DNA of 64,000 nucleotides from Rhodanobacter sp. A1T4 (GTDB lineage Bacteria; Pseudomonadota; Gammaproteobacteria; Xanthomonadales; Rhodanobacteraceae), in contig NZ_JACHCP010000006.1 of the NCBI RefSeq assembly GCF_014207185.1, forward strand, positions 186,001 to 250,000, in the 5' to 3' direction. Every line of letters starts with the position of its first letter. Within the stretch, counting starts at the first letter, position 1. The notes under the pieces were generated by a model. The model was not told where the DNA came from. It saw only the letters and a list, made by a program, of their open reading frames with translations, and ran no database searches. The position numbers and the translations under genes are program-made. This document shows, piece by piece, positions 1-64,000 of this stretch.

Positions 1-67
1 TGTATAGCGCAGCGCTGACGCGACTATGCGCTTGCCATCGCTTTCAACCAATCCGGTCACTGGCGAA

Positions 68-191
68 ATGGCACGCCAACCATGACTTGATCTTCCAGGC
101 ATTCCGCAACACGTTGTTCAACGCGGCAACAATCGTCTGCCGTGTTTTCTCGACGACGAGGATAGAAGCCGATATCTGACGTTGCACGGCT
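68..191 (+). pseudogene. RAYT (REP-associated tyrosine transposase) N-terminal remnant A
   Basis: Translating from the ATG at 68 gives MARQP, an in-frame stop at codon 6, then the RAYT-like stretches PGIPQHVVQRGNNRLPCF and LDDEDRSRYL before a second stop at about 190. The motif HVVQRGNNR is the conserved N-terminal signature of Y1-type REP-associated transposases. The catalytic HUH motif and tyrosine would lie further downstream and are absent. The same N-terminus recurs at 16041 and 17915. The rest of bases 1-318 holds no gene I can support. Confidence 0.75.
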
Positions 192-318
192 GATGCAGAA
201 ACTTGGCGACAGTATGTCGGACAGTTCAATACACGCCATCGACGCACAGGCACTTTGTGGGAAGGTCGTTATAGAGTCGGTCTGGCCAGTGTTGTCAGGA
301 GCGCACGGAGGCGCCTCG

Positions 319-1434
319 CTAAACCATCGGCCCCGTGCCCGCATTTCTCGCTCGAATCGCTTCGGCGGTCCGCGGAATAAAGAAATCGAGCCCGACCTCG
401 ATCACCTCGGCCTGGATCTGCTCGACGAACGGTCGAAACGATTGGTTGTATTGCTCGAACGCTTGCTCGAAATCGCCAGAGCACGCTACGAACGCGTCGG
501 CCAGCGCCGCCGCGCCGTCGATGGCCAGTGACCCGCCGCGACCGGCGGCCGGGGAGGGACAATAAGCGGCATCACCGACCAGGGCGATCCTGCCCTTCGT
601 CCACGAGGGCATGGTCGTGTGGCACAGCTTGTCGAAATAAAAGCTGTCGGAGCGACGCACCTGGGCGAGCAATTCAGGCGTACGCCAGCCCACGTCGGCA
701 AATCGCTCCGTAATGATTCGACGCTGCTCATCCTCATTGCGATAGTCATAAGGAATTTCATCCTCTGACTGAAAACACAGACAGATGTCAGTTTTCTGGT
801 TGTAGGCATTGAGCATGACCGCTATGCCAGGCTCGTTATACATTTGCGTCGTGTTGTCGGGGATCAGCGACTGATCCACGATAGTGATCGAAAAATAGGC
901 GCCCAAGTAACGCAGGAACTGCGCTTCGTCGCCGAAGCAAAGCCGTCGAACCGTGGAGTGGACGCCGTCGCAACCGACGACCAGGTCGAACGAACGCTGC
1001 TCGCTGCCCTTAAAGCTCACGGCAATCTGGTGCGTTTCGTCGTTCAATGACTGGATGGAGTCGCCGAACATAAACTCGACTTTGTCCTTGACCGCGTCGA
1101 AGAGCATTTCGAGCAGCACGTCGCGCTCGATCTCATATTCGTCGTGTGCGTCGTTCCCTGTAAGTTGCGGGCGAACGCTTGATCGCTCCGTGATATCGGC
1201 GGCGTTCTTGAACTCCATGACTTCCATTTTCAAGGCGTGCTCGCGGATCTGGTCAAGAAGACCCATGCGCTTGACGATGTCGATGGTTCGGTCCTGGATA
1301 TTGACGGGTGTGCCACCCTTCTTGGGCCCCGAAGCTATCTCGACCACGGTGACCCGGTAGCCGAATGTCGCCATCCAATAAGCCGTCGAAAGGCCAGCAA
1401 AGCTGGCGCCGCAAATCAGGACACTCCGATTCAT
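319..1434 (-). CDS. FAD-dependent monooxygenase, PHBH class A (module 1)
   Basis: About 371 residues. The N-terminus MNRSVLICGASFAGLSTAYW is a Rossmann FAD-binding strand in which the usual GxGxxG reads GASFAG. A VVGCDGVHS motif in mid-protein (second NADPH/FAD motif) and LVGDAAYCPSP followed by GRGG near the C-terminus (third FAD motif) identify a flavin-dependent aromatic hydroxylase of the p-hydroxybenzoate hydroxylase fold. The frame stays open further upstream, but the ATG at 1434 sits directly before the Rossmann strand. The gene is divergent from a TetR regulator, with a palindrome between them, so it is probably repressed by that regulator. The substrate cannot be read from the sequence; an aromatic compound or an antibiotic (TetX-like role) is possible. 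Confidence 0.88.
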   Translation of the reverse strand: MNRSVLICGASFAGLSTAYWMATFGYRVTVVEIASGPKKGGTPVNIQDRTIDIVKRMGLLDQIREHALKMEVMEFKNAADITERSSVRPQLTGNDAHDEYEIERDVLLEMLFDAVKDKVEFMFGDSIQSLNDETHQIAVSFKGSEQRSFDLVVGCDGVHSTVRRLCFGDEAQFLRYLGAYFSITIVDQSLIPDNTTQMYNEPGIAVMLNAYNQKTDICLCFQSEDEIPYDYRNEDEQRRIITERFADVGWRTPELLAQVRRSDSFYFDKLCHTTMPSWTKGRIALVGDAAYCPSPAAGRGGSLAIDGAAALADAFVACSGDFEQAFEQYNQSFRPFVEQIQAEVIEVGLDFFIPRTAEAIRARNAGTGPMV

Positions 1435-1530
1435 TGATGAGGTTCCATAGGTTGGGTTAGGCGGGGCATCATCTGCGACGGCCAACCAACGCCGTAGAAG
1501 GCAATCGCGTATTATGTAAACTAAGTCTAA

Positions 1531-1549
1531 AATTATACTAAGTATAATT
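1531..1549. promoter_or_regulatory. Palindromic TetR operator (module 1)
   Basis: AATTATACT-A-AGTATAATT is a perfect 9+1+9 palindrome between the divergent monooxygenase and TetR start codons. A degenerate half-site (ACTAAGT) lies about 10 bases to its left at 1520-1526. The core TACTAAGTA is repeated in the equivalent place of module 2 (32422-32438), which supports a binding-site role for the paralogous TetR proteins. Confidence 0.72.
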
Positions 1550-1568
1550 CTTAAGGGTATGAGTCCTG

Positions 1569-2213
1569 ATGTCAACGCCTCCGGCCCGTCGAACGCGCAA
1601 GCGCCTTGCAACCCGAACCTCGATCTCGGACGTCGCCACGCGTCTGTTTTTCGAGCGAGGCTTCGACCGGGTCACGGTGGACGAAATTGCGGAAGCGGCC
1701 GATGTCAGCCGGATGACGGTGTTCAATCATTTCCCGCGAAAGGAAGACATGTTTTTCGACCTCGATGCGGAAGGTCGGGAAGAACTCATCCAGGCATTGC
1801 ACACCAGGGATTCAAAGCTTTCGCCCATCGATGCGCTGCGTGCGTTTGCCCATCACGCAGTGGCGAAACGCAGGCCGTATGTCGAGTTTTGCGATCAGAG
1901 CCAGCTGTTTATCGAGACCATAGAGGCCAGTGAAACGCTGAAAGCCCGGGCTCGCACGATCCGCGACGAGCTCGTCCGAGAAGTGTCGGTGGCTATGGCG
2001 GAATCGGTTGGCCGCGCACCGGGCGACGCGGACGCTCATCTCGTCGCCGGCATCCAGGTCGCCACGTGGGGTGTTGCCATGTTGGAGGCCCATAAGACTT
2101 ATCAAAAAACCCGTAAAAACGCTGCAGCACACAAGGTTCTGCTGGCGATCGTGGATAAAGGCGCGATCGGGCTGGCGACAATGATGGCGGGCACGCCTTA
2201 CGCCAATGATTGA
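1569..2213 (+). CDS. TetR/AcrR family transcriptional regulator (module 1)
   Basis: 214 residues. The N-terminal helix-turn-helix is clear: ISDVATRLFFERGFDRVTVD followed by an EIAEAADVSRMTVFNHF recognition region and the PRKEDMFFD tail. The C-terminal ligand domain is helical. It is a close paralogue of the regulator at 32460-33098: both read RTRKRLATR/RSRKRLATR, the same HTH, and both end in GTIGL/GAIGL...MAGTPYA. It is divergent from the flavin monooxygenase and very likely represses it and itself through the palindrome at 1531-1549. The inducer is unknown. Confidence 0.93.
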   Translation: MSTPPARRTRKRLATRTSISDVATRLFFERGFDRVTVDEIAEAADVSRMTVFNHFPRKEDMFFDLDAEGREELIQALHTRDSKLSPIDALRAFAHHAVAKRRPYVEFCDQSQLFIETIEASETLKARARTIRDELVREVSVAMAESVGRAPGDADAHLVAGIQVATWGVAMLEAHKTYQKTRKNAAAHKVLLAIVDKGAIGLATMMAGTPYAND

Positions 2214-2485
2214 TCGTCCTCTGGGGAGCGAATCAGGTCAGAGCGCCTTACTCACATGATTGGAAAGACTGACGCTCCACGTCAGTGCCTCACTTGTTCC
2301 GTCGCGATACGAAACAGCGAAAGCGTCGGTGCCGCGTCGATTTAGCTGATAGTGCTCATCAACTGGACCGCTCGTCCTCAAAAATCTACGCCACCAACTC
2401 TGGCAGGATCGATGCGTCGTCAATGGCGTTGCGCGAGCGCTTTTCACGTTCAAGAACCCCCTTGATTCAACCGGAGTATTCGACC

Positions 2486-3553
2486 ATGACAGACGCAATT
2501 CAGCGGCTCAGGGCGGCAGCCGGACTGGCGCTTGACCAACATGCCTCCACGCTGGTTTCGCGCACTTTCAGCACGCCTCGTCAGACCACCCACTACATCG
2601 AGTGCGGGCCGGCCGACGGACCGCTGATGATTTTCCTCCACGGCTGGCCGGGCATCGGTTTGATCTGGCGCGCCCAGATGGACGCGTTCGCCGCCGACGG
2701 TTGGCACTGCGTCGCTCCTGATATGCGCGGCTACGGCGGCTCTTCCGCGCCTGCAGCCAGCGACGCCTACACCGTCAAGGAAATCGTGGCAGACATGGCG
2801 GAGCTGCATGACCACCTTGGCGGCAAGCCGGCGATCTGGGTCGGCCACGACTGGGGCAGTCCTGTGGCCGCTGCGTTGGCCGCGCATGAGCCCAGGCGCA
2901 GCCGTGGCGTCGTGCTGACCTCGCTGGCGTATTTCCCCGACGCGTTTGCGCTGCCCACGCTTGTCCCGCTGGTCGACCGAACGCTTTACCCGGCTGATCA
3001 GTATCCGGATGGCCAGTGGGACTACTTCCGCTACTACACGAAGCACTTCGATGCGGCGGTCGGCGACCTCGATGCGGACCAGACAGCGACACTGGCGTCG
3101 ATTTACCGACCAGGCAGCCCCGCCGCCATCGGCAAGGTATCGCCGTCAGCGATGCTCACGCGCAATGGAGGGCGCTACGGCGCTGCGCACCGCGCCCCAC
3201 CGACGCAAGCTGATCCGACTCTCTGGCCGCCGGCGGATTTCGACGTGCTGGTGCAGGCGTTCAAGGGTCATGGCTTCCGCCCCGCCAACGCGTGGTACCT
3301 CAACGATGACGCCAACATCGCCTACGCTCGCGAGGCGCCCAATGCTGGCTGCCTGTCGCAGCCGGTGCTGTACGTCAACGGCGACTGGGACGTGATCTGC
3401 AGCATCACCGGAAACCAGCAAGGCGAGCCGATGCGCGCGGCCTGCGCCGACCTTACTGTAACGAGTCTGCCCGCCGGCCATTGGCTGCCGCTGGAGCGTA
3501 AGGCAGAACTCATCGGGGTAATGCGCACTTGGCTGCAGAGTAAAAACCTTTGA
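2486..3553 (+). CDS. Alpha/beta hydrolase, epoxide hydrolase-like
   Basis: About 355 residues from the ATG at 2486, which has a GGAG ribosome site at 2473-2476; the open frame upstream lacks protein-like sequence. The oxyanion motif HGWPG, the nucleophile elbow GHDWGS (Asp nucleophile, as in soluble epoxide hydrolases and dehalogenases rather than Ser esterases), a late acidic residue in NGDWD and a catalytic-type His in AGHWLPLER near the C-terminus are all present. The W before and G after the nucleophile Asp favour epoxide hydrolase. The preceding 272 bases show no convincing gene or site. Substrate unknown; cytoplasmic, as no signal peptide is visible. Confidence 0.88.
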   Translation: MTDAIQRLRAAAGLALDQHASTLVSRTFSTPRQTTHYIECGPADGPLMIFLHGWPGIGLIWRAQMDAFAADGWHCVAPDMRGYGGSSAPAASDAYTVKEIVADMAELHDHLGGKPAIWVGHDWGSPVAAALAAHEPRRSRGVVLTSLAYFPDAFALPTLVPLVDRTLYPADQYPDGQWDYFRYYTKHFDAAVGDLDADQTATLASIYRPGSPAAIGKVSPSAMLTRNGGRYGAAHRAPPTQADPTLWPPADFDVLVQAFKGHGFRPANAWYLNDDANIAYAREAPNAGCLSQPVLYVNGDWDVICSITGNQQGEPMRAACADLTVTSLPAGHWLPLERKAELIGVMRTWLQSKNL

Positions 3554-3680
3554 TGGCGGCGGTCGGAAAGTGAGGTCCGATACGCGAGGTGTGAGCCTTA
3601 AGTCTATTTTGGCTAACCGCGTAAGAGCCCTTATGGGAATGCTCGGTGCGCGAACGGGTTTCGCGAAAAACAAAAGCTTA

Positions 3681-3696
3681 GGGTCAAATCTGACCC
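3681..3696. other. Short dyad between convergent genes
   Basis: GGGTCA-AATC-TGACCC is a perfect 6-bp stem with a 4-base loop, between the convergent hydrolase (ends 3553) and response regulator (ends 3784). It could contribute to transcript ends, but no T-run follows. Confidence 0.3.
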
Positions 3697-3783
3697 TGTT
3701 CGGTTCCCAGGGTCGTCGCCCGGGGTCTCGGGCGTATCACCGCAAGAGGTGCTGCTGATAGCTTCGAACGTCGCGAAGTCCGA

Positions 3784-4422
3784 TCAGACGAGCCGTCGTT
3801 CCAGCGCTCGGAGCACCGCACGGGTACGGTCGCTCACGCCGAGCTTCGACAGAATGTTGGAGACGTGGTTGCGCACCGTGCCTTCGCTGAGACGCAGCGC
3901 CTCAGCGATCTCGCCATTGGAGATGCCGCTGGTCATCAGCTTCAGTACCTCGCGCTCGCGCGGCGTGAGCGCGTCGGGTGTCTCGAAGGCGTCATCGCGC
4001 CAGGCGCCGGTGCGGGCAGCGTCCAAGCCCTCCGCAAGCGGGGCGAACAGATACGTGCCGCCACCGGCGACGGTGCGGATCGCCTCCACGAGGGTCTCGG
4101 CGGTGACGGCCTTGAGCAGGAAGCCGCGTGCGCCCGCCCGCACGCCGGCCACTAGGGCTGCATCGTCCTCAAAGGTCGTGAGCAAGAGCGTGGGTGGGAG
4201 GGCACCTCGCGCGGCGAGGGTCTCGACGACCTCAACGCCGGTTAGCTTCGGCATACGCACGTCCAGTAGCAGGACGTCCGGCCGATCGGCGGTGACGACG
4301 GCGACCGCGGCCTCGCCATCGGCGGCCTCGGTGCAGACGACGATGCCCTCGAATAGGGCCAGCAGGGCCTTGAGGCCACTGCGGATCAGCGCCTGGTCAT
4401 CGGCGATGCAGACACGGATCAC
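3784..4422 (-). CDS. NarL/LuxR-family response regulator
   Basis: 212 residues. The receiver domain spans about residues 1-120, with the acidic pair DD at 8-9, phosphoacceptor Asp54 in LLLDVRMP and the conserved Lys in FLLKA. A LuxR-type helix-turn-helix follows (LTPREREVLKLMTSGISNGE, then TVRNHVSNILSKLGVSDRTR) at about residues 148-205. The start overlaps the stop of the upstream kinase by four bases (ATGA), indicating translational coupling. A DesR/NarL-type regulator; its target may be the divergent NTF2-like gene beyond the kinase. Confidence 0.95.
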   Translation of the reverse strand: MIRVCIADDQALIRSGLKALLALFEGIVVCTEAADGEAAVAVVTADRPDVLLLDVRMPKLTGVEVVETLAARGALPPTLLLTTFEDDAALVAGVRAGARGFLLKAVTAETLVEAIRTVAGGGTYLFAPLAEGLDAARTGAWRDDAFETPDALTPREREVLKLMTSGISNGEIAEALRLSEGTVRNHVSNILSKLGVSDRTRAVLRALERRLV

Positions 4423-5585
4423 GGCCGCGCGCCCACGGGCGGAATCGCGCCGCTGACCTGGAAACCTTCGCCACTGTGGCTGAGCACCGCCAGCCAGCCG
4501 CCCAGGGCCTCAAACCGTTCGCGCATGCCGGCCAGGCCTTGGCCCTCGGTAACGTCGGCGTCTGTTCCGACGCCATCGTCCTTCGCCATCAGCCGGACCT
4601 CCCCGTTGGGAGCTTGTGTGAGCTCTATCCTGAGCTGACGCGCGCCTGCGTGCCGGCGGGTATTGGTGATCAACTCCTGCACGCAGCGCAAAAGGGCGTC
4701 CGCCCGAGGTGCGTCCAGCGCACCGAGTGCCTCGGGCAGGACGAGCCGAACGTCGAGGTCGGCCGCCCCTTCAGCCAACGCCAGCAGGGTCGCCTGCAAA
4801 TCCACCGACTGGACACGCACCTGGCTCACGACCTTGCGGACTTCAGCCAACAGCTCGCCGGCGATTTCGCGCGCCTGGCCGAGATGGGACGCCACCTGGC
4901 CCTCCGCCAGCCGTGCGGCCACATCGAGGTGCACGTGCAAGCTGGTGAGATGGTGGCCCAGCACGTCGTGCAGATCGCGCGAAATGCGCAACCGCTCGCC
5001 CATGCGGGCGCTTTCGCTCAGCAGGGCTTGGGTGCCGGTCAGCTCAGCATTTGCGCGGGCCAGGCGCTCGTGCGCCACGGCCTCGCTGCGGGCAAGGTGG
5101 GCGGCGCTGATGGCGAAGAGCTGGAAGCCACAGCTCGAGACCAGGATCACCGCCGACATGCCCTGTCCGCCGACGGCGCACTTCTGGGCGACCAGGGCCA
5201 TGGCCAAGGCGGCCGCCGCCAGTAGCGCCGTGCGCAGTGAAGCGATCCAGGCCACCTGCCAGGCGATCACGACGATCATGCTCGTCACCAGAAAGCTCGG
5301 GTAGAGCCAGACCAGGTATTGGGCGGCGAAGCCCTCGAGGAAGAACAGGGCGGCCTTGCGCCGCGTCAGGCCCGGAGCCCCGTCCAACTCGGCCGCGACA
5401 TAGGCCGCGACCAGCACGCCATAGGCGACCGTCCACTGGAGGTCCCAGTGTGGATGGGCAGCAAAGGTTTCCGGCTGCAGCAGTCGGGTCACGAGGGCCA
5501 GTCCCCCGGCCGCCGCCAGCATCAGAACACACGCGGCCTGGACGAGCAGGCGGATGCGATCGAGCGATGTGCGAGGCCAGGGCAT
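4419..5585 (-). CDS. NarX/DesK-type sensor histidine kinase
   Basis: 388 residues. The N-terminal half carries about five to six hydrophobic membrane segments (about residues 10-165) with little periplasmic sequence, so it probably senses a membrane or internal signal. The HisKA_3 dimerisation box reads ISRDLHDVLGHHLTSLHVHL with His206 as the likely phosphorylation site. The HATPase_c region has an N-box Asn near 308 (ELITNTRRH), DDGVG at about 336 and GLAGM at about 350. It forms a two-gene operon with the response regulator. Architecture matches DesK-like kinases; the signal is not determinable here. Confidence 0.94.
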   Translation of the reverse strand: MPWPRTSLDRIRLLVQAACVLMLAAAGGLALVTRLLQPETFAAHPHWDLQWTVAYGVLVAAYVAAELDGAPGLTRRKAALFFLEGFAAQYLVWLYPSFLVTSMIVVIAWQVAWIASLRTALLAAAALAMALVAQKCAVGGQGMSAVILVSSCGFQLFAISAAHLARSEAVAHERLARANAELTGTQALLSESARMGERLRISRDLHDVLGHHLTSLHVHLDVAARLAEGQVASHLGQAREIAGELLAEVRKVVSQVRVQSVDLQATLLALAEGAADLDVRLVLPEALGALDAPRADALLRCVQELITNTRRHAGARQLRIELTQAPNGEVRLMAKDDGVGTDADVTEGQGLAGMRERFEALGGWLAVLSHSGEGFQVSGAIPPVGARP

Positions 5586-5617
5586 GGGCCGACCTTAACG
5601 CTCGGGCGCGATCCTGT

Positions 5618-5637
5618 CCCATGACGCTTGTCATGGG
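5618..5637. promoter_or_regulatory. Dyad in kinase/NTF2 divergent promoter
   Basis: CCCATGAC-GCTT-GTCATGGG is a perfect 8-bp inverted repeat just upstream of the kinase start and about 110 bases before the divergent NTF2-like gene. A further CATGAC follows at about 5644. It is a candidate binding site for the adjacent LuxR-type response regulator (inference). Confidence 0.45.
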
Positions 5638-5746
5638 CAGCGGGCATGACGGCGTTCACTTATCGGGCGGGGCCGATCTGCCCAATCCTGAGCACGCCCA
5701 TCAAGTCACGCCCATTAACCCACGACCATCAACCAAGGAGACATCG

Positions 5747-6235
5747 ATGCTTCGCTCATTCCTGTTTCGCCGGACCACCCTCAGCGCGCTCGCCGGCGCC
5801 ATGATCCTTTGCGCTTTCGCCTTCCAGGCTCGTGCCGCCGACCCGTCTGCGGTGGCGTGCGCCGGGATTGCCGCGCCCGATCAAAAACGCGATGCCACGA
5901 CGATCCAGCGGATCGAGCAGGCTTGGCTGACCGCGGAATACCACGGCCACCGGGAATATCTGGCGTGCCTCCTGGAGCCTGACTACCAGACCTCCAGCCG
6001 ATCCGGCCTCGTCCGCTCGCGGCAGGACGTGATCGATCGCGTCCCGCAGGTCGCCGACGACGCGCGCGAGGTCCCGAAGCTCGAGACCATCGTCGTGATC
6101 CACGGAGACTCCGCGACGGCCCATTCCATCCTCAAGACGACCGACAAGGCGGGCAATCCGAAGGAGGTGCACTTCGTCGACGGCTACACCTTCCACGATG
6201 GCCGCTGGTTCGCCTTCAGCGGCGCGGATCTCTAG
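5747..6235 (+). CDS. Secreted NTF2-like (SnoaL/DUF4440-type) protein
   Basis: About 162 residues from the ATG at 5747, with an AAGGAG ribosome site at 5735-5740. Residues 1-29 form a signal peptide (arginine-containing n-region, hydrophobic core, cleavage after QARA). The mature part starts with a helical IEQAWLTAEYHGHREYLACL segment and ends with VHFVDGYTFHDGRWFAFSG, the pattern of NTF2-like cone folds. Probably periplasmic. It is divergent from the two-component pair and may be its target. Function beyond fold is unknown. Confidence 0.82.
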   Translation: MLRSFLFRRTTLSALAGAMILCAFAFQARAADPSAVACAGIAAPDQKRDATTIQRIEQAWLTAEYHGHREYLACLLEPDYQTSSRSGLVRSRQDVIDRVPQVADDAREVPKLETIVVIHGDSATAHSILKTTDKAGNPKEVHFVDGYTFHDGRWFAFSGADL

Positions 6236-6260
6236 TCGCTCGGCGATGCAAGACCGGACT

Positions 6261-6316
6261 GAAAACCGGGGGCGGAGTGGACTATTTGAAAAGTGCACTC
6301 TGACACCCGGCTTTCT
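6261..6316. repeat. REP-like repeat, GTCAGAGTG family, copy 1
   Basis: GGGGCGGAGTGGAC followed by ATTTGAAAAGTGCACTC and TGACACCCGGCTTTC. It is nearly the same as 8591-8646, and its two ends are imperfect inverted copies (GGGG-GTCAGAGTG type against CACTCTGACACCC). This is the layout of paired REP sequences forming a hairpin. It immediately follows the stop of the NTF2-like gene. Confidence 0.65.
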
Positions 6317-6470
6317 TGTTCTGCCGGCCTTGCGACGACTCACGGTACGCGGCAAGGTCGGCATCCATCTGCACGACATCCTTGTAATACTCCACGACGA
6401 TCTCGGGCAGACGATCCTTGTAGATTTCGTAGGCGGCGAAGACAGGGAGCACTAGGTACTTGAATACCAC
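6282..6470 (-). CDS. Doubtful short ORF or gene remnant
   Basis: 62 codons beginning MVFKYLVLPVFAAYEIYKDR. The first 50 residues are protein-like, with a hydrophobic start and charged helical sequence, but the last dozen codons run into the REP repeat at 6261-6316, so this may be a fragment whose 3' end was replaced by the repeat. No family recognised. The surrounding 6236-6745 otherwise holds only the repeat and lower-GC sequence without a gene. Confidence 0.25.
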   Translation of the reverse strand: MVFKYLVLPVFAAYEIYKDRLPEIVVEYYKDVVQMDADLAAYRESSQGRQNKKAGCQSALFK

Positions 6471-6745
6471 CTAGGCCCACTTACGGGTACAAATCGAGGG
6501 GGCAGGTTCACTTAAAACCTAGCTCGTCAATCCAAGATCCGAAAACGGGCATGCCTAATCTCAGATTCACTTAGGTGTGTGGCTTGGTTGTGAAACCAGA
6601 TTAGATTTATTTCTAGGCCATTGGTAAGTGAGCCTGACCCTGTTGGTGCAGGCGCATTTGACTTGAGCTGTCGTCTACCCCGCGAGGGAATCGATTTGCT
6701 TTGGCCCATCTCGGCGTCGCGTCAAGCGTGCCAAAAGCGGGTGTC

Positions 6746-7540
6746 TCACGCTATTGTCCGAACGACACCACCATCGACACGCAAGGAAGTGCCTGTTGTC
6801 GCCGACGCCTGCTCCGAGCAGACATAGACGACCAGGTTTGCGACTTCTTCGGTTGTCGCAAAGCGATTGAGGAGCGTTGTCGGGCGCATCGTTTTCAGGA
6901 ACTGCTGCTCGGCTTCCTCTCGCGTAATGCCTTGCTCCTCTGCACTCGCCTTCATCCAATTGCCCAGGATCTCCGAATTTGTCGGACCAGGGAGGACCGA
7001 ATTGACGGTGACGCCCGTTCCGCCGACCGCCTCGGCCAAGCCCCTCGAAATGGCGAGCTGCGCGGTCTTGGTCATGGCGTAGTCGATCATGTCCTTGGGG
7101 ATGGCAAGCGCGGACTCGCTGCTGATGAACACGACACGCCCCCAGCCGCGCTTCGTCATGTTCGGCACATAGTGGCGGGCGGCGCGAATGCCGCTCATGA
7201 CGTTCAGCTCGAAGAGATCGATCCACTCGCTGTCGGCAATATCAAAGAAGGGTTTCGGGCGCCCCGTGCCCACATTATTGACGAGAATGTCCGCATCCGG
7301 TGCCCGCGCGAACAAGTCCGCGGCGCCTTCCGGGGTCGCAAGATCGGCGCAGACGCCGGTGAACTCAACTTTTGGGAAAAGCTTGCGCAAATCGCGAAGC
7401 GCTGCAGCGACCCTTTCCTGGCCGCGGCCGTTGATCACGACTGCAGCGCCAGCGCGTGCCAGCCCTTCGGCAATGGCTCGGCCGATACCTGCCGTAGACC
7501 CGGTAACGACCGCTTTGCGGCCAGTAAGATCGATATTCAT
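6746..7540 (-). CDS. Short-chain dehydrogenase/reductase (SDR)
   Basis: 264 residues, the usual length for a classical SDR. The cofactor motif TGSTAGIG lies at about residues 13-20, NNVGTG is the NNAG-type motif, and catalytic Ser (SSESA) with YAMTK (Tyr and Lys) completes the active site. The C-terminus RVDGGVVRTIA is typical of FabG-like members. The gene is divergent from a LysR regulator 100 bases away, which probably controls it. Substrate unknown. Confidence 0.93.
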   Translation of the reverse strand: MNIDLTGRKAVVTGSTAGIGRAIAEGLARAGAAVVINGRGQERVAAALRDLRKLFPKVEFTGVCADLATPEGAADLFARAPDADILVNNVGTGRPKPFFDIADSEWIDLFELNVMSGIRAARHYVPNMTKRGWGRVVFISSESALAIPKDMIDYAMTKTAQLAISRGLAEAVGGTGVTVNSVLPGPTNSEILGNWMKASAEEQGITREEAEQQFLKTMRPTTLLNRFATTEEVANLVVYVCSEQASATTGTSLRVDGGVVRTIA

Positions 7541-7642
7541 GACACCAGTCCTTCAGTTGCGGAGAGAGCTGGATTGTGGGTGATATCGGAACCAATGATA
7601 ATGGCTTAAGTTTTCATAATATTAATTCCCTGGAGGAATGGG

Positions 7643-8533
7643 TTGGATCGATTCCACGAATTAAACGCCTTCATAGCCGTGGTTGAAGCAGGCGGTTTTT
7701 CCGCCGCGGCGCGCACAACCGGGGATTCACAGTCCGCCATCAGTAAGGCCATCGGTGGGTTGGAGAAACGCCTGGGCGTGATGCTGTTCAACAGAAGCAC
7801 ACGCCGGGTGACCCTGACGGATCAAGGGCGGAGATACTACGATCGGACAAAGCCGCTTATTGACGAGATGCAGGACGCTGATAGCGAACTGACCCGAAGC
7901 ACGCTGGGTGTTTCGGGTTTAATTAGGATCGCCGCATCGGGTACTTTCGGCCGCCTTCATGTTTTGCCGCTTATCCCCGACCTGTTGTCACTCAATCCCG
8001 GCCTTCAGGTGGATCTCGTTCTCTCGGACATCGTGCGCGATATGGTGGAAGATCGGATCGACCTTGCGATACGCGTGGGGCCTGTCAATGAACCCGACGC
8101 GGTTGTCAGGCGCGTGGCGATCACACCGCTCGTATGCGTCGGATCCCGTCGTTATTTCGAGCGCTGCGGGATACCAAAGACCCCCGCGGAACTCGTTGCG
8201 CACAACTGCCTTTTGTATGGCGGCGTAACAGAGGCGGCGAAATGGCCGTTCGTGGGGCAAGAAGGTCGATTCAGCGTGCCGGTTCAGGGGAATCTCTCAT
8301 CCAACAGTGTCGAAACGATCCGGACCGCCGTTCTGGCCGGTGTTGGAATTGGCATGTTCGCCAAGGTTTCCCTTGCTGATGAACTCCGCCATCCCGATGT
8401 CATTACGATCCTCGAGGAATTTATGAGCGATGTCAGAGATATAAACCTCATCTGGCCGAAACGCCGTTTCGTTCCGGCCCGTGTCCGACAAGTGACCGAT
8501 TTTTTCGCGGAGGCCATTCCGCGGCGAACTTAG
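7643..8533 (+). CDS. LysR-family transcriptional regulator
   Basis: 296 residues. The N-terminal winged HTH is plain: FHELNAFIAVVEAGGFSAAA, then SQSAISKAIGGLEKRLG and LFNRSTRRVTLT. The periplasmic-binding-like effector domain follows (about residues 90-290). The start is a TTG at 7643 preceded by GGAGG at 7632-7636; the nearby ATG at 7638 is out of frame. The shared intergenic region (7541-7642) is AT-rich with a dyad-like TAATATTA. It likely regulates the divergent SDR, in the class of LysR regulators next to small oxidoreductases. Confidence 0.93.
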   Translation: MDRFHELNAFIAVVEAGGFSAAARTTGDSQSAISKAIGGLEKRLGVMLFNRSTRRVTLTDQGRRYYDRTKPLIDEMQDADSELTRSTLGVSGLIRIAASGTFGRLHVLPLIPDLLSLNPGLQVDLVLSDIVRDMVEDRIDLAIRVGPVNEPDAVVRRVAITPLVCVGSRRYFERCGIPKTPAELVAHNCLLYGGVTEAAKWPFVGQEGRFSVPVQGNLSSNSVETIRTAVLAGVGIGMFAKVSLADELRHPDVITILEEFMSDVRDINLIWPKRRFVPARVRQVTDFFAEAIPRRT

Positions 8534-8550
8534 CCCCCGAACTTAGAAAA

Positions 8551-8646
8551 ACAGGGGCAGAGTGCACTTTCGCCAAGCGTGAAATCGGGGTCAGAGTGGA
8601 CTATCAGAGTGGACTATTTGAGAAAGCGCACTCTGACACCCGGCTT
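8551..8646. repeat. REP-like repeat cluster, GTCAGAGTG family, copy 2
   Basis: Three REP units lie side by side: AGGGGCAGAGTGCACTTTC, then CGGGGTCAGAGTGGAC, then a near-duplicate AGAGTGGACTATTTGAG leading to the inverted unit GCGCACTCTGACACCCGG. The last 55 bases match 6261-6316. The cluster lies between the LysR gene and the unknown membrane protein at 8748, and may form alternative hairpins. Confidence 0.65.
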
Positions 8647-8747
8647 TCGTCGGACATGTACGATCACGTACGTCAGCTCTTGTGAGGGTAGTGGTGGTTT
8701 GACTAGCCTAGATCCACTTTGGGAGTCAGCTAAAGCAGGGGATTGCT

Positions 8748-9428
8748 ATGCACCGGTATTTGCTTCTTGCGGCGGCACTTTGTCTCGCGTGTGCGTTTAC
8801 CACGGGAGTATCGGCAGAGCAGCGCCCATCAACAACAGAGCCTGCCACCGTTTCTGCTGAGCCCGTGCGGGACAAGGCGCTGAGTTCGGATGCAATGGTG
8901 GGTTTGATCGGGACTCTGATCGGCGCTGCCATCGGTGCGGTCATATCGATCGTCGCAGTCCGCCTTACCGCCAGAACGCAGCGCGTACAGGAGAGGGCGG
9001 CAAAGATCGCGCGCACGCAAACCGCCCGGGCGCTAGTGACGGCTGAAATAGATCACAATCTTGCTGCACTCGAAGGGTATCTGGCGCAGACAGATCTTGA
9101 AAATCCGGTGCGTGATCGCAGCAATCTGAGTGGTCACGAATGGATCGCGGTACATGCGACGCCAAATTGGTCGACGATCGCCTGGGAGCGCGCGCTGAGC
9201 GATCTCCTTGATGGCGCTTCATCGTCCGAGATGCTGCAGGTCTTTTCGTTCTATACCAATCTGAAGGCATATTCCCTGGCGATTGATCTCGCGGTGTCGT
9301 ATCACACGATGCGACTGGAGGCCAAAGTGGACTATGCGCTGGTGCAGGCGAGCTACCACATACAAGAGGAATTGGCCCGCAAGATTCGGCAGGCAGGCAA
9401 TCCGCTGCGGCATGAGGCGGCGGCATAG
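8748..9428 (+). CDS. Unknown membrane-anchored protein
   Basis: 226 residues. A signal-like hydrophobic stretch at residues 1-25 (ending VSAEQR) is followed by a second segment at about 45-68 (MVGLIGTLIGAAIGAVISIV), rich in small residues. The rest, about 150 residues, is predicted helical and probably cytoplasmic, beginning with a basic region (RLTARTQRVQERAAKIARTQ). I recognise no family. It stands alone between REP-type repeats; the downstream GTGTCGGGGTGAGCTGGCC at 9436-9454 is another REP-like unit shared with 33328-33343. Confidence 0.75.
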   Translation: MHRYLLLAAALCLACAFTTGVSAEQRPSTTEPATVSAEPVRDKALSSDAMVGLIGTLIGAAIGAVISIVAVRLTARTQRVQERAAKIARTQTARALVTAEIDHNLAALEGYLAQTDLENPVRDRSNLSGHEWIAVHATPNWSTIAWERALSDLLDGASSSEMLQVFSFYTNLKAYSLAIDLAVSYHTMRLEAKVDYALVQASYHIQEELARKIRQAGNPLRHEAAA

Positions 9429-9476
9429 AAAAAGGTGTCGGGGTGAGCTGGCCTCGTTCGAGCTTTGAGTCGGACT

Positions 9477-10325
9477 TCAAGCTTCCCGTGCTGCGAGGTC
9501 GGCGCACACGACAGCGGTGTGATCGTCGGCCGGGAAAGTGCAGTCGATCCGTAGTTCGTCGAGGGTCACGTCGTACGGCGCCGCGAAGGTCGTGAATGTT
9601 TCGAAGAAACGAAGCTCGCCAAACGCGCTGTGGAAGGTGAAGTTGACGATCGGCGATAGCTCCTCGCCCAGCTTACGCTCGCGCCAGCGTGCCGGAACGT
9701 CGGGGTAGGCAAAAATTTCTTCGAGCAGCTGCTGCGTCCGGCGATCGGTCGGATTGGTGGCGAGATCGTCGTGCAAGTGCCGGATGAATCGGGTGGCCAC
9801 CTCGTGCCAGTTGGCGATCACCGGGCGAAAGTCATCAGGGTCGAAAATCTGGTGCAGCAGATTGACATGTTTGCTCGGCCGGCCCTTCATCAGCATATGT
9901 CCCACCCTGACGGCCGCCGCATTGGTTGCCAACACGTCCCAGTGCCGACTGATTACGAAAGCCGGATACGGCTCCTGGTGCGCGAGGATCAGGTCGACTG
10001 CCTGGCGCACGTGATCAAGTGCCGGGGCAGCCAGCGGGCGTTCGGGATGCATCGCCGCGAAGCCTGCTGCGCGCAGCAACGCGTTGCGTTCCCTGAGCGG
10101 CATGCTCAGTGCATCAGCCAGGCGAGATACCGTGTCGCGGCTCGCACGGGCTTTGCCGGTTTCGATGCAGCTGAGGTGTCGCGTCGATATGCCCGTTTCC
10201 AGCGCCAAGTCGAGCTGGCTCAGACGTCGTGCCGCGCGCCACTCGCGTAGCAACGCGCCGATCGGCGGATGGGATACAAGGGCCGGGAGCGTGGCGATGG
10301 GTAATCCTTCCGGTGGTGCTCTCAC
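9477..10325 (-). CDS. XRE-family regulator with MmyB-like ligand domain
   Basis: About 282 residues. The HTH_3 region at about residues 17-80 reads LLREWRAARRLSQLDLALET then STRHLSCIETGKARASRDTV. The C-terminal domain (HQEPYPAFVISRHWDVLATN, later FHSAFGELRFFETFTTFAAP) is the MmyB-type PAS-like ligand-binding module. A GTG at 10325, with GGAG about ten bases upstream, is the best start; the frame remains open upstream only because it runs into the frameshifted neighbour. Proteins of this type often repress an adjacent oxidoreductase, but none is next to it here. Confidence 0.9.
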   Translation of the reverse strand: MRAPPEGLPIATLPALVSHPPIGALLREWRAARRLSQLDLALETGISTRHLSCIETGKARASRDTVSRLADALSMPLRERNALLRAAGFAAMHPERPLAAPALDHVRQAVDLILAHQEPYPAFVISRHWDVLATNAAAVRVGHMLMKGRPSKHVNLLHQIFDPDDFRPVIANWHEVATRFIRHLHDDLATNPTDRRTQQLLEEIFAYPDVPARWRERKLGEELSPIVNFTFHSAFGELRFFETFTTFAAPYDVTLDELRIDCTFPADDHTAVVCADLAAREA

Positions 10326-10425
10326 ACAAGAATATCTCCAGATGCTTGCGCCGTAACACAGTGCCGGCTCCGGCAGAATCGTGTGGAACCCGATCCTCAG
10401 ACCGAAAAGCGATGATGTATTGAGT

Positions 10426-10889
10426 TCATCCGCCTGGCAGCACGCGATGGATCTGGGTGAAGATGACCTGCCATTGGCCGTCGCGCTTCGCCCATACATC
10501 GACGAAGCGCGCTCGCATCGTGTAAGGCTTGCCGTGATCGATACCCCCTTTGCATCGACCATCCCGCCGAGCACCGCACCATTCGACCATGCTTTGCGCA
10601 CCTGCCGGCTGATCGCAACGTACGTTGTCTTGTTGCCAGGCACCACCGAATCGGCGATGGATTCAGTCTTGCTCTCGTTCCTGCCGCTGATGTTCGCCAG
10701 GATGTAATCGTCAGCGAGAAGCCGCTCGAGCCCGGATCGGTCGGACTTCATCTGTGCGATGTCATAGGCAGTCGCTGCGGCGGCGAGGTCGGTAGGCAGG
10801 CCACGATAGTCGCCGACCCCTTGCTCCGCATGCACGGGAAGAGCAATCAGCACCACGACGATGATCCAGATTCGGTTCACTGCCCGCAT
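10426..10889 (-). pseudogene. Secreted DUF4440/NTF2-like gene with frameshift
   Basis: From the ATG at 10889 the protein starts with a signal peptide (MRAVNRIWIIVVVLIALPVH) and continues with typical DUF4440 sequence (AATAYDIAQMKSDRSGLERL, then LADDYILANISGRNE). At the run of five G at 10544-10548 (C on the plus strand) the frame is lost. Reading one frame over restores a family-like end: IDHGKPYTMRARFVDVWAKR, then DGQWQVIFTQIH and a stop at 10426. So the gene is either a recent frameshift mutant or a homopolymer sequencing error. Uncorrected, the frame runs on into the XRE gene and creates a false fusion. Confidence 0.8.
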
Positions 10890-11096
10890 CTTCATTCTCC
10901 AGGTTTCGAGATTCGAGCGAGTGTTTTCTGCGCCGGCTTCGCGCGCAATGACCTGCCAGGTCAAGTCGATAACCATCGGGATGGTGTTTTCACGATCAGC
11001 GTCAATAGGGCAGTTCACTCCGTCTCCTTTGAGGCTGCCAGTAGCACCTTCTGAAGTTCTTATCTGACCCGCTTTGATGCGTGTGGTCGACCGTGC

Positions 11097-12083
11097 TCAG
11101 TGCGAACCCACGCTAGCGGAAGCCGCAGGCGCCGACGCCTCGGCCGCTGCGCGCTTGGGTGTATCGGCGGGGCAATATGGCTTGAGGTATCTGCCTGCAC
11201 GGTACAGATCGATGCATTCGCGCACGTCGGCCTTGAAGGCCAGATCAGGCGTGTTGATGGGGCAGCCGTAGGATAGCGGCTTGATCTCCCTGTACTCGGC
11301 GAAACAGGTCGATAGCGGCGGCGGCTTGGGTGGATTCGGATCGTCGGCGAGCGACCGCGACGGCATGTTGAGGCGCTCGTCGCCGTCCTTGGGTGAGGGC
11401 GGTATGGGCGGCGTGCCGCATAGCGGGTTGAAACCAGGTTTCTTCGGATCGCAGATGCTTTCGGCAATCCCTTTGATGACATCGCCTACATGGCGACCCA
11501 CTGCGCCACCGACCGTCTCGTTCGGTGGCGGGAAATATTTCTCGAAGCGGGTGGTCTTGGTGTGCATCTGGTTGTAGTCGTGCTGCATGATCTGACGATC
11601 GTCCGCTGGCTTGGGCGGTGCGCCCTTGGCGTTGGTTGTTGCATAGTTGGTCGGAGCTTCGGGCGCCAGCCGCACCGAGCCATCTTTCGCGAACACACTG
11701 GAAGCGGACGGCGTGGCCACGGAGGCGGCTGGCGCAGGTGCCGCTGCATGATCTTGCACGACCATCGCATCACTTCGCGGCTTCTCGTGCGTCACGGGGC
11801 GAACGCGCGGCGTCGCCACCTGCCGCGGCGGCACCAAGGTGGGCGGCGAGGGTGGCTCAGGTGGCGGCGCGACGCGCGGCTCGCTGGAATGATCGATCAG
11901 ACGTATGACCAGTGCCTGCTCGCTCTCGCTATCGACAGGCGCCACCGCCAGCTGCGGCAATTTGGGCTGCATCTCGTACCACAGCACCAACGCGAACAGT
12001 GCGTGCAGTACCAATACCAACACCAGCACGAGCGTCAGCACCGGGCGCCTCAGCGCTGGCTGTCGCCAGCGCTTGCGACCCAA
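11097..12083 (-). CDS. Proline-rich inner-membrane-anchored protein, TonB-like layout
   Basis: 328 residues from a TTG at 12083. A single transmembrane helix near residues 15-37 (leucine/valine-rich) is followed by a long proline/alanine-rich periplasmic linker (PPPEPPSPP and similar) and a C-terminal domain with cysteine pairs (SICDPKKPGFNPLCG, later STCF, YGCP and RECIDLYRAGRYLKPYC). The layout resembles energy-transducing TonB proteins, but I do not see a TonB C-terminal domain. Protein-like codons continue upstream of the TTG to 12170 (IERSGQALHPQEKDRARG) with no ATG or GTG before an in-frame stop; an ATC at 12170 sits where an ATG would be expected. Confidence 0.72.
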   Translation of the reverse strand: MGRKRWRQPALRRPVLTLVLVLVLVLHALFALVLWYEMQPKLPQLAVAPVDSESEQALVIRLIDHSSEPRVAPPPEPPSPPTLVPPRQVATPRVRPVTHEKPRSDAMVVQDHAAAPAPAASVATPSASSVFAKDGSVRLAPEAPTNYATTNAKGAPPKPADDRQIMQHDYNQMHTKTTRFEKYFPPPNETVGGAVGRHVGDVIKGIAESICDPKKPGFNPLCGTPPIPPSPKDGDERLNMPSRSLADDPNPPKPPPLSTCFAEYREIKPLSYGCPINTPDLAFKADVRECIDLYRAGRYLKPYCPADTPKRAAAEASAPAASASVGSH

Positions 12084-12274
12084 GGTCTCGCGCGTTTCGC
12101 TGTCGAGTAATGCCAGACCGCGCGCGCGATCCTTCTCTTGCGGATGTAGGGCCTGCCCGGAACGTTCGATGACACTGCCTTATTTCAAGCCAATTACTTA
12201 CACGAAACCTGCGCATACCGTCAGCGCGTGTCGCGGCTAACCTCGGTAGACAGGTTCTTTCATTCAGGGTTCCC

Positions 12275-12637
12275 TTGATTCGGAAACTGGTACATAAACA
12301 TGGGTGCACTTTCGCTGCAAAAAAGGGCGGGTTGCAGTTATCGGGATTTAATGGACACCTGATCGGCACCTTTGGCATGCTGCCTAGGTTTCGCATTGTC
12401 TGTCGGCACGCGTCAGCTGCGCATGCGGGAAAGTCCGCTCCGACCGTCCGGTTTTGGATCTTGGTCCAAGCGGATAACGACGATGCAAGAGCACCGGCCA
12501 AAATCTGGCCTTTGAGGTTATCGCGAGAGGCTCGCGAAGGACTCAAAAAGTCAGAGCAGTTGCGTATGCTCAAGATCAAGGAACGTGCACAGAAGTCGGC
12601 GGAGACCGAGGCGGCTGCAAAGCAGGAGCAAAGCTAA
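12275..12637 (+). CDS. Doubtful hypothetical protein
   Basis: 120 codons in an otherwise empty 640-base gap (12171-12812). The last 45 residues are strongly charged and helical (SREAREGLKKSEQLRMLKIK and KSAETEAAAKQEQS), which looks protein-like; the first part does not. The stop codon lies in the repeat GCTAACCGGGTCAGGG at 12634-12649, a position this repeat family also takes near other gene ends. No family recognised, and the true start may be internal. Confidence 0.3.
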   Translation: MIRKLVHKHGCTFAAKKGGLQLSGFNGHLIGTFGMLPRFRIVCRHASAAHAGKSAPTVRFWILVQADNDDARAPAKIWPLRLSREAREGLKKSEQLRMLKIKERAQKSAETEAAAKQEQS

Positions 12638-12650
12638 CCGGGTCAGGGCT
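12634..12650. repeat. Repeat of the GCTAACCGGGTCAGAGCC family
   Basis: AGCTAACCGGGTCAGGGC matches 28376-28392 and 29486-29503. See the hairpin form at 29489-29539. Confidence 0.5.
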
Positions 12651-12812
12651 TGTGACGCCTTCATCAGCTGGCGCGGTGTAGCGGATGATGTCGTGGCTGG
12701 GTCATCAGTACCTGAGCGAGGATTGTCTCGGGTTGTCCAGGCGCTGCCAACATGGCAGTCTGCATGGTTCTACCTCTGGACGTCCAGACGTCCACACCTT
12801 TCTGGAGATTCC

Positions 12813-14465
12813 ATGCCTCGCACCTTCTTCGCCTTCGCGCTTGCCGCGTGTCTATCCGCTACGGCGTTTGCCGCGGTACCTGCGGGCGAACAACCGGGGC
12901 TCGCGCAGATCCGCGAGATCGACCTGCGGGCCGATATCGGCTTTCTCGCCTCCGACGCGCTGCATGGCCGGCTTTCGTTGCAGCCCGGCGACGATGTCGC
13001 TGTGCAGTGGATCGCTTCGGAGTTTGCCAAGGCGGGGCTCACGCCGGCGGCTACCGACGGCCAGGGCCGCCCCAGCTATCTGCAGGCGGTGCCGCTGATC
13101 GAATACCGGCCCGACGCTCAGGCCACGCGACTCACGCTCAAGCGCCAAGGCCAAAGCACGCAGTGGAAGACCCCTGACGTTTCGGGCGCGTTCCCCGAGG
13201 ATCGCGATGTCGTCGATGCACCGGTGGTGTTCGCTGGCTACGGCATCACAGCGCCGGAGCTTGGCTATGACGATTACGCTGGTCTCGACGTGAAGGGCAA
13301 GGTGGTGATCGTGTTCGATCACGAGCCGCAGGAAACCGACCCCAGCTCGATCTTCAATGGCACCGGCAACACCCGCTATGCCACCGGTTACGTCAAGGTA
13401 CTCAACGCGCAGGAACACGGTGCCGTTGCTGTGCTGATAGCCCCCGAGCCATCGCATAACCATCCCTCGGCCCAGGAGATCCGCGTTCGCATCGGCCACC
13501 AGGCCGAACATGCAGCCAACCCGATTCCCGCCCAGGCGCTGGTGGACAACGCGTTGCACATTCCCAGCATGGTGATTTCCGCCGAGGTGTCCAGCCAGCT
13601 TCTGGCGAACAGCGGCAGTACGCCGGCCGTCTTGCAGAATGCCATCGACAAGGATCTCAAATCGCACTCGCTGGCGCTGACGGATACCGCGATCAGCTTG
13701 CACCTGCACAACAGTTCGCGGCGCGAAGGTATTACCTGGAACGTGGTCGGCCTGGTCGAGGGAAGCGATCCCAAGCTGGCACCGGAAACCGTCATCATCA
13801 GTGCCCATCACGATCACGACGGTGAAAGCGACGGCAAGATCTGGCACGGCGCCGACGACAATGCCTCGGGCACGGTGGGCGTGGTGACTCTGGCCCATGC
13901 CTTCGCCAGCAACCCGGTCAAGCCCAAGCGTTCGATCCTGTTCGCGGTATTCGCCGGGGAAGAGCGCGGACTGCTCGGCGCCTACTATCTGGCGGCCCAT
14001 CCGCTGCGCCCACTGGACACCACGCGCGCGATGATCAATTTCGACATGATCGGTCGTGATGAGAAGCCCAGCGCGCAGACTGATGGCCTGATCCAGGTGC
14101 CAGCCGATACCAGCAATCGCCTCAATCTGATCGGCGCCGCCTACAGCCCCGACTACCAGCGCACCGTGGCCAAACAGAATCAGCAGGTGGGCCTGGTGCT
14201 GGACGACCGCTTCGATCACGAATACGCCCTCAATGTGTTCTTCCGCTCCGACCAGTTCCCATTCGTGCTGCACAACGTGCCGGCGTTCTGGTGGTTCACC
14301 GGCTTCCACCCCGACTACCACCACCCCAGCGACACCGCCGACAAGATCGACTATCCGAAGATGGCGAAAATCCTCAAGCTCGCCTATCTAAGCGCCTGGA
14401 AATTCGCCGACGAGGCCACGCCGCCGCGCTTCGAATCCCATCCCGGCGGCCAGAAAATAAATTGA
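12813..14465 (+). CDS. Secreted M28-family zinc peptidase
   Basis: About 550 residues from the ATG at 12813, with GGAG at 12804-12807. A signal peptide spans about residues 1-20 (cleavage after AFA). A PA-type insert lies at roughly 120-300 (PVVFAGYGITAPELGYDDYA). The metallopeptidase core carries the two-zinc ligands in order: His in ISAHHDHDG, bridging Asp in GADDNASGT, catalytic Glu pair in FAGEERG, Asp in NFDMIGR and a late His in PDYHHPSD. This is the canonical M28 (aminopeptidase/glutaminyl-cyclase-type) set. Probably periplasmic or secreted and degrading peptides; substrate unknown. Confidence 0.94.
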   Translation: MPRTFFAFALAACLSATAFAAVPAGEQPGLAQIREIDLRADIGFLASDALHGRLSLQPGDDVAVQWIASEFAKAGLTPAATDGQGRPSYLQAVPLIEYRPDAQATRLTLKRQGQSTQWKTPDVSGAFPEDRDVVDAPVVFAGYGITAPELGYDDYAGLDVKGKVVIVFDHEPQETDPSSIFNGTGNTRYATGYVKVLNAQEHGAVAVLIAPEPSHNHPSAQEIRVRIGHQAEHAANPIPAQALVDNALHIPSMVISAEVSSQLLANSGSTPAVLQNAIDKDLKSHSLALTDTAISLHLHNSSRREGITWNVVGLVEGSDPKLAPETVIISAHHDHDGESDGKIWHGADDNASGTVGVVTLAHAFASNPVKPKRSILFAVFAGEERGLLGAYYLAAHPLRPLDTTRAMINFDMIGRDEKPSAQTDGLIQVPADTSNRLNLIGAAYSPDYQRTVAKQNQQVGLVLDDRFDHEYALNVFFRSDQFPFVLHNVPAFWWFTGFHPDYHHPSDTADKIDYPKMAKILKLAYLSAWKFADEATPPRFESHPGGQKIN

Positions 14466-14564
14466 GCGACACGGCATGGCCCTAAAAAACAGGTGGGTCA
14501 GAGCATGAGGTTCCCCGCCAACCTCATCGATCGATCAACACGTTGTGCGCGGATTGAACAACAA

Positions 14565-14626
14565 GGGTGTCGGGGTGCACTTTCTCTGAGCGCGGCTGAC
14601 TTGGGAAGAAGTCCACGCTGCCCCTG
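14565..14626. repeat. REP-like inverted pair, copy 3
   Basis: GGGTGTCGGGGTGCACTTTC and, about 30 bases on, GAAGTCCACGCTGCCCCTG form an imperfect inverted pair of the same family as 6261 and 8551. A separate perfect 8-bp dyad (ATGAGGTT/AACCTCAT) lies at 14505-14527. Both are between the convergent M28 peptidase and Vgb-like genes. Confidence 0.6.
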
Positions 14627-14646
14627 TTTTACCGTTTTTGTCTCCC

Positions 14647-15810
14647 TTAATATTGCGTATTCAAATACCCGATCTTGGTAGTCACCGGCGCGAAGACACC
14701 GGCCTCCGTGAACCAAAGCAAGTTCGTCCTCTTGTCCAGTGCGATGTTGTAGTAGCCACTATTGGGCGAAGGAATCGTGTATTCGGTAAATCGAACCTCA
14801 AATGGGTCGAGGCGGCCGAGCAATCCTGTGTCTTCCTCAAACCAGACGCGCCCCTGGCGATCCACGCGCATGTCCTCCGCATCAGCGTTGGCCGTGGGGA
14901 TGGGATATTCGATCCATCCCTGCGTCATGGCTGGTCGGACGGTATGGAAGCTGGGAGCCACCGGCGTGCTCGTACTTGGCGTGCGTTCCGCCATGGTGCG
15001 TGATACCGATACGACCTGATTGCCGGCCCTGAGCGTATTGGGTACGACAACGGCATCGCTGTGAGGGGCTGCAAACGGGATGAGTAGCGCCAAGGCATTG
15101 GCGTAATACTCCGATACCCACACCGTGCCATTGGCATTGGCCACCACGCCAGAGGGCGTGCCGCCAAGCGTCGGCACCATGTAGGTGCTGATCACATTCG
15201 TCGATGGATTGAGGCGGCGAACCTTGTTCGTACCCGCCGCGCCGGCGCCATCGAAGTTGCGTTCCACGAACCAGGCGTTGCCCAAGGGATCGAGGCTCAA
15301 CTGCTCCATGTTGTCGTCGGCGTGCTCCAGCGTCACTGACCATTCGGTAACAACGCCACGCGGAGAGAGCCGGCCGATACCTGCGGTTTCGGTAAACCAT
15401 TTGCTGCCGTCTGAAGCGATCTGGATAAAGAACGGCGACGCCCCGGAGGGAATCGCATACTCATCGATCTTCCCGGTATCCGGGGCCAGATGCCCGATGG
15501 CATGCGTCGCGCTATCGGTAAACCAGATGCCATCTTCACCCGCCTTGAGGATGAAAGGCTGGCCGCTGTTGGGTATGGGAAATTCGGACGACGTGCCATC
15601 CGGATGCAGGACAGCGATTTTCCCTGCGCTGGTCTCGGCGTACCACACATCGCCATTGCCAGCGACGTCGACACCCTGCGGAGAGCTGGAGAGGGAAGGC
15701 GTTGCGAATTCACCGATCGTGGCCTTGGCGGTCGACGCGTGCGCCGACATGCCGAGGAGAGTCGTGCTCACGATAGCCTGTGCGGCTACGTACAGGATGC
15801 GTTTCATCAT
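14647..15810 (-). CDS. Secreted Vgb-like (virginiamycin B lyase family) beta-propeller
   Basis: 387 residues with a signal peptide (MMKRILYVAAQAIVSTTLLG, cleavage near AHA). The mature protein is built of repeated blades of about 40 residues with recurring W-(F/Y)-(T/A/V)-E/D motifs (DVWYAETSAGKIAVLHPDGT, GIWFTDSATHAIG, SKWFTETAGIGRL, NAWFVERNFDG, RVWFEEDTGLLGRL, LLWFTEAG), as in streptogramin lyase-type six- or seven-bladed propellers. Exported members of the family are mostly of unknown substrate, so lyase activity should not be assumed. Confidence 0.88.
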   Translation of the reverse strand: MMKRILYVAAQAIVSTTLLGMSAHASTAKATIGEFATPSLSSSPQGVDVAGNGDVWYAETSAGKIAVLHPDGTSSEFPIPNSGQPFILKAGEDGIWFTDSATHAIGHLAPDTGKIDEYAIPSGASPFFIQIASDGSKWFTETAGIGRLSPRGVVTEWSVTLEHADDNMEQLSLDPLGNAWFVERNFDGAGAAGTNKVRRLNPSTNVISTYMVPTLGGTPSGVVANANGTVWVSEYYANALALLIPFAAPHSDAVVVPNTLRAGNQVVSVSRTMAERTPSTSTPVAPSFHTVRPAMTQGWIEYPIPTANADAEDMRVDRQGRVWFEEDTGLLGRLDPFEVRFTEYTIPSPNSGYYNIALDKRTNLLWFTEAGVFAPVTTKIGYLNTQY

Positions 15811-15937
15811 GTAGCTCCTTGTGATTTTACGGATGTGATAACGATGCGAGCGGGGTGATGGCTCCGACGAATTATCGTGGAAAAGTATGAGTACACAGGT
15901 GACGAAGTGCCAGAAATAACGGTGTTACGGAGAAAAC

Positions 15938-16116
15938 GTATCAGGGACAGTTTCTGGCAACAGGATGGCTCCTGGGATAAGGCGGATACGCGGCTTGCAT
16001 TGATCGCGATGCACATGGTTCGTGAGCGATGCTATCGCGCATGGCCCGACCTCCACGCCACGATATCGCAGGCATTCCTCAGCACGTGGTGCAGCGGAGC
16101 AGCAATCGGCTGCTGC
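15938..16116 (+). pseudogene. RAYT element remnant B
   Basis: From GTATCAGGGACAGTTT at 15938 to about 16116 the sequence is closely similar to 17812-17992, including the ATG at 16041 and the RAYT start MARPPRHDIAGIPQHVVQRS followed by SNRLL. The similarity then stops abruptly, and no right-end inverted repeat or catalytic region is present. The rest of 15811-16300 contains no gene. Confidence 0.75.
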
Positions 16117-16300
16117 GACCACATGCTGAGACGAAGGGGAGGAAGGCAGTTAAGCCGAGCGCTGGGTTTAGCTTTTCCATTTGTCGGCGTCGCGGTCGCC
16201 TTGCGTTGGTCTTTGCTGCGAGGTCGATGATTTAGCTACTTCCGCCCCTGTTTCCCGCGGGTGACTAATTAAACTGCCCGTGGCATTGAGGCTGTCAGCT

Positions 16301-17695
16301 TCACCTATTGCGATCGGCCCCATTTGTTGTGCCGCTTCCAAGGACGAAGGTGGTTACCGAATAAGGAGGCAGGCTATACGTAAACGTCCCGTCGGTAATT
16401 GCAACGTTGGTTGCGATTTGGGCCGGCAGCCCATCTCCCGTGGTCTGCCACGCATTCATGGTCCCTGAGCCATAGCCAGTCAGGTTAACGGTACCCGTCT
16501 CTGTATTGTTTGGGTCTTTGTTAATTACCACGATATTTTTCGGGTTATTTGATGCGAATACTTCCAGGGTGTTGTTCTGCACAACATTGGAACCCTGCAC
16601 ATTAACAGTGGTATCCCCGGTAACACTCGTCAGTACCATGTTCGTCCCGAAATGCTGGAAAAGGGCGCCTCCGGTAAACATGTAGTAAGAGTAATATAGC
16701 GGCATCGGTGTATCGTTCTGGCTGACAACTCCCATAAGTCCGCCCGAACTATCACCATATTCCATGGAAACACCACCCGCCTTGACGATATTGCCAATAA
16801 CACTGGCGCCCCATATCGCATTAAACGGCTGGCCTTGCGCCGGATCAGACCCCCAAGTGAGATTCCATTCGCCGCATTCTATGGGCAACCCTGTATCTCC
16901 TTGCAGCTTGGCTATTTCTGCCTGATACGACACGGTGCCATATTGCAGCACATCGCCATCGCTATCGCTGCCTCCGCCGTTCAATTCCTGCTGCAGCTGG
17001 CTCGCGGACATATCGGTGTCGCCGCCGTTGCCGTATTGATGGTAGTCAAGGAAATCGGGGCCTCCGGCAGTGCTCTTGGTATTGGCGAAGTATCCCGTCA
17101 TGGTGCCTTCGTCATACCAACCCCACGCAGGGCCGCCTATATACAGCGTAAAGCCACCCGACGCGCTGCGCATTCCGGGAGCAAAGGCTATGAAATTAGA
17201 GCCGCTGGAATCGTTCGCGTTGGTCTCATTGCCGATGATGTAATACTGCACGGGCTTTGAAAGGCCGTGAGCGGCATAATTCGCCGTATAACGGCTTACC
17301 ATGGCCTGTGCATCAGCTGCACTGCCTCCGCTGTCGGTGCCGTTGTCGTCCTCACCAATCGTATGCAGCCTTATGACCGGCTTCGCTCCAGTGCTGTCGA
17401 TGGCCTGTACCCATGGATCACCGGGGCCACTTGTACTCCCGGCGCCTAACTGGGGATCGCTGCCGTTCTGTAAGTCAATGCGCATTGCATCCAAATGCAA
17501 CGCAGCTATCAAGTTGTATACAGTCTGATCATGCACGATGTCATGTGGTGAACCATATTCGGTAGAGTCCATGCTGAACGCCCGAGGATTGACCGTCCCT
17601 ATATTCTTAGTAAAATCCACATTAATAGTGCCCGCATAAGCGTTTCCTGCAAGTAATGAAATAAGGCTGATACACGATAAGGAACGCGATTTCAT
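16301..17695 (-). CDS. Secreted clan GH-A glycoside hydrolase, unassigned family
   Basis: About 464 residues from the ATG at 17695, preceded by GGAGG six bases upstream. The signal peptide ends near residue 21 (AYA). A TIM-barrel glycosidase of clan GH-A is indicated by the acid/base motif YYIIGNE (Glu157) and a late strand IECGEWNLTW (Glu273/Glu276 as nucleophile candidates), with a C-terminal beta-sandwich (about 370-455) ending in YSVTTFVLG. GH39, GH51 and GH79 are the nearest layouts I know, but I cannot place it. Base composition is lower in GC than its neighbours, and RAYT remnants flank it on both sides, hinting at acquisition. Confidence 0.82.
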   Translation of the reverse strand: MKSRSLSCISLISLLAGNAYAGTINVDFTKNIGTVNPRAFSMDSTEYGSPHDIVHDQTVYNLIAALHLDAMRIDLQNGSDPQLGAGSTSGPGDPWVQAIDSTGAKPVIRLHTIGEDDNGTDSGGSAADAQAMVSRYTANYAAHGLSKPVQYYIIGNETNANDSSGSNFIAFAPGMRSASGGFTLYIGGPAWGWYDEGTMTGYFANTKSTAGGPDFLDYHQYGNGGDTDMSASQLQQELNGGGSDSDGDVLQYGTVSYQAEIAKLQGDTGLPIECGEWNLTWGSDPAQGQPFNAIWGASVIGNIVKAGGVSMEYGDSSGGLMGVVSQNDTPMPLYYSYYMFTGGALFQHFGTNMVLTSVTGDTTVNVQGSNVVQNNTLEVFASNNPKNIVVINKDPNNTETGTVNLTGYGSGTMNAWQTTGDGLPAQIATNVAITDGTFTYSLPPYSVTTFVLGSGTTNGADRNR

Positions 17696-17810
17696 GCAAG
17701 CCTCCAATGTAAATTTTATTTATATAAAAGTATAAAATCCTTGGCTATTTTCCACGGTGCCAGCTAACCTTTTGTGACATGGCTATTGTTTTTAACAAAT
17801 AGCGAGAAAA

Positions 17811-18093
17811 GGTGTCGGGGACAGTTTCTGATACCAGGATGGCTCCTGAGATAAGGCGGACACGCGGCTTGTACTGATCGCGGTGCATATCGTTCGTGAG
17901 CGATGCTATCGCGCATGGCCCGACCTCCACGCCACGATATCGCAAGTATTCCTCCGCACGTGGTGCAGCGGGGTAGCAACCGGTTGCCGTGCTTTCTGGA
18001 CGACGAAGATCGCCAGCGTTACTTGCAGCGCCAGGCGCTATTGCGTGACGGATGTCGGCTGCACGCCTATGCGTTCAAATTGTCCCTGACACC
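17811..18093 (+). mobile_element. Non-autonomous RAYT-derived element C with inverted ends
   Basis: A 283-bp unit bounded by GGTGTCGGGGACAGTTT (17811-17827) and its imperfect inverse AAATTGTCCCTGACACC (18077-18093; 15 of 17 match). Inside, an ATG at 17915 opens MARPPRHDIASIPPHVVQRG then SNRLPCFLDDEDRQRYLQRQ and GCRLHAYAFKL, the N-terminal third of a RAYT; the reading frame then crosses the right inverted repeat, so the HUH and catalytic tyrosine regions are missing. It looks like an internal deletion derivative of a REP-flanked RAYT gene. It lies between the two glycosidase genes. Confidence 0.78.
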
Positions 18094-18183
18094 TTTTTGC
18101 TCGTCACCCCTATTTTACTATTGTAGTATTAATAAAATTCAAGCTTGGCGATGGCCTCGCCGGCGCTATGGGAGAGATCCACG

Positions 18184-19749
18184 ATGCAGCAGAAGTTTGC
18201 GCGCGGCTGGCGCCGTGTCTGCGTGGCGACGGCGATGCTGATGATGACGGGGCTGGCGCAAGCGGGTGTCGTATCGGTGCATGGCACACTGCATGTCGAT
18301 GAACCAGGCGCACTGGTCTCGCGCAATATTTTCGGCCAGTTTTCCGAGCATCTGGGCAACGGTATCTATGATGGTTTGTGGGTTGGCCCGGATTCGGGTA
18401 TCCCTAACGCCGACGGGTATCGCAACGATGTGATCGCGGCGCTGAATGCCCTGCATGTACCCAATGTGCGCTGGCCCGGCGGTTGTTTTGCGGATGAATA
18501 CCATTGGCGCGATGGCATTGGGCCACGCGACAAGCGACCGACGCGGGTGAATACTCATTGGGGTGGTGTGGCGGAGTCGAATGCTTTCGGCACGCAGGAA
18601 TTCATGAACTTCATCGAGCGCATCGGCAGTCAGGCTTATGTAGCCGGCAACGTGGGTGACGCCGCGCCTGAAGAAATGGCGCAGTGGGTCGAGTACATGA
18701 CGGCTACGGGCAAATCGTCGCTGGCTCGCGAACGCGCCGCCAATGGTCACGAGAAGCCCTGGGTGGTTCCCTATTTCGGTGTGGGCAACGAGTTGTGGGG
18801 CTGTGGCGGGAACATGCGTGCGGAATATGCCGCGGATCTGTTTCGACGCTATCAGACCTTCGTGAAGGTGCCCGCGGGGCAAACCATCATGAGGATTGCG
18901 CCCGGTGCCAACAACGACGACGTTCACTGGACCGAAGTGATGATGCGCGAAGCAGCCAAGTTCATGGATGGACTGAGCCTGCATTACTACACCGTGCCGG
19001 GTGGCTGGCCGCCGCTGGCTTCATCGACCGATTTTGGTGACGAGGGCTGGATTGAAACCCTGTCGCTGGCACTGCACATGGATGACCTGATCAAGCATCA
19101 CAGTGCGGTGATGGACAAGTACGATCCGGACAAGAAAGTGGCCCTGGTGGTCGACGAGTGGGGAACCTGGTATGCGCCGCTGCCAGGTACCAATCCCGGG
19201 TTTTTGCGGCAGCAGAACACCTTGCGTGATGCCCTGGTGGCGTCGTTGACGCTCGACATCTTCACTCATCATGCCGATCGCGTGCGGATGGCCAATATCG
19301 CGCAGATGATCAACGTGCTACAGGCGATGATCCTCACCGACGGCGCTCGCATGCTGCTCACGCCGACGTATCACGTGTTTGCGATGTATCGGCCTTATCA
19401 GGATGCTACCGAGTTGCCGTTGCAGCTCGACACGCCCAGCTACACGCTCGATGGATACGCTGTACCGGAGGTACATGGTTCGGCGGTGCGGGCAAAGGAC
19501 GGCCATGTCTATGTCGCGCTGACCAATCTGGACCCCGAGCGCGACGCGAAAGTTGAGATAACGGTGGATGGCCTGAAGGCGGTGGGAGTAGGTGGGCAGA
19601 TTCTGACCGCGCCAAAGATCACTTCACACAATACGTTTGATCAACCCAATGCAGTGAAGCCGGTGTCGTTCAACGATGCGCATGTTCAGGGCGACAAGCT
19701 GAGCGTGGTATTGCCGGCCAAGTCGATCGTGATGCTGCAGCTGCGTTGA
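18184..19749 (+). CDS. Secreted GH51 alpha-L-arabinofuranosidase
   Basis: About 521 residues from the ATG at 18184, with GGGAGAG upstream. The signal peptide ends near residue 27 (AQA). GH51 hallmarks are present: NIFGQFSEHLG, VRWPGGCFADEYHW, the acid/base motif FGVGNELWGCGG (Glu203) and the nucleophile motif VVDEWGTWY (Glu325), followed by a C-terminal beta-sandwich. It removes arabinofuranosyl side chains from hemicellulose or pectin and, with a signal peptide, acts outside the cytoplasm. A strong terminator follows at 19789. With the clan GH-A enzyme it forms a small plant-polysaccharide locus. Confidence 0.96.
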   Translation: MQQKFARGWRRVCVATAMLMMTGLAQAGVVSVHGTLHVDEPGALVSRNIFGQFSEHLGNGIYDGLWVGPDSGIPNADGYRNDVIAALNALHVPNVRWPGGCFADEYHWRDGIGPRDKRPTRVNTHWGGVAESNAFGTQEFMNFIERIGSQAYVAGNVGDAAPEEMAQWVEYMTATGKSSLARERAANGHEKPWVVPYFGVGNELWGCGGNMRAEYAADLFRRYQTFVKVPAGQTIMRIAPGANNDDVHWTEVMMREAAKFMDGLSLHYYTVPGGWPPLASSTDFGDEGWIETLSLALHMDDLIKHHSAVMDKYDPDKKVALVVDEWGTWYAPLPGTNPGFLRQQNTLRDALVASLTLDIFTHHADRVRMANIAQMINVLQAMILTDGARMLLTPTYHVFAMYRPYQDATELPLQLDTPSYTLDGYAVPEVHGSAVRAKDGHVYVALTNLDPERDAKVEITVDGLKAVGVGGQILTAPKITSHNTFDQPNAVKPVSFNDAHVQGDKLSVVLPAKSIVMLQLR

Positions 19750-19788
19750 CCATGTCTTGCTGCGCCCACTGCATCTCGATTTCACAGG

Positions 19789-19820
19789 GCCCGGTCCGCG
19801 CGCTCGCGAACCGGGCTTTT
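19789..19820 (+). terminator. Intrinsic terminator after the arabinofuranosidase gene
   Basis: GCCCGGT (19789-19795) pairs with ACCGGGC (19810-19816), and TTTT follows directly. Confidence 0.8.
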
Positions 19821-19860
19821 CCGTTTGTCCAGCGGCTTTCATTTCAGGGCCAAGGCCCAG

Positions 19861-21804
19861 TCAGTCGCTGTTGGTCGATCCTTCCACCACGGGCAGCAGT
19901 ACGGCACTGCGTCCATCGGGTCCGTGCTCGATCGTCACCGTCGCCTTGCGGTAGTCCGACGGTTTGGCGAACAGGATGTTGGGCACGTAGGTCTGCGGGT
20001 TGCGGTCGTAGAGCGGGAACAGGCTCGACTGGATCTGCACCATGATCCGGTGGCCGGGTTTGAACACGTAGTTCACCGTGGGCAGCCGGAACTTGTATTC
20101 CTGCACTTGGTTTGCCGGGATCGGTGACGGATCGGCGAAGCTCTTGCGATAGCGCCCGCGGAAGATGTCGAGCGACACCGGTAGCTCGTAGCCGCCCATG
20201 GTGGGGTCGGTCGGATCGGTGCCGGGATAGACGTCTATAAGTTTGACCACGAAGTCACCGTCGGTGCCGGTGGTGCGGGCGAAGAGGTCGGCGATCGGTG
20301 CGCCTTCCAGTCGCACGGTCTTGCTCAGTACCGGCGTGGTGTAGGACAGCACGTCGGGCCGGTTCGTCACGAAGCGCTGGTCGTGGACCAGCCAAGTGCG
20401 CCACTGGTCGTTTTTCTGCGGAATCGGGCGTGGCAGGTAGGGCACAGGTTTGGCCGGGTCGGCGACGTAGCTGTCGCCGTCGCCGTTCGGCTGTTCGAAG
20501 CCCAGGCCCATGTCGGCCTGCAGGTAGAGTGGGGTGAGCGACTGATTGCTGGCCACCTTCCAGTCGGCGAAGCCGTCCCAGTGCTGCTCGGTCGGGTTAT
20601 AGATCATCGCATCGGGCAGTGGCTTGGGCAGCGGCGTGCCGCGCAGGTAGTGGTTGAACCACGGGATCATCACGTTCTGGCGAAATTGCGCGGTGGTGTT
20701 GCCGGGCCATTTGAGTGGTCCCATGTTCCAGCCATCGCGATTGATCTGGCTGTGCCACCACGGGCCCATCACGAGGTGGTTGTTGGCGCCGTGCCCGGCC
20801 TGCTTGAGCGCTTCCCAGGCATGCACGGCACCGTAGATATCCTCCTGATCCCACAGGCCTTGCAGCCACATGGTGGGCACATCGGAGGAATGCGCGACGA
20901 GCAGCTTGTCCAGCGCCTGGTTCTGCCAGAAGGCGTCGTAGGCCGGGTGTGCCGAGAAGCGGTTCCACCAAGGCAGTTGCCGAAAGCCGTTGGCCTCCGC
21001 ATAGGCGCCGGCCGAACCCGCATCGAGGAAATTGGTGTAGTCGTCGTAGTTGTCGCGCGGGATGCTCTCGCCTTCACCTTGCTTGCTCGTCTGGCCGCTG
21101 AAGTAGTCGAGGTTCACCTGACGCAGGGCGCCGTAGTGGTACCAGTCGTCACCCATCCAGCCGTCGATCATCGGGCTTTCCGGCGCGGCGGCCTTCAGCG
21201 CAGGGTGCGGGTGGAGCAGGGCCATGGCCACCGTCCAGCCGTCGTAGGACGAGCCGATCATGCCGACGTTGCCATTCGATTCCTTGGTGTTCTTCACCAG
21301 CCAGTCGATGGTGTCCCAGGCGTCGGTGGTGTCGTCGGTGGTGGTCGGGTTGAGCGGCCCCATCGGCGGGCGCGTCATGATGTATTTGCCTTCCGAGCCG
21401 TATTTGCCGCGGATGTCCTGCCACACCAGGATGGTGCTGCCGTCAGCCCAGTCCTTGTCGCCCGACCACACCGCATCGGCCATGTGCGGGCTGTTGTCGG
21501 GTGTGAAGGTGTCGGTGTTGTAAGGCGTGCGCTCGAGTAGCATCGGCAGGTTGTGCGCGCCCTTCGGGATTAGCAGCACGGTGTGCAGCTTCACACCGTC
21601 GCGCATCGGGATCATCACCTCGCGCTTGACGTAGTCGAAGTTGCTCTGCGGTTGCTTCCAGTCGGCCGGAATGTCCGACGCGGTCTGGATCATGTCGGGC
21701 GTGACCTTCGAACCATCGGAACCCAATGCGGGCGCAGCGGGCAAGGCAACTGAGATGAGGCAGGCGAGCGAAACCAGCGCCGAGGCCAGGGCGGCTTTTT
21801 TCAT
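19861..21804 (-). CDS. Secreted CocE/NonD-family hydrolase (peptidase S15-like)
   Basis: 647 residues with a signal peptide (cleavage after about residue 28, ALG). The N-terminal part has YVKREVMIPMRDGVKLHTVL, the typical CocE/X-Pro dipeptidyl peptidase opening, and the nucleophile elbow GSSYDGWTVAMA provides Ser. A cap-like region and a C-terminal jelly-roll (LPTVNYVFKPGHRIMVQIQS, SLFPLYDRNPQT) complete the family architecture. Exported members include glutaryl-7-ACA acylase-like and cocaine-esterase-like enzymes; the natural substrate is unknown. Convergent with the GH51 gene. Confidence 0.93.
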   Translation of the reverse strand: MKKAALASALVSLACLISVALPAAPALGSDGSKVTPDMIQTASDIPADWKQPQSNFDYVKREVMIPMRDGVKLHTVLLIPKGAHNLPMLLERTPYNTDTFTPDNSPHMADAVWSGDKDWADGSTILVWQDIRGKYGSEGKYIMTRPPMGPLNPTTTDDTTDAWDTIDWLVKNTKESNGNVGMIGSSYDGWTVAMALLHPHPALKAAAPESPMIDGWMGDDWYHYGALRQVNLDYFSGQTSKQGEGESIPRDNYDDYTNFLDAGSAGAYAEANGFRQLPWWNRFSAHPAYDAFWQNQALDKLLVAHSSDVPTMWLQGLWDQEDIYGAVHAWEALKQAGHGANNHLVMGPWWHSQINRDGWNMGPLKWPGNTTAQFRQNVMIPWFNHYLRGTPLPKPLPDAMIYNPTEQHWDGFADWKVASNQSLTPLYLQADMGLGFEQPNGDGDSYVADPAKPVPYLPRPIPQKNDQWRTWLVHDQRFVTNRPDVLSYTTPVLSKTVRLEGAPIADLFARTTGTDGDFVVKLIDVYPGTDPTDPTMGGYELPVSLDIFRGRYRKSFADPSPIPANQVQEYKFRLPTVNYVFKPGHRIMVQIQSSLFPLYDRNPQTYVPNILFAKPSDYRKATVTIEHGPDGRSAVLLPVVEGSTNSD

Positions 21805-21840
21805 GTACAGAGGTTCCTCATGGGGGAGTCAGAAACTTGG

Positions 21841-21857
21841 GTAAGAGTGCACTTTCT
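21841..21857. repeat. REP-like unit AGAGTGCACTTTC
   Basis: A single copy of the GTGCACTTTC family in the 386-base gap between the divergent hydrolase genes. The rest of 21805-22190 shows no gene or clear promoter beyond the GAGG ribosome site before 22191. Confidence 0.5.
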
Positions 21858-22190
21858 ACGGAAGTCGTTCCGGTGTCACGCGCAAATTCCAGTCGAGTTG
21901 AGCATAGATTCCGATAAGGCCTGAACAGGGCACTTGTCCTGACTAGCATCCAAACGGGCTGGTTGCTGACAAACGGGTGTGCTGGCATTTTTGTTAGGCC
22001 CACTTTCGACGGCGCGGACATCCCATGGAGTCCTGCCGGAAGCGCGTTTGGACGCCGCCGCTAGGGTATGGAATGCGGCTAGTGCTGCCTCTCAGCATGA
22101 GCTGCGTATAGGATTGAAAAGTGGTGAGGCTAATCACTGTAAACGCGTAGCTGACGCGCATTCTCAATCCATCGGACGCATGAGGAAAAA

Positions 22191-22871
22191 ATGATCCGTA
22201 ATCATTGCAAGGTATGGGTGGCGCTCAGTCTGTGCACACTTTTGTGCATTTCGGCGTGCTGCCAGGCGCAGTCAACTTCTCAACCTGAAGTCATCGAATG
22301 GACCTGGGCGGTTAGGCCTACCCAAGTGGATCATCAGCTGCCGAACGTTCTCTTGGTCGGAGATTCCATTACTCGCAACTACTTCCCCGAGGTGCAGCGA
22401 GAGCTCAGCGGTAGAGCCAATGTCTATTTATTTGCTGCTTCGACCAGCCTGGGAGATCCGCGCCTGGATATACAGTTGAACGAGTTCGCTGCGTTGGAGG
22501 GCGTGAAATTCAGCGTAATTCATTTCAATAACGGGATGCATGGCTGGTCTTATACCGAAAAGGAGTACGCAGCATTCTTCCCGAGCTATGTTACGACGCT
22601 TCGAAAGATCGCTTCCGGCGCCCACCTCATTTGGGCATCCACAACTCCGGTAAAAAAGGACGATCCGCTTGGTCCTTCAAATAAGCGTATCAAGGTGAGG
22701 AATGCTGAGGCACTGCAAATCGTGAATCGCGATTTGATCGCCGTTGACGATCAATACACGTTGATGCTGCGCTATCCGAATTTCTACTTGGATGACATTC
22801 ATTTCAACCCCGAAGGCTCCAGCCTGCAGGGTAGGCAAGTTGTCGGCACGATTGAAAAGTATTTGAAGTAA
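22191..22871 (+). CDS. Secreted SGNH/GDSL-like hydrolase
   Basis: 226 residues. A signal peptide with Cys near residues 22-24 (SACCQAQS) could be a lipobox. The SGNH blocks are visible: VLLVGDSITRNYF (block I Ser), NNGMHGW (Asn-containing block III) and DDIHFNPEGSSLQG (block V Asp-x-x-His). Members deacylate sugars, lipids or thioesters. GAGG lies just upstream of the ATG. Codon use is more AT-rich than the neighbouring hydrolases. Confidence 0.88.
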   Translation: MIRNHCKVWVALSLCTLLCISACCQAQSTSQPEVIEWTWAVRPTQVDHQLPNVLLVGDSITRNYFPEVQRELSGRANVYLFAASTSLGDPRLDIQLNEFAALEGVKFSVIHFNNGMHGWSYTEKEYAAFFPSYVTTLRKIASGAHLIWASTTPVKKDDPLGPSNKRIKVRNAEALQIVNRDLIAVDDQYTLMLRYPNFYLDDIHFNPEGSSLQGRQVVGTIEKYLK

Positions 22872-22955
22872 TTCCGCTTTCGACCCATAACCACCGGAAC
22901 CCACAGTCACGCTGCCTGTAGAACCTTGAGAGGTTCATTCTTTGTCACTGAACGC

Positions 22956-23711
22956 TCAGAACGGGTGCTGCCGGTAAAACTGCTCGAGCTGTTGATAGAC
23001 GTCCGGCAAATGCTCTTGGAGTGTTGCTGGTGTCTCGAAAAATTGTTCGCTGGCCACCGCAAAAAACTCGGCCGGGCTTTCGAGCGCGTACGGGTCAATC
23101 GGCAACTCGCTCCCGTTGCGTTGTTCCTCCTTCAGGCGATCCCACGCGCTCGAGAAGACCTGCGACCACACGCGGCGATCCATGCGCCGATGCAATGGCG
23201 GAAAGCCGTTGGCGTCCCCGTTGAGCATGTCGAGCTTGTGCGCCATTTCGTGGATGATCACGTTGCGCCCCGGTTTCTTGCCGGCATCCAGCACATTTGC
23301 CCACGACAGGATCACCGGGCCACGCCCCCATGCCTCACCAGCCAATAGGGTGTCGCTTTGATGCACCACCCCAGCGGCATCGATTTTTGGGCGACGTGGA
23401 ATGAACGCGTCCGGGTACACGATGATGCTGCGCCAGCCGTCGTACCAATCGATGCCAAGTTTCAGGATGGGTACGCAAGCATGCGTCGCGAGCAAGACAA
23501 GATCGGCGTCGTCAAGCTGCAAACCCTTGGTTGGCTCCAGCGCCTTGCTCTCCAGGAACAACGTTGCCAGCACGCGCAGCGTCGCCTGATCGGAAGCGCC
23601 CAGCCTGCGCGCCGGGGCACAGCGCTGCAGCGCCTCTTGCCAGAGCGATTCGGCGATCGGGTGCCGAGCGACGATGCGCCGTATGCGCCAGTTTCTGATT
23701 TTGTTGAACAT
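22956..23711 (-). CDS. mtfA: MtfA-family zinc-dependent peptidase
   Basis: About 251 residues. The zinc-binding motif HEMAHKLD (HExxH) lies at about residue 148, with a downstream Glu in ESPAEFFAVASEQFFE acting as third ligand, as in E. coli MtfA. Aromatic and arginine-rich N-terminal sequence (MFNKIRNWRIRRI) is typical. MtfA interacts with the glucose regulator Mlc in enterobacteria; whether that holds here is unknown, and no Mlc gene is nearby. ATG at 23711 preferred over an in-frame GTG six bases upstream. Confidence 0.93.
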   Translation of the reverse strand: MFNKIRNWRIRRIVARHPIAESLWQEALQRCAPARRLGASDQATLRVLATLFLESKALEPTKGLQLDDADLVLLATHACVPILKLGIDWYDGWRSIIVYPDAFIPRRPKIDAAGVVHQSDTLLAGEAWGRGPVILSWANVLDAGKKPGRNVIIHEMAHKLDMLNGDANGFPPLHRRMDRRVWSQVFSSAWDRLKEEQRNGSELPIDPYALESPAEFFAVASEQFFETPATLQEHLPDVYQQLEQFYRQHPF

Positions 23712-23792
23712 GGCCACATGCTGGACGGAGTCGTAGAGTCAAGAGCATCAGGGTCGAAGTGCACTTTCTCAAGCGAGAAAACCTGAGGAAAA

Positions 23793-23858
23793 GGTGTCAG
23801 GGACAATTTTCGACACCGTTTCTCACGCCACCGTGACAATCAAATTGTCCCTGACACC
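23793..23858. repeat. REPIN: perfect 17-bp inverted REP pair
   Basis: GGTGTCAGGGACAATTT (23793-23809) and its exact inverse (23842-23858) enclose a 32-base loop. The arm matches the end repeat of the RAYT element at 17811-18093, so this is a REPIN of the same family. A GTGCACTTTC-family unit lies just before it at 23756-23769. The two families together fill most of the mtfA/CPBP gap. Confidence 0.82.
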
Positions 23859-23959
23859 ATTCTTGTCCGACACCACTCTTCTACCGCGTTGTTGCCAGCC
23901 TGCCTTCGCCAGCGCAAGCGAACATGAGCGGAACTGGCGGGACACCCAGCGCGATGGCC

Positions 23960-24643
23960 TCATGACGCCAGTCCCAGGAACACGAGCACGACGGCAATGG
24001 TATCGATGAATCCGTGCGCCAGAATGGTCGTCCAGAGATTACGGCCGGAGAGCAGGAACGCCGCGCCGAGGATCAGACCGGCCACCGACGAATCAAGGAT
24101 GCCTGCCGGCCCCTTGTAGTAGTGGCCGTAGCCGAACAGTACCGCGACGACGATGGTCGCCGTCCACCATGCAAGGCTCGAACCGCCGCCCACGTCGGCG
24201 CCGCGTTTGGTGAGGTAGCCCCGGTAGCTTATTTCCTCGCCGAAAGCGGCGAAGGTCCAGACAAATAGCAGCGCGATCAACGCTGCGGTCGGATTGTGCA
24301 CGATGCTGTCGGTTCCCTTCGGTGCGATCTGCTTCGGCCAGAAATGAGCGGTCAACGGATCGATGACCAAGGTACCGAGCAGCAATCGCAGGATCGTTGC
24401 ACCGGCGGCTAGCAAGATTGTTTTCGGCCACGATTTCGGTCGCTTGAGTCCCAGCGCCGCCCATCCACCTTCGCGCAGGCGCGTCGACACGAGGCCTAGC
24501 ACGAACAGGATCGGCACCTCGTTCGGCAAGACGTGCCACACATTGTGGCCCAGCACGATGGCCGCGCCGATCAGGAATTCCAGGCCGCTGATGGGGCTCG
24601 ACAAGGCCCTGTCCGCATCATCGATTGCTTGCGCTTCCGACAT
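23960..24643 (-). CDS. CPBP-family intramembrane metalloprotease (Abi type)
   Basis: 227 residues with six to seven hydrophobic segments. The CPBP motifs appear in order: FGEEISYRGYL (EExxxR, motif 1), GYGHYYKGPAGI (motif 2 with His) and LWTTILAHGFIDT (motif 3 with His). These residues form the buried active site. Members process membrane-bound prenylated or signalling peptides; in some bacteria they give self-immunity to bacteriocins. No bacteriocin gene is seen nearby. Divergent from an Lrp-type regulator about 100 bases away. Confidence 0.93.
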   Translation of the reverse strand: MSEAQAIDDADRALSSPISGLEFLIGAAIVLGHNVWHVLPNEVPILFVLGLVSTRLREGGWAALGLKRPKSWPKTILLAAGATILRLLLGTLVIDPLTAHFWPKQIAPKGTDSIVHNPTAALIALLFVWTFAAFGEEISYRGYLTKRGADVGGGSSLAWWTATIVVAVLFGYGHYYKGPAGILDSSVAGLILGAAFLLSGRNLWTTILAHGFIDTIAVVLVFLGLAS

Positions 24644-24749
24644 TGTCCTCGATCTCTTGCCGATACCTGCCCGAAAGATACGTCATCAACCGCGGGTATT
24701 CCGCGCGTCTCCGGCTGGTTCACGCAGGATTCCTGTGCGAGTCTGTGGC

Positions 24750-25196
24750 ATGGCTGTGAGCATCGACGATCGTGACCGACTGATCCTGGAATTGATCCAG
24801 GCCGACGCATGGCTCAGTTATGCCGCCATCGCCAAGCGCGTGCATCTATCCGCGAGCGCCGTGCAGCGGCGGATGGAGCGCTTGATCGAAAACGAGATCA
24901 TCCGCGGCGCCAGGGCCGACGTAGTGCTCGAAGAAACATCGCTGCCATTGAGCGTCTTCCTGTTGGCGGAACTGGCGGACGACTCCGCCGCCACGATTAG
25001 GCAATTCACGCGTGCGATGGCAGCTCCGCCCGAGGTGATTGAAGCTCATTACGTCACTGGCGAGGTGGACGTCGTGCTTAAGCTGCAGGTGGCGGATATG
25101 GCCGCATACGATAGCTTCGTGCACCGGTATATCAATCGCTCGCCGCAGGTGCGGCGCTTCAAGACATTCGCCGTACTGCGATTGCTCAAGTCATGA
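24750..25196 (+). CDS. Lrp/AsnC-family transcriptional regulator
   Basis: 148 residues from the ATG at 24750; the frame is open upstream but carries no family sequence. The HTH is MAVSIDDRDRLILELIQADA then LSYAAIAKRVHLSASAVQRR, followed by a RAM (AsnC_trans_reg) domain with HYVTGEVDVVLKLQVADMAA. Likely an amino-acid-responsive regulator, with the divergent CPBP gene as a possible target. Confidence 0.93.
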   Translation: MAVSIDDRDRLILELIQADAWLSYAAIAKRVHLSASAVQRRMERLIENEIIRGARADVVLEETSLPLSVFLLAELADDSAATIRQFTRAMAAPPEVIEAHYVTGEVDVVLKLQVADMAAYDSFVHRYINRSPQVRRFKTFAVLRLLKS

Positions 25197-25212
25197 GCTG
25201 CCTTTGGGTGGC

Positions 25213-25268
25213 GGTCTCAACCGGTCGATGCGGCACACTGACGACTGCTCAGGCGGCGGAGCTGGGAG
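25213..25268. repeat. Degraded copy of the CTCAACCGGTCGATGC element
   Basis: CGGTCTCAACCGGTCGATGC followed by CACACTGA and, later, GGGAGTGTGG matches the left arm and loop flanks of the inverted element at 52058-52134, but its right arm is lost. It lies directly behind the Lrp-type gene. Confidence 0.5.
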
Positions 25269-25370
25269 TGTGGTTGTTACCTTGTCAGACAACGACGTAA
25301 CGCAGAAAACAGCCACCCACTTTGTGGTTGCATATTTTGTTGGGTGAGCCGTGTGCCGTTAAAGAAAAAT

Positions 25371-26225
25371 TCAGGGCTTAGACGAAGAGCTGGTTTTCCT
25401 GAAGTTTCGACGAAAACTTGATGGGGTGAAGCCCGTCTGCTTGCGGAAAACATTCGAGAAGTGCGCCTGATCGGAAAAACCTGTCTCCAGCGAAATATCT
25501 GCCAGAGTGAATTCTGAACATTGGAGCTTTTCCTTGGCCGATTCGATACGCAGTTCTCTGAGATATTCGCCCGGAGTGCAATGAAACCAGCGCCTGAATT
25601 CCTTCGATAAATGCGCAGGATGCACACCCACCAAGGCTGCGATCTCAGTCAAGGATTTGGGCTCCTTCATATCTTCACGTAGCAGTTCGCTGGCTCGGCG
25701 AAGCCACGCGGGCGGGACAGAACCACGAGGCAGCGAGCGCTGATGCGCCAGTGCGACCGCGCCCATTAGAAAACCCTCAATAACAAGAGCAGAGAACGGA
25801 TCCGGATCCATCAACTCTTGAAGCAAACGGGACTGAAGAAAACGAACTTCGGATGCCGAAATTTCCATTGCGTCGTTCGCCACGGGCGCCGACTCGCGAA
25901 GCTCGCCGAGGAAATTATTGCTGAATTCAGCCGACAGGAAAGTCGTGGCCGGAGTAAAGAGATCTTTCTGGATCCATTGGGGAGGCAAGAACAAACCAGA
26001 GTTCGGTGCCAGCTCCATGGCTCGGTTCCCCATCGTTTTCAAACAATGGCCGTTTTCTACAAACATGACAGACGCGCACTCGTTTCCGTGCAAAACAGAA
26101 GCCGTCCCGGCTTGGTAGCGAATTCGAGATATCGTCACGCGCCCTGTAGACAGGCTCTGCAGGGTTGTCCCGTAGTGTTGGCCCGCGGGCAACATCGTTG
26201 GCAATGATGGTTGAGCGTTACTCAC
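25371..26225 (-). CDS. AraC-family transcriptional regulator
   Basis: 284 residues. The N-terminal cupin-like half (SVMFVENGHCLKTM, LFLPPQWIQKD) precedes a classic double HTH: LTEIAALVGVHPAHLSKEFR then TLADISLETGFSDQAHFSNV and FRKQTGFTPSSFRR at about residues 190-275. GC content is lower than the neighbours. The target is unclear; the divergent gene is the aspartyl-protease-like protein 300 bases away. No clear site in 26226-26522. Confidence 0.92.
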   Translation of the reverse strand: MSNAQPSLPTMLPAGQHYGTTLQSLSTGRVTISRIRYQAGTASVLHGNECASVMFVENGHCLKTMGNRAMELAPNSGLFLPPQWIQKDLFTPATTFLSAEFSNNFLGELRESAPVANDAMEISASEVRFLQSRLLQELMDPDPFSALVIEGFLMGAVALAHQRSLPRGSVPPAWLRRASELLREDMKEPKSLTEIAALVGVHPAHLSKEFRRWFHCTPGEYLRELRIESAKEKLQCSEFTLADISLETGFSDQAHFSNVFRKQTGFTPSSFRRNFRKTSSSSKP

Positions 26226-26522
26226 GGTTTAGGTCCATACAAAAACGCAAAGATCATTCAATCCAATGGGCGCTACAGCCAGGAAACTGCATCGAAGTTT
26301 GTTTCAGGAGATGTAGCGTACCGCTTCGAAGAATGCCGGTATCGGTTTCCTTCCAAACCCAGGCAGGTCCTGTCGAGGCTTCATCGTTTGAGCTCTCAAG
26401 ACGCAAATGGCGGTCCGCGCCAGGAGAAACGTTAGCTGATTCACTACATCCAAACATTGGGCGAATTCAGCGATCGCTTTAAGTTCACGACCTTCATCTA
26501 ACCTAATCAGGAACCACGCGCC

Positions 26523-27359
26523 ATGCGTCACGTACATAAAACCGCCTGCGAGATCCTGGCTTTCATGATGTTTCTTGCTGTCCCGATTTCAGCTGGCGCC
26601 GAAGACATTCGCCTGACACCGACCTCAGTTGGCTGGACGATTCAAGCCGTCGTGAATGGAAAGCCGGGCACATTCTTGTTCGACACGGGTGGCGGCAACA
26701 GCATCATGAATCCGCAGTTTGCTGCCAACATCGGTTGCAAGCCCTGGGGACAGATGAGTGGATTCACCATGCAATCCAAACGCATCGACATGCTGCGCTG
26801 CGATGGTGTTGCCGTAAAAATTGGCAAGATTGACGTAACGCCAGAAACAATGGGCGTATTTGATTTCACGCGTCTGCTGCCTCCCGGCAGCCCCCACATC
26901 GATGGATCGCTCGCACTGGATCTATTTCCCAATAAGACTTTTCGCTACTCGCTTACCGACCGAGTACTGGAAGTAGTGGATAGTCCAAGCGAGATAAAGG
27001 GGCTGGATAAAAAGTCATCCATGCCTGTGCACGTCGTTCGCGACGCGCAAGGCCTTGCACTCGAAATTAATCTTCCAGTAAAGACGCCAGAAGGTACGGC
27101 TTGGTTCGAGTTGGATTCCGGAAACGATAGCGGCGACATCCTCGTGGGGAAGCACCTTGCCGGACTATTTCATCTTTCCACTGAGCATAAGAAACAGAAG
27201 GTATCGGGATCGCTACTGAATGGTGCGGCTTTTACTGGGTCGGTGGAGGTTCTTGACCTCGCACTGGACGGCAATCTTGGACTGAGCTTCCTCAAGGACA
27301 ACGATGTCGTCGTCGATATCCCGGAACACCGTGCGTGGGTAATACCACGCGGAAAATGA
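26523..27359 (+). CDS. Secreted aspartyl-protease-like (clan AA) protein
   Basis: 278 residues with a signal peptide (cleavage near SAGAED, about residue 27). FLFDTGGGNSIMNPQFA resembles the retropepsin-like catalytic D-T-G motif, and a second copy WFELDSGNDSGDILVG occurs about 145 residues later, so the protein has two pseudo-symmetrical halves, as pepsin does. Strong hydrophobic strands (LGLSFLKDNDVVVDIPEHRA) surround them. Probably a periplasmic aspartyl protease-like protein; activity uncertain because the second motif reads DSG. Confidence 0.8.
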   Translation: MRHVHKTACEILAFMMFLAVPISAGAEDIRLTPTSVGWTIQAVVNGKPGTFLFDTGGGNSIMNPQFAANIGCKPWGQMSGFTMQSKRIDMLRCDGVAVKIGKIDVTPETMGVFDFTRLLPPGSPHIDGSLALDLFPNKTFRYSLTDRVLEVVDSPSEIKGLDKKSSMPVHVVRDAQGLALEINLPVKTPEGTAWFELDSGNDSGDILVGKHLAGLFHLSTEHKKQKVSGSLLNGAAFTGSVEVLDLALDGNLGLSFLKDNDVVVDIPEHRAWVIPRGK

Positions 27360-27383
27360 TTGATGCTCGGGTCGAAGCAGGCA

Positions 27384-27749
27384 TCAATGCCATGTGCTGC
27401 GCTTGCCGCCAGCGACGGCGGCATTCATTTCGACGCTTAGCGTGAAGGTGCGTTGTTCGTCTGGCCGCATGGCACCGACGCCCACTAGCTTGCGGGCGAT
27501 TTCCTCGCCGCGTTCGTTGCGGATGGTCAGCACCATCGAGTATTCCCACGCACCGCTGTCGGCGGGGTTGCGGAAGCTGCCTTCCACGCGCAGTGGTGTG
27601 GAGGCTGGCGCCGCCGTTGCGTTGGTGGGCTCACTGAAGCGGAGCTTGTGGCGACAGGCGGGACACACGCTCGCACTTTCCAGGATGGTCTCCCGGCAGT
27701 GCGGACAGATGCGTGTCGCCCCGGCCGTGCCCGATGACGCATTGCTCAC
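27384..27749 (-). CDS. Zinc-ribbon protein coupled to bactofilin
   Basis: 121 residues from a GTG at 27749 that overlaps the bactofilin stop (GTGA). Two CxxC pairs (RICPHCRETI and SVCPACRHKL) form a short zinc ribbon at about residues 14-36. The C-terminal part (GSFRNPADSGAWEYSMVLTI and later TFTLSVEMNA) looks like a beta-sandwich similar to double-zinc-ribbon accessory proteins. The four-base overlap with the bactofilin gene implies coupled translation, and so a joint role. No named family. Confidence 0.8.
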   Translation of the reverse strand: MSNASSGTAGATRICPHCRETILESASVCPACRHKLRFSEPTNATAAPASTPLRVEGSFRNPADSGAWEYSMVLTIRNERGEEIARKLVGVGAMRPDEQRTFTLSVEMNAAVAGGKRSTWH

Positions 27750-28282
27750 GAAGTTTTGCCGTCGTGTCCGAGGGTCTTGTGGGCGCTGTTGCCATCGGCG
27801 GCATCGTCCCAGCCAAACTCGGCCTGGCCGCGCATGCGCGAACCCGCCGCTACGCTGAGCGACCCTGCCTTCAGGTCGCCAGTGAGCGCGCCGGTTTGCA
27901 GCAATTCCACATGTACGGCGGATTCGATGTTGCCGATGAGTTCGCCCGCGATGGTGACCTTCTCGGCGCGCACGCTGCCGGTCACCTTGGCGCTGGGCTC
28001 GATAGTGAGATCGCCGCGGACGTTGACGTCGCCCTTGAAGTTGCCAGCGATGCGCACATGGCCGGCACCTTCGATCTTGCCCTCGATGGTGATATCGGGC
28101 GCGATCAGCGATTCGGTTTTGGGCTTGCTCGGCGTGGGTGCGGCTGTGGGTGTTGAACGGAATGCGGGCTGCACCGGTGTTTCCGCTTCGGGCCTTGCCT
28201 CCGGGACGGCGCGGTGCGTCAGGTCGGTGGCTTCGGGCGTTTCGGTGGAGGAGGTCTTGACGGGTTCTTTCCACAGGGCCAT
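27746..28282 (-). CDS. Bactofilin-type polymer-forming cytoskeletal protein
   Basis: 178 residues. A disordered, proline/threonine-rich N-terminus (about 1-65) precedes a right-handed beta-helix with regular repeats: LIAPDITIEGKIEGAGHVRI, AGNFKGDVNVRGDLTIEPSA, KVTGSVRAEKVTIAGELIGN, IESAVHVELLQTGALTGDLK. This is the DUF583/bactofilin core. It is probably a filament-forming protein acting in cell shape or stalk/polar organisation. Translationally coupled to the downstream zinc-ribbon gene. Confidence 0.94.
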   Translation of the reverse strand: MALWKEPVKTSSTETPEATDLTHRAVPEARPEAETPVQPAFRSTPTAAPTPSKPKTESLIAPDITIEGKIEGAGHVRIAGNFKGDVNVRGDLTIEPSAKVTGSVRAEKVTIAGELIGNIESAVHVELLQTGALTGDLKAGSLSVAAGSRMRGQAEFGWDDAADGNSAHKTLGHDGKTS

Positions 28283-28375
28283 GAGGGGACTCCGGTTTCG
28301 GTCAGACGGAGGGTGACCGTACCCCCAAACGACCGCGATGGGAACCGCCGCAAATCAGAGAGGTTCAGGTTGTAC

Positions 28376-28401
28376 TAGCTAACCGGGTCAAAGCCCCTTA
28401 C
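28376..28401. repeat. GCTAACCGGGTCAAAGCC repeat copy
   Basis: AGCTAACCGGGTCAAAGCC with CCTTACAGGATG following it matches 29486-29512 (AGCTAAGCGGGTCAGAGCC then CTTGCAGGATA). The right arm is absent or degraded. It is in the 248-base gap between bactofilin and the multispan membrane protein gene, which otherwise shows nothing. Confidence 0.5.
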
Positions 28402-28530
28402 AGGATGGGATTGAGTCGGGAGCTAAACGGGCTGCCTCAAACTGCTCCATTTTGTTGTGTGCCGCCTTGCGTTGGGCGTAAATAGCGAGGGCGGCCGTGG
28501 CCGCCTTCGTATGGGAACGGATAACGCCGA

Positions 28531-29430
28531 TCAAGCGGCGATCGGTAGAGCCATGTCGGCCACGATGTCGTCGCCGCACACATCGCGCCATAGGTGATAC
28601 ATCACTCCGAACATCACCGTAAACATCATGAGCAACACAGCGATGTAAAGCGGAATGATCAGCGCGAACACCAGCCATGCGCCGACGAGCTTGCCAATCA
28701 GGGCGAGCAGAGCAGCAACGATCACGATGGCGATAGCTGCGACGATCCAGACAAGGACGAGGCTCACTGCAAACACCAGCAGCGGCAACAGGTTCTTCAG
28801 CGCGCCGATCAGGCCATCGCCGATGGCACCGAACACGCTGCGCTGACGCAGCGCGACCTGACCAAGGCTGATTGAGTAGAAACCCATCATGAAGATGCCA
28901 AGCACCACGAACAGTGCGATTGCGATTCCGAAGCCGTGGGGTAATGTTGGTGGAGGCTGATGGCCGGCCTGTGCGGTCAGCATTTGCATATACCATCTGA
29001 CGATACCGCCTCCCGCCGCCGCGATGATGATTCCGAACAGGGCGACGTAGACCACAATAAGCGCCAATCCATAGCCGATCACGCGCAATGCTTCGCCTTG
29101 TCGATAGGGATTGAAGATGCCGCGTGTGCGGGCCGGTCGCCCATGCTCGGCCGCATCGATCACTTGCAAATAGCCTGCGTAGAGCGGCACGAGCACCAGA
29201 CTAAGCAGCATGGAAACCGCCGTAGTCCAACCGACGGTGGCCAAGCTCGGCTGTGTGCTCGTCTGCATCGAATGGAATTGCATCAGTAGCGTTATCAGCG
29301 AAGGCATCATGCATGCCAGCAGCAGGAAGACCGCACCCCCGAATAGCGGTTTTGGATGGCGGTAGCTCACGCTGATGCCGCGCTTCAGCCAGCCAAAGCC
29401 GGCCAACGGTCCCTTGGATCGTGTCGTCAT
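28531..29430 (-). CDS. Multispan membrane protein (BPSS1780-like)
   Basis: 299 residues from the ATG at 29430. About six hydrophobic segments alternate with short loops, e.g. GGAVFLLLACMMPSLITLLM, AVSMLLSLVLVPLYAGYLQV, GLALIVVYVALFGIIIAAAG and AVSLVLVWIVAAIAIVIVAA. RTRGIFNPYRQGEALR is the cytosolic linker seen in BPSS1780-type integral membrane proteins of proteobacteria. Function is not established for the family. Stands alone between repeat copies. Confidence 0.78.
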   Translation of the reverse strand: MTTRSKGPLAGFGWLKRGISVSYRHPKPLFGGAVFLLLACMMPSLITLLMQFHSMQTSTQPSLATVGWTTAVSMLLSLVLVPLYAGYLQVIDAAEHGRPARTRGIFNPYRQGEALRVIGYGLALIVVYVALFGIIIAAAGGGIVRWYMQMLTAQAGHQPPPTLPHGFGIAIALFVVLGIFMMGFYSISLGQVALRQRSVFGAIGDGLIGALKNLLPLLVFAVSLVLVWIVAAIAIVIVAALLALIGKLVGAWLVFALIIPLYIAVLLMMFTVMFGVMYHLWRDVCGDDIVADMALPIAA

Positions 29431-29488
29431 GGTTTCACTTCCCTGATGATCGGCGCCCCCGCGCCGTGTAGACCGATCATAGCAAGCT

Positions 29489-29539
29489 AAGCGGGTCAGA
29501 GCCCTTGCAGGATATGCTGGAAGTGGCTCTGATCCGCTT
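29489..29539. repeat. Inverted repeat of the GGGTCAGAGCC family (hairpin)
   Basis: AAGCGGGTCAGAGCC (29489-29503) and GGCTCTGATCCGCTT (29525-29539) are inverted copies with one mismatch, separated by about 20 bases. This is the only copy in the window that keeps both arms; 12634 and 28376 keep one. It sits behind the membrane protein start region in the gap before the azoreductase. Confidence 0.65.
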
Positions 29540-29686
29540 GGATGGTGCAGCTCCAAATTTTTGGATCACTCCTGGCTGCAAGAAGCCACAAGAAAAAATT
29601 CGATTGGTCCTTGGTGCAAATTGAGCCTTTGATCCAAAGGTTTTCAAGAAGGGGGCTGCCCCGGGCACCCGAATCGGTCTTGCGGA

Positions 29687-30304
29687 TTACGATTGCGCTG
29701 CAGACGTCACGGCGGGTTCAAACGTCTGGAGGAAGTCGGCTCGTGGTCTTTCTCCAAGGTCGACAACTTTGGTTCCACCTGCGGAAACGAACGTAACATC
29801 CTCGATTCCGATGACCTTGAGAATGAGGCGTAGATACATCGTTGCGATGTCCCGGTCCCGGATCGGCGAGCCCTCGGTGTAGACACCACCCGAGGCCATC
29901 AGGACCGTGCATTTTTTGCCATGGACCAGGCCCTCGCCAGTCATGCCGAGAGTCAGGCCCTTGCGCACGATGTGGTCCACGTAGGATTTGAGGTTTGCCG
30001 GGATGTTGTAGTTATAAACCGGGGTGCTGATCGCAATATGATCCGCAGCCAGAAGCTCGGTGACAAGTTCGTTGGATACCCCAAGAAGGTCCTGCATTTC
30101 AGCAGTTTGCTTCTCTGCAGGCGTAAGGCTGGCTCCCACCCATGGCAGATTCATATAGGGCAGGTCCATCTTCGCGAGATCGCGTTCAATGACTTCACCG
30201 CCCGGATGCTCAGCTTTCCAGCGCTCGACAAACGTTTTCGCAAGATTGCGGGAGATTGAATGCTCTCCTCGGGGGCTGGCCTCAACAAGCAGTAGCTTGG
30301 TCAT
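29687..30304 (-). CDS. azoR: FMN-dependent NADH-azoreductase / flavodoxin-fold quinone reductase
   Basis: 205 residues from the ATG at 30304. The flavodoxin-like fold opens with [20 protein letters not shown] (phosphate loop SPRGEHS), and [20 protein letters not shown] is the azoreductase FMN site. The tail [20 protein letters not shown] is also typical. It reduces quinones and azo compounds by two electrons, using NAD(P)H. Divergent from an HxlR regulator, which fits the common arrangement for electrophile- or quinone-inducible reductases. Confidence 0.95.
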
Positions 30305-30352
30305 GATGACGTTCTTTCCTCGATTGTGGCGTCCGCTTAACTGGACTAAAGT

Positions 30353-30369
30353 GCACGAACAATTTGTGC
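30353..30369. promoter_or_regulatory. Dyad between azoR and HxlR gene
   Basis: GCACGAA and TTTGTGC (6 of 7 complementary) are separated by CAA in the 93-base region shared by the divergent azoR and HxlR genes. It is a plausible HxlR operator controlling both. Confidence 0.4.
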
Positions 30370-30397
30370 GTAACGCCAGTATGGGAAGGACGATTAC

Positions 30398-30814
30398 ATG
30401 GCACAAGAAGGCACTTTTCCGAGCGAAGCGAACATTTTTGTTCCCGACAGCTCCTTGTCCCCCATCGATTGCAAGGGTCTTGCCGATGTGTTGGCCAGCG
30501 TCGGAGACAAATGGACCATCATGGTTGTTGGAGCCCTGTCCAAGGGGGCGCTCCGCTACAACGAGGTCCAGCGGCGTGTCAGCGGTATCTCGCAACGCAT
30601 GCTTACGCTGACTTTGAAGCGGCTGGAAACGGATGGCGTCGTTACCCGTACCTTGTATCCCTCAGTGCCACCGCGTGTGGACTATGAGCTGACCGAGCTT
30701 GGGCAGACATTGCGTGGCGCGCTTGTGCCGCTCCATTTGTGGGCTGCGAAGAACAAGGAGGTCATCGCTCGCAACCGAATGGAAGTAACGCGAAAGTCGC
30801 ATCATGAGGACTGA
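30398..30814 (+). CDS. HxlR-family transcriptional regulator
   Basis: 138 residues. Typical HxlR winged helix: [20 protein letters not shown] (Cys and GDKWT), [40 protein letters not shown] and [16 protein letters not shown]. The conserved N-terminal Cys can act as an electrophile or disulfide sensor in relatives such as YodB. Divergent from azoR; probably represses it until quinones or diamide-like compounds are present. Confidence 0.95.
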
Positions 30815-30880
30815 GGCGCCTTTTGGGTTATCTACGCCAAGACCTTAGCGCTTGATGTGGAGGGTCGTCAGCGAGACCCC

Positions 30881-32407
30881 TCAACGCGCCTCGGTTGTGA
30901 ACCAGCGACGGAGCGCTTCCTCCAATCCGTCTGTGCTGTTCTCCTCACCGGCCCAGGCAATGCAGGCATCGGGACGAATCAACATCGAAGGTCCTGTATC
31001 GACGGCGACGCAACGTATCCTCTGCGAAGCGGCTGCAACGAGCTTGGAAGCCTCCCCATCGATTGATGCGTCGAGAAGAACGCCCATGCCATCCTGCATG
31101 ACATCGTAGAGCGAGACGTCGCCGCCACCATCGCTATGGCTGCCTTGGCTGATCGGCCTGTCGCCAATCAGCCGTCCGACGTCGTCCATCTCCGACCCAA
31201 GATCGTATGGGGTGGACAAACCGCTCATCATTCCGCCGATGAACCGATTGACGTCATCGAACTGCATGAGCTTCGCCACGAGGTCTCGCATCGCACCCGC
31301 TTGCGAATCAGGCCGCATGATGGCGACTTGCGCAAGAGTATTGGCCAGAACAGCTTCGGCGACGGGGTGCCGTTCGGCGGTGTAGGTGTCGAGCAGGCTT
31401 TCGGGCATCTCGCCGCGAACGACTGCAGCGAGCTTCCAGCCGAGGTTTGCAGCGTCCACCAGCCCGAGGCTCAGGCCCTGCCCGCCGAATGGCGAATGGA
31501 TATGCGCTGCGTCACCGGCGAGCAGCACCCTGCCTTGGCGGTAGGTGTCGACGAGCCGCGTGTTATCCGTCCATCGGCTCGCGCTTTCGAGCGATTTCAC
31601 GCGGATGTCCGTGCCGCTGATGCGGCGCAATACGGCTTCAATCTCCTCGCGTGTGACTGGAGCCTCTCGATCTGAAGGCGGACCACTGAAGTCCAGCATG
31701 ACCAACCGACCGGGGAGAAATCCATAGGAGAACACGCCACCCGATGTACGGCGCCAGCCACTGGGCAACAGGCGTTCGGGATGGTCGATCTCGGTGACCG
31801 CGTTGTACATCGTCATCGATGGAGCCGTGCCAGGGAAGTCAAAGCCGGCCATCTTTCGGATGGAGCTGCGTCCCCCGTCGCAACCAACAAGGTAGGCGCA
31901 GCGGATACGGCCATCGCCTGTCGGAGATACCCACTTCACGTCGACGCCGTCGTCCTGCTGTACGAAGCCAGTGACATCACACTCGCGGTGCACCTCGACT
32001 CCAAGAGCGCGTGCGCGGTCGGCCAGCATGGCTTCGACGGCGTGCTGATCTACCGGGTGAGCACGCCGTTCCGGCTCCTTCTGCGCATCCTTTCGGATAA
32101 GAGACAGGCCAGCGAAATGGCCACTGAACTTCGACCCTTTACCACGCGCGTCTGGTCCGTTCTGCTCCGTTGACTTCTTCATCGCCGCGAAGGTGCGCTC
32201 CTCTGCGGCGGCGATGGCCGCAGCCATCCCCCGACGCTGTAACGCTTCGCTTCCAAGCGGTCCGATCCCCAACGCCTTTGTGACCATACTCGCGGCGGCC
32301 AGACGCTCCAGCACGAGGACGCGCACGCCGCCCAAAGTCAGCTCGATGGCGGTCAGGAGTCCGACCGGTCCGGCCCCCACCACGACAACATCGATGTGCT
32401 TATTCAT
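30881..32407 (-). CDS. FAD-dependent monooxygenase with thioredoxin-like tail (module 2)
   Basis: 508 residues from the ATG at 32407, with the Rossmann strand DVVVVGAGPVGLLTAIELTL (GAGPVG). Second and third motifs: LVGCDGGRSSIRK and LLAGDAAHIHSPFGGQGLSL. The C-terminal part (GVLLDASIDGEASKLVAAAS and later SMLIRPDACIAWAGEENSTD) is the thioredoxin-like domain of large aromatic hydroxylases such as PCP monooxygenase. Divergent from a TetR regulator with a conserved palindrome, paralleling module 1, although the monooxygenases themselves belong to different subfamilies. Confidence 0.93.
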   Translation of the reverse strand: MNKHIDVVVVGAGPVGLLTAIELTLGGVRVLVLERLAAASMVTKALGIGPLGSEALQRRGMAAAIAAAEERTFAAMKKSTEQNGPDARGKGSKFSGHFAGLSLIRKDAQKEPERRAHPVDQHAVEAMLADRARALGVEVHRECDVTGFVQQDDGVDVKWVSPTGDGRIRCAYLVGCDGGRSSIRKMAGFDFPGTAPSMTMYNAVTEIDHPERLLPSGWRRTSGGVFSYGFLPGRLVMLDFSGPPSDREAPVTREEIEAVLRRISGTDIRVKSLESASRWTDNTRLVDTYRQGRVLLAGDAAHIHSPFGGQGLSLGLVDAANLGWKLAAVVRGEMPESLLDTYTAERHPVAEAVLANTLAQVAIMRPDSQAGAMRDLVAKLMQFDDVNRFIGGMMSGLSTPYDLGSEMDDVGRLIGDRPISQGSHSDGGGDVSLYDVMQDGMGVLLDASIDGEASKLVAAASQRIRCVAVDTGPSMLIRPDACIAWAGEENSTDGLEEALRRWFTTEAR

Positions 32408-32421
32408 ATACTTAGTTCCAA

Positions 32422-32438
32422 TATGTACTAAGTACATA
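32422..32438. promoter_or_regulatory. Palindromic TetR operator (module 2)
   Basis: TATGTACT-A-AGTACATA is a perfect 8+1+8 palindrome between the divergent start codons. A further half-site (CTTAGT) lies at 32411-32416. The core TACTAAGTA is identical to the module 1 operator at 1531-1549. Confidence 0.75.
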
Positions 32439-32459
32439 ATTTGTGCTATAAATGGCCAC

Positions 32460-33098
32460 ATGTCAATACAACCCGATCGCCGATCCCGCAAACGCCTCGC
32501 CACACGAGAAGGCATCTCCGATGTCGCCACCCGCCTGTTCAAGGAGCGGGGCTTCGATCGTGTAACAGTGGACGAGATCGCGGCAGCTGCCGACGTCGGA
32601 CGTATGACGGTGTTCAATCATTTCCCCCGCAAGGAGGACATGTTCTTTGATCGCGATGAGGAGATTCGCGAAACCCTGCGTGGAACTGTACGGCAGCGTG
32701 ATCCGCGCACATCTCCTATTGAGGCGCTACGGCTGCTCGCTCATCGGCTGGTTGAGGAGCAGAGCCCGTACGTCGAATTTTCTACTGCGAGCCAAGGCTT
32801 CATCGAAACCATCGAGGGCAGCGAAACCCTCAAGGCTCGGGCCAGGGCGATACGTGACGAAATCGCGCAAGTCGTCACGGTGGCGCTAACTGAAGGCGCA
32901 GGGCGAGAACCTGCCGATCCTGCCGCCCATCTGGCGGCCAATCTGCTTTTGGCGACGTGGACCGTGGCCTACATCCAGGCTCACCAGACCTTTCGGCAGA
33001 GTCGCGATACAGCGAAAGCGAAAGCTGCCTTCCTCGCTATGGTCGATAAGGGAACCATCGGTCTGAAAGCCGCCATGGCAGGCACGCCTTATGCCTGA
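32460..33098 (+). CDS. TetR/AcrR family transcriptional regulator (module 2)
   Basis: 212 residues from the ATG at 32460; the upstream open frame overlaps the divergent gene and is not protein-like. HTH: GISDVATRLFKERGFDRVTV then AAAADVGRMTVFNHFPRKED. It shares most residues with the module 1 regulator, including the recognition helix MTVFNHF, so both should bind the same DNA core. C-terminal signature GTIGLKAAMAGTPYA. It probably represses the divergent monooxygenase. Confidence 0.93.
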   Translation: MSIQPDRRSRKRLATREGISDVATRLFKERGFDRVTVDEIAAAADVGRMTVFNHFPRKEDMFFDRDEEIRETLRGTVRQRDPRTSPIEALRLLAHRLVEEQSPYVEFSTASQGFIETIEGSETLKARARAIRDEIAQVVTVALTEGAGREPADPAAHLAANLLLATWTVAYIQAHQTFRQSRDTAKAKAAFLAMVDKGTIGLKAAMAGTPYA

Positions 33099-33362
33099 GC
33101 AATCACCTTCTGCCTTGTCTTCGAGGTGGAGATACCCTTACCTGTATCGCCGGGGCCTGTTTCCTTTTCGTGCCGCGAGAACACGCTGCTTGCGACTCGA
33201 CCGGACAGGCGTGCTTCAAAGGCAACTCTGCGTGGCAATTATCGATCGGCGCTAAAGGGGCACTGAGGGCATGAAAATCATGTTTCGCTGGTTGCCAGCG
33301 TATTCGAACGCGAAGTGGAAAGATGTCAGAGTGAGCTGGCCAGACTGAAAGAGTTGCTGCTG

Positions 33363-34715
33363 ATGAAACAAGCTGAAGAACACTTTTATCACCGGACGCT
33401 GCGTGCGCTAAAGCGACTTGCGTTGGTGCTACTGGCAGTCGGCTTGCCGATGGGCGTCGCTAGCGCCGATGCCGCCCGCCCGGGAACAGATTGGGTAAGC
33501 ACCTGGATCGCTGCCCCGCAGCCGCCACTGCCGAGTGCACTCGATCATTACCGCGCCCAAAGCCTGCGCCTGATCGTGCACGTCAGCGCAGGCGGGTCGC
33601 AAGTTCGTATCCGCTTGTCGAATCTCTACGGAAACGTGCCGCTGACGATCGGTGCTGCGCATATCGCCGGTCGTACAAGCGGTGCGGATATCGATCCGGC
33701 CCTCGACCGCGCGCTAACGTTTGGCGGACGCACATCAATCGTGGTGCCGGCGCATGCGATGGTGCTGAGTGATCCCGCACGCCTGGCGGTGCCCGCACTG
33801 GCAGACCTGTCCGTGAGTCTGTATTTGCCGAAGAGCGTCGCAGCGACGACCGTCCATATTCTCGCTCAGCAGACCGGCTACGTATCGCAGCCAGGTGACG
33901 CCACAGCGGCCGCGCACTTTCCGGTTGCTCGACGCATCGATATGTGGCCGTTTCTCACCGGCGTGGACGTTGTGGCTGCGCCGCCCACCTTCGCCGTGGT
34001 CGCTTTCGGTGACTCCACTGTGGACGGCGATGGTTCCACAACCGATACCAATCGACGCTGGCCGGATGCCCTGGCCGTGCGCCTGCAGCAAGCCGGTCAG
34101 AACGTGGCCGTGCTCAACGCAGGTCTTATCGGCAACCGCCTGTTGCATGGCAGCCCGGGCGGCAGCACGTTCGGTGCGGCGCTTGGTGAGGCAGGACTCG
34201 CACGCTTCTCTCGCGATGCGCTCGATCAGGCCGGCGCGAAGGTCGTCATTGTGCGTATCGGTAGCAACGACCTCGGCTTCTTGCACGGATTGGCACCGCC
34301 AGGCGAATCGGTGGATGCCAATGACCTGATCGTCGGCTATCGGCGGCTTGCCACGTTAGCCCACCAACATGGCCTGGGCATTATCGGAACCACGATTCCT
34401 CCGTTCGAAAACGCCACCATTCCCGGCTATTCAACGCCAGCGAAAGATGTCATTCGCCAGCAGGTCAACGCGTGGATACGCCATGGTGGTGGATTCGACG
34501 CCGTACTGGACTTCGATCAGATTCTGCGTGACCCGTCCCATCCCGCACGACTGCTCCCGGCCTACGACAGCGGCGACCACCTGCATCCCAATGATGCGGG
34601 CTATCGCGCCGTGGCTTCAGCACTCCCCTTGGAGACGCTCGACAAATTAGCCTTTCGCTCGGCCAGAGCCAAGTCGGCATCGGCCGCTGATGCGATGAGC
34701 GCGCAGCGCAAATAA
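33363..34715 (+). CDS. Secreted GDSL/SGNH hydrolase (large, two-domain)
   Basis: About 450 residues from the ATG at 33363; an in-frame GTG at 33315 is less likely. The signal peptide ends near SADAARP. The first about 190 residues form a beta-rich domain (SLRLIVHVSAGGSQVRIRLS). SGNH blocks follow: VVAFGDSTVDGDGSTTD, an NAGLIGNRLLH segment, VRIGSNDLG and SGDHLHPNDAGY. This matches the lysophospholipase L1-like family with N-terminal extension found in soil bacteria. The 264-base gap before it holds a REP-type unit at 33328-33343. Confidence 0.9.
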   Translation: MKQAEEHFYHRTLRALKRLALVLLAVGLPMGVASADAARPGTDWVSTWIAAPQPPLPSALDHYRAQSLRLIVHVSAGGSQVRIRLSNLYGNVPLTIGAAHIAGRTSGADIDPALDRALTFGGRTSIVVPAHAMVLSDPARLAVPALADLSVSLYLPKSVAATTVHILAQQTGYVSQPGDATAAAHFPVARRIDMWPFLTGVDVVAAPPTFAVVAFGDSTVDGDGSTTDTNRRWPDALAVRLQQAGQNVAVLNAGLIGNRLLHGSPGGSTFGAALGEAGLARFSRDALDQAGAKVVIVRIGSNDLGFLHGLAPPGESVDANDLIVGYRRLATLAHQHGLGIIGTTIPPFENATIPGYSTPAKDVIRQQVNAWIRHGGGFDAVLDFDQILRDPSHPARLLPAYDSGDHLHPNDAGYRAVASALPLETLDKLAFRSARAKSASAADAMSAQRK

Positions 34716-34984
34716 GGTGGGCAGGAAAAGGGTGCTCGTGCGCTAACCGTGCCAGTGCTACTTACACGGCGAGCAGGCGTCTGGCAATTACGCCAGTGCT
34801 CTTACTGCGTGCTGTTGCTTTGCGAGGATGTTGTCTGTCCGTAGCGGACCAAAATTTGGGGAGGAGAAAATCCTCTCTCTCCCACTTCAATATCTTACCG
34901 TGCCAGGGGCTTGCCGCAAGCCCCCGGTCGTGCTGCTCAATCGCTCCCCGAAGCACCAGAACCTATGGGATTGGGAGTAGCGAA

Positions 34985-35101
34985 ATGAATGTGCTGTTGT
35001 GGAAGTACGGGGTATGCAGGGGCATCGAGCCGATGGTTGAACTCGAGGGATGTCATGCGCTGCTGGCGATCGCTGTTATGCCGGCCGGAGTGCGGGCATG
35101 A
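34985..35101 (+). CDS. Possible small upstream ORF overlapping the monooxygenase start
   Basis: 38 codons, MNVLLWKYGVCRGIEPMVEL then EGCHALLAIAVMPAGVRA, with GGGAG about nine bases upstream and a stop (TGA) overlapping the ATG of the monooxygenase at 35098 (ATGA). It could couple translation, or be chance. It is the only candidate in the 382-base gap 34716-35097. Confidence 0.28.
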   Translation: MNVLLWKYGVCRGIEPMVELEGCHALLAIAVMPAGVRA

Positions 35102-36597
35102 ACGGGCATGCGGTGGTGATCGCCGGGGCAGGTCCGACAGGGCTGATGTTGGCGGGCGAATTGGCGTTGGCAGGCGTCGACGTTGCCATCGTCGAGCGAC
35201 GCGCAAACCAGGATCTCGCTGGCTCGCGCGCGGGCGGTCTGCACTCGCGCACGATCGAGATCCTCGATCAGCGCGGAATCGCCGACCGATTCCTGTCGGA
35301 GGGGCAGGTGGTGCAGAACGCTGGGTTTGCCGGGGTCATGTTGGATATCAGCAGCTTTCCCACTCGGCACCATTACGGGCTCGGGCTGTGGCAGAACCAC
35401 ATCGAGCGCATCCTGGCAGGCTGGGTCAGCGAGCTGGCGGTGACGATCTATCGCGGACGTGACGTGGCGGGTTTTGCGCAAGACGACACCGGTGTCGATG
35501 TCGAACTCTCCGATGGCCAGTCGCTCCGGGCGAAGTATCTCGTCGGTTGCGATGGAGGTCGCAGCCTGATTCGCAAGGCAGCCGGCATCGAGTTCCTCGG
35601 CTGCGATCCGACGACGAGCAGCCTGATCGCCGAGGTCGAGATGACCGAAAAACCGCCGTTGGGCATCCACCGCACGGCCTTCGGCATCCATGCCTTTGGT
35701 AAGAGAGAGTACGAGATCCGCGATGGCAAGGTGGTCTACAAGGATGGCGGGCCGACAGGTGTCATGCTGACCGAAGCGCAGGTCGGTGCCACGACCGAAC
35801 CCACCCTGCGCGATCTCAGCGAGGCGCTGATCGCCGTATGCGGAACCGACTATGGAGTCCATAGTCCGACGTGGATTTCCAGGTTTACCGATATGACACG
35901 GCAGGCCGCTACCTATCACGACAGACGGGTGCTGCTGGCTGGCGACGCCGCACACGTACACGCTCCGGACGGAGGACAGGGTCTGCAGACCGGTGTGCAA
36001 GATGCGGTGAATCTTGGATGGAAGCTGGCCCAGGTGGTCAAAGGGAGGTCTCCGGAAAGCCTGCTGGATACCTACCATGCCGAGCGTCACCCGGTTGCTG
36101 CCCGCGTGCTGCGCAACACGATGGCCTCAGTCGCGCTTCGCCGCCCGGATGAACGCACGACGGCCGTGCGCGACACCATGGCCGAGCTCCTCGGCATGGA
36201 CGAGCCGCGCAGACGATTCGCCGCGATGATGTCCGGTCTGGACATTCATTACGACCTCGGCGAGGGACACCCGCTGCTCGGACGTCGCATGCCCGATCTC
36301 GACCTGGTCACCGCCGACGGTCCGTTGCGGGTCTACAGCTTGCTGCACGATGCCCGGCCGGTGCTGCTCAACCTCGGTGTACCCGGCATCTTCGACATCA
36401 CGCCATGGGCAGATCGCGTTCAGTTGATCGACGCTGGTTACGTGGGTACGTGGGAGCTTCCGGCACTCGGGACTGTTACTGCACCCGCTGCCGTGTTGAT
36501 CCGGCCCGATGGATATGTGGCTTGGGTGGGAGAGGGCACGGACCTGGGACTTGCCGACGCGCTGACCATCTGGTTCGGGCTGCCAGCTGCGATGTAG
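35098..36597 (+). CDS. FAD-dependent aromatic monooxygenase, third copy
   Basis: 499 residues from the ATG at 35098 (GGAG at 35087-35090). AVVIAGAGPTGLMLAGELAL is the FAD Rossmann strand; LVGCDGGRSLIRKAAGIEF and LLAGDAAHVHAPDGGQGLQT are the second and third motifs. The C-terminal part (RPVLLNLGVPGIFDI and later AAVLIRPDGYVAWVGEGTDL) is thioredoxin-like. Relatives hydroxylate polyketide or phenolic rings. Followed by an AraC-like regulator and a VOC gene on the same strand, so regulation differs from modules 1 and 2. Confidence 0.93.
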   Translation: MNGHAVVIAGAGPTGLMLAGELALAGVDVAIVERRANQDLAGSRAGGLHSRTIEILDQRGIADRFLSEGQVVQNAGFAGVMLDISSFPTRHHYGLGLWQNHIERILAGWVSELAVTIYRGRDVAGFAQDDTGVDVELSDGQSLRAKYLVGCDGGRSLIRKAAGIEFLGCDPTTSSLIAEVEMTEKPPLGIHRTAFGIHAFGKREYEIRDGKVVYKDGGPTGVMLTEAQVGATTEPTLRDLSEALIAVCGTDYGVHSPTWISRFTDMTRQAATYHDRRVLLAGDAAHVHAPDGGQGLQTGVQDAVNLGWKLAQVVKGRSPESLLDTYHAERHPVAARVLRNTMASVALRRPDERTTAVRDTMAELLGMDEPRRRFAAMMSGLDIHYDLGEGHPLLGRRMPDLDLVTADGPLRVYSLLHDARPVLLNLGVPGIFDITPWADRVQLIDAGYVGTWELPALGTVTAPAAVLIRPDGYVAWVGEGTDLGLADALTIWFGLPAAM

Positions 36598-36847
36598 CGC
36601 ACCGGCCGTCAAGATCATTCTGTGAGGAGTCCTTGGAAAACGCGTTCTAACCCTGCGGCGGGTTCGAGTCGGAAGCTGCATTCGCCCCAGTGCATGCATG
36701 AAGATAAGACGCGTGCTTTCATGCTCGCTCAAAGGACTAACGAACAGGCATGCAGGACGTCGCCTCGCTCGCGTTCCCGTGCCCGTTTGCGTCGCCGTTT
36801 GCTCAACGGACTTGAGCACTTCGGTGTCGCGTGGGACGATCGCGCAG

Positions 36848-37297
36848 ATGAACAGCCGACCCGCCGCGGCACAGCACTTGCGCGACCTCGCACGGCTGCG
36901 TCGTGTCCGCGACCGGATCGATCGTGAGTACGCGCAGCCGTTGGATGTCGAGGCGCTCGCCCACGGCGTGCACATGTCGGCTGGGCACCTCAGCCGCCAG
37001 TTCAAGCTCGCCTTCGGCGAATCACCGTACAGCTATCTGATGACGCGACGCATCGAACGCGCGATGGCGATGCTGCGTCGTGGCGATCTTAGCGTCACCG
37101 ATGTTTGCTTCGCGGTTGGGTGTGCGTCGCTGGGCACCTTCAGCACGCGCTTCACCGAGCTGGTCGGGGTGCCACCCAGCGTCTATCGGCGTGACGCTGC
37201 GGGCGCGACGGCGGGGATGCCTTCTTGCGTGGCGAGACAGGTGACCCGACCGGTCAGGAATCGAGAAGCACTGGCCCCCGAGCCGGACTTAGCATGA
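36848..37297 (+). CDS. AraC-family regulator, DNA-binding domain only
   Basis: 149 residues from the ATG at 36848; the frame opens 150 bases earlier without a recognisable domain. Two helix-turn-helix units: ALAHGVHMSAGHLSRQFKLA and DVCFAVGCASLGTFSTRFTE, ending VGVPPSVYRR. No sensor domain is present, as in MarA/SoxS-sized regulators that are controlled by their level. Followed 30 bases later by a VOC protein gene, so probably in one operon. Confidence 0.9.
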   Translation: MNSRPAAAQHLRDLARLRRVRDRIDREYAQPLDVEALAHGVHMSAGHLSRQFKLAFGESPYSYLMTRRIERAMAMLRRGDLSVTDVCFAVGCASLGTFSTRFTELVGVPPSVYRRDAAGATAGMPSCVARQVTRPVRNREALAPEPDLA

Positions 37298-37327
37298 CGG
37301 CTCCTTCCGCACCAATTCAGGACTGTC

Positions 37328-37738
37328 ATGGATATCTCCATTCACGCGAGCTTTCTTCCGCAAACCGACCCGGATGCCTCCCTGGCTTTCTATCGCGACA
37401 CCCTCGGCTTCGAAGTACGCAAGGATGTCGGCTACAACGGGATACGTTGGATCACGGTCGGGCCGCCCGACCAGCCCGGCACGTCCATCGTGCTGTACCC
37501 GCCGGCCGCCAGCCACGGCGTTACCGACGACGAGCGCCGCACCATCGCCGAGATGATGGCCAAGGGTACCTACGCCATCATGCTGCTGGCCACCAAGGAT
37601 CTCGACGCGGCTTTCGAGCGGATACAGGCCAGCGGCGCCGAGATTGTCGAGGAGCCGACCGAGCAGCCGTACGGGGTTCGTGACTGCGCCGTCCGCGATC
37701 CCGCGGGCAACCTGCTACGCGTACAGGAGCGGCGCTGA
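37328..37738 (+). CDS. VOC (glyoxalase/bleomycin-resistance fold) protein
   Basis: 136 residues. The betaalphabetabetabeta pattern is seen twice: ISIHASFLPQTDPDASLAFY with RDTLGFEVR, and IMLLATKDLDAAFERIQASG with VRDCAVRDPAGNLLRVQE. Metal-type His and Glu are conserved only in part, so enzymatic, resistance or binding roles are all open. Transcribed with the AraC-type regulator upstream and the DUF1801 gene downstream. Confidence 0.9.
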   Translation: MDISIHASFLPQTDPDASLAFYRDTLGFEVRKDVGYNGIRWITVGPPDQPGTSIVLYPPAASHGVTDDERRTIAEMMAKGTYAIMLLATKDLDAAFERIQASGAEIVEEPTEQPYGVRDCAVRDPAGNLLRVQERR

Positions 37739-37799
37739 GCCGTTTGGCTATCGTGGTTCAATTCGCGAGGCCATCGAGACGGTCGGTGAGGGTGATCCA

Positions 37800-38258
37800 A
37801 TGACGGGTGCGACGGTAACCATGAAGAAAGAGACAGTCATCATGAAGAACGAGAAGAGCGGCCCTAAAGAAGGAAGTACCGGTGACACTCCCTCCCAGTT
37901 GATCGATGCGAGGATCAAGGAACTCGGCGATTGGCGGGGCGAGACACTCGCCCGGGTTCGGGCGATCATCGAGCAAGCTGTCCCCGACGTGGTCGAGGAA
38001 TGGAAGTGGCGAGGGGTGCCGGTGTGGTACCACGACGGCATCATCTGTACCGGCGAGACGTACAAGAACGCCGTGAAGATGACTTTCGCCAAGGGCGCCT
38101 CGCTGGCGGACCCTTCAGGCCTCTTCAACGCCAGCCTCGAAGGCAACACCCGGCGTGCGATCGATTTCCATGAAGACGACACGATCGATGAAAAGGCGTT
38201 GAAGGCACTCATCCGCGCCGCTGTGGCACTGAATACGTCCAAAGCAACAAAGAGGTAG
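37800..38258 (+). CDS. DUF1801-domain protein
   Basis: 152 residues from the ATG at 37800; in-frame ATGs at 37821 and 37842 are alternatives, and the region 1-25 is lysine-rich. The core EWKWRGVPVWYHDGIICTGE followed by TYKNAVKMTFAKGA and SLEGNTRRAIDFHEDD is the DUF1801/YdhG-like fold found near small regulators. Function unknown; members are sometimes linked to iron or oxidative stress. Third gene of the AraC-VOC-DUF1801 run. Confidence 0.85.
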   Translation: MTGATVTMKKETVIMKNEKSGPKEGSTGDTPSQLIDARIKELGDWRGETLARVRAIIEQAVPDVVEEWKWRGVPVWYHDGIICTGETYKNAVKMTFAKGASLADPSGLFNASLEGNTRRAIDFHEDDTIDEKALKALIRAAVALNTSKATKR

Positions 38259-38310
38259 CCCGACTTGACTCCCTTCGACGGTTCGTCGTGACCGGCGATG
38301 GTTTACGCTG

Positions 38311-39792
38311 ATGCCTACTCCGCTTGGTGAGAAACCGGACATGCGTGCCGATGTCGAGAAGTGGGCGGTGTCGCTGGTGATTCCATGCATTTTTGCATGG
38401 TTGGCCTGGACAGCTATTGCGCAAGCGATGTCGTTGCCCAAGCGGCAAGTCGTTGCGATAACGCAGGTCACCGTCATCGATGTCGAGCGGGGGTTATCGA
38501 TCGGGCCAAGAACAGTTCTGGTTGACGGCGATCGCATTGTCTCGATCGTTGCATCGCGCGATGCACTTATTCCGGTGTCGGCTCAGCGCGTCGATGGGCG
38601 TGGACGGTTTCTAATTCCTGGCTTGGTGGACATGCACGTTCACCTTTTCAACCTTTCATCGCATCGGCCGCCGAATGATTGGTCGTTTCCGTTGTATGTT
38701 GCCAACGGCGTCACCGGGGTGCGGGAGATGCGTGGGGATGTGGCGTCGATGTTGCTGGTGAATCGCTGGCGCAAGGCCTTCGATGACGGTGAACTTGCCG
38801 CGCCCCGCATTCTTGCCGCCGGCATTGCCGTGTATGGCAGCTCACCAGGCGATGCGGCCCACCAGGTCGATGCAGCGGCTGATGCCGGTGCCGATTTCAT
38901 CAAGGTCTTCTCGGAGCTGCCGGCTTCGCATTGGCGAGCCATTCTCGCTGCTGCGCATGCGCGTTCATTGCCGGTAGTTGGCCACGTGCCGGCAGGCGTG
39001 CCACTGCTGGTCGCGGCCGCGGCAGGCCAGCGTAGCGACGAGCATCTGATGCAGGCTTACGAGGCCTGCTCGTCCATCGAAACGCCATTGCTTGAAGAAC
39101 GCCGCGGCCTCGTTGGCGATGCGTTGACGGCGCGACGCGATGCACAGGAGGCGCAGACGCTCAAGGCGTTCGATCCGCGTACGTGTCGGAACGTCGCCAG
39201 ATCACTTGCTGCCACCAGCCAGGCGCAGATTCCGACACTCGTGCTTGCCGACGAGGACTCGATGGCGCAGGGTGGCTCGCCGAGCACTGATCCCCGTTGG
39301 CGATTCCTGCGCGCGGACGAACGTGCACGTTGGGAGCAATCCCTTTCCGATTACACGGCGCAGGATGCGGCGCTGGCGAAACTACGTTGGCCGATCGCCC
39401 GTCAGATCGTGTCGGTCATGCATCAGGCCGGTGTGCCGATCATGGCAGGGACTGACTCGCCCATGCCCGGAGTCTATCCGGGCTTTGCCCTGCATGAGGA
39501 GATGGAGCTGCTGGTCGAGTCGGGACTCACTCCGCGTGAAGCGCTGTACTCGGCGACGCTTGAGCCAGCACGGTTCCTAGGGATCGCAGACACGAGCGGC
39601 TCGGTAGCTGTCGGCAAGCGAGCCGACCTTGTGCTGCTGGACGCGGATCCCACTACGGATATCCACAACGCCCGGCGCATCAACGCCGTGCTGCTCGGCG
39701 GCCGCCTGTTGCGACGAGCCGACCTTGATGCTTTGCTCGACGAGGCAGCCCGCGCGCAAGCATCGAGAAAAGGGCCCGTGGCCGGGAATTAG
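38311..39792 (+). CDS. Exported amidohydrolase-family protein
   Basis: 493 residues; an ATG at 38341 is an equally good start. A membrane/signal segment lies at about 17-40. The amidohydrolase core has the HxH motif in LVDMHVHLFN, a Lys-bearing strand FIKVFSELP, His in VVGHVPAG and DEHLMQAYEAC, and the catalytic Asp in MAGTDSPMPGV. The C-terminal GKRADLVLLDADPTTDIHNA is the small beta-sandwich typical of imidazolonepropionase- and prolidase-like members. Substrate unknown; probably periplasmic. Confidence 0.92.
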   Translation: MPTPLGEKPDMRADVEKWAVSLVIPCIFAWLAWTAIAQAMSLPKRQVVAITQVTVIDVERGLSIGPRTVLVDGDRIVSIVASRDALIPVSAQRVDGRGRFLIPGLVDMHVHLFNLSSHRPPNDWSFPLYVANGVTGVREMRGDVASMLLVNRWRKAFDDGELAAPRILAAGIAVYGSSPGDAAHQVDAAADAGADFIKVFSELPASHWRAILAAAHARSLPVVGHVPAGVPLLVAAAAGQRSDEHLMQAYEACSSIETPLLEERRGLVGDALTARRDAQEAQTLKAFDPRTCRNVARSLAATSQAQIPTLVLADEDSMAQGGSPSTDPRWRFLRADERARWEQSLSDYTAQDAALAKLRWPIARQIVSVMHQAGVPIMAGTDSPMPGVYPGFALHEEMELLVESGLTPREALYSATLEPARFLGIADTSGSVAVGKRADLVLLDADPTTDIHNARRINAVLLGGRLLRRADLDALLDEAARAQASRKGPVAGN

Positions 39793-39979
39793 GCGATGAC
39801 TTGAGGCCGCCGATACAGTGGCGCTAGTGACAGCTATTCCCTTGTGAGTATGATCTTGGTGTAACGAGATTTGGCTACGTTGTTGGGGAGTTTTTATTCG
39901 TTAGTGGCTTCTGATTAGCAGCTATGCGCACTTCAATAGTCAGCTGAGTCTGAGTCGTCATAGTGCGAGGAGAGGGGCT

Positions 39980-40738
39980 ATGGATAACGATGGTTGGGGG
40001 AAGCGCAAGGGCGCTCCGAGTAGGCGGGTAAAAAATAGCATGCAGCTGACGCAAGGATTTGTGTCGCCGACGCTCAAGCAAGATTTCGACGCTTTCAAAA
40101 AACGGGGCTCGAAAAATCCTTCTGGCGGCTCAGAAGTAGATGCTGCGCATCGCACCTCAGATCATCGCATCCGGAAGAACTTCATCGCCTTCCGTACCGA
40201 GATCGATGATCATCATAAAAAAAAGGGACAGCGTTCGAGTGCGGACTTCAAGAGCGACGTCGAGGAATTTATCAATTCCACTTGGGATAAGAAGCAGCAA
40301 ACGAAAGCGCACGTCGAAAAAGTAGAGATGGCCAGTAAGGCTTTCATCAGTGCACATAGTGAGCAGCGTCGCTTGACTTATGCAGAGGCTGCCAAAATTG
40401 GAAATGCCATCAAGACGCTGGCCAACGAGAGCTTGAAGAACATCGGTCCTGGCGAGTCACACGAAAATCGATCCATTGGAGCGAGGCCAGATCAACGCTT
40501 TATGGCAAGTCCCGGCGGCAAGACCGCCATCAATACACCCATATCGCGTCAGCAGCGCCAGTTTCACGAGAAGCTCGCACTCAACTATGGATTGCCGCAA
40601 AGCCCGAGCCTTGACTACCGCAACAATCCTCGTAGCTCGTCGATGCCGAAATTGCCGTTACCCGTCTATCATTCTCCGCCTCCGAAAAAGAGTGGATCGT
40701 CCTCAACGACCAATGCAAATGGGAAGAAGGGGAAGTAA
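39980..40738 (+). CDS. Orphan lysine/serine-rich protein
   Basis: 252 residues with a strong ribosome site (GAGGAGAGG) before the ATG. No signal peptide, membrane helix or known domain. The first 130 residues are basic and helical (FDAFKKRGSKNPSGGSEVDA, FKSDVEEFINSTWDKKQQTK), the middle is helical, and the last 60 are disordered and rich in Pro, Ser and Lys (PKLPLPVYHSPPPKKSGSSS). GC is visibly lower than in flanking genes, suggesting horizontal transfer. The layout (soluble, helical, disordered tail, single gene) would suit a secretion-system effector or DNA-binding protein, but nothing identifies either. Confidence 0.8.
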   Translation: MDNDGWGKRKGAPSRRVKNSMQLTQGFVSPTLKQDFDAFKKRGSKNPSGGSEVDAAHRTSDHRIRKNFIAFRTEIDDHHKKKGQRSSADFKSDVEEFINSTWDKKQQTKAHVEKVEMASKAFISAHSEQRRLTYAEAAKIGNAIKTLANESLKNIGPGESHENRSIGARPDQRFMASPGGKTAINTPISRQQRQFHEKLALNYGLPQSPSLDYRNNPRSSSMPKLPLPVYHSPPPKKSGSSSTTNANGKKGK

Positions 40739-40793
40739 ACAGTGCAAACGGAGGCGGTAAATAACAAGTCGTGGGGCAGACCCATTTGGGGCT

Positions 40794-41711
40794 TTAAGGA
40801 TTCTGTGTTACCCCTCGTTCCCGCGGCCAGCCCAGGCGCCATTTCAAATTGACGCCGAGCGTACCGAGCACAATTAACACCAAACCCGCGAGTTGCATCG
40901 GTACCAGGCGGTGTCCGTAGATCAGATAGTCGAGCAATAACGTCACCAACGGATAGACGAATGCGACCACGGCAATCGTCACCACTGGCAAGCGTGGGTA
41001 AGCCGAATAAAACAGCACGTACACGATGCCGCTGTGAATCACGCCCAGTCCCAGCAGCCACCCCCAATGCGGGCCGGTGTGAAACACGCTCGTACTGCTG
41101 AAGCCAGCCAACATCGCCACGCCTACCCAGCACTGGATCATCACCAGCGCGAATGGACGTTGTTTGCCGATCTGTCGGGACATCAGCAACGATGCGCCAC
41201 ATAGCACGGCGGCGAGCAAGGTCAGACCGATGCCGATCAGGTAAGAGGGATCAGCATCACGCCACAAACGTGCCGGGTTGGTCGAACACACCACGCCAGC
41301 GAAGCCGAGCAGCGTCCAGACGAGGTCGGTCGGCCGCGTGCGTTCTCCCTGCACGAGCGCCGCCAGGATCAGCATCACGAACGGGAAGAAGTGATAGACC
41401 AGCGTCGCCACGCCGATCGATGAGCGAGCCATGCCGGCGAACAGCGCGACCCAGTTGAGTACCAGCAGCACGCCGCTGAACACGGCACCGCGCAGCAGCA
41501 CGCGCTCCTGCAGCAAGCCGTGAAGGTGGCCACGCATCAGCCCCCAGCCGAGCAGAAACAGGCCACCGAACAGGCAGCGATAGAACACGGCCGTGACCGG
41601 ATCCTGCCCACTTTCGTGGACAAAGACGCCCACCGACCCGATCAGCAGTTCGCCAAGCAGGAGCTGGAGCAGCGCAGCGCGTTCGCCTTCGTGAGCGGTT
41701 GTCGGTGTCAT
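40794..41711 (-). CDS. EamA/DMT-family transporter
   Basis: 305 residues with ten hydrophobic segments in two homologous five-helix halves (first ending VLAALVQGERTRPTDLVW, second ending LAGLVLIVLGTLGVNLKW). This matches drug/metabolite transporters of the EamA family, including RarD- and YdcZ-like exporters. It is divergent from a MocR-type regulator, an arrangement also found for PdxR- or TauR-controlled transporters. Confidence 0.93.
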   Translation of the reverse strand: MTPTTAHEGERAALLQLLLGELLIGSVGVFVHESGQDPVTAVFYRCLFGGLFLLGWGLMRGHLHGLLQERVLLRGAVFSGVLLVLNWVALFAGMARSSIGVATLVYHFFPFVMLILAALVQGERTRPTDLVWTLLGFAGVVCSTNPARLWRDADPSYLIGIGLTLLAAVLCGASLLMSRQIGKQRPFALVMIQCWVGVAMLAGFSSTSVFHTGPHWGWLLGLGVIHSGIVYVLFYSAYPRLPVVTIAVVAFVYPLVTLLLDYLIYGHRLVPMQLAGLVLIVLGTLGVNLKWRLGWPRERGVTQNP

Positions 41712-41762
41712 GTAGCCTTCCTCGCGATGGGAAGGTCAGCGTAAGCAGCTTGTCACCATAGA

Positions 41763-41800
41763 TACAGATTCAGATAAGATGAAATTTGACCGGTACAGAT
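41763..41800. promoter_or_regulatory. TACAGAT direct repeats between EamA and MocR genes
   Basis: TACAGAT at 41763-41769 and again at 41794-41800, 31 bases apart (about three helical turns), with a related TTCAGAT at 41769-41775. MocR/GntR proteins often bind direct repeats in such divergent promoters. Confidence 0.45.
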
Positions 41801-41813
41801 AGGTGATAGGCCC

Positions 41814-43220
41814 GTGCTTCTCTACGAACGCCTCGCCGGTGAGCTGCGCACGCAGATAGCGCAAGGTGCCTTGCATGCCGGGGAGCGCTTGCCGTCGATC
41901 CGGCAGCTGGCGCAGGGACATGGCGTTAGTGTCGCCACCGCGGTCCAGGCTTGCCTGCAACTGGAGCGCGAAGGGCTTGCCGTGGCGCGGCCACGCTCGG
42001 GCTACTTCGTGCGCGCGATGGCACTGCAGCCACCAACGGCGCGATCACCCAGGCGACGCGCACCTGGCATCGTCAGTAATCCGGCACTGCAGAATGTGCT
42101 GGACATGCTGGCCCGCAGTGATCTGTTGCCACTGCATAGCGCCACGCCGACTCCCGCGTTATTGCCGCAATCGGCATTGACCGCATCGCTGGCGCGCTGT
42201 CTGCGGCATGGCGCGTCGGCAGCGCTCGATTACGCGCCGCCGCAAGGTCATCTGGATCTGCGGCGACAGATCGCGCAGCGCTATGCACAAGTGGGTGCTG
42301 CGGTGGCACCGGACGAAATCGTGATCACCGCCGGCGCGATGGAGGCGATCAATCTGGCTCTGCGCATCGTCACCACGCCGGGCGATGTGGTGCTGGTGGA
42401 AACGCCGACTTATCACGGCATTTTGCAAACCGTCGCCGCGTTGCAACTGAAAGTATTGGAAGTGCCGAATCTTCCAGGGCAGGGCATCGACATCGCCCGT
42501 CTGGAACAACTGCAGCAGCAGAACACGGTGCGCGCCGCGATCGTGGTGCCCAACTTCAACAATCCGCTTGGCAGTCTGACCAGCGACGTCGACAAGCAAG
42601 CGTTGCTGGAAAGCTGTGCGCAGCATGGCACCGTGGTCATCGAGGACGACATCTACGGCGAGCTGGCCTGGTCGGGTCAGCGGCCGTCGCCTCTGCGTCG
42701 CTGGGACCGACACGGCATCGTGATCAGCTGCGGTTCGTTCTCGAAAACGTTGTCTCCTGGATTGCGCGTCGGCTGGCTGGCGGGTGGCAACTGGACCGAT
42801 GCGTTGATCCGCGCCAAATATTTCTCTACCGTGGGCAGCGCAAGCCTGCCGCAATTGGCCATCGCCGACTATCTGCAACGCCACGACCTCGAACGGCACC
42901 TGCGCCGCTTGCGTCGTACGTTGGCCGACAACGGACAACGTCTGCACGAAGCTGTTACGCGTCACTGGCCAGCCGGCACCCGGGCCAGCGAACCGCAGGG
43001 CGGGTTGTCGCTCTGGCTGCAGCTGCCAGCGGGCGGTGATGGCAGCGCGCTATTCGAGGCGGCACTCGCGAAAGGCATAGGCACCTCGCCGGGCGTGCTG
43101 TTCTCGAGTCGCGGAGACTACGCCGATTGCTTGCGATTGAGCTGTGGCCTGCCGTGGAACGAGCGCCTCGACCATGCGCTGAAGCGGCTCGGCCAACTGG
43201 CTGCACATCAGCTTGGCTGA
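41814..43220 (+). CDS. MocR-type GntR regulator with aminotransferase domain
   Basis: 468 residues from a GTG at 41814. The GntR winged helix spans about residues 1-70 (LLYERLAGELRTQIAQGALH, RLPSIRQLAQGHGVSVATAV). A fold-type I aminotransferase domain follows, with the N-P motif VVPNFNNPLGSLTS, DDIYGEL and the PLP lysine in SCGSFSKTLSPGLRVGWL. MocR regulators sense PLP or amino compounds such as GABA or taurine. The divergent EamA transporter is the likely target. Confidence 0.95.
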   Translation: MLLYERLAGELRTQIAQGALHAGERLPSIRQLAQGHGVSVATAVQACLQLEREGLAVARPRSGYFVRAMALQPPTARSPRRRAPGIVSNPALQNVLDMLARSDLLPLHSATPTPALLPQSALTASLARCLRHGASAALDYAPPQGHLDLRRQIAQRYAQVGAAVAPDEIVITAGAMEAINLALRIVTTPGDVVLVETPTYHGILQTVAALQLKVLEVPNLPGQGIDIARLEQLQQQNTVRAAIVVPNFNNPLGSLTSDVDKQALLESCAQHGTVVIEDDIYGELAWSGQRPSPLRRWDRHGIVISCGSFSKTLSPGLRVGWLAGGNWTDALIRAKYFSTVGSASLPQLAIADYLQRHDLERHLRRLRRTLADNGQRLHEAVTRHWPAGTRASEPQGGLSLWLQLPAGGDGSALFEAALAKGIGTSPGVLFSSRGDYADCLRLSCGLPWNERLDHALKRLGQLAAHQLG

Positions 43221-43319
43221 CAGTCACCGATATCGCGCTTCAACGGGTTTGCGTAGCTAATTCTGCTTTGAAGAGACTTCCTCGGCACTACGGTTGGCAC
43301 GCGCACGGGTGCTCATGTT

Positions 43320-43700
43320 TTAGTGAGAAAACTTGCGATCGAAAATACAGTTGTGGGTCTCGATGGTTTTGAGTGAACGCTCTGCCCACTCCTTCAGCTC
43401 GACCACGAGCGGTAACAGGGTGCGGGCAAGAGGGCTCAAGCCATATTCCACACGCAGTGGCCGCTCGTCGTACACGCTCCGCTCGATAAGGCCATCACGC
43501 TCCATGGCCCTCAGTGTCTGAGTAAGCATCTTTTGCGAAACACCTTCCAGACGACGCAGGATGTCACCAAAGCGCAGGGATGAATCCTGCAACGCAACCA
43601 TCGCCAACACGGTCCATTTCTGGCCGATCCGCGCCAGAACCGCGCGCGACGGGCAAACTTTCAGAAAGGCGTCCGGTGCCAGCATGATCTTCTTCGACAT
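43320..43700 (-). CDS. HxlR-family transcriptional regulator
   Basis: 126 residues from the ATG at 43700. LKVCPSRAVLARIGQKWTVL holds the conserved Cys and the G-K-W signature, then LRFGDILRRLEGVSQKMLTQ and TLRAMERDGLIERSVYDERP form the winged helix. Divergent from an NADPH-binding reductase gene 80 bases away, whose expression it likely controls. Confidence 0.95.
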   Translation of the reverse strand: MSKKIMLAPDAFLKVCPSRAVLARIGQKWTVLAMVALQDSSLRFGDILRRLEGVSQKMLTQTLRAMERDGLIERSVYDERPLRVEYGLSPLARTLLPLVVELKEWAERSLKTIETHNCIFDRKFSH

Positions 43701-43710
43701 GGTTACTTTC

Positions 43711-43718
43711 AGGTACCT
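43711..43718. promoter_or_regulatory. AGGTACCT palindrome between HxlR and reductase genes
   Basis: A perfect 8-bp palindrome (AGGTACCT) set within ACTTTC-AGGTACCT-AATTGAAGT. The outer bases ACTT and GAAGT add partial symmetry. Placed just upstream of the HxlR start, so a candidate HxlR binding site. Confidence 0.4.
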
Positions 43719-43780
43719 AATTGAAGTTGGAAACCATGATGGGATCATCAAGACTCACAATCAATCGACGGGTATGAGTC

Positions 43781-44407
43781 ATGAAGATCGGATTCCTTGG
43801 CGGTGGCAACTTCGGCGGTCATCTGGCCAAGTTGCTAACGAAAGCGGGGCACGATGTGGTGGTGGGATTGCGGGATGTGACGCAGTCATGCTCCGCCAAC
43901 GTTTATCGCGTCATGTCGCTGGAAGATGCGGCGTGCCATGGCGAGATAGTGATCGTTGCCATTCCCTATCAAGCCTGTGCCGATACGCTTCCGAGCCTCG
44001 CACAGTTTCTGGTTGGCAAGGTCGTGGTGGACGCGACCAATCCTCTGCGCGATGACTGGTCGCCACTGCCACTGGGAGAGTCCGATTCGGCTGCCGAAGT
44101 ACTGGCTCGTTTGCTGCCATCGTCGCGCCTCGTGAAGGCGTTCAATACGATCTTCGCCGACATCATGGTCGAGGATCGGATCGATCGAGCGGGGCATCCT
44201 GTCACGGCATTCATTGCGGGCGACGACGTTGCCGCCAATGCGGTCGTGGCGCATATCGCCGCGAGTGCTGGATTTGCGCCATTGATCACAGGCCACTTGG
44301 GCAATGCGCGTTACCTCGAAGCCATGGCACATCTCAATATTCAGATCGCGGTGGTTCACGGTGGCGGAACCAACGCCGGCTTCGTTTATCACCAAGCTCG
44401 CGACTGA
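43781..44407 (+). CDS. NADP-binding F420-oxidoreductase-like reductase
   Basis: 208 residues. The N-terminal Rossmann fold MKIGFLGGGNFGGHLAKLLT (GGGNFGG) and the DATNPLRDDW motif belong to the NADP_F420-oxidoreductase/YqjQ-like group (COG2085). AFNTIFADIMVE is the conserved central helix. These small enzymes reduce flavins or quinone-like compounds with NADPH. Divergent from an HxlR regulator, echoing the azoR/HxlR pair. Confidence 0.93.
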   Translation: MKIGFLGGGNFGGHLAKLLTKAGHDVVVGLRDVTQSCSANVYRVMSLEDAACHGEIVIVAIPYQACADTLPSLAQFLVGKVVVDATNPLRDDWSPLPLGESDSAAEVLARLLPSSRLVKAFNTIFADIMVEDRIDRAGHPVTAFIAGDDVAANAVVAHIAASAGFAPLITGHLGNARYLEAMAHLNIQIAVVHGGGTNAGFVYHQARD

Positions 44408-44482
44408 GGGTTGAGGGATGCTCATAGAGCCGTCAGCAAGCCTCTCTTACCTTGGCTCGATGATAAGGTCGGCGCAAAACAG

Positions 44483-44520
44483 GGCGGGGACAATTCCTGA
44501 TGCAGCCGCAGTGATCGCGA
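44483..44520 (+). repeat. RAYT/REP remnant D (5' end only)
   Basis: GGCGGGGACAATTCCTGATG and TGATCGCGATGCACGATT resemble the 5' end of the RAYT elements at 15940-16020 (GGGACAGTTTCTGG ... TGATCGCGATGCACATGG), with the middle lost. Too degraded for certainty. Confidence 0.35.
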
Positions 44521-44527
44521 TGCACGA

Positions 44528-44995
44528 TTAGCGCAGCGGTTCTGCCGCCGTGTCACCTTTGCATGGGATTGGCTGGCCATCCTTGCCGACAGCTTGCGTA
44601 AAGCTCGAGCCGTTGTGGTTGATGACGATGCCACCATCGCAATGCTGGTTTCGGTCCAACCGGTAAGTTGCCTGCACGCGAAGTTCTTCTTGCCGCTGCT
44701 GGTTCAGGCGTATGGCCTGCTGTGCCTGATACTGCTGAGCCTGCTCAATCACTTCCTGATGCATGTTGGACATGTCCTCACGCTGCTGCTTCAGATCGGC
44801 TGCCAGCTGTGCCTGGTATTGCTGGGCACGATCTTTGGCTTGTTGTGCGTCCAGTGCGGCGATGCGAGCGGAGTCGCGCATGATCTCATCGGCATGGCGC
44901 GCTGCGAGATACTGGGAAAGTCCATCCCAGGCAAGCACGGCAACGATCAAGCTCGCTAAGACGGCACCGATTTTCCACGGCAACGGCATGGCCAT
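44528..44995 (-). CDS. Membrane-anchored coiled-coil protein
   Basis: 155 residues from the ATG at 44995. One N-terminal transmembrane helix (about 9-28) is followed by a long glutamine/alanine-rich coiled coil (DAQQAKDRAQQYQAQLAADL, QEVIEQAQQYQAQQAIRLNQ). The short C-terminal part (HCDGGIVINHNGSSFTQAVG) resembles small beta-hairpin domains. No family recognised; the topology suggests a periplasmic coiled-coil protein. Lies alone behind the reductase gene. Confidence 0.75.
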   Translation of the reverse strand: MAMPLPWKIGAVLASLIVAVLAWDGLSQYLAARHADEIMRDSARIAALDAQQAKDRAQQYQAQLAADLKQQREDMSNMHQEVIEQAQQYQAQQAIRLNQQRQEELRVQATYRLDRNQHCDGGIVINHNGSSFTQAVGKDGQPIPCKGDTAAEPLR

Positions 44996-45109
44996 GACAC
45001 CCAACCCCCAGCAAGACTGTGGAAAATCCCGCGCCATCCGTACCCCGACGCAACCGGGTCGAAAGTCGTTCGCCAGAGTCTAGCAGGGTGTTGAAAGGCA
45101 CTCTGCCAA

Positions 45110-45256
45110 ACCGTTGCGCCAGCGTCCGCGTGGCACACCGGTCGCGGTCACCGCAACATGTTCGAACAATTGGTGGAAGCGGTGAAGCACAACTCGCTTG
45201 GCCAGATCAGCCGCGCGCTGTACGAGGTGGGGGCGAGCATCGGTGGGAATATGTGA
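45110..45256 (+). pseudogene. 3' fragment of an unidentified gene
   Basis: An open 49-codon end reading WHTGRGHRNMFEQLVEAVKH then NSLGQISRALYEVGASIGGN and stop is protein-like, but it has no start codon in a sensible place. It lies in the 383-base gap behind the coiled-coil gene and may be the tail of a deleted gene. Family unknown. Confidence 0.35.
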
Positions 45257-45355
45257 GGTCGATTCGGGATTGCAATCGTCAGGTTGACAGTGCTGTATCG
45301 CCTGCAGTCACCAAGTTTAGCCGTCTGAACTGCCGAACGATATTGTCGAATATAA

Positions 45356-45392
45356 AACAGGCGCCGAAGGGATGATCCTTTCGGCGCCTGTT
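45356..45392 (-). terminator. Intrinsic terminator for the secreted protein at 45421-46521
   Basis: AACAGGCGCCGAAGGG and CCTTTCGGCGCCTGTT pair over 16 positions with one mismatch around the loop ATGAT. On the minus strand the hairpin is followed by TTTTATATT, a good termination signal for the gene on its right. Confidence 0.85.
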
Positions 45393-45420
45393 CTACATCA
45401 GCTTACGTCGAGCGCGATGC

Positions 45421-46521
45421 TTAGTTCGATTCGGTGAACTCGATCGACGGTGTCGTTCCACCGGTAGCGGTGCAGCTGCCCAGGGTCAGGTTGTTGCTCT
45501 CGCCGGTTGAGCCGGCGTTCGCCGCACACGTCGGGGTGGCAGTGCTGCCGTCGCTCACTGCAAGCTTCACCGTGATCGATGAGCCCGAGTTGAACTCCGC
45601 TTCCGATCCGCCGGCGTTGCCGACAACGTTGAACTCCGTCTGGTCCCAGACACTCGCGATATCCAGCACGCTGTCTTTCGCGCTGAGGGTATAGGCCGTG
45701 GTGCCATTGGTGAACACCACCGTGTCATTGCCGCCGGTGGTGGCACTGCCGGAGATCTTGAGGTTAGCCAGTTGGGTGGCGGGCACATCCGGTGCTGTGA
45801 CGGCGGCGCTGTTCTTGTAGCAATCACCGGAGCCGTCGCTGCCGAATCCACTCGGACAGGTGGTACCGCCGTAGCCGATCAGCCAGTACTGGATGAAAAC
45901 GGCCGCCTTACCCTTGGTGCTGTAATCCGGGGAATAGATGAATTGCTGCCAGACCGTGCACCCCGAATGACTTTTGCAAACGCTGGTGGTTTTGTTGTAA
46001 TTCGAATTCACCTGGAGCGTGTATTCGTTCGCTCCCAGGATGCCGCCACCGCCGAACGCAGCGACGCCGACGCTCTTTTCAGAAGTTACGCCGGTGACCG
46101 ACGGAAAGGTTCCGGTGGCACTGCTGATCAGACCAGAAACCTCAATGGCATAGTCATCACCATTGCCGGTGGTCTGCGTACCACCAGACGCTGCGGTTTC
46201 CGAAAGCCTCGTCAGGGCATCCGTATGCCGCGGCAGTGGGTGGGAAAATGACTGTACCTGACTGCAGGACACCTGTTTCCAGAGAATGCTGGGGAACGAG
46301 GCCTGAAAACAGCCTTCCGCAGGTGCCGAAGAGCGCACGATGTCTTCGTGCCAGCTCTGAATGGCCTGTGCCTGCACCATCGAAGGGACTTGTGCTTGAT
46401 CAACGCCGTCAGCGACGGCTGGCGCGGCAAACGCCGCGGGAATCCAGGCCACACTAACGAGACTTGCAACAATCGCGATCTTGAGCAGTTGACGTGCGCC
46501 AGAAATCTTCTTGGATTGCAT
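45421..46521 (-). CDS. Secreted Gly/Ser/Thr-rich protein of unknown function
   Basis: 366 residues with a signal peptide (cleavage after about residue 32, FAAPA). The mature protein is rich in small residues and lacks long helices, with cysteine pairs (FQASFPSILWKQVSCSQVQS, SVCKSHSGCTVWQQ, TTCPSGFGSDGSGDCYK) that may form disulfides. It looks like a beta-sheet secreted protein. I recognise no family. It has its own terminator and so is monocistronic; its upstream region (46522-46660) has no clear promoter to me. Confidence 0.78.
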   Translation of the reverse strand: MQSKKISGARQLLKIAIVASLVSVAWIPAAFAAPAVADGVDQAQVPSMVQAQAIQSWHEDIVRSSAPAEGCFQASFPSILWKQVSCSQVQSFSHPLPRHTDALTRLSETAASGGTQTTGNGDDYAIEVSGLISSATGTFPSVTGVTSEKSVGVAAFGGGGILGANEYTLQVNSNYNKTTSVCKSHSGCTVWQQFIYSPDYSTKGKAAVFIQYWLIGYGGTTCPSGFGSDGSGDCYKNSAAVTAPDVPATQLANLKISGSATTGGNDTVVFTNGTTAYTLSAKDSVLDIASVWDQTEFNVVGNAGGSEAEFNSGSSITVKLAVSDGSTATPTCAANAGSTGESNNLTLGSCTATGGTTPSIEFTESN

Positions 46522-46931
46522 AGATGTTCCCCAGTGGTAGCGAAAGTGTTGTGGTCGTTGAGCCTGGACGATCCAGACTCCCCGTTACTCCCGAAACAAA
46601 ACACAGCTTTGGATTCCGCCTCCCTGTGCCCCGTCATTACGACGGTTCCTAACTATCTAGCCGATTTTTAGCAGCAGTAAATTATTGCGGTTCAAACAGC
46701 GAAAAATAATGCGAATAAAAGTTTATTCACCAACCAGGATTAAATACGTACAACTTAATCATCAGAGCACACGCTTGAAATCGTCATGGTGCGCGAAGTC
46801 GCATTCCTGATTGAACGTGATGCGGGATGCTCGTTGACCATCAGTCTCTGAGAGTACCCATTAAATTCGCTGTCGATAACTGGAAAAATTCGTATAGGCG
46901 AGCGGTAATTCACGGATCATGGGATATCTAG

Positions 46932-47126
46932 ATGCCTCGGCCACGATCCGTATCCAGACAACGAACATTGCGATCGTTGCATTTAAAGATTTCGAATAAC
47001 GTGGATAGCAAGAAGCAAATCAAACACCCGTATGCGTCGGTTATCAATGGGTTTGATAGAGTCGTAACCGATGTATTTCATCGGGCCACATCAGAGAGGC
47101 AGCCAGACATTTTTTACATGCTATAG
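46932..47126 (+). CDS. Doubtful short hypothetical protein
   Basis: 64 codons in an AT-rich stretch (46660-47130) that differs strongly from the rest of the window. The product (MPRPRSVSRQRTLRSLHLKI) is basic with no known domain. The low-GC gap of 761 bases (46522-47282) may be imported or a regulatory region; I can support no other gene on the plus strand. Confidence 0.25.
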   Translation: MPRPRSVSRQRTLRSLHLKISNNVDSKKQIKHPYASVINGFDRVVTDVFHRATSERQPDIFYML

Positions 47127-47199
47127 GCTCGCTCGTTTGGCTTGGCGGCTTTGAGCCGAGTTCCGGGTCGCCACTCCAGTGGCTGAAGAAAACCGAGAC

Positions 47200-47286
47200 T
47201 TACCACATGACGACGAAACGGTCTGAGTCAAGAAAGTAGCGATTGATCAATCGGCGAACCATGGCGGGAACATCCCATTCGTTCAC
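47200..47286 (-). CDS. Possible 28-residue ORF coupled to the glxA-like gene
   Basis: Immediately behind the GlxA-type gene, a GTG at 47286 overlaps its TGA (GTGA) and opens VNEWDVPAMVRRLINRYFLD followed by SDRFVVMW and a stop. The codons look protein-like and the overlap suggests coupling. It may be a real microprotein or the remaining end of a longer gene. Confidence 0.35.
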   Translation of the reverse strand: MNEWDVPAMVRRLINRYFLDSDRFVVMW

Positions 47287-48236
47287 CCCATAACCGCGGC
47301 GGCATGCTCCCGCGTCACACGCCGTATTACTTGCGGAGGTTGGCCGAAGGCGCGTAGAAAAGCGCGGCGCATGCGTTCGCTGTCGCCAAAGCCGGTGTCA
47401 CGGGCGACGGTGTCCATCGAGTGACGGCCCGATTCCATCATCAGGCGGGCGGCTTCCACGCGCAGATGTTCCACGGCCTTGGCAGGTGATTGCCCGGTTT
47501 CAGCGCGAAACGCGCGGCTGAACTGGCGCGGGCTCAGGCTGGCAGCTTCGGCGAGTTGTTCCACCGAGAGTTCGCTGCGCAGATGCTGGCGCGCAAAATC
47601 CAGCGCGGTCTGGATGCGGTCGGATTTCGGTTCCAGCTTCAGCAGGGCTGAGTGTTGCGATTGCCCACCCGCGCGGCGGTGATAGATCACCAGCTTCTGC
47701 GCTACCAGTCGCGCGATGTCCGCACCGAGGTCTTTCTCCACCATCGCCAACGCCAGGTCGATGCCTGCGCTCATGCCGGCCGAGGTCCAGATCGGGCCGT
47801 CGGCGATAAAGATGCGATCCTCTTCCATGATCACATTGGGGTACTCGCGCTGCAGGGTGCGTGCGTAGGCCCAGTGTGTGGTGGCGCGACGTCCGTCCAG
47901 CAATCCGGCAGCGGCCAACACAAAGGCGCCGGTGCAGGTTGCACCCACGCGGCGCGATACCTTGGCCGCCTTGCGCAGAAAGTTGAGCAGGCCAGGCGTG
48001 GCGGGTGTCGGTTCGTTGTCACCGCCGACCAGCAAGGTGTCGAACCGTAGGTTGGCGAACGCCTCGGTAGTCACCGCAAAACCCAGCGAGCCGGGCACCG
48101 GGCCGCCGTGCTCCGACAGTACGTGGATGTCATAGCGGTTTTCGCCAGCCGTGAGGTTGGCGAACTCGAACACTGAACTCATAGCCAGTCCCATCACCTG
48201 AAAACCAGGGAAAAGCACGATGCCGATGCGTTGCAT
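47283..48236 (-). CDS. GlxA-type regulator (DJ-1/PfpI plus AraC HTH)
   Basis: 317 residues. The N-terminal half (IGIVLFPGFQVMGLAMSSVF, RRVGATCTGAFVLAAAGLLD with the nucleophile-like Cys, and TSAGMSAGIDLALAMVEKDL) is a DJ-1/PfpI domain. The C-terminal half has AraC helix-turn-helices (LAEAASLSPRQFSRAFRAET, TVARDTGFGDSERMRRAFLR). Such GATase-like AraC regulators often control amino-compound catabolism. Divergent from an SDR gene, with ATGACAT direct repeats between them. Confidence 0.95.
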   Translation of the reverse strand: MQRIGIVLFPGFQVMGLAMSSVFEFANLTAGENRYDIHVLSEHGGPVPGSLGFAVTTEAFANLRFDTLLVGGDNEPTPATPGLLNFLRKAAKVSRRVGATCTGAFVLAAAGLLDGRRATTHWAYARTLQREYPNVIMEEDRIFIADGPIWTSAGMSAGIDLALAMVEKDLGADIARLVAQKLVIYHRRAGGQSQHSALLKLEPKSDRIQTALDFARQHLRSELSVEQLAEAASLSPRQFSRAFRAETGQSPAKAVEHLRVEAARLMMESGRHSMDTVARDTGFGDSERMRRAFLRAFGQPPQVIRRVTREHAAAVMG

Positions 48237-48273
48237 AAGGGTATTTCCTGTAATGTCCTAAAAGGTTGGATAT

Positions 48274-48289
48274 ATGACATTGATGACAT
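48274..48289. promoter_or_regulatory. ATGACAT direct repeat between glxA-like and SDR genes
   Basis: ATGACAT at 48274-48280 and 48283-48289, nine bases apart, just before the divergent pair. AraC-type regulators commonly use direct repeats near one helical turn apart. Confidence 0.4.
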
Positions 48290-48356
48290 AATCATGCGCG
48301 CCTAATCTCTCTTCCGTCAACGCCGGCATTCCGCCGACCACTTCGGAGTTAGCGCC

Positions 48357-49175
48357 ATGAGCCACACATCGCACAATCAGAATTCAGCCCTGGGTACCGC
48401 CGTCATCACCGGCGCTTCCACCGGCATCGGCGCCGTCTACGCCGACCGTCTGGCCCGCCGCGGCTACGACCTGATCCTGATCGCCCGCAATCGCCAACGC
48501 CTCAACGTGCTGGCTGAGCGCATCACCACCGATACCGGTCGCAATGTCGAAGTGATCGCTGCCGATCTGGGCAACACCGCTGAGCTGCGTGCGGTCGAGC
48601 AGGTGCTGCGCAACGACGCCAGCATCAGTTTGCTGGTCAATAATGCTGGCGTGGGTGCCACCGCACCGCTGATCGATTCGGACGCCGACAAAATGGACGC
48701 GATGATCGCGCTCAACATCACCAGCCTTACTCGGCTCACCAAGGCGGTGGCGCCGGGCCTTATTGCGCGTCGTCGCGGTGGCATCATCAACATCTCCTCC
48801 ATCGTCGCCGTGGCGCCGGAGCTGTTGAACGGCGTCTATGGTGGCAGCAAGGCCTATGTGTTGGCCTTCACCCAATCGCTGTACCACGAGCTGGCCGATA
48901 AAGGCATCAAGGTGCAGGCCGTACTACCTGGTGCCATTGCCACCGAGTTCTGGGATATTGCGGGTTTGCCGGTAAGCAACCTGCCATCGAAAATGGTGAT
49001 GAGCGCCGAGCATCTCGTCGACGCCGCACTCGCCGGTTACGACCAGGGCGAACTGGTCACCTTGCCGTCGCTGCCCGATGCCGCCGACTGGGCCGCTGCC
49101 GATAACGCGCGCAAGGCGTTGGCGCCGAATCTGTCGCATGCGTTGCCGGCGAAGCGGTTTGGTCTGGCTGCGTGA
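48357..49175 (+). CDS. Short-chain dehydrogenase/reductase
   Basis: 272 residues. TGASTGIGAVYADRLARRGY is the cofactor-binding motif, NNAGVGATAPL follows, and ISSIVAVAPELLNGVYGGSKAY contains the catalytic Ser-Tyr-Lys set (S at IISS-type position, YGGSK). The N-terminal MSHTSHNQNSALG tail is short and flexible. Divergent from the GlxA-type regulator, which probably controls it; a terminator follows at 49201. Substrate unknown. Confidence 0.94.
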   Translation: MSHTSHNQNSALGTAVITGASTGIGAVYADRLARRGYDLILIARNRQRLNVLAERITTDTGRNVEVIAADLGNTAELRAVEQVLRNDASISLLVNNAGVGATAPLIDSDADKMDAMIALNITSLTRLTKAVAPGLIARRRGGIINISSIVAVAPELLNGVYGGSKAYVLAFTQSLYHELADKGIKVQAVLPGAIATEFWDIAGLPVSNLPSKMVMSAEHLVDAALAGYDQGELVTLPSLPDAADWAAADNARKALAPNLSHALPAKRFGLAA

Positions 49176-49200
49176 GCGAGTCAGTTCGATACGAGGGAAG

Positions 49201-49229
49201 GGTGAAGGTCGTTGGCCTTCACCTTTTTT
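49201..49229 (+). terminator. Intrinsic terminator after the SDR gene
   Basis: GGTGAAGG and CCTTCACC pair around TCGTTGG, followed by TTTTTT. The gap to 49864 behind it holds a REP-like unit (GAGAAAGCGCATTCTGACC at 49309-49327) and no gene I can support. Confidence 0.85.
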
Positions 49230-49864
49230 GTGTCCATCGTTTGCCGCGATGTGCCTCACCATCTGCCTGGTATTTGGAGCGAGCTGACATCACCTGACGC
49301 GCGTGTGAGAAAGCGCATTCTGACCATGGCTTTGAAGATTAAGAATCGATGAAATTCTGTGCTGGAAATCCTTGACGAAATAACTATTCCAGCCGCGTGC
49401 ACATCAAAAAATTCGGCGTACAATGCGCGCATCCAAGGTCAACCGACCAGCCAAAATGACTTGCATCTTTCAGTGTCTTACTAAGTTAGGCGCGCCGCGA
49501 AAGACAGTTACGCAGATCCGTCCCGTTTAGCGGACCGGTCTCCCCAACTTTCCCTCTTTAATTTCCACGTCTGAACCGTGAAAGGCTCAGCGAGCTTGGT
49601 TGCTCCTGGTCACGACTATGTCCAACTCATTGCATATGTCATTCAGCGACGTTTTTCGTCTTCGTTTGAACTCGTGCTGCTCCAGTGCGTGGAATGCCGA
49701 CCATGCGCATCGCACGTTGCCTGGGGTATCGCGTTGCGGCAAGTCATAGCGACGCTTGCGGGCGACTAGCCCGCGATAAGCACTTGGCGCCACACCATCC
49801 ATTCACTGCAACTCCCGGTTGGATCGGAGGGTTGTGCCTGACAGCAACTGAAATACGAGGCGAA

Positions 49865-49931
49865 ATGAATTGCCATGAGTTAGCTCCTTTCTCTAAGCGT
49901 CAGCCCTGACCACAGGTCAGTTCACTTTTTT
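49865..49931 (+). promoter_or_regulatory. Leader ORF, hairpin and T-run before the SPFH gene
   Basis: A 14-codon ORF with a GAGG ribosome site (MNCHELAPFSKRQP) ends in TGA at 49907-49909, inside a perfect 6-3-6 hairpin (CTGACC-ACA-GGTCAG, 49906-49920). TTTTTT follows at 49926-49931, and the SPFH start codon lies 20 bases on. This is the layout of a translation-dependent attenuator, or of a terminator with an unrelated short ORF. Confidence 0.4.
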
Positions 49932-49951
49932 CAACCCAAGGACAGATAGAA

Positions 49952-51982
49952 ATGATTGCGCTCATTGCCGTAGCCGTTGTCGTAGTTGTGTTGATCTTGT
50001 TGATCTACCTCTCCAATGCGTTCGTCTATATCCCCAACGATCGCGTGGGAATCGTGGAGAGGCTCTGGGGTGCGCCATCGCTAACGCGTGGGCTCATCGC
50101 CCTGAAGGGCGAGGTGGGTTATCAGCCGCAGGTGCTCCGCGGCGGCATTCATTACTTTTTCCCGTTTCAATTTCGGGTACACCGCGCTGATCTGGTGACG
50201 ATTCCGCAGGGGGAAATCGGCTACATCTTCACGCGTGACGGTCGTGAGCTGGTGGAAGGTCAAGCCTTGGGCGAGATCGTTGACGCAGGAATTGAGGATG
50301 CCGCTGCGTTTCTCAAGGCGGGTGGCCAGAAAGGCCCGCAGCGCGCGATCATTCGTGAAGGCACGCATGCGATCAACGTCGCCCAGTTCGTCATCATCAC
50401 GGCCTCGCGCGTGCATGGCTTGCTATTGTCGAATGAAGAGCGGGATACCATCGATCACATGGGGCAGGTATTGAGCGAGCGTAAGGGCTTTACTCCCGTG
50501 GTGATTGGCGGTATCGCCTCGAAGGTCGTGCAAGGTGAGAAGACCGATGGCGGCAATGACGATGCCAGCGATGTCCTTGGTGTCGTGACCATCCAGGACG
50601 GCCCGGTTCTGCCACCCGATGAAATCGTTGCGCCACGCGTTGGCGAGGACCCGAGCAACAAAAGTACGTTCCACAACAACTTCCAGAACATCAACGCATT
50701 CCTGCGCGCGGGCGGCAATCGTGGTCGTCAGCATCAAGTGTTGATTGAAGGTACGTACTACCTCAACCGGCTGTTCGCTACCGTCGAGTTCATCAAGAAG
50801 ACGGTGGTGCCCGTGGGCAGCGTGGGCGTGGTCGTTTCCTACTTCGGCAAAACCGGTGCCGATCGCTCGGGCGATGGTTATTCGCACGGCGAGTTGGTCG
50901 ACAACGGTTGCCGCGGCGTATGGAAAGAGCCGCTTTTGCCAGGCAAATACGCGTTCAATACCTATGCCGGAAAGATCCAGCTGGTACCGACCACCAACTT
51001 CATTCTGAAGTGGTCGAAGGAAGTGACCAACGCGCATAAGTACGACGAAAATCTCTCCGAAGTGGCACTCATCACCAAGGACGCTTTTGAACCGTTGATG
51101 CCGCTGTCGGTCGTGGTACATATCGACTACCGCAAGGCGCCGCTGGTGGTGCAGCGTTTTGGCGATATCAAACGTCTGGTCGACCAGACGCTCGACCCGA
51201 TGGTGTCGGCATACTTCAAAAACACCGGACAGACCAAAACCCTGATCGAACTGCTGCAGGAGCGCTCAGCCATCCAGGAAAAGGCGAGCATCGATATGAA
51301 AGGGCGCTTCGAAGCCTACAACCTCGAACTGCAGGAAGTGCTGATCGGCACACCACACGGCAACCCCGGCGACACATCGGGTCAACGTATCGACACGATT
51401 TTGAATCAGTTGCGCGATCGCCAAGTAGCCAAGGAGCAAATGGAAACCTACGACCAGCAGCAACAGGCCGCCGACAAGGAGCGCACTTTGCGCGAGGCGC
51501 AGGCGAGAACGCAAATCCAGACAGAACTGACCAAGTCCGAAATCAGCGTCAAGATCAGGACCAACGAAGGCGATGCGTCGATCGCGGCAGCCGGCAAAGA
51601 AGCGCAAGTCATCAACATCAATGCCGAGGCGGAACGCAAACGCCAGATCGCTGTCGGCGAAGGCAAGGCCGCTGCGACCGAGTCGGTAGGCAAGGCCGAA
51701 GCCAATGCCATCAGGGCGAAAGCCGATGCGCTCACCGGCGAAGGTGCCCGCATGCAGTTGATCAATGACCTCGGTCGGCAGTTCGCCGACGCTCTGCGCG
51801 AAGGCCAGATCGCCATCGTGCCGAAGATCGCGCTCGGTGGAGATGGCGGTAACGCCTTATCGACGCTGGCGCAGTTGGCTAACGCCTTTATGGCGGACAA
51901 GCTCGGTGGCAATTTGCTGGGCGAGGGCAGGGCGGATCTTGCCGGACCAAATGCTGCGACGGGTCAGATGCATAGCCCGTAA
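49952..51982 (+). CDS. Large SPFH-domain (flotillin-like) membrane protein
   Basis: 676 residues. An N-terminal membrane helix (about 3-22) anchors the protein. The SPFH/Band-7 region starts at about 30 (NDRVGIVERLWG) and is unusually long, including a repeated motif AFLKAGGQKGPQRAIIREGT at 120-138 and AFLRAGGNRGRQHQVLIEGT at 249-268. The second half is a long coiled coil (KEQMETYDQQQQAADKERTL, then INAEAERKRQIAVGEGKAAA) with repeats typical of flotillins. It probably forms oligomeric membrane scaffolds. It has a good ribosome site (AAGGACAG) and no partner NfeD gene nearby. Confidence 0.9.
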   Translation: MIALIAVAVVVVVLILLIYLSNAFVYIPNDRVGIVERLWGAPSLTRGLIALKGEVGYQPQVLRGGIHYFFPFQFRVHRADLVTIPQGEIGYIFTRDGRELVEGQALGEIVDAGIEDAAAFLKAGGQKGPQRAIIREGTHAINVAQFVIITASRVHGLLLSNEERDTIDHMGQVLSERKGFTPVVIGGIASKVVQGEKTDGGNDDASDVLGVVTIQDGPVLPPDEIVAPRVGEDPSNKSTFHNNFQNINAFLRAGGNRGRQHQVLIEGTYYLNRLFATVEFIKKTVVPVGSVGVVVSYFGKTGADRSGDGYSHGELVDNGCRGVWKEPLLPGKYAFNTYAGKIQLVPTTNFILKWSKEVTNAHKYDENLSEVALITKDAFEPLMPLSVVVHIDYRKAPLVVQRFGDIKRLVDQTLDPMVSAYFKNTGQTKTLIELLQERSAIQEKASIDMKGRFEAYNLELQEVLIGTPHGNPGDTSGQRIDTILNQLRDRQVAKEQMETYDQQQQAADKERTLREAQARTQIQTELTKSEISVKIRTNEGDASIAAAGKEAQVININAEAERKRQIAVGEGKAAATESVGKAEANAIRAKADALTGEGARMQLINDLGRQFADALREGQIAIVPKIALGGDGGNALSTLAQLANAFMADKLGGNLLGEGRADLAGPNAATGQMHSP

Positions 51983-52057
51983 TAATGATCCGCTCACGCA
52001 TCGATCGTGTGGTCCGTGGTTCTAGAGCGGCTAAATAAGCAATGTTCGCTTCGGGTG

Positions 52058-52134
52058 GCGGGCTCAACCGGTCGATGCAACACACTGAAGGCTGCGTAGA
52101 CAGTAGGAGTGTTGCATCGACCGGTTGAGACCGC
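52058..52134. repeat. MITE-like inverted element
   Basis: A perfect 21-bp inverted repeat starting CTCAACCGGTCGATGC (52063-52083) and its inverse (52109-52129) encloses a 25-base loop; four more bases pair on each side after one mismatch. The related but damaged copy at 25213-25268 supports mobility. It may be a small relative of an insertion-sequence end; no transposase lies near. Confidence 0.65.
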
Positions 52135-52210
52135 TATCGGAAGCAGACATCGCGAGACGGCCCTTTGGGGCATCTGCAGCGAAAAATCCATCAGGGATAA
52201 AGACAAACTA

Positions 52211-52318
52211 TCAAGGCGCGAGCTGTAGTTGCTGCCTGCGCAGTTTTTTCAGCGGCACCTTGCCGTTTTCGTTGTCTGGATTGAGTTCAATCGACTCTTC
52301 ATAAGTTCTGGTCAGCCC
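52211..52318 (-). pseudogene. C-terminal remnant of a TPR-tailed protein
   Basis: The minus strand reads TRTYEESIELNPDNENGKVP then LKKLRRQQLQLAP and stop. The end YEESIELNPDNENG is the familiar last TPR-like turn of serine hydrolases and similar proteins; sequence further up is not coding. So only a tail remains in the 488-base gap between the SPFH and TetR genes. Confidence 0.5.
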
Positions 52319-52470
52319 AATTGTCGCGTGAGTCCGGGGTTTCGAGCGTCGCGGAAACGCCTGATTCCGCGATCGGCTGAGAAGAATGAAACTAGCTGGC
52401 TGAGTGATTGAGCGGAAATCATCCGGTGTATTTTTTTAGTGCGATCAAGCCTCGGTGAGTGCCTGATCCC

Positions 52471-53082
52471 CTAACGGATTACGCGCTGGACTATCTGTAT
52501 CGCGAAGTCGTCCGTCAAAGGATCGCGGGAGAACCAGCGACGATAAAAAAGTGGACCAGTGAGCGCCGCGATCAACATGGCTGCGTCGGTGTCCCCGGGC
52601 AGTTCGCCCCTATCCACCGCACGTAGGATGACTGTCTCAAAAGGCGCCGAATAGCCGCGTTGCAGTTTGCTGTACATGTCGGCGATGTCGGGGTCTCGCT
52701 CAGCAGCATCGATGATTGAGGGCAGCACGGAGGTCCATTTGGCCGTTCGCAGCAAACCGACGAGGTCTGCCATCAACGCGGTCACGTCTGTCTCGAAGCT
52801 TCCGGTATCCGGCACGCCTTGGGGCGTGCTTATTGTCGAGCAAGCATCACGCAGAAGGTCGACTCGGGTTGGCCAATGCCGATAGATCGTAGTCTTCGCC
52901 ACGCCCGAGCGACGTGAGATTTCATCGACGCTAGCGCCGGCAAAGCCCCTGTCGAAGAGCAGCTCTGCCGTCGCGGCGAGCACGGTTGTCCGTGAGCGAC
53001 GGACTCTTTCGTCCAACACCTCAGCTTCATGCAACGCAAGAGCTGGGGGATCTAGTTTGTTCACTGTGAGTTTTTTTCGCAT
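52471..53082 (-). CDS. TetR-family transcriptional regulator
   Basis: 203 residues. HTH: LLFDRGFAGASVDEISRRSG followed by VAKTTIYRHWPTR at about residues 42-75, and a TetR_C_11-like helical ligand domain behind it. Divergent from a VOC gene across a 21-bp palindrome, so it most likely represses that gene and itself. Typical of efflux- or resistance-type switches. Confidence 0.95.
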   Translation of the reverse strand: MRKKLTVNKLDPPALALHEAEVLDERVRRSRTTVLAATAELLFDRGFAGASVDEISRRSGVAKTTIYRHWPTRVDLLRDACSTISTPQGVPDTGSFETDVTALMADLVGLLRTAKWTSVLPSIIDAAERDPDIADMYSKLQRGYSAPFETVILRAVDRGELPGDTDAAMLIAALTGPLFYRRWFSRDPLTDDFAIQIVQRVIR

Positions 53083-53109
53083 GGGGCAATACTAAGGTGG
53101 ACATTGTTA

Positions 53110-53130
53110 GATACGATACGGTATCGTATC
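53110..53130. promoter_or_regulatory. 21-bp palindromic TetR operator
   Basis: GATACGATAC-G-GTATCGTATC is a perfect 10+1+10 palindrome, between the divergent TetR and VOC genes, 28 bases from the TetR start and 61 from the VOC start. Confidence 0.8.
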
Positions 53131-53191
53131 ATAAGTACGGGAAAATCGTTTTGGTCCGGAATTTATCCCGCCGCATCCCAAGGAGATAGTC

Positions 53192-53590
53192 ATGAAGTTC
53201 GCTTCCACCCGCCTAATCGCCGCCGACATCAAGGCCATGGTTTCCTTCTACGAAATGGTAACGGGCCTGCCCGCCGAATGGCTGGCTCCCGTTTTCGCAG
53301 AGATCGTCACGCCGGCAGCCACGCTTGCCATCGGCAGCGCCGAAACAGTTGCGCTGTGGAAGGAAGGCAGCGCTCAACCCGGTTCCAATCGCACCGCTTA
53401 CATCGAGTTTCAGGTCGAGGATATAGACGCCGACTATGAGCGTTTGAAGGATAAGGTCCCACTTGTTCACGAGCTCAAGACGATGCCCTGGGGCAATAAG
53501 ACGTTCCAGTTTCGCGACCCTGAAGGTACCGCCGTCTCGCTGTACATGCCGGCCACCGATGAGGCGAAAAAACGCTTTGGTTCGCGATAG
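53192..53590 (+). CDS. VOC-family protein
   Basis: 132 residues with a good ribosome site (AAGGAGATAG). Two betaalphabetabetabeta halves: FASTRLIAADIKAMVSFYEM and YIEFQVEDIDADYERLKDKV ending FRDPEGTAVSLYMPA. Probably binds or modifies a hydrophobic or toxic compound. Divergent from, and probably repressed by, the TetR protein. Nothing seen in the following 214 bases. Confidence 0.93.
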   Translation: MKFASTRLIAADIKAMVSFYEMVTGLPAEWLAPVFAEIVTPAATLAIGSAETVALWKEGSAQPGSNRTAYIEFQVEDIDADYERLKDKVPLVHELKTMPWGNKTFQFRDPEGTAVSLYMPATDEAKKRFGSR

Positions 53591-53804
53591 GCTGCACCGC
53601 GAAGCAACACTGGGCGTTGGTTTCTAGTTTCGCCGTAAATATTTATTTGCATCTTGCGTGGTTGCTGAACATGTTGCCCGATCTGCTGGTTCCACTGGGA
53701 GCTGCATGTCGTCTCGGTGAGCCATTGAACTGAGCGCACTGCTGCCGCGTTCGTCCGTTAAGTCCTAGAGCAGCACGTCAGGCGATCGGCAAGGCAGAGA
53801 CTGA

Positions 53805-53850
53805 TTGACAGACGATAGTTGTTAATCAACAATGGTTGTATGAATACAAC
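53805..53850 (+). promoter_or_regulatory. Promoter and palindromes overlapping the MFS start
   Basis: TTGACA (53805-53810), 17 bases, then AACAAT (53828-53833): a good -35/-10 pair whose transcript would begin next to the ATG at 53840. GTTGTAT-GA-ATACAAC (53835-53850) is a perfect palindrome covering that ATG, and GTTG-TTAAT-CAAC (53818-53830) overlaps the -10. These are candidate sites for the MarR regulator at the end of the operon. Confidence 0.5.
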
Positions 53851-55282
53851 TATTGGCGATACCCGACGGGCTGCGACCCATCCGAACCTTATTCTCGGCA
53901 TTTGCTGCCTCAGCCTGCTGATGGTCGCGATGGACGCCACCATCGTCAACGTCGCGCTACCCTCGATCCGGCACGATCTCACTGCGTCGATATCAGGGCT
54001 GCAGTGGGTGATCGATGCCTACACCATGGTGGTGGCGAGCCTGCTGATGTTGGCCGGGTCGATGGCCGACCGCTTCGGGCGCCGTCGCGTGTTTCAGTTG
54101 GGCATGGCCCTATTCATGCTGGGCTCGCTGTTGTGCAGCGTTGCCCCAGACATTCATAGCCTGATCACGTTTCGCATTTTGCAGGCGCTGGGGGCGACGA
54201 TGCTCAATCCGGTCGCCATGTCGATCATCGCCAACACTTTCCACGAACCAAAAGCACGCGCACGCGCCATCGGTGTCTGGGGTGCAGTCGCCGGCGTAGC
54301 AATGGCGCTGGGTCCGGTGATCGGTGGCGCGCTCACCGAGAGCATCGGCTGGCGCTCCATCTTCTGGGTGAACTTGCCCATCGGTGCCGCGGCGATGCTG
54401 CTCGCCGCGCGCTACATTCCCGAGTCCAAGGCACCGCATCCACGGCGCGTGGATCCGATCGGACAACTGTTGGTGTTCGTCATTCTGGCCACGGTGACTT
54501 ATGCGGTGATCGAAGGTCCCCACGATGGCTGGGACTCGACGACAATCATTGGCTTGTTCGCCGCCGCGGTGCTTGCGCTGATCGCGTTGCTTATCTACGA
54601 ACCTCGGCGTCACGAACCGTTGATCGACGTGCGGTTCTTTCGCAGTGCGCCCTTCAGCAGCGCGACCTTGATCGCCGTTTGCAGCTTCTCGGCGTTCTCC
54701 GGCTTTCTGTTCCTCAATGCGCTGTACTTGCAGGAAGTGCGCGGTCTCTCGGCCTTCCATACCGGTTTGTGTACCTTGCCGCTCGCACTGGCGACGATTC
54801 TTTGTTCACCGTTCTCCGGCCGACTGGTCGGCACCTATGGCACACGCCCCTCGTTGCTGGCCTCGGGCAGCGCCACGGTCATCAGCGCACTGATGATGAC
54901 GCAGCTGACGGCGACAACGCCGCTGCCGTTTTTGTTGCTGACGTACATGATCTTCGGGATCGGGTTCGGCATGGTGAATGCGCCCATTACCAACACAGCC
55001 GTATCTGGCATGCCCAAGGCGCAGGCGGGTCTCGCCGCGGCGGTCGCCTCCACCAGCAGACAGATTGGCGCGTCGCTTGGCGTAGCTTTGGCGGGTACTA
55101 TCTTGGGTGCGCATGTACATGACGCTTTCGCCGAGGCCTCGCATCCGTTCTGGTGGTTGATCACGGGCGGCGGCGTTACCGTGTTGTTGCTGGCGTGGTT
55201 GTCCAACACGCAATGGGCGCGTGACACTACCCGCCACGCGGCGCACTTGCTGGAGGAAGCACCTACCGGAGCGACGGCATAA
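53840..55282 (+). CDS. MFS transporter, DHA2 (EmrB/QacA) family
   Basis: About 480 residues with fourteen likely transmembrane segments. Hallmarks are LLMVAMDATIVNVALPSIRH near the start (motif D1), SLLMLAGSMADRFGRRRVFQ (motif A) and GPVIGGALTESIGWRSIFWV (motif C, antiporter). These drug/proton antiporters export toxic compounds. The ATG at 53840 has no ribosome site, so translation is probably leaderless. Its stop shares one base with the start of the MarR gene, so both form an operon. Confidence 0.95.
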   Translation: MNTTIGDTRRAATHPNLILGICCLSLLMVAMDATIVNVALPSIRHDLTASISGLQWVIDAYTMVVASLLMLAGSMADRFGRRRVFQLGMALFMLGSLLCSVAPDIHSLITFRILQALGATMLNPVAMSIIANTFHEPKARARAIGVWGAVAGVAMALGPVIGGALTESIGWRSIFWVNLPIGAAAMLLAARYIPESKAPHPRRVDPIGQLLVFVILATVTYAVIEGPHDGWDSTTIIGLFAAAVLALIALLIYEPRRHEPLIDVRFFRSAPFSSATLIAVCSFSAFSGFLFLNALYLQEVRGLSAFHTGLCTLPLALATILCSPFSGRLVGTYGTRPSLLASGSATVISALMMTQLTATTPLPFLLLTYMIFGIGFGMVNAPITNTAVSGMPKAQAGLAAAVASTSRQIGASLGVALAGTILGAHVHDAFAEASHPFWWLITGGGVTVLLLAWLSNTQWARDTTRHAAHLLEEAPTGATA

Positions 55283-55719
55283 TGGGTCACGCCAACAGCG
55301 GCAGCGAAGCCGATCAAATCTGGCAGATGATGGTCGATTTGGTATGGGAAACCCGCGGCGAATGGCGCCGAAAAGTCAGCGATGCCACCGGTTTGCCCTT
55401 CAGCCGTGTACGCATACTGTGGCGACTGTTCGATGCGCCGAAGACCTTGAAGCAGTTAGCCGATATGACCAGCAGCGATGCACCCGCCACCACGGTCGCC
55501 GTGAATGATCTTGAAGATCGCGGCCTTGTCGAACGCAATCCTCACCCTGAAAACCGACGCGCGAAACTGGTGTCGCTCACGCCCGCGGGTCAACAGCTCG
55601 TCGAATTGGTACAACGCAACGTGCACGACGATGCACCACCAGCCGTCCAACATCTCTCCAAGACCGACCTTGCTCACCTTCGCCGCATTCTCAAACGGAT
55701 AGAAGGCGACGAGCGCTAG
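55282..55719 (+). CDS. MarR-family transcriptional regulator
   Basis: 145 residues, starting on the last base of the pump stop codon. The winged helix reads ATGLPFSRVRILWRLFDAPK, LKQLADMTSSDAPATTVAVN, DLEDRGLVERNPHPENRRAK and LVSLTPAGQQ. Likely the pump repressor, binding palindromes at the MFS promoter, with release by a ligand. Confidence 0.95.
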   Translation: MGHANSGSEADQIWQMMVDLVWETRGEWRRKVSDATGLPFSRVRILWRLFDAPKTLKQLADMTSSDAPATTVAVNDLEDRGLVERNPHPENRRAKLVSLTPAGQQLVELVQRNVHDDAPPAVQHLSKTDLAHLRRILKRIEGDER

Positions 55720-55740
55720 GAACTTGGCAGTTAAGGCGTT

Positions 55741-56235
55741 TCACTCGTTGGCTTCCTTGCCGCGAGCAGACCCAGTTTCCGGCAATGAAAATGCGCGATG
55801 GGATGCGCATTTGCCTATCGGATGGAATATGGGCGTGTTGGAAAGGCTCTCCCAGCAGTACCAGGCAAGGAAAACAGCAAGCGCAGAAGCAGAGAAAAGC
55901 AAGTAAGCCCTTCTGCGTACTGCAACTCCGCGTTGGATCTTAATGCGTTGAAACACCCAAGTGCCGCGCAGAGAAAATTGGCCTTGCCGTAGAAGCTTGA
56001 TAGCGTTCCATGTGCAGAGAAGCGCGACTAAAAAGAACAACGCCCATACGCTGACTAGCAGACCACGCCACCAGGGAAGTTGATCGCAAAGGGGGAGCGA
56101 ATGGATATAACCAAGGAGCGCTGGTCCTAGCCAAAGCCGGTACGAGAAAACGATGACAACGCCTATCACCCAGAGCGCGACCAGATTACGTCGCCCCTGA
56201 GGCGTTGGCTCAATGAACTCATCAGTCATACGCAT
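55741..56235 (-). CDS. Hypothetical membrane protein
   Basis: 164 residues with three hydrophobic segments (NLVALWVIGVVIVFSYRLWL, GLLVSVWALFFLVALLCTWN, RAYLLFSASALAVFLAWYCW) connected by basic loops. No family is recognised. Convergent with the MarR gene; GC is lower than the neighbours. Translation from the ATG at 56235 could alternatively begin at 56229. Confidence 0.7.
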   Translation of the reverse strand: MRMTDEFIEPTPQGRRNLVALWVIGVVIVFSYRLWLGPALLGYIHSLPLCDQLPWWRGLLVSVWALFFLVALLCTWNAIKLLRQGQFSLRGTWVFQRIKIQRGVAVRRRAYLLFSASALAVFLAWYCWESLSNTPIFHPIGKCASHRAFSLPETGSARGKEANE

Positions 56236-56407
56236 CTGACCGCCGATCAGACGGCTCCCCTGGTTCGATGATATCCCCTGCGGCGCTCAAGAACGCTGCC
56301 CAATTTATTCATCAGGCAGAAGCATATCGGTGCTAATGCCAGCTAACAGCCATGCCCGTTGCTTGAAAAAAGGGCGACCTCGGGGAAGTCCGCTTCGGGT
56401 CGATAGT

Positions 56408-56573
56408 GTTGAAAAACGCGCTTCGAAAACTCGAGATCGCTTAAAGCGAAAAAATTCGGCCGCGACAATCGCTTTCTGTCGGCCTGAATGTGTAAATTTG
56501 TACAGAATCGATTTGTCGTTGCCGTCGCGATTCAAAATTTGGACGTCTATTTGTTAAGTCGGAGTTTTTCAAC
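56408..56573. repeat. Inverted 10-mers GTTGAAAAAC ... GTTTTTCAAC
   Basis: GTTGAAAAAC at 56408-56417 and GTTTTTCAAC at 56564-56573 flank about 146 bases without a gene, in the gap 56236-56697. The ends resemble IS5-type termini, but no transposase remains. Possibly a small non-autonomous element; chance cannot be excluded. Confidence 0.3.
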
Positions 56574-56697
56574 AGAATCGGTCGGAAGCAGAACTGACAC
56601 AATCGCTTTTTGGTCACCCTCGAAGTAACGTGGTTCGACTGCGACGTGTTCGAATACATCCGAGTCGAACACGTCGCGTATTGGAGTAACGATCCGC

Positions 56698-59490
56698 ATG
56701 ACTTTCCCGATCCGCATGTTCCGCCAAGCTTTCCCGTGGCTGCTGACAGCCGGCCTGGTTTCGTTACTCGCTTCCTGCGCCAACACGCAGACGAAGCCCA
56801 CTGTGGTTTCGACCGAGGCACGATTCGAATTCCTCACGCCGTCGCTGGTGCGCATGGAATATTCGCCGAATGGCCGTTTCGTCGATGTGCCTACGGCCGT
56901 GGTGCAGAAGCGTCACTGGCCCGCTGTCAACGTGACGACTACACAGTCCGATGGCTGGCTGGTGGAGAAAACATCGGCGATGACGTTGCGCTATCGACTG
57001 CACTCCGGGCCATTCACGGCAAGCAACCTCCTTGTCAGCTGGAACGCGCCCGGCAGCGGTGCTGCGCACGATTGGCGCCCGGGCGACGTGGACGTGCGCA
57101 ACCTCGGCGGGCTGACCTATTCGCTGGACAACATCAGTGCGCCCAACCTGCCCAAGGATGGCAAGGATCTGCAAAGCCCGGTCAACGACATGATCCCGGG
57201 TATCGAGGTGTTGCTGCCGCAGGCCAAGCCGGGTTTGCTGAGTCGCAGCGGCTACGCGTTCATCGACGACAGCACCACGCCGCTGTGGAACGCGCAGAAG
57301 GCGTGGATCGAACCGCGTCCACAGCCCGGTGGGCAGGACTGGTACCTGTTCACCTATGGCAACGATTATCAGAGTGTGCTGCGGACCTATGCGGAGTTGT
57401 GCGGTCCGGTGCCGATGATTCCGCGCTATACGCTCGGCGCGTGGATCACCGACTTCAATTTCGAGTATTTCCCTGATTCCGCGGAGGCGAAGCAGGCGGC
57501 GTTCCAGCGCTACAACGCGCAACATCTGAAGGACGAAGTGACAAGGCTGCGCGAGGAAGGCATTCCTTTCGATGGTTTGGTGCTGGATTTTGCCTGGCAC
57601 AACTACGGCTGGGATGGCGGATTCGACTGGAGTCCGCTGGTGCCTCATCCGAAGCAACTGCTCGACTGGCTGCATGGGCAGGGCATCAAGGTGAGCCTCA
57701 ACGATCACCCGGGTTACGCCAACACTGAGGAAAGCGTGGTCTCCTACGACGACAGCCATGCACCGGCCGCGCTCGCTGCGCTCGGTCAGCCGTTGCCGCC
57801 AAAGCCGTCGTTCGAAAAGGCGTTATCGGACCACTGGCAGTTCGCCGCCGATCCGAAAGACCAGGGTATGTCGCAGGCATGGTTTGCTGCGGATACCGGC
57901 GCGCACTGGTCATCGATCAAAGCTGGCCTGTCGTGGGAACAACAGGGACATGGCAACGGTGTCGACATAGCCTGGTATCGCACCTCGATCAGGTTACCCG
58001 CGCAACTGCCCGCATCGTTGTATCTGGTGTTCGGCGAAGTGACGTCGTCTTATCGGCTATTCGTCAACGGACAGGAGATTCCACACAGCCAGATCCAGTG
58101 GCCGCAGCGAGTCACCTATGCCGATGTCGCCGCGCATGTACGGGCTGGCGAGGTCAATAGCATCGTGTTGCGCGTGGTCGCGGGTAAGTGGGGCAGCGGG
58201 CTGCTTGGCAGCCGCATCGCGTTGCGCGATGTCAAGCCGCCGCCGCGCATCTTTTTCGACCTGTCCAACCAGCGGCAGGCCGATATTTCCATGCAGACGC
58301 TGCACAAGCCGCTGCTGGATCAGGGTGTGGCGTTCTGGTGGATCGATGGCGGCAGCGGTGCGGTGAACATGCCAGGCCTCGACAAGCAACTGTGGACCAA
58401 CAAGGTGTTCTACGACGCGACTGAACAGGCTACCGGCAAGCGCGGTTTCATTCTCGGTCGCTACGGCGGCTGGGGCAGCGAGCGCTATCCGGGGTACTTC
58501 ACCGGTGATACCTATTCAGAATGGCCGGTGTTGGCCTACGAGGTCGCGTACAGCACGCGAGCCGGCAATATGCTGGTGCCGTATGTGAGTCACGACATTG
58601 GCGGTTTCCACGGTGCGAAGATCGACTTCAACCTCTACGCCCGTTGGATCGAGTTCGGCGCGTTCAGTCCGATCCTGCGCATGCACAGCGCGCATGCCAA
58701 TCCGCTCGAAGGCAACATGCGCATGCCTTGGCTGTACGGTCCGCAGGGCATTGCGCTGATGAAGAAATACTTCAATCTGCATACCCAGTTGATTCCCTAC
58801 GTCTACAGCTACGCCTGGCAGGCGCACACAGCGTCGATGCCGATCATGCGGCCGCTTTACCTGGTCTATCCGGATCTCGACGAGGTGTACGAGCATCCGC
58901 ACGAATACTTTTTCGGCGACCAGATACTGGTGGCGCCCGTGCTCGATCCGACTGGCGATGTCAGCATCTACCTGCCGCCCGGCGACTGGTTCGATTTCTT
59001 TACCGGCAAGCGCTACGAAGGCGGCAAGAGCTTCAGCGCGCGCTACGCGACCGATGCCACGCCGGTGTTCGTGCGCGACGGCGCGATCGTTCCGCAACAA
59101 CCGGCCAGTGCATATTCCGATGCCCGGCCGCTGGATACGCTAATTCTCGATCTCTACGGACGCGGCAAGGGCCATTTCGATCTTTACGAGGACGATGGCA
59201 CTTCGCTGGCCTATACCGACCACGCCTACGCGCTGACCTCGATCGACTACAGCACCGGAGCCGACGGAGTGCAGCAACTGGTCATCGCGCCGACCAGCGG
59301 AACGTTCGAGGGGCAGGTGCAGCGGCGATCATACGAACTGCATATCCACGCGACGGGCAAGCCGCAGGGCGTGACCGTGGACGGCCAGCCCTTCGACCAC
59401 TGGTCGTGGGATGCCGGTCGCGCGATCGCAACGCTCAGGCTGTCCGAGCGCAACGTGCGCGTGGTAGTGAAAGTCGCGTGGAGATCATAA
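56698..59490 (+). CDS. GH31 glycosidase lipoprotein with inserted domain
   Basis: 930 residues. The N-terminus ends in a lipobox (LVSLLASCANTQT), so the protein is membrane-anchored. A beta-sandwich with N-terminal GH31 features (RFEFLTPSLVRMEYSPNGRF) is followed by the (beta/alpha)8 barrel, here interrupted at about 375-518 by a galactose-binding-like domain (ADTGAHWSSIKAGLSWEQQG ... YRLFVNGQEIP). The nucleophile is likely Asp550 in WWIDGGSGAV and the acid/base Asp604 in YFTGDTYSEW. Family members cleave alpha-glucosides or alpha-xylosides, or act as lyases; specificity is unknown. Confidence 0.93.
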   Translation: MTFPIRMFRQAFPWLLTAGLVSLLASCANTQTKPTVVSTEARFEFLTPSLVRMEYSPNGRFVDVPTAVVQKRHWPAVNVTTTQSDGWLVEKTSAMTLRYRLHSGPFTASNLLVSWNAPGSGAAHDWRPGDVDVRNLGGLTYSLDNISAPNLPKDGKDLQSPVNDMIPGIEVLLPQAKPGLLSRSGYAFIDDSTTPLWNAQKAWIEPRPQPGGQDWYLFTYGNDYQSVLRTYAELCGPVPMIPRYTLGAWITDFNFEYFPDSAEAKQAAFQRYNAQHLKDEVTRLREEGIPFDGLVLDFAWHNYGWDGGFDWSPLVPHPKQLLDWLHGQGIKVSLNDHPGYANTEESVVSYDDSHAPAALAALGQPLPPKPSFEKALSDHWQFAADPKDQGMSQAWFAADTGAHWSSIKAGLSWEQQGHGNGVDIAWYRTSIRLPAQLPASLYLVFGEVTSSYRLFVNGQEIPHSQIQWPQRVTYADVAAHVRAGEVNSIVLRVVAGKWGSGLLGSRIALRDVKPPPRIFFDLSNQRQADISMQTLHKPLLDQGVAFWWIDGGSGAVNMPGLDKQLWTNKVFYDATEQATGKRGFILGRYGGWGSERYPGYFTGDTYSEWPVLAYEVAYSTRAGNMLVPYVSHDIGGFHGAKIDFNLYARWIEFGAFSPILRMHSAHANPLEGNMRMPWLYGPQGIALMKKYFNLHTQLIPYVYSYAWQAHTASMPIMRPLYLVYPDLDEVYEHPHEYFFGDQILVAPVLDPTGDVSIYLPPGDWFDFFTGKRYEGGKSFSARYATDATPVFVRDGAIVPQQPASAYSDARPLDTLILDLYGRGKGHFDLYEDDGTSLAYTDHAYALTSIDYSTGADGVQQLVIAPTSGTFEGQVQRRSYELHIHATGKPQGVTVDGQPFDHWSWDAGRAIATLRLSERNVRVVVKVAWRS

Positions 59491-59621
59491 ACAGGCTCTA
59501 AGCGTTTCAGGCTCATCGTCGGCCGCATTTCGCGCGGCTCTTCGGGATCCATGACGATGCAGCAAACAGGATCAACCTGACATCGTTTTTGGTTGGGCAC
59601 TGATCAATGGGCAATCTCGAA

Positions 59622-62459
59622 TCAACTCGCTCTGACCTTGAAGTTGGCGAGTAGGCGTATCGTTTCATCGCGCTCGGTGTTCGGTCCCGCTTTGATTTCG
59701 GCGAGCGATGCCTCGGCCTCTGCGCGAAGCTGATCCGCAGCGGCGCGGTCGCCGAGCGTCGCGTCGACGCGCGCAAGGTCGGCCTCTGCATGTGCAACGA
59801 GTGCAGCCGTATTCGGCGTGGTTGTCTTGGCCGCCGCGAGGGCGCTTTCAAGTTGCTGCTTTGCTTCGCCGTTGCGGCCGAGGGTTTGCAGAATTTCGCC
59901 GAACAGAAGACGCGCCCTGATCGCCTTTTCCGAGCCTTGGTCCGCTAGCGCGACGTACATCGCGACGGCCTTTCCGGCAAATGCAGCGGCGTGCTCGTGA
60001 GCGCCGCTTGCAACCATGAGCTCGGCTTCGACGGTGAGCGCGAAAGCAATATCCGGATGCGCATCAAGATGCTGTTTTCGCGCCTCCACCAGTGCGCTAT
60101 CGGCAATCATTCGAGCTTCGTCTAAACGACCACGCGCGATGAGGATTTCCGCCAGAATTGCACAGTCATAGTTGCGGCCGTTGTCGCCATAGTCCGCGCC
60201 GAGCAGGCGCTGTTTGCGGTCGATCACATCGCGAAAGCTCGCCTCGGATTCGGCATAAGCACCCTGTCTGAAACGGATCCGCGCCAGATTACCCAGGCTC
60301 ACCGCTTCGTTGAGTGCCGCCGCCGGCGCAAGCGCCTGATCGATCGCAATCGACTTCGCGTAGAACGAACTGGCTTCGTCGAACTTGCCTTCGAGTGCGA
60401 GCACGACGGCAAGATCATTGAGATGCCAGGCCACGTGAGCATTGGGTCGCGCGTACGCGCTGGCGTCGATGTCGAGTGCGTCGCGCATGAGCTGCTCGCC
60501 TTCGCCATACCGACCGAGTTGGGACAAAGTCGAGGTCAGGTATGCCATCACGTCGGCGACTTCGGCGTGTCGATTACCAAGTTGGTTGCGTTTGCGCGCC
60601 AGCGCTTCGCGCAACAGCGGTTCTGCTTCGTCAGGATGGCCGGCATCCATCAGGATCCAGCCAAGGTTCGTCACCGCTTCGGTTAGCGCATCGCTGTCGT
60701 CCGGAAGCACGCGACGCGCGAGCGCGAGCGCATTCTTGCCGATGTCGATCGCCTTCGCCGATTTGCCGATACGCTCGTCGAGGCCAGCGATCCACGCGAG
60801 TGCCTGCACTTCTTCCGGCGAATCGCGGTTCGGACCTGCCTCGAACGCGTCGGTCGCGTTCTGAAGCCGCAACCCTGCCTCACGAAAGCGGCCCAGTTCA
60901 TCGGCTTCCTTTGCCAACAGGTATTCGACGTGGAGCGTCCGCCTGTCAGTCGCGCCGAACTGCACTTTCGCCAGTGTCGCGGCTTCTTCGAGCGGCTGCC
61001 GCGCGCGATCCGGATGGCCGCTGCGACGCTCGAGATCGCCGATCAGCGCGAGAGTCTCGACGCGCAGCGCAGGCTGCATCGCGAAATCGCGATCGGCTCG
61101 CTCGCGTCCGTGCGCGAGCAGATCCTCGGCAGTTTCATTGGTCTCCGTTCCATGAGACGGGCTATCGAACAGGCCTTCGAGGAACGATTTGAGCGCATCC
61201 GCGCGCCTTGCTTCGCCTTCGGCCGACAGCGCCTGCGCATGCGCCTCCTGGGCCGCACGACGCGCAAGACGCGCCTCGTACAGGCCGACTGCCGTCGCAC
61301 CGGCGAGGATCATAGCGATTAGGGTGCCGATCGAGACAGCCAACGCATGCCGTTTTGCGAGCGTGAAAACGCGATAGGCGAACGTATCCGCTCGGGCGCG
61401 CAATGGCCTGCTGTCGAGGTAGCGCTCGATGTCGTCGCGCAGCGCCGCAACACTCGCATAGCGACGGATCGGGTCGAGTCGTGTTGCTTTCTGCACGATC
61501 GCATGGAGATCGACGCCGAGTTTTCGTCGCAACGCCTCGTCGTCGAACACTGACACGTTCGCATCCGCGTATTTGTCGATGCGACGTGGCTGCAGACCGC
61601 CGAGCAGCTCGGCCAGCAACACGCCGAGTGCGTACACGTCAATCGCGGTCGTCGCGACGTCGCCGGCGAACTGTTCGGGAGCCGCGTACGAACGAGTCAG
61701 GCGCCGCACCTCAGTGCGCGTCTGCTCGCCTTCGCCAGTTAGAAGTTTGGCGATGCCGAAATCGACCAGCTTGACGCAACCATCCGCGCCGACGAGCACA
61801 TTGCTCGGCTTCAGGTCGCGGTGCACGATCAGACTGCGGTGCGCATGTTCGACTGCCGCGGATACGTCGACGAACAGCGCGAGGCGTTCACGCATGGTCA
61901 GCCCGTGCCGTTCGCAATGCGTGACGAGGTCATCGCCGGCCACGAATTCGAGTGCGAGAAACGGTGTGCCCGTCGGTGAGAATCCCGCATCGAGCAGTTG
62001 CGCGATGTGCGGATGCTGCAGCCGCGCGAGGATGCGTTGCTCGCGCAGAAAGCGTCGGCGCTCATCGGCGTCGTGAACGTCGATGCGCAACAGCTTGAGG
62101 GCGACCGTCTGCGGACCGCCAGGCAGTTCGCGCTCGGCCTCGAAGACGCTGGCCATGCCGCCCGCGCCGACGAAACGAAGGACGCGATAGCCCGAAATGG
62201 TCGGCAGCGTATCGGGCAGGTTGTCGGCGAGCGCTGGCAACCATTGCGCCATGCCGCGCTCGAGCGCCTCAATACCAGGCGCATCGTCGAGCGCCTGTGC
62301 AACGAGCGTACGCAGCGTCGCGTCTTCGCAGTGCGTGCGCAGCCAATCGGCCCGTTCGGCGGCAGGCACCTCGAACAGCTGATCGATCAGCTGTTCGATT
62401 TCGTGCCATCGTTGGTCAAAGTCGAAAATCATCGGTCGCGCGTATTCCCGTTCTGGCAT
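59622..62459 (-). CDS. Ser/Thr protein kinase with TPR domain
   Basis: 945 residues. The kinase domain (about 90-350) has a G-loop FVGAGGMASVF, the VAIK-type Lys122, HRDLKPSN with catalytic Asp215 and DFG Asp233. A transmembrane helix (SIGTLIAMILAGATAVGLYE, about 385-405) separates it from at least eight C-terminal TPR units (RQRVLG-type ALALARRVLPDDSDALTEAV, KRNQLGNRHAEVADVMAYLT). The gene follows an ECF sigma gene on the same strand, a recurring pair in Xanthomonadales and other proteobacteria in which the kinase activates the sigma factor. An alternative start is the Met at 62432. Confidence 0.95.
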   Translation of the reverse strand: MPEREYARPMIFDFDQRWHEIEQLIDQLFEVPAAERADWLRTHCEDATLRTLVAQALDDAPGIEALERGMAQWLPALADNLPDTLPTISGYRVLRFVGAGGMASVFEAERELPGGPQTVALKLLRIDVHDADERRRFLREQRILARLQHPHIAQLLDAGFSPTGTPFLALEFVAGDDLVTHCERHGLTMRERLALFVDVSAAVEHAHRSLIVHRDLKPSNVLVGADGCVKLVDFGIAKLLTGEGEQTRTEVRRLTRSYAAPEQFAGDVATTAIDVYALGVLLAELLGGLQPRRIDKYADANVSVFDDEALRRKLGVDLHAIVQKATRLDPIRRYASVAALRDDIERYLDSRPLRARADTFAYRVFTLAKRHALAVSIGTLIAMILAGATAVGLYEARLARRAAQEAHAQALSAEGEARRADALKSFLEGLFDSPSHGTETNETAEDLLAHGRERADRDFAMQPALRVETLALIGDLERRSGHPDRARQPLEEAATLAKVQFGATDRRTLHVEYLLAKEADELGRFREAGLRLQNATDAFEAGPNRDSPEEVQALAWIAGLDERIGKSAKAIDIGKNALALARRVLPDDSDALTEAVTNLGWILMDAGHPDEAEPLLREALARKRNQLGNRHAEVADVMAYLTSTLSQLGRYGEGEQLMRDALDIDASAYARPNAHVAWHLNDLAVVLALEGKFDEASSFYAKSIAIDQALAPAAALNEAVSLGNLARIRFRQGAYAESEASFRDVIDRKQRLLGADYGDNGRNYDCAILAEILIARGRLDEARMIADSALVEARKQHLDAHPDIAFALTVEAELMVASGAHEHAAAFAGKAVAMYVALADQGSEKAIRARLLFGEILQTLGRNGEAKQQLESALAAAKTTTPNTAALVAHAEADLARVDATLGDRAAADQLRAEAEASLAEIKAGPNTERDETIRLLANFKVRAS

Positions 62460-62500
62460 GTCTCTATAAGCGCAATCACGCCCGAGCTACCGACAGTGCC

Positions 62501-63037
62501 TCACGCACCCGGCATCAGGCAGGCGGACAGAAACGTGCGCGCTTTCAGCCAGTCGCGCTCGACCGTGCGTGCATTGACACCTAGAACTGCGGCGATATCC
62601 GGGCTCGAAAGGTCGGCGAACAAGCGGAGCTCGGCGACCTGCGCAAGGCGCTGATCGAGCGCCGCAAGCCGACTCAACGCCTCGTCGATCGCCAGCACAT
62701 CGATGATTTCCGATCGCGCCTCTCCCGCCATCATCTCCGGTGCTTGACGTTTCTGTGCCTTCTTTCGTCGCGCATGGTCGATCAGGATATGCCGCATCAC
62801 CCGGCTCATGTACGCATACAAGTGTGCGCGATCGGCAAACCTGACGTCACTCTGATTGGCCAGCTTCAGATAGGCCTCGTGGACCAGTGCCGTCGTTTCA
62901 AGCGTATGCGCCGCTTCATGCGCCCGCTGGCGGCGCGCCAGATGGCGCAGCGTTGCGTAAATCTTCGGAATCAACGCATCCATCGCCGCAGGGTCACCGC
63001 GTGCGAGGGTCTCCGTGATTTGGGGTTCGGCGTTCAT
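62501..63037 (-). CDS. ECF-type sigma-70 factor of the TPR-kinase clade
   Basis: 178 residues from the ATG at 63037. Sigma-2 region RGDPAAMDALIPKIYATLRH and LETTALVHEAYLKLANQSDV, and sigma-4 region LDQRLAQVAELRLFADLSSP then DIAAVLGVNARTVERDWLKA are clear. The family is the ECF-like group found with Ser/Thr kinases and no anti-sigma factor. It is likely activated by phosphorylation by the adjacent kinase. The neighbouring secreted protein at 63206, divergent from it, may be its target. Confidence 0.95.
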   Translation of the reverse strand: MNAEPQITETLARGDPAAMDALIPKIYATLRHLARRQRAHEAAHTLETTALVHEAYLKLANQSDVRFADRAHLYAYMSRVMRHILIDHARRKKAQKRQAPEMMAGEARSEIIDVLAIDEALSRLAALDQRLAQVAELRLFADLSSPDIAAVLGVNARTVERDWLKARTFLSACLMPGA

Positions 63038-63205
63038 GCGTGTGGATGGTCTGACAATCGCGACCAGCGTCGTTGCGAAGGCTGTCGTCCCGGCTGTGTC
63101 GGTGCAGACGGTCCTTTTGCGCTGCAAAGGGGGATGGCAACGCTTGATACGGCCGCAAGCCTTCGCAATGTCATCGCCCGTCTCATCCAAATAGGGATTG
63201 AAATC

Positions 63206-64000
63206 ATGTCAAATCATCGCTCTTCGCACGGCAGGCTCACAAGGGCCGCCGTTTTCTTCGCCCTTGTCTTCACCGGTTTCACCAGCGTGGCCGTCGCGGG
63301 CTCTGGAAGTGGTGCGACGCTCTCGGCAGCTGCCACGGCACCATCCGAGTCCGCTGGCAGCACGGGAACCTATACCTATCAGACGCTCGACTATCCCGGC
63401 TCGTCACTGACGATTTTGTGGGGGATCAACGATTTCGGCGACCTCGGCGGTCAATACAGTATCGATGGCGGTACATCACACGCCATGGTTTATCACCACG
63501 GCCAGTTCGAGCCGCTCGATCCGAAAGGTGTGCTGGGCAAGTATTTCAGCGCCGCCGGCGGCTCCAACGATCTCGGCGCAACGTATGGCGGCTATGCCGA
63601 CGCATCGGAGCTGCAGCACGGCTTTCTGATTCAGGGGCGCCATCTCGAAACGATCGACTTTCCGGGCCATCTCAACTCGAACGTGGACCAGATGAACCTG
63701 TTCGGCGCGATAGCCGGCGTGTACTGGGATGCCGACGGGATCTATCACGGGGTATTGCGCCGTGGCAAAGGGTTCGATACGCCGATCAACGTGGCTGGCG
63801 CGCGCGATACCTATCCGCTCGGTATCAACGACAACGGCGAGATCGTCGGCTATTGGGATGGCAATTCGGTACAACGACATGGCTTCTACCGCAGCATGAG
63901 CGCGCAGTTGTCAACGATCGACGTGCCAGGTGCACTTAGCACAGTCACACTTGAGATCAATAACCGCGGTCAAATTGCAGGCAATTACGAAGACGCGTCC
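63206..64000 (+). CDS. Secreted HAF-repeat protein (truncated by window end)
   Basis: The open frame runs to the window edge (265 codons, no stop). A signal peptide (MSNHRSSHGRLTRAAVFFAL, cleavage near VAG) is followed by repeats of the form YPGSSLTILWGINDFGDLGG, GTSHAMVYHHGQFEPLDPKG, ADASELQHGFLIQGRHLETI and PLGINDNGEIVGYWDGNS: the HAF motif (about 40-45 residues with GIND.G.IVG.Y). These extracellular beta-propeller-like proteins have no firm function. The gene is divergent from the ECF sigma gene, with no close palindrome. Confidence 0.85.
   Translation, partial: MSNHRSSHGRLTRAAVFFALVFTGFTSVAVAGSGSGATLSAAATAPSESAGSTGTYTYQTLDYPGSSLTILWGINDFGDLGGQYSIDGGTSHAMVYHHGQFEPLDPKGVLGKYFSAAGGSNDLGATYGGYADASELQHGFLIQGRHLETIDFPGHLNSNVDQMNLFGAIAGVYWDADGIYHGVLRRGKGFDTPINVAGARDTYPLGINDNGEIVGYWDGNSVQRHGFYRSMSAQLSTIDVPGALSTVTLEINNRGQIAGNYEDAS

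Follow-up and report, generated by a model that had tools for sequence, protein, structure and literature searches.

A unit of 291 bp in the genome of Rhodanobacter sp. A1T4, in which the beginning of a RAYT gene is enclosed by inverted repeats, raises the question of whether such a structure is a small mobile element or the remains of a gene that was resident where the unit now lies. The unit is part of a 64,000-nucleotide stretch of DNA (the window, to which all unprefixed coordinates refer), and a first-pass annotation had taken it for a MITE made from a domestic RAYT, without transposase activity of its own but movable in trans. Our preferred reading, to which we give a probability of about 0.7, is that the unit is a relic of the lineage's resident RAYT (a TIR-flanked, TIRYT-like Y1 transposase gene) that has decayed in place, and not a MITE insertion.

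The unit as described in the first-pass annotation is real (Table 1). The 17-base ends reported there (17811–17827 and 18077–18093, inverted, 15 of 17 bases matching) were confirmed, and the repeat is in fact longer, with 19 of 21 bases matching (90% complementary) between 17807–17827 and 18077–18097; the same end sequence recurs, as had been stated, in the doublet near 23793. With three mismatches allowed at most, the end motif occurs seven times in the window, versus a mean of 0.47 after shuffling, and none of 100 shuffles reaches seven. The N-terminus of a RAYT is indeed present inside the unit, but the "third" of the protein that had been proposed shrinks to about a quarter. Because the RAYT match ends at residue 56, before the HUH motif, both this motif and the catalytic tyrosine are absent, and the predicted lack of transposase function is borne out by the missing catalytic residues. 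Aligned with an 814-bp reference element, the unit retains positions 6–274 followed by 789–814 and lacks the ∼520 bp that lie after codon 56 and before the right repeat's inner edge; a CGTT at the junction can be assigned to either side when the alignment is read by eye. The reading frame of the unit (ORF 17903–18241) passes through the right repeat and leaves the unit, the stop codon of the intact gene being unused. With its inverted terminal repeats and no transposase, the unit has the internal architecture expected of a MITE.

Table 1. Positions of the unit, its relatives and the right-hand marker gene in the window
Feature	Position	Strand	Basis
Third RAYT relic, with an internal gap of its own	68..268	+	Reference positions 108–203, then 330–412
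Second RAYT relic, comprising the 5' part with the left terminal repeat	15933..16113	+	89% identical to the left part of the unit
Left terminal repeat (REP/TIR) of the unit, AAAAGGTGTCGGGGACAGTTT	17807..17827	+	Left end shared by the intact elements of relatives
Leader of the RAYT and remnant of its N-terminal coding part (56 codons, ATG at 17915)	17828..18075	+	81% identity, residues 1–56 of 232
Deletion junction: RAYT 5' part fused to the inner edge of the right repeat	18070..18076	+	Alignment by eye
Right terminal repeat (REP/TIR) of the unit	18077..18097	-	Inverted match to the left end
mtfA (Peptidase_M90), right-hand marker of the RAYT interval in relatives	22956..23717	-	Domain match
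REPIN-like doublet: terminal repeat of the unit as an inverted pair	23789..23861	.	Arms 95% complementary

In related genomes, the parent is found as an element of ∼814 bp with the same ends as the unit. Elements of 814 bp with open frames of 232 aa are present in two Rhodanobacter genomes (G012 and G024), Oleiagrimonas soli (G056) has an 814-bp element with a 241-aa frame, and in G025 and G026 the elements are full length and the frame is broken. An intact RAYT matching the N-terminal remnant of the unit does exist in relatives, and it is bounded by the same ends, not by different ones. The ATG of the parent lies ∼108 bp from the left end, and the right terminal repeat contains the stop codon (TGA in the G012 frame; L066 12732–12734), so that the end sequence is also coding. 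The G012 protein matches PF01797 (Y1_Tnp domain) at 50.9 bits, with a cut-off of 23, and NCBIfam NF047646 (REP_Tyr_transpos) at 63.3 bits, below the cut-off of 80; inspection by eye locates NHVHLL and SRYIELNP in its frame, which we take to be the HUH motif and the catalytic tyrosine. No solved structure related by sequence to the RAYT was found at E 0.01. On one or both sides of 10 of the 18 named RAYT loci there is a GTGTCAGGGACAAT-type repeat that has an inverted partner (in Rhodanobacter, Oleiagrimonas, Luteimonas, Thermomonas, Lysobacter, and one unplaced MAG), and the remaining eight comprise a Dyella locus with a GTGCC form, six loci of the GGGGTCAG or TCAGGTT type, and one with only a weak 10-base match.

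RAYTs are defined by flanking inverted REPs in the cited part of PMC2817692. Passages of PMC3733652 describe, under the name TIRYTs or TIRtrons, RAYT-like genes between long TIRs, and TIR families some of which are moderately abundant and occur also as dimers; TIRtrons are taken up again in a portion of PMC6006769. The parent element resembles these, being a RAYT-like gene with inverted repeats, other than GTAG REPs, at its ends. The same passages of PMC3733652 give a GGGGWSAS motif for the repeats of many, not all, TIRYTs; unlike those, the repeat here (AAAAGGTGTCAGGGACAATTT; GGTGTCAG where the motif is compared) comes near the motif without fitting it, whereas several remoter relatives have GGGGTCAG and do fit (e.g., AACGGGGTCAGG). 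The window copy also differs from a TIRYT in being a deleted relic.

Within its own genome (G000, 5.08 Mb), the unit is present in one full copy; apart from it, DNA matches genome-wide are limited to the relic at 15933–16113 (89%). A MITE would be expected in several copies of the same structure at different sites; the unit has no second full copy, and "no further copies" was one outcome that the first-pass annotation itself had named as speaking against its proposal. The other outcome named there, an intact RAYT with different ends, is not what the relatives show. No intact RAYT was found in G000: a PF01797 search of the genome gave no match (the same search was positive in five of 14 control genomes), and a query with an intact RAYT protein gave seven matches up to E 10, all of them fragments. 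One of these regions of similarity, a C-terminal RAYT-like fragment that is 40% identical (contig C1:573993–574232), lies far from the icmF–mtfA interval discussed below. Mobility of the unit within its own genome was rejected on the basis of the single full copy, and neither the Pfam nor the protein search revealed a RAYT that could act in trans within G000. What stands of the earlier proposal is thus the derivation of the unit from a RAYT by internal deletion, with ends as in intact relatives; the mobility of this copy, including mobility in trans, is not supported. Among the matches, which come from 20 other genomes out of 148 (best five candidates per genome), none showed the junction of the unit. 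When insertion sites were compared, two genomes (G001 and G008) matched only the arabinofuranosidase side of the unit, which makes them uninformative as empty sites, and neither an intact element nor an empty site was found at the exact position of the unit in other strains.

The location of the unit argues for decay in place. The interval between icmF and mtfA spans ∼51 kb in G000 and holds all three RAYT relics of the window, with the doublet just past mtfA. The order icmF(+), RAYT or relic (+), mtfA(-) is found in G000, G003, G009, and G014, and the same relative orientation is seen next to one marker in G025, G026, and G030 (icmF side) and in G038 (mtfA side), such that the side and the relative orientation of the RAYT or relic with respect to icmF and/or mtfA agree in 8 of 11 broad regions (G000 included) that were hand-picked among genomes with RAYT matches. 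The exceptions are G016, in which mtfA is ∼14 kb from the relic on the opposite side, and G024 and G012, in which neither marker occurs within the 27 and 13.7 kb compared and the elements are near contig ends. Three further short regions were picked because mtfA had appeared in them: G037:C96 agrees with the icmF–mtfA arrangement, and in G020:C64 and G010:C59 mtfA is <1 kb from a RAYT piece in a different arrangement. G026 also carries RAYT copies that are more diverged and oppositely oriented. Because the unit sits between icmF and mtfA in the orientation of the RAYT or its relics in most of the relatives examined, we read it as a decayed resident gene.

Six of the eight end motifs found genome-wide with at most one mismatch fall within ∼35 kb around the unit. 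Given that all four end-motif loci are on this contig, their span has P ∼0.0015, and clustering of end motifs tested over six contigs gave P values from 0.16 to <0.001. Local hopping was set aside as the explanation of this clustering, at least part of which is accounted for by the shared icmF–mtfA interval. The two further remnants that had been noticed earlier, broken in different ways, are likewise real, with the extents revised as in Table 1; no right end was seen for the relic at 15933–16113 and no terminal repeats for that at 68–268.

The unit has counterparts of many sizes in other genomes. Elements that keep both ends and have lost part of the interior measure 767 bp in G003, 646 and 379 bp in G037 (the latter with two deletions), 552 bp in G030, 291 bp in G000, 227 bp in G014, 193 bp in G038, and 154 bp in G037:C96, and an element in G024:C23, with a degenerate right end, is probably also interior-deleted; the sizes run from 814 bp down to 141 bp and then to REPIN-like doublets of ∼50–75 bp. 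Reference positions 787–796, where the right terminal repeat has its inner edge, contain the right breakpoint of 7 of 10 deletion junctions (five clear cases and two with degenerate right ends, G024:C23 and G037:C96, read by eye). The left breakpoints of these seven differ, and the remaining three right breakpoints are inside the gene. With uniformly distributed breakpoints, the probability for a 10-base stretch would be ∼8e-10 for at least seven and 3.6e-6 for at least five, values that are to be read in light of a stretch chosen after inspection of the data and of approximate positions. The ten do not include a 390-bp element in G026 (with unrelated filler), an element in G037:C92 cut by the contig end, or the junction of the 141-bp derivative described below, the left breakpoint of which is at the inner side of the left repeat. 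Microhomologies at the junctions are short, as judged by eye. In G003, a nearly complete RAYT sequence is followed, after a gap of ∼47 bp, by the right end. The units in G014 and G038 have a common right flank and different left flanks, and in G034 a degenerate right repeat is found at this right flank with no RAYT sequence before it; these events may therefore not be independent. Some deletion events thus involve rearrangement, and recombination may be involved in the case of G014 and G038. Judged from the aligned sequences, the inner edge of the right repeat is an apparent deletion hot spot in the genus.

Dispersal is seen for another member of the series, a 141-bp derivative in which the left 24 bp of the element are joined to its last ∼117 bp. 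Its junction is common to 13 of 15 places, which are spread over nine genomes and, to judge from their flanks, about nine sites (the 15 places are a selection from the match list; two of them are too degraded, and right-hand truncation affects several of the 13). The copies in G042 and G014 are 94% identical and have flanks that do not match; a search for the empty site of the G042 copy found no other genome that matches both flanks. A 41-base match to the derivative is also present in G016, and the genome of the window gave only end matches (best five candidates per genome). There are hence several copies of the same structure at different sites, and by its sequence the 141-bp derivative, most of which comes from the opposite end of the element, is a dispersed RAYT-derived MITE in Rhodanobacter; it may have been moved by a RAYT in trans. 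In G016, four copies occur within ∼4 kb in one orientation (L308 1038–4958).

PATEs are MITEs from IS200/IS605 elements, i.e., non-autonomous derivatives of an element with a Y1 transposase. Unlike in that case, the parent here is a RAYT, and only the 141-bp derivative is dispersed, the unit of the window being single copy. No earlier description of RAYT-derived internal-deletion units was found among the matches listed from an open-licence collection, although one may exist in print.

Could the unit have been deleted elsewhere and brought to its present site by a RAYT acting in trans, as the dispersed derivative seems to have been? Both of its ends are retained and near consensus, the 141-bp sister has reached about nine sites in nine genomes (13 of 15 places), and a related 5' copy that starts at the element end lies 1.9 kb away, all of which would suit a MITE. 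We nevertheless regard this history as unlikely, given a single full copy, the failure of both searches to find an intact RAYT in this genome, and a location within the interval in which relatives keep their RAYT. An origin as a composite, in which a REP of independent placement adjoins a 5' RAYT fragment and the junction is an insertion or recombination edge instead of a deletion edge, appears to us less probable still. The occurrence of REPs away from RAYT matches, singly or as doublets, and the degenerate REP without RAYT before it in the right flank that G034 shares with G014 speak for such an assembly, but in the mapped short units no RAYT match extends past the right repeat, the ∼47-bp gap to the right end in G003 looks as a deletion would, and the ACGTTC that precedes the repeat in G012 is retained in G003 and G038. 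Finally, the ends are short enough to bring chance similarity or an artefact to mind, an idea whose probability is negligible in view of the shuffling result (0 of 100) and the 81% protein identity over 56 residues.

In the preferred reading of a decayed resident gene, the starting point would be an 814-bp element with a left repeat, an ATG, and a RAYT frame whose stop is in the right repeat. Loss of ∼520 bp downstream of codon 56, as far as the right repeat's inner edge, presumably at the resident location of the gene, would have left the two ends joined by a dead 5' fragment, and the sibling relics would stem from local copying during RAYT activity. Against this reading, the sibling relic (89% identical, 1.9 kb away) begins at the element end, from which it follows that copying as a unit occurred once. 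The unit would now be inert, and it might still be recognized if a matching RAYT were supplied. As the cause of the deletion, breakage or slippage where the right repeat has its inner edge is most likely. If the inverted repeats were paired, slippage across them could set the breakpoints at the foot of the stem, and the edge-clustered deletions may have been made by RAYT cleavage beside the repeat; in the cited part of PMC8266576, the TnpAREP proteins tested cut beside REP hairpins at CT, one of them also at CA, but those REPs are of the GTAG type. A broader scheme is possible but doubtful, namely that a specific process cuts TIR-type RAYT elements at the inner edge of the repeat and joins them to gene-internal sites, a single reaction that would convert the 814-bp gene stepwise into MITEs and then REPIN-like doublets. 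If it were true, Rhodanobacter would show a route from gene to REPIN with the intermediates preserved.

The window copy is an ordinary relic and adds one more to the known TIRtron/RAYT background. The genus is more useful, since it offers graded both-ended intermediates, one of them dispersed, and deletion edges clustered at a single place amenable to cleavage tests; the graded deletion series and the 141-bp family are worth following.

The doublets at the short end of the size range are rare. Exact doublets number at most two per genome and occur in 7 of 45 genomes, end sites with at most one mismatch range from 0 to 19 per genome, and REPs are also found apart from RAYT matches, singly or as doublets; the inner bases of some doublets resemble RAYT ends, a resemblance on which we base no claim that the doublet interiors are RAYT remains. 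The pair at 23790–23861 hence lacks the high copy number of a REPIN, in which two inverted REPs form one replicating unit. An origin of REPINs from RAYT-flanking repeats is offered as a possibility in the cited part of PMC3116915 (Bertels and Rainey, 2011). The doublets here are like the REPINs of those passages in being short pairs of inverted end sequences and unlike them in their low copy number, in a repeat without GTAG, and in intermediates that still have RAYT coding sequence.

Some variant repeats were also observed. In G014 and G025 (L061 ∼6135 and L063 ∼5308), the 5' end of the RAYT is cut at another repeat, AAAAGGGGACGGAGGGAATTAA, which suggests a second TIR element in the icmF–mtfA interval. 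A GGGGTC...GACCCC doublet in G018, degenerate in G021 (L298 and L299), sits where the left flank in common with the unit of G014 ends. Variant end motifs GGTGTCAGGGACGAAT and ATTCGTGTCAGGGACAATT are found near ordinary ones (L066 12698 and 13518; L063 5257).

Two genes near the relics of the window may be mentioned. The product of 14647–15810 is a virginiamycin B lyase family protein by Pfam and scores 116 and 104 bits against NCBIfam resistance-enzyme cut-offs of 600. The gene at 16301–17707 (minus strand), without a Pfam match, probably encodes a secreted protein and has a RAYT relic on either side, the two in direct orientation; the stretch 16900–17806, which covers the 5' part of the gene and sequence upstream, was matched over at most ∼44 bp, in one of 59 other genomes (best five candidates each). 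With a left repeat before this gene and a right repeat after it, the segment 15933–18097 resembles a composite element.
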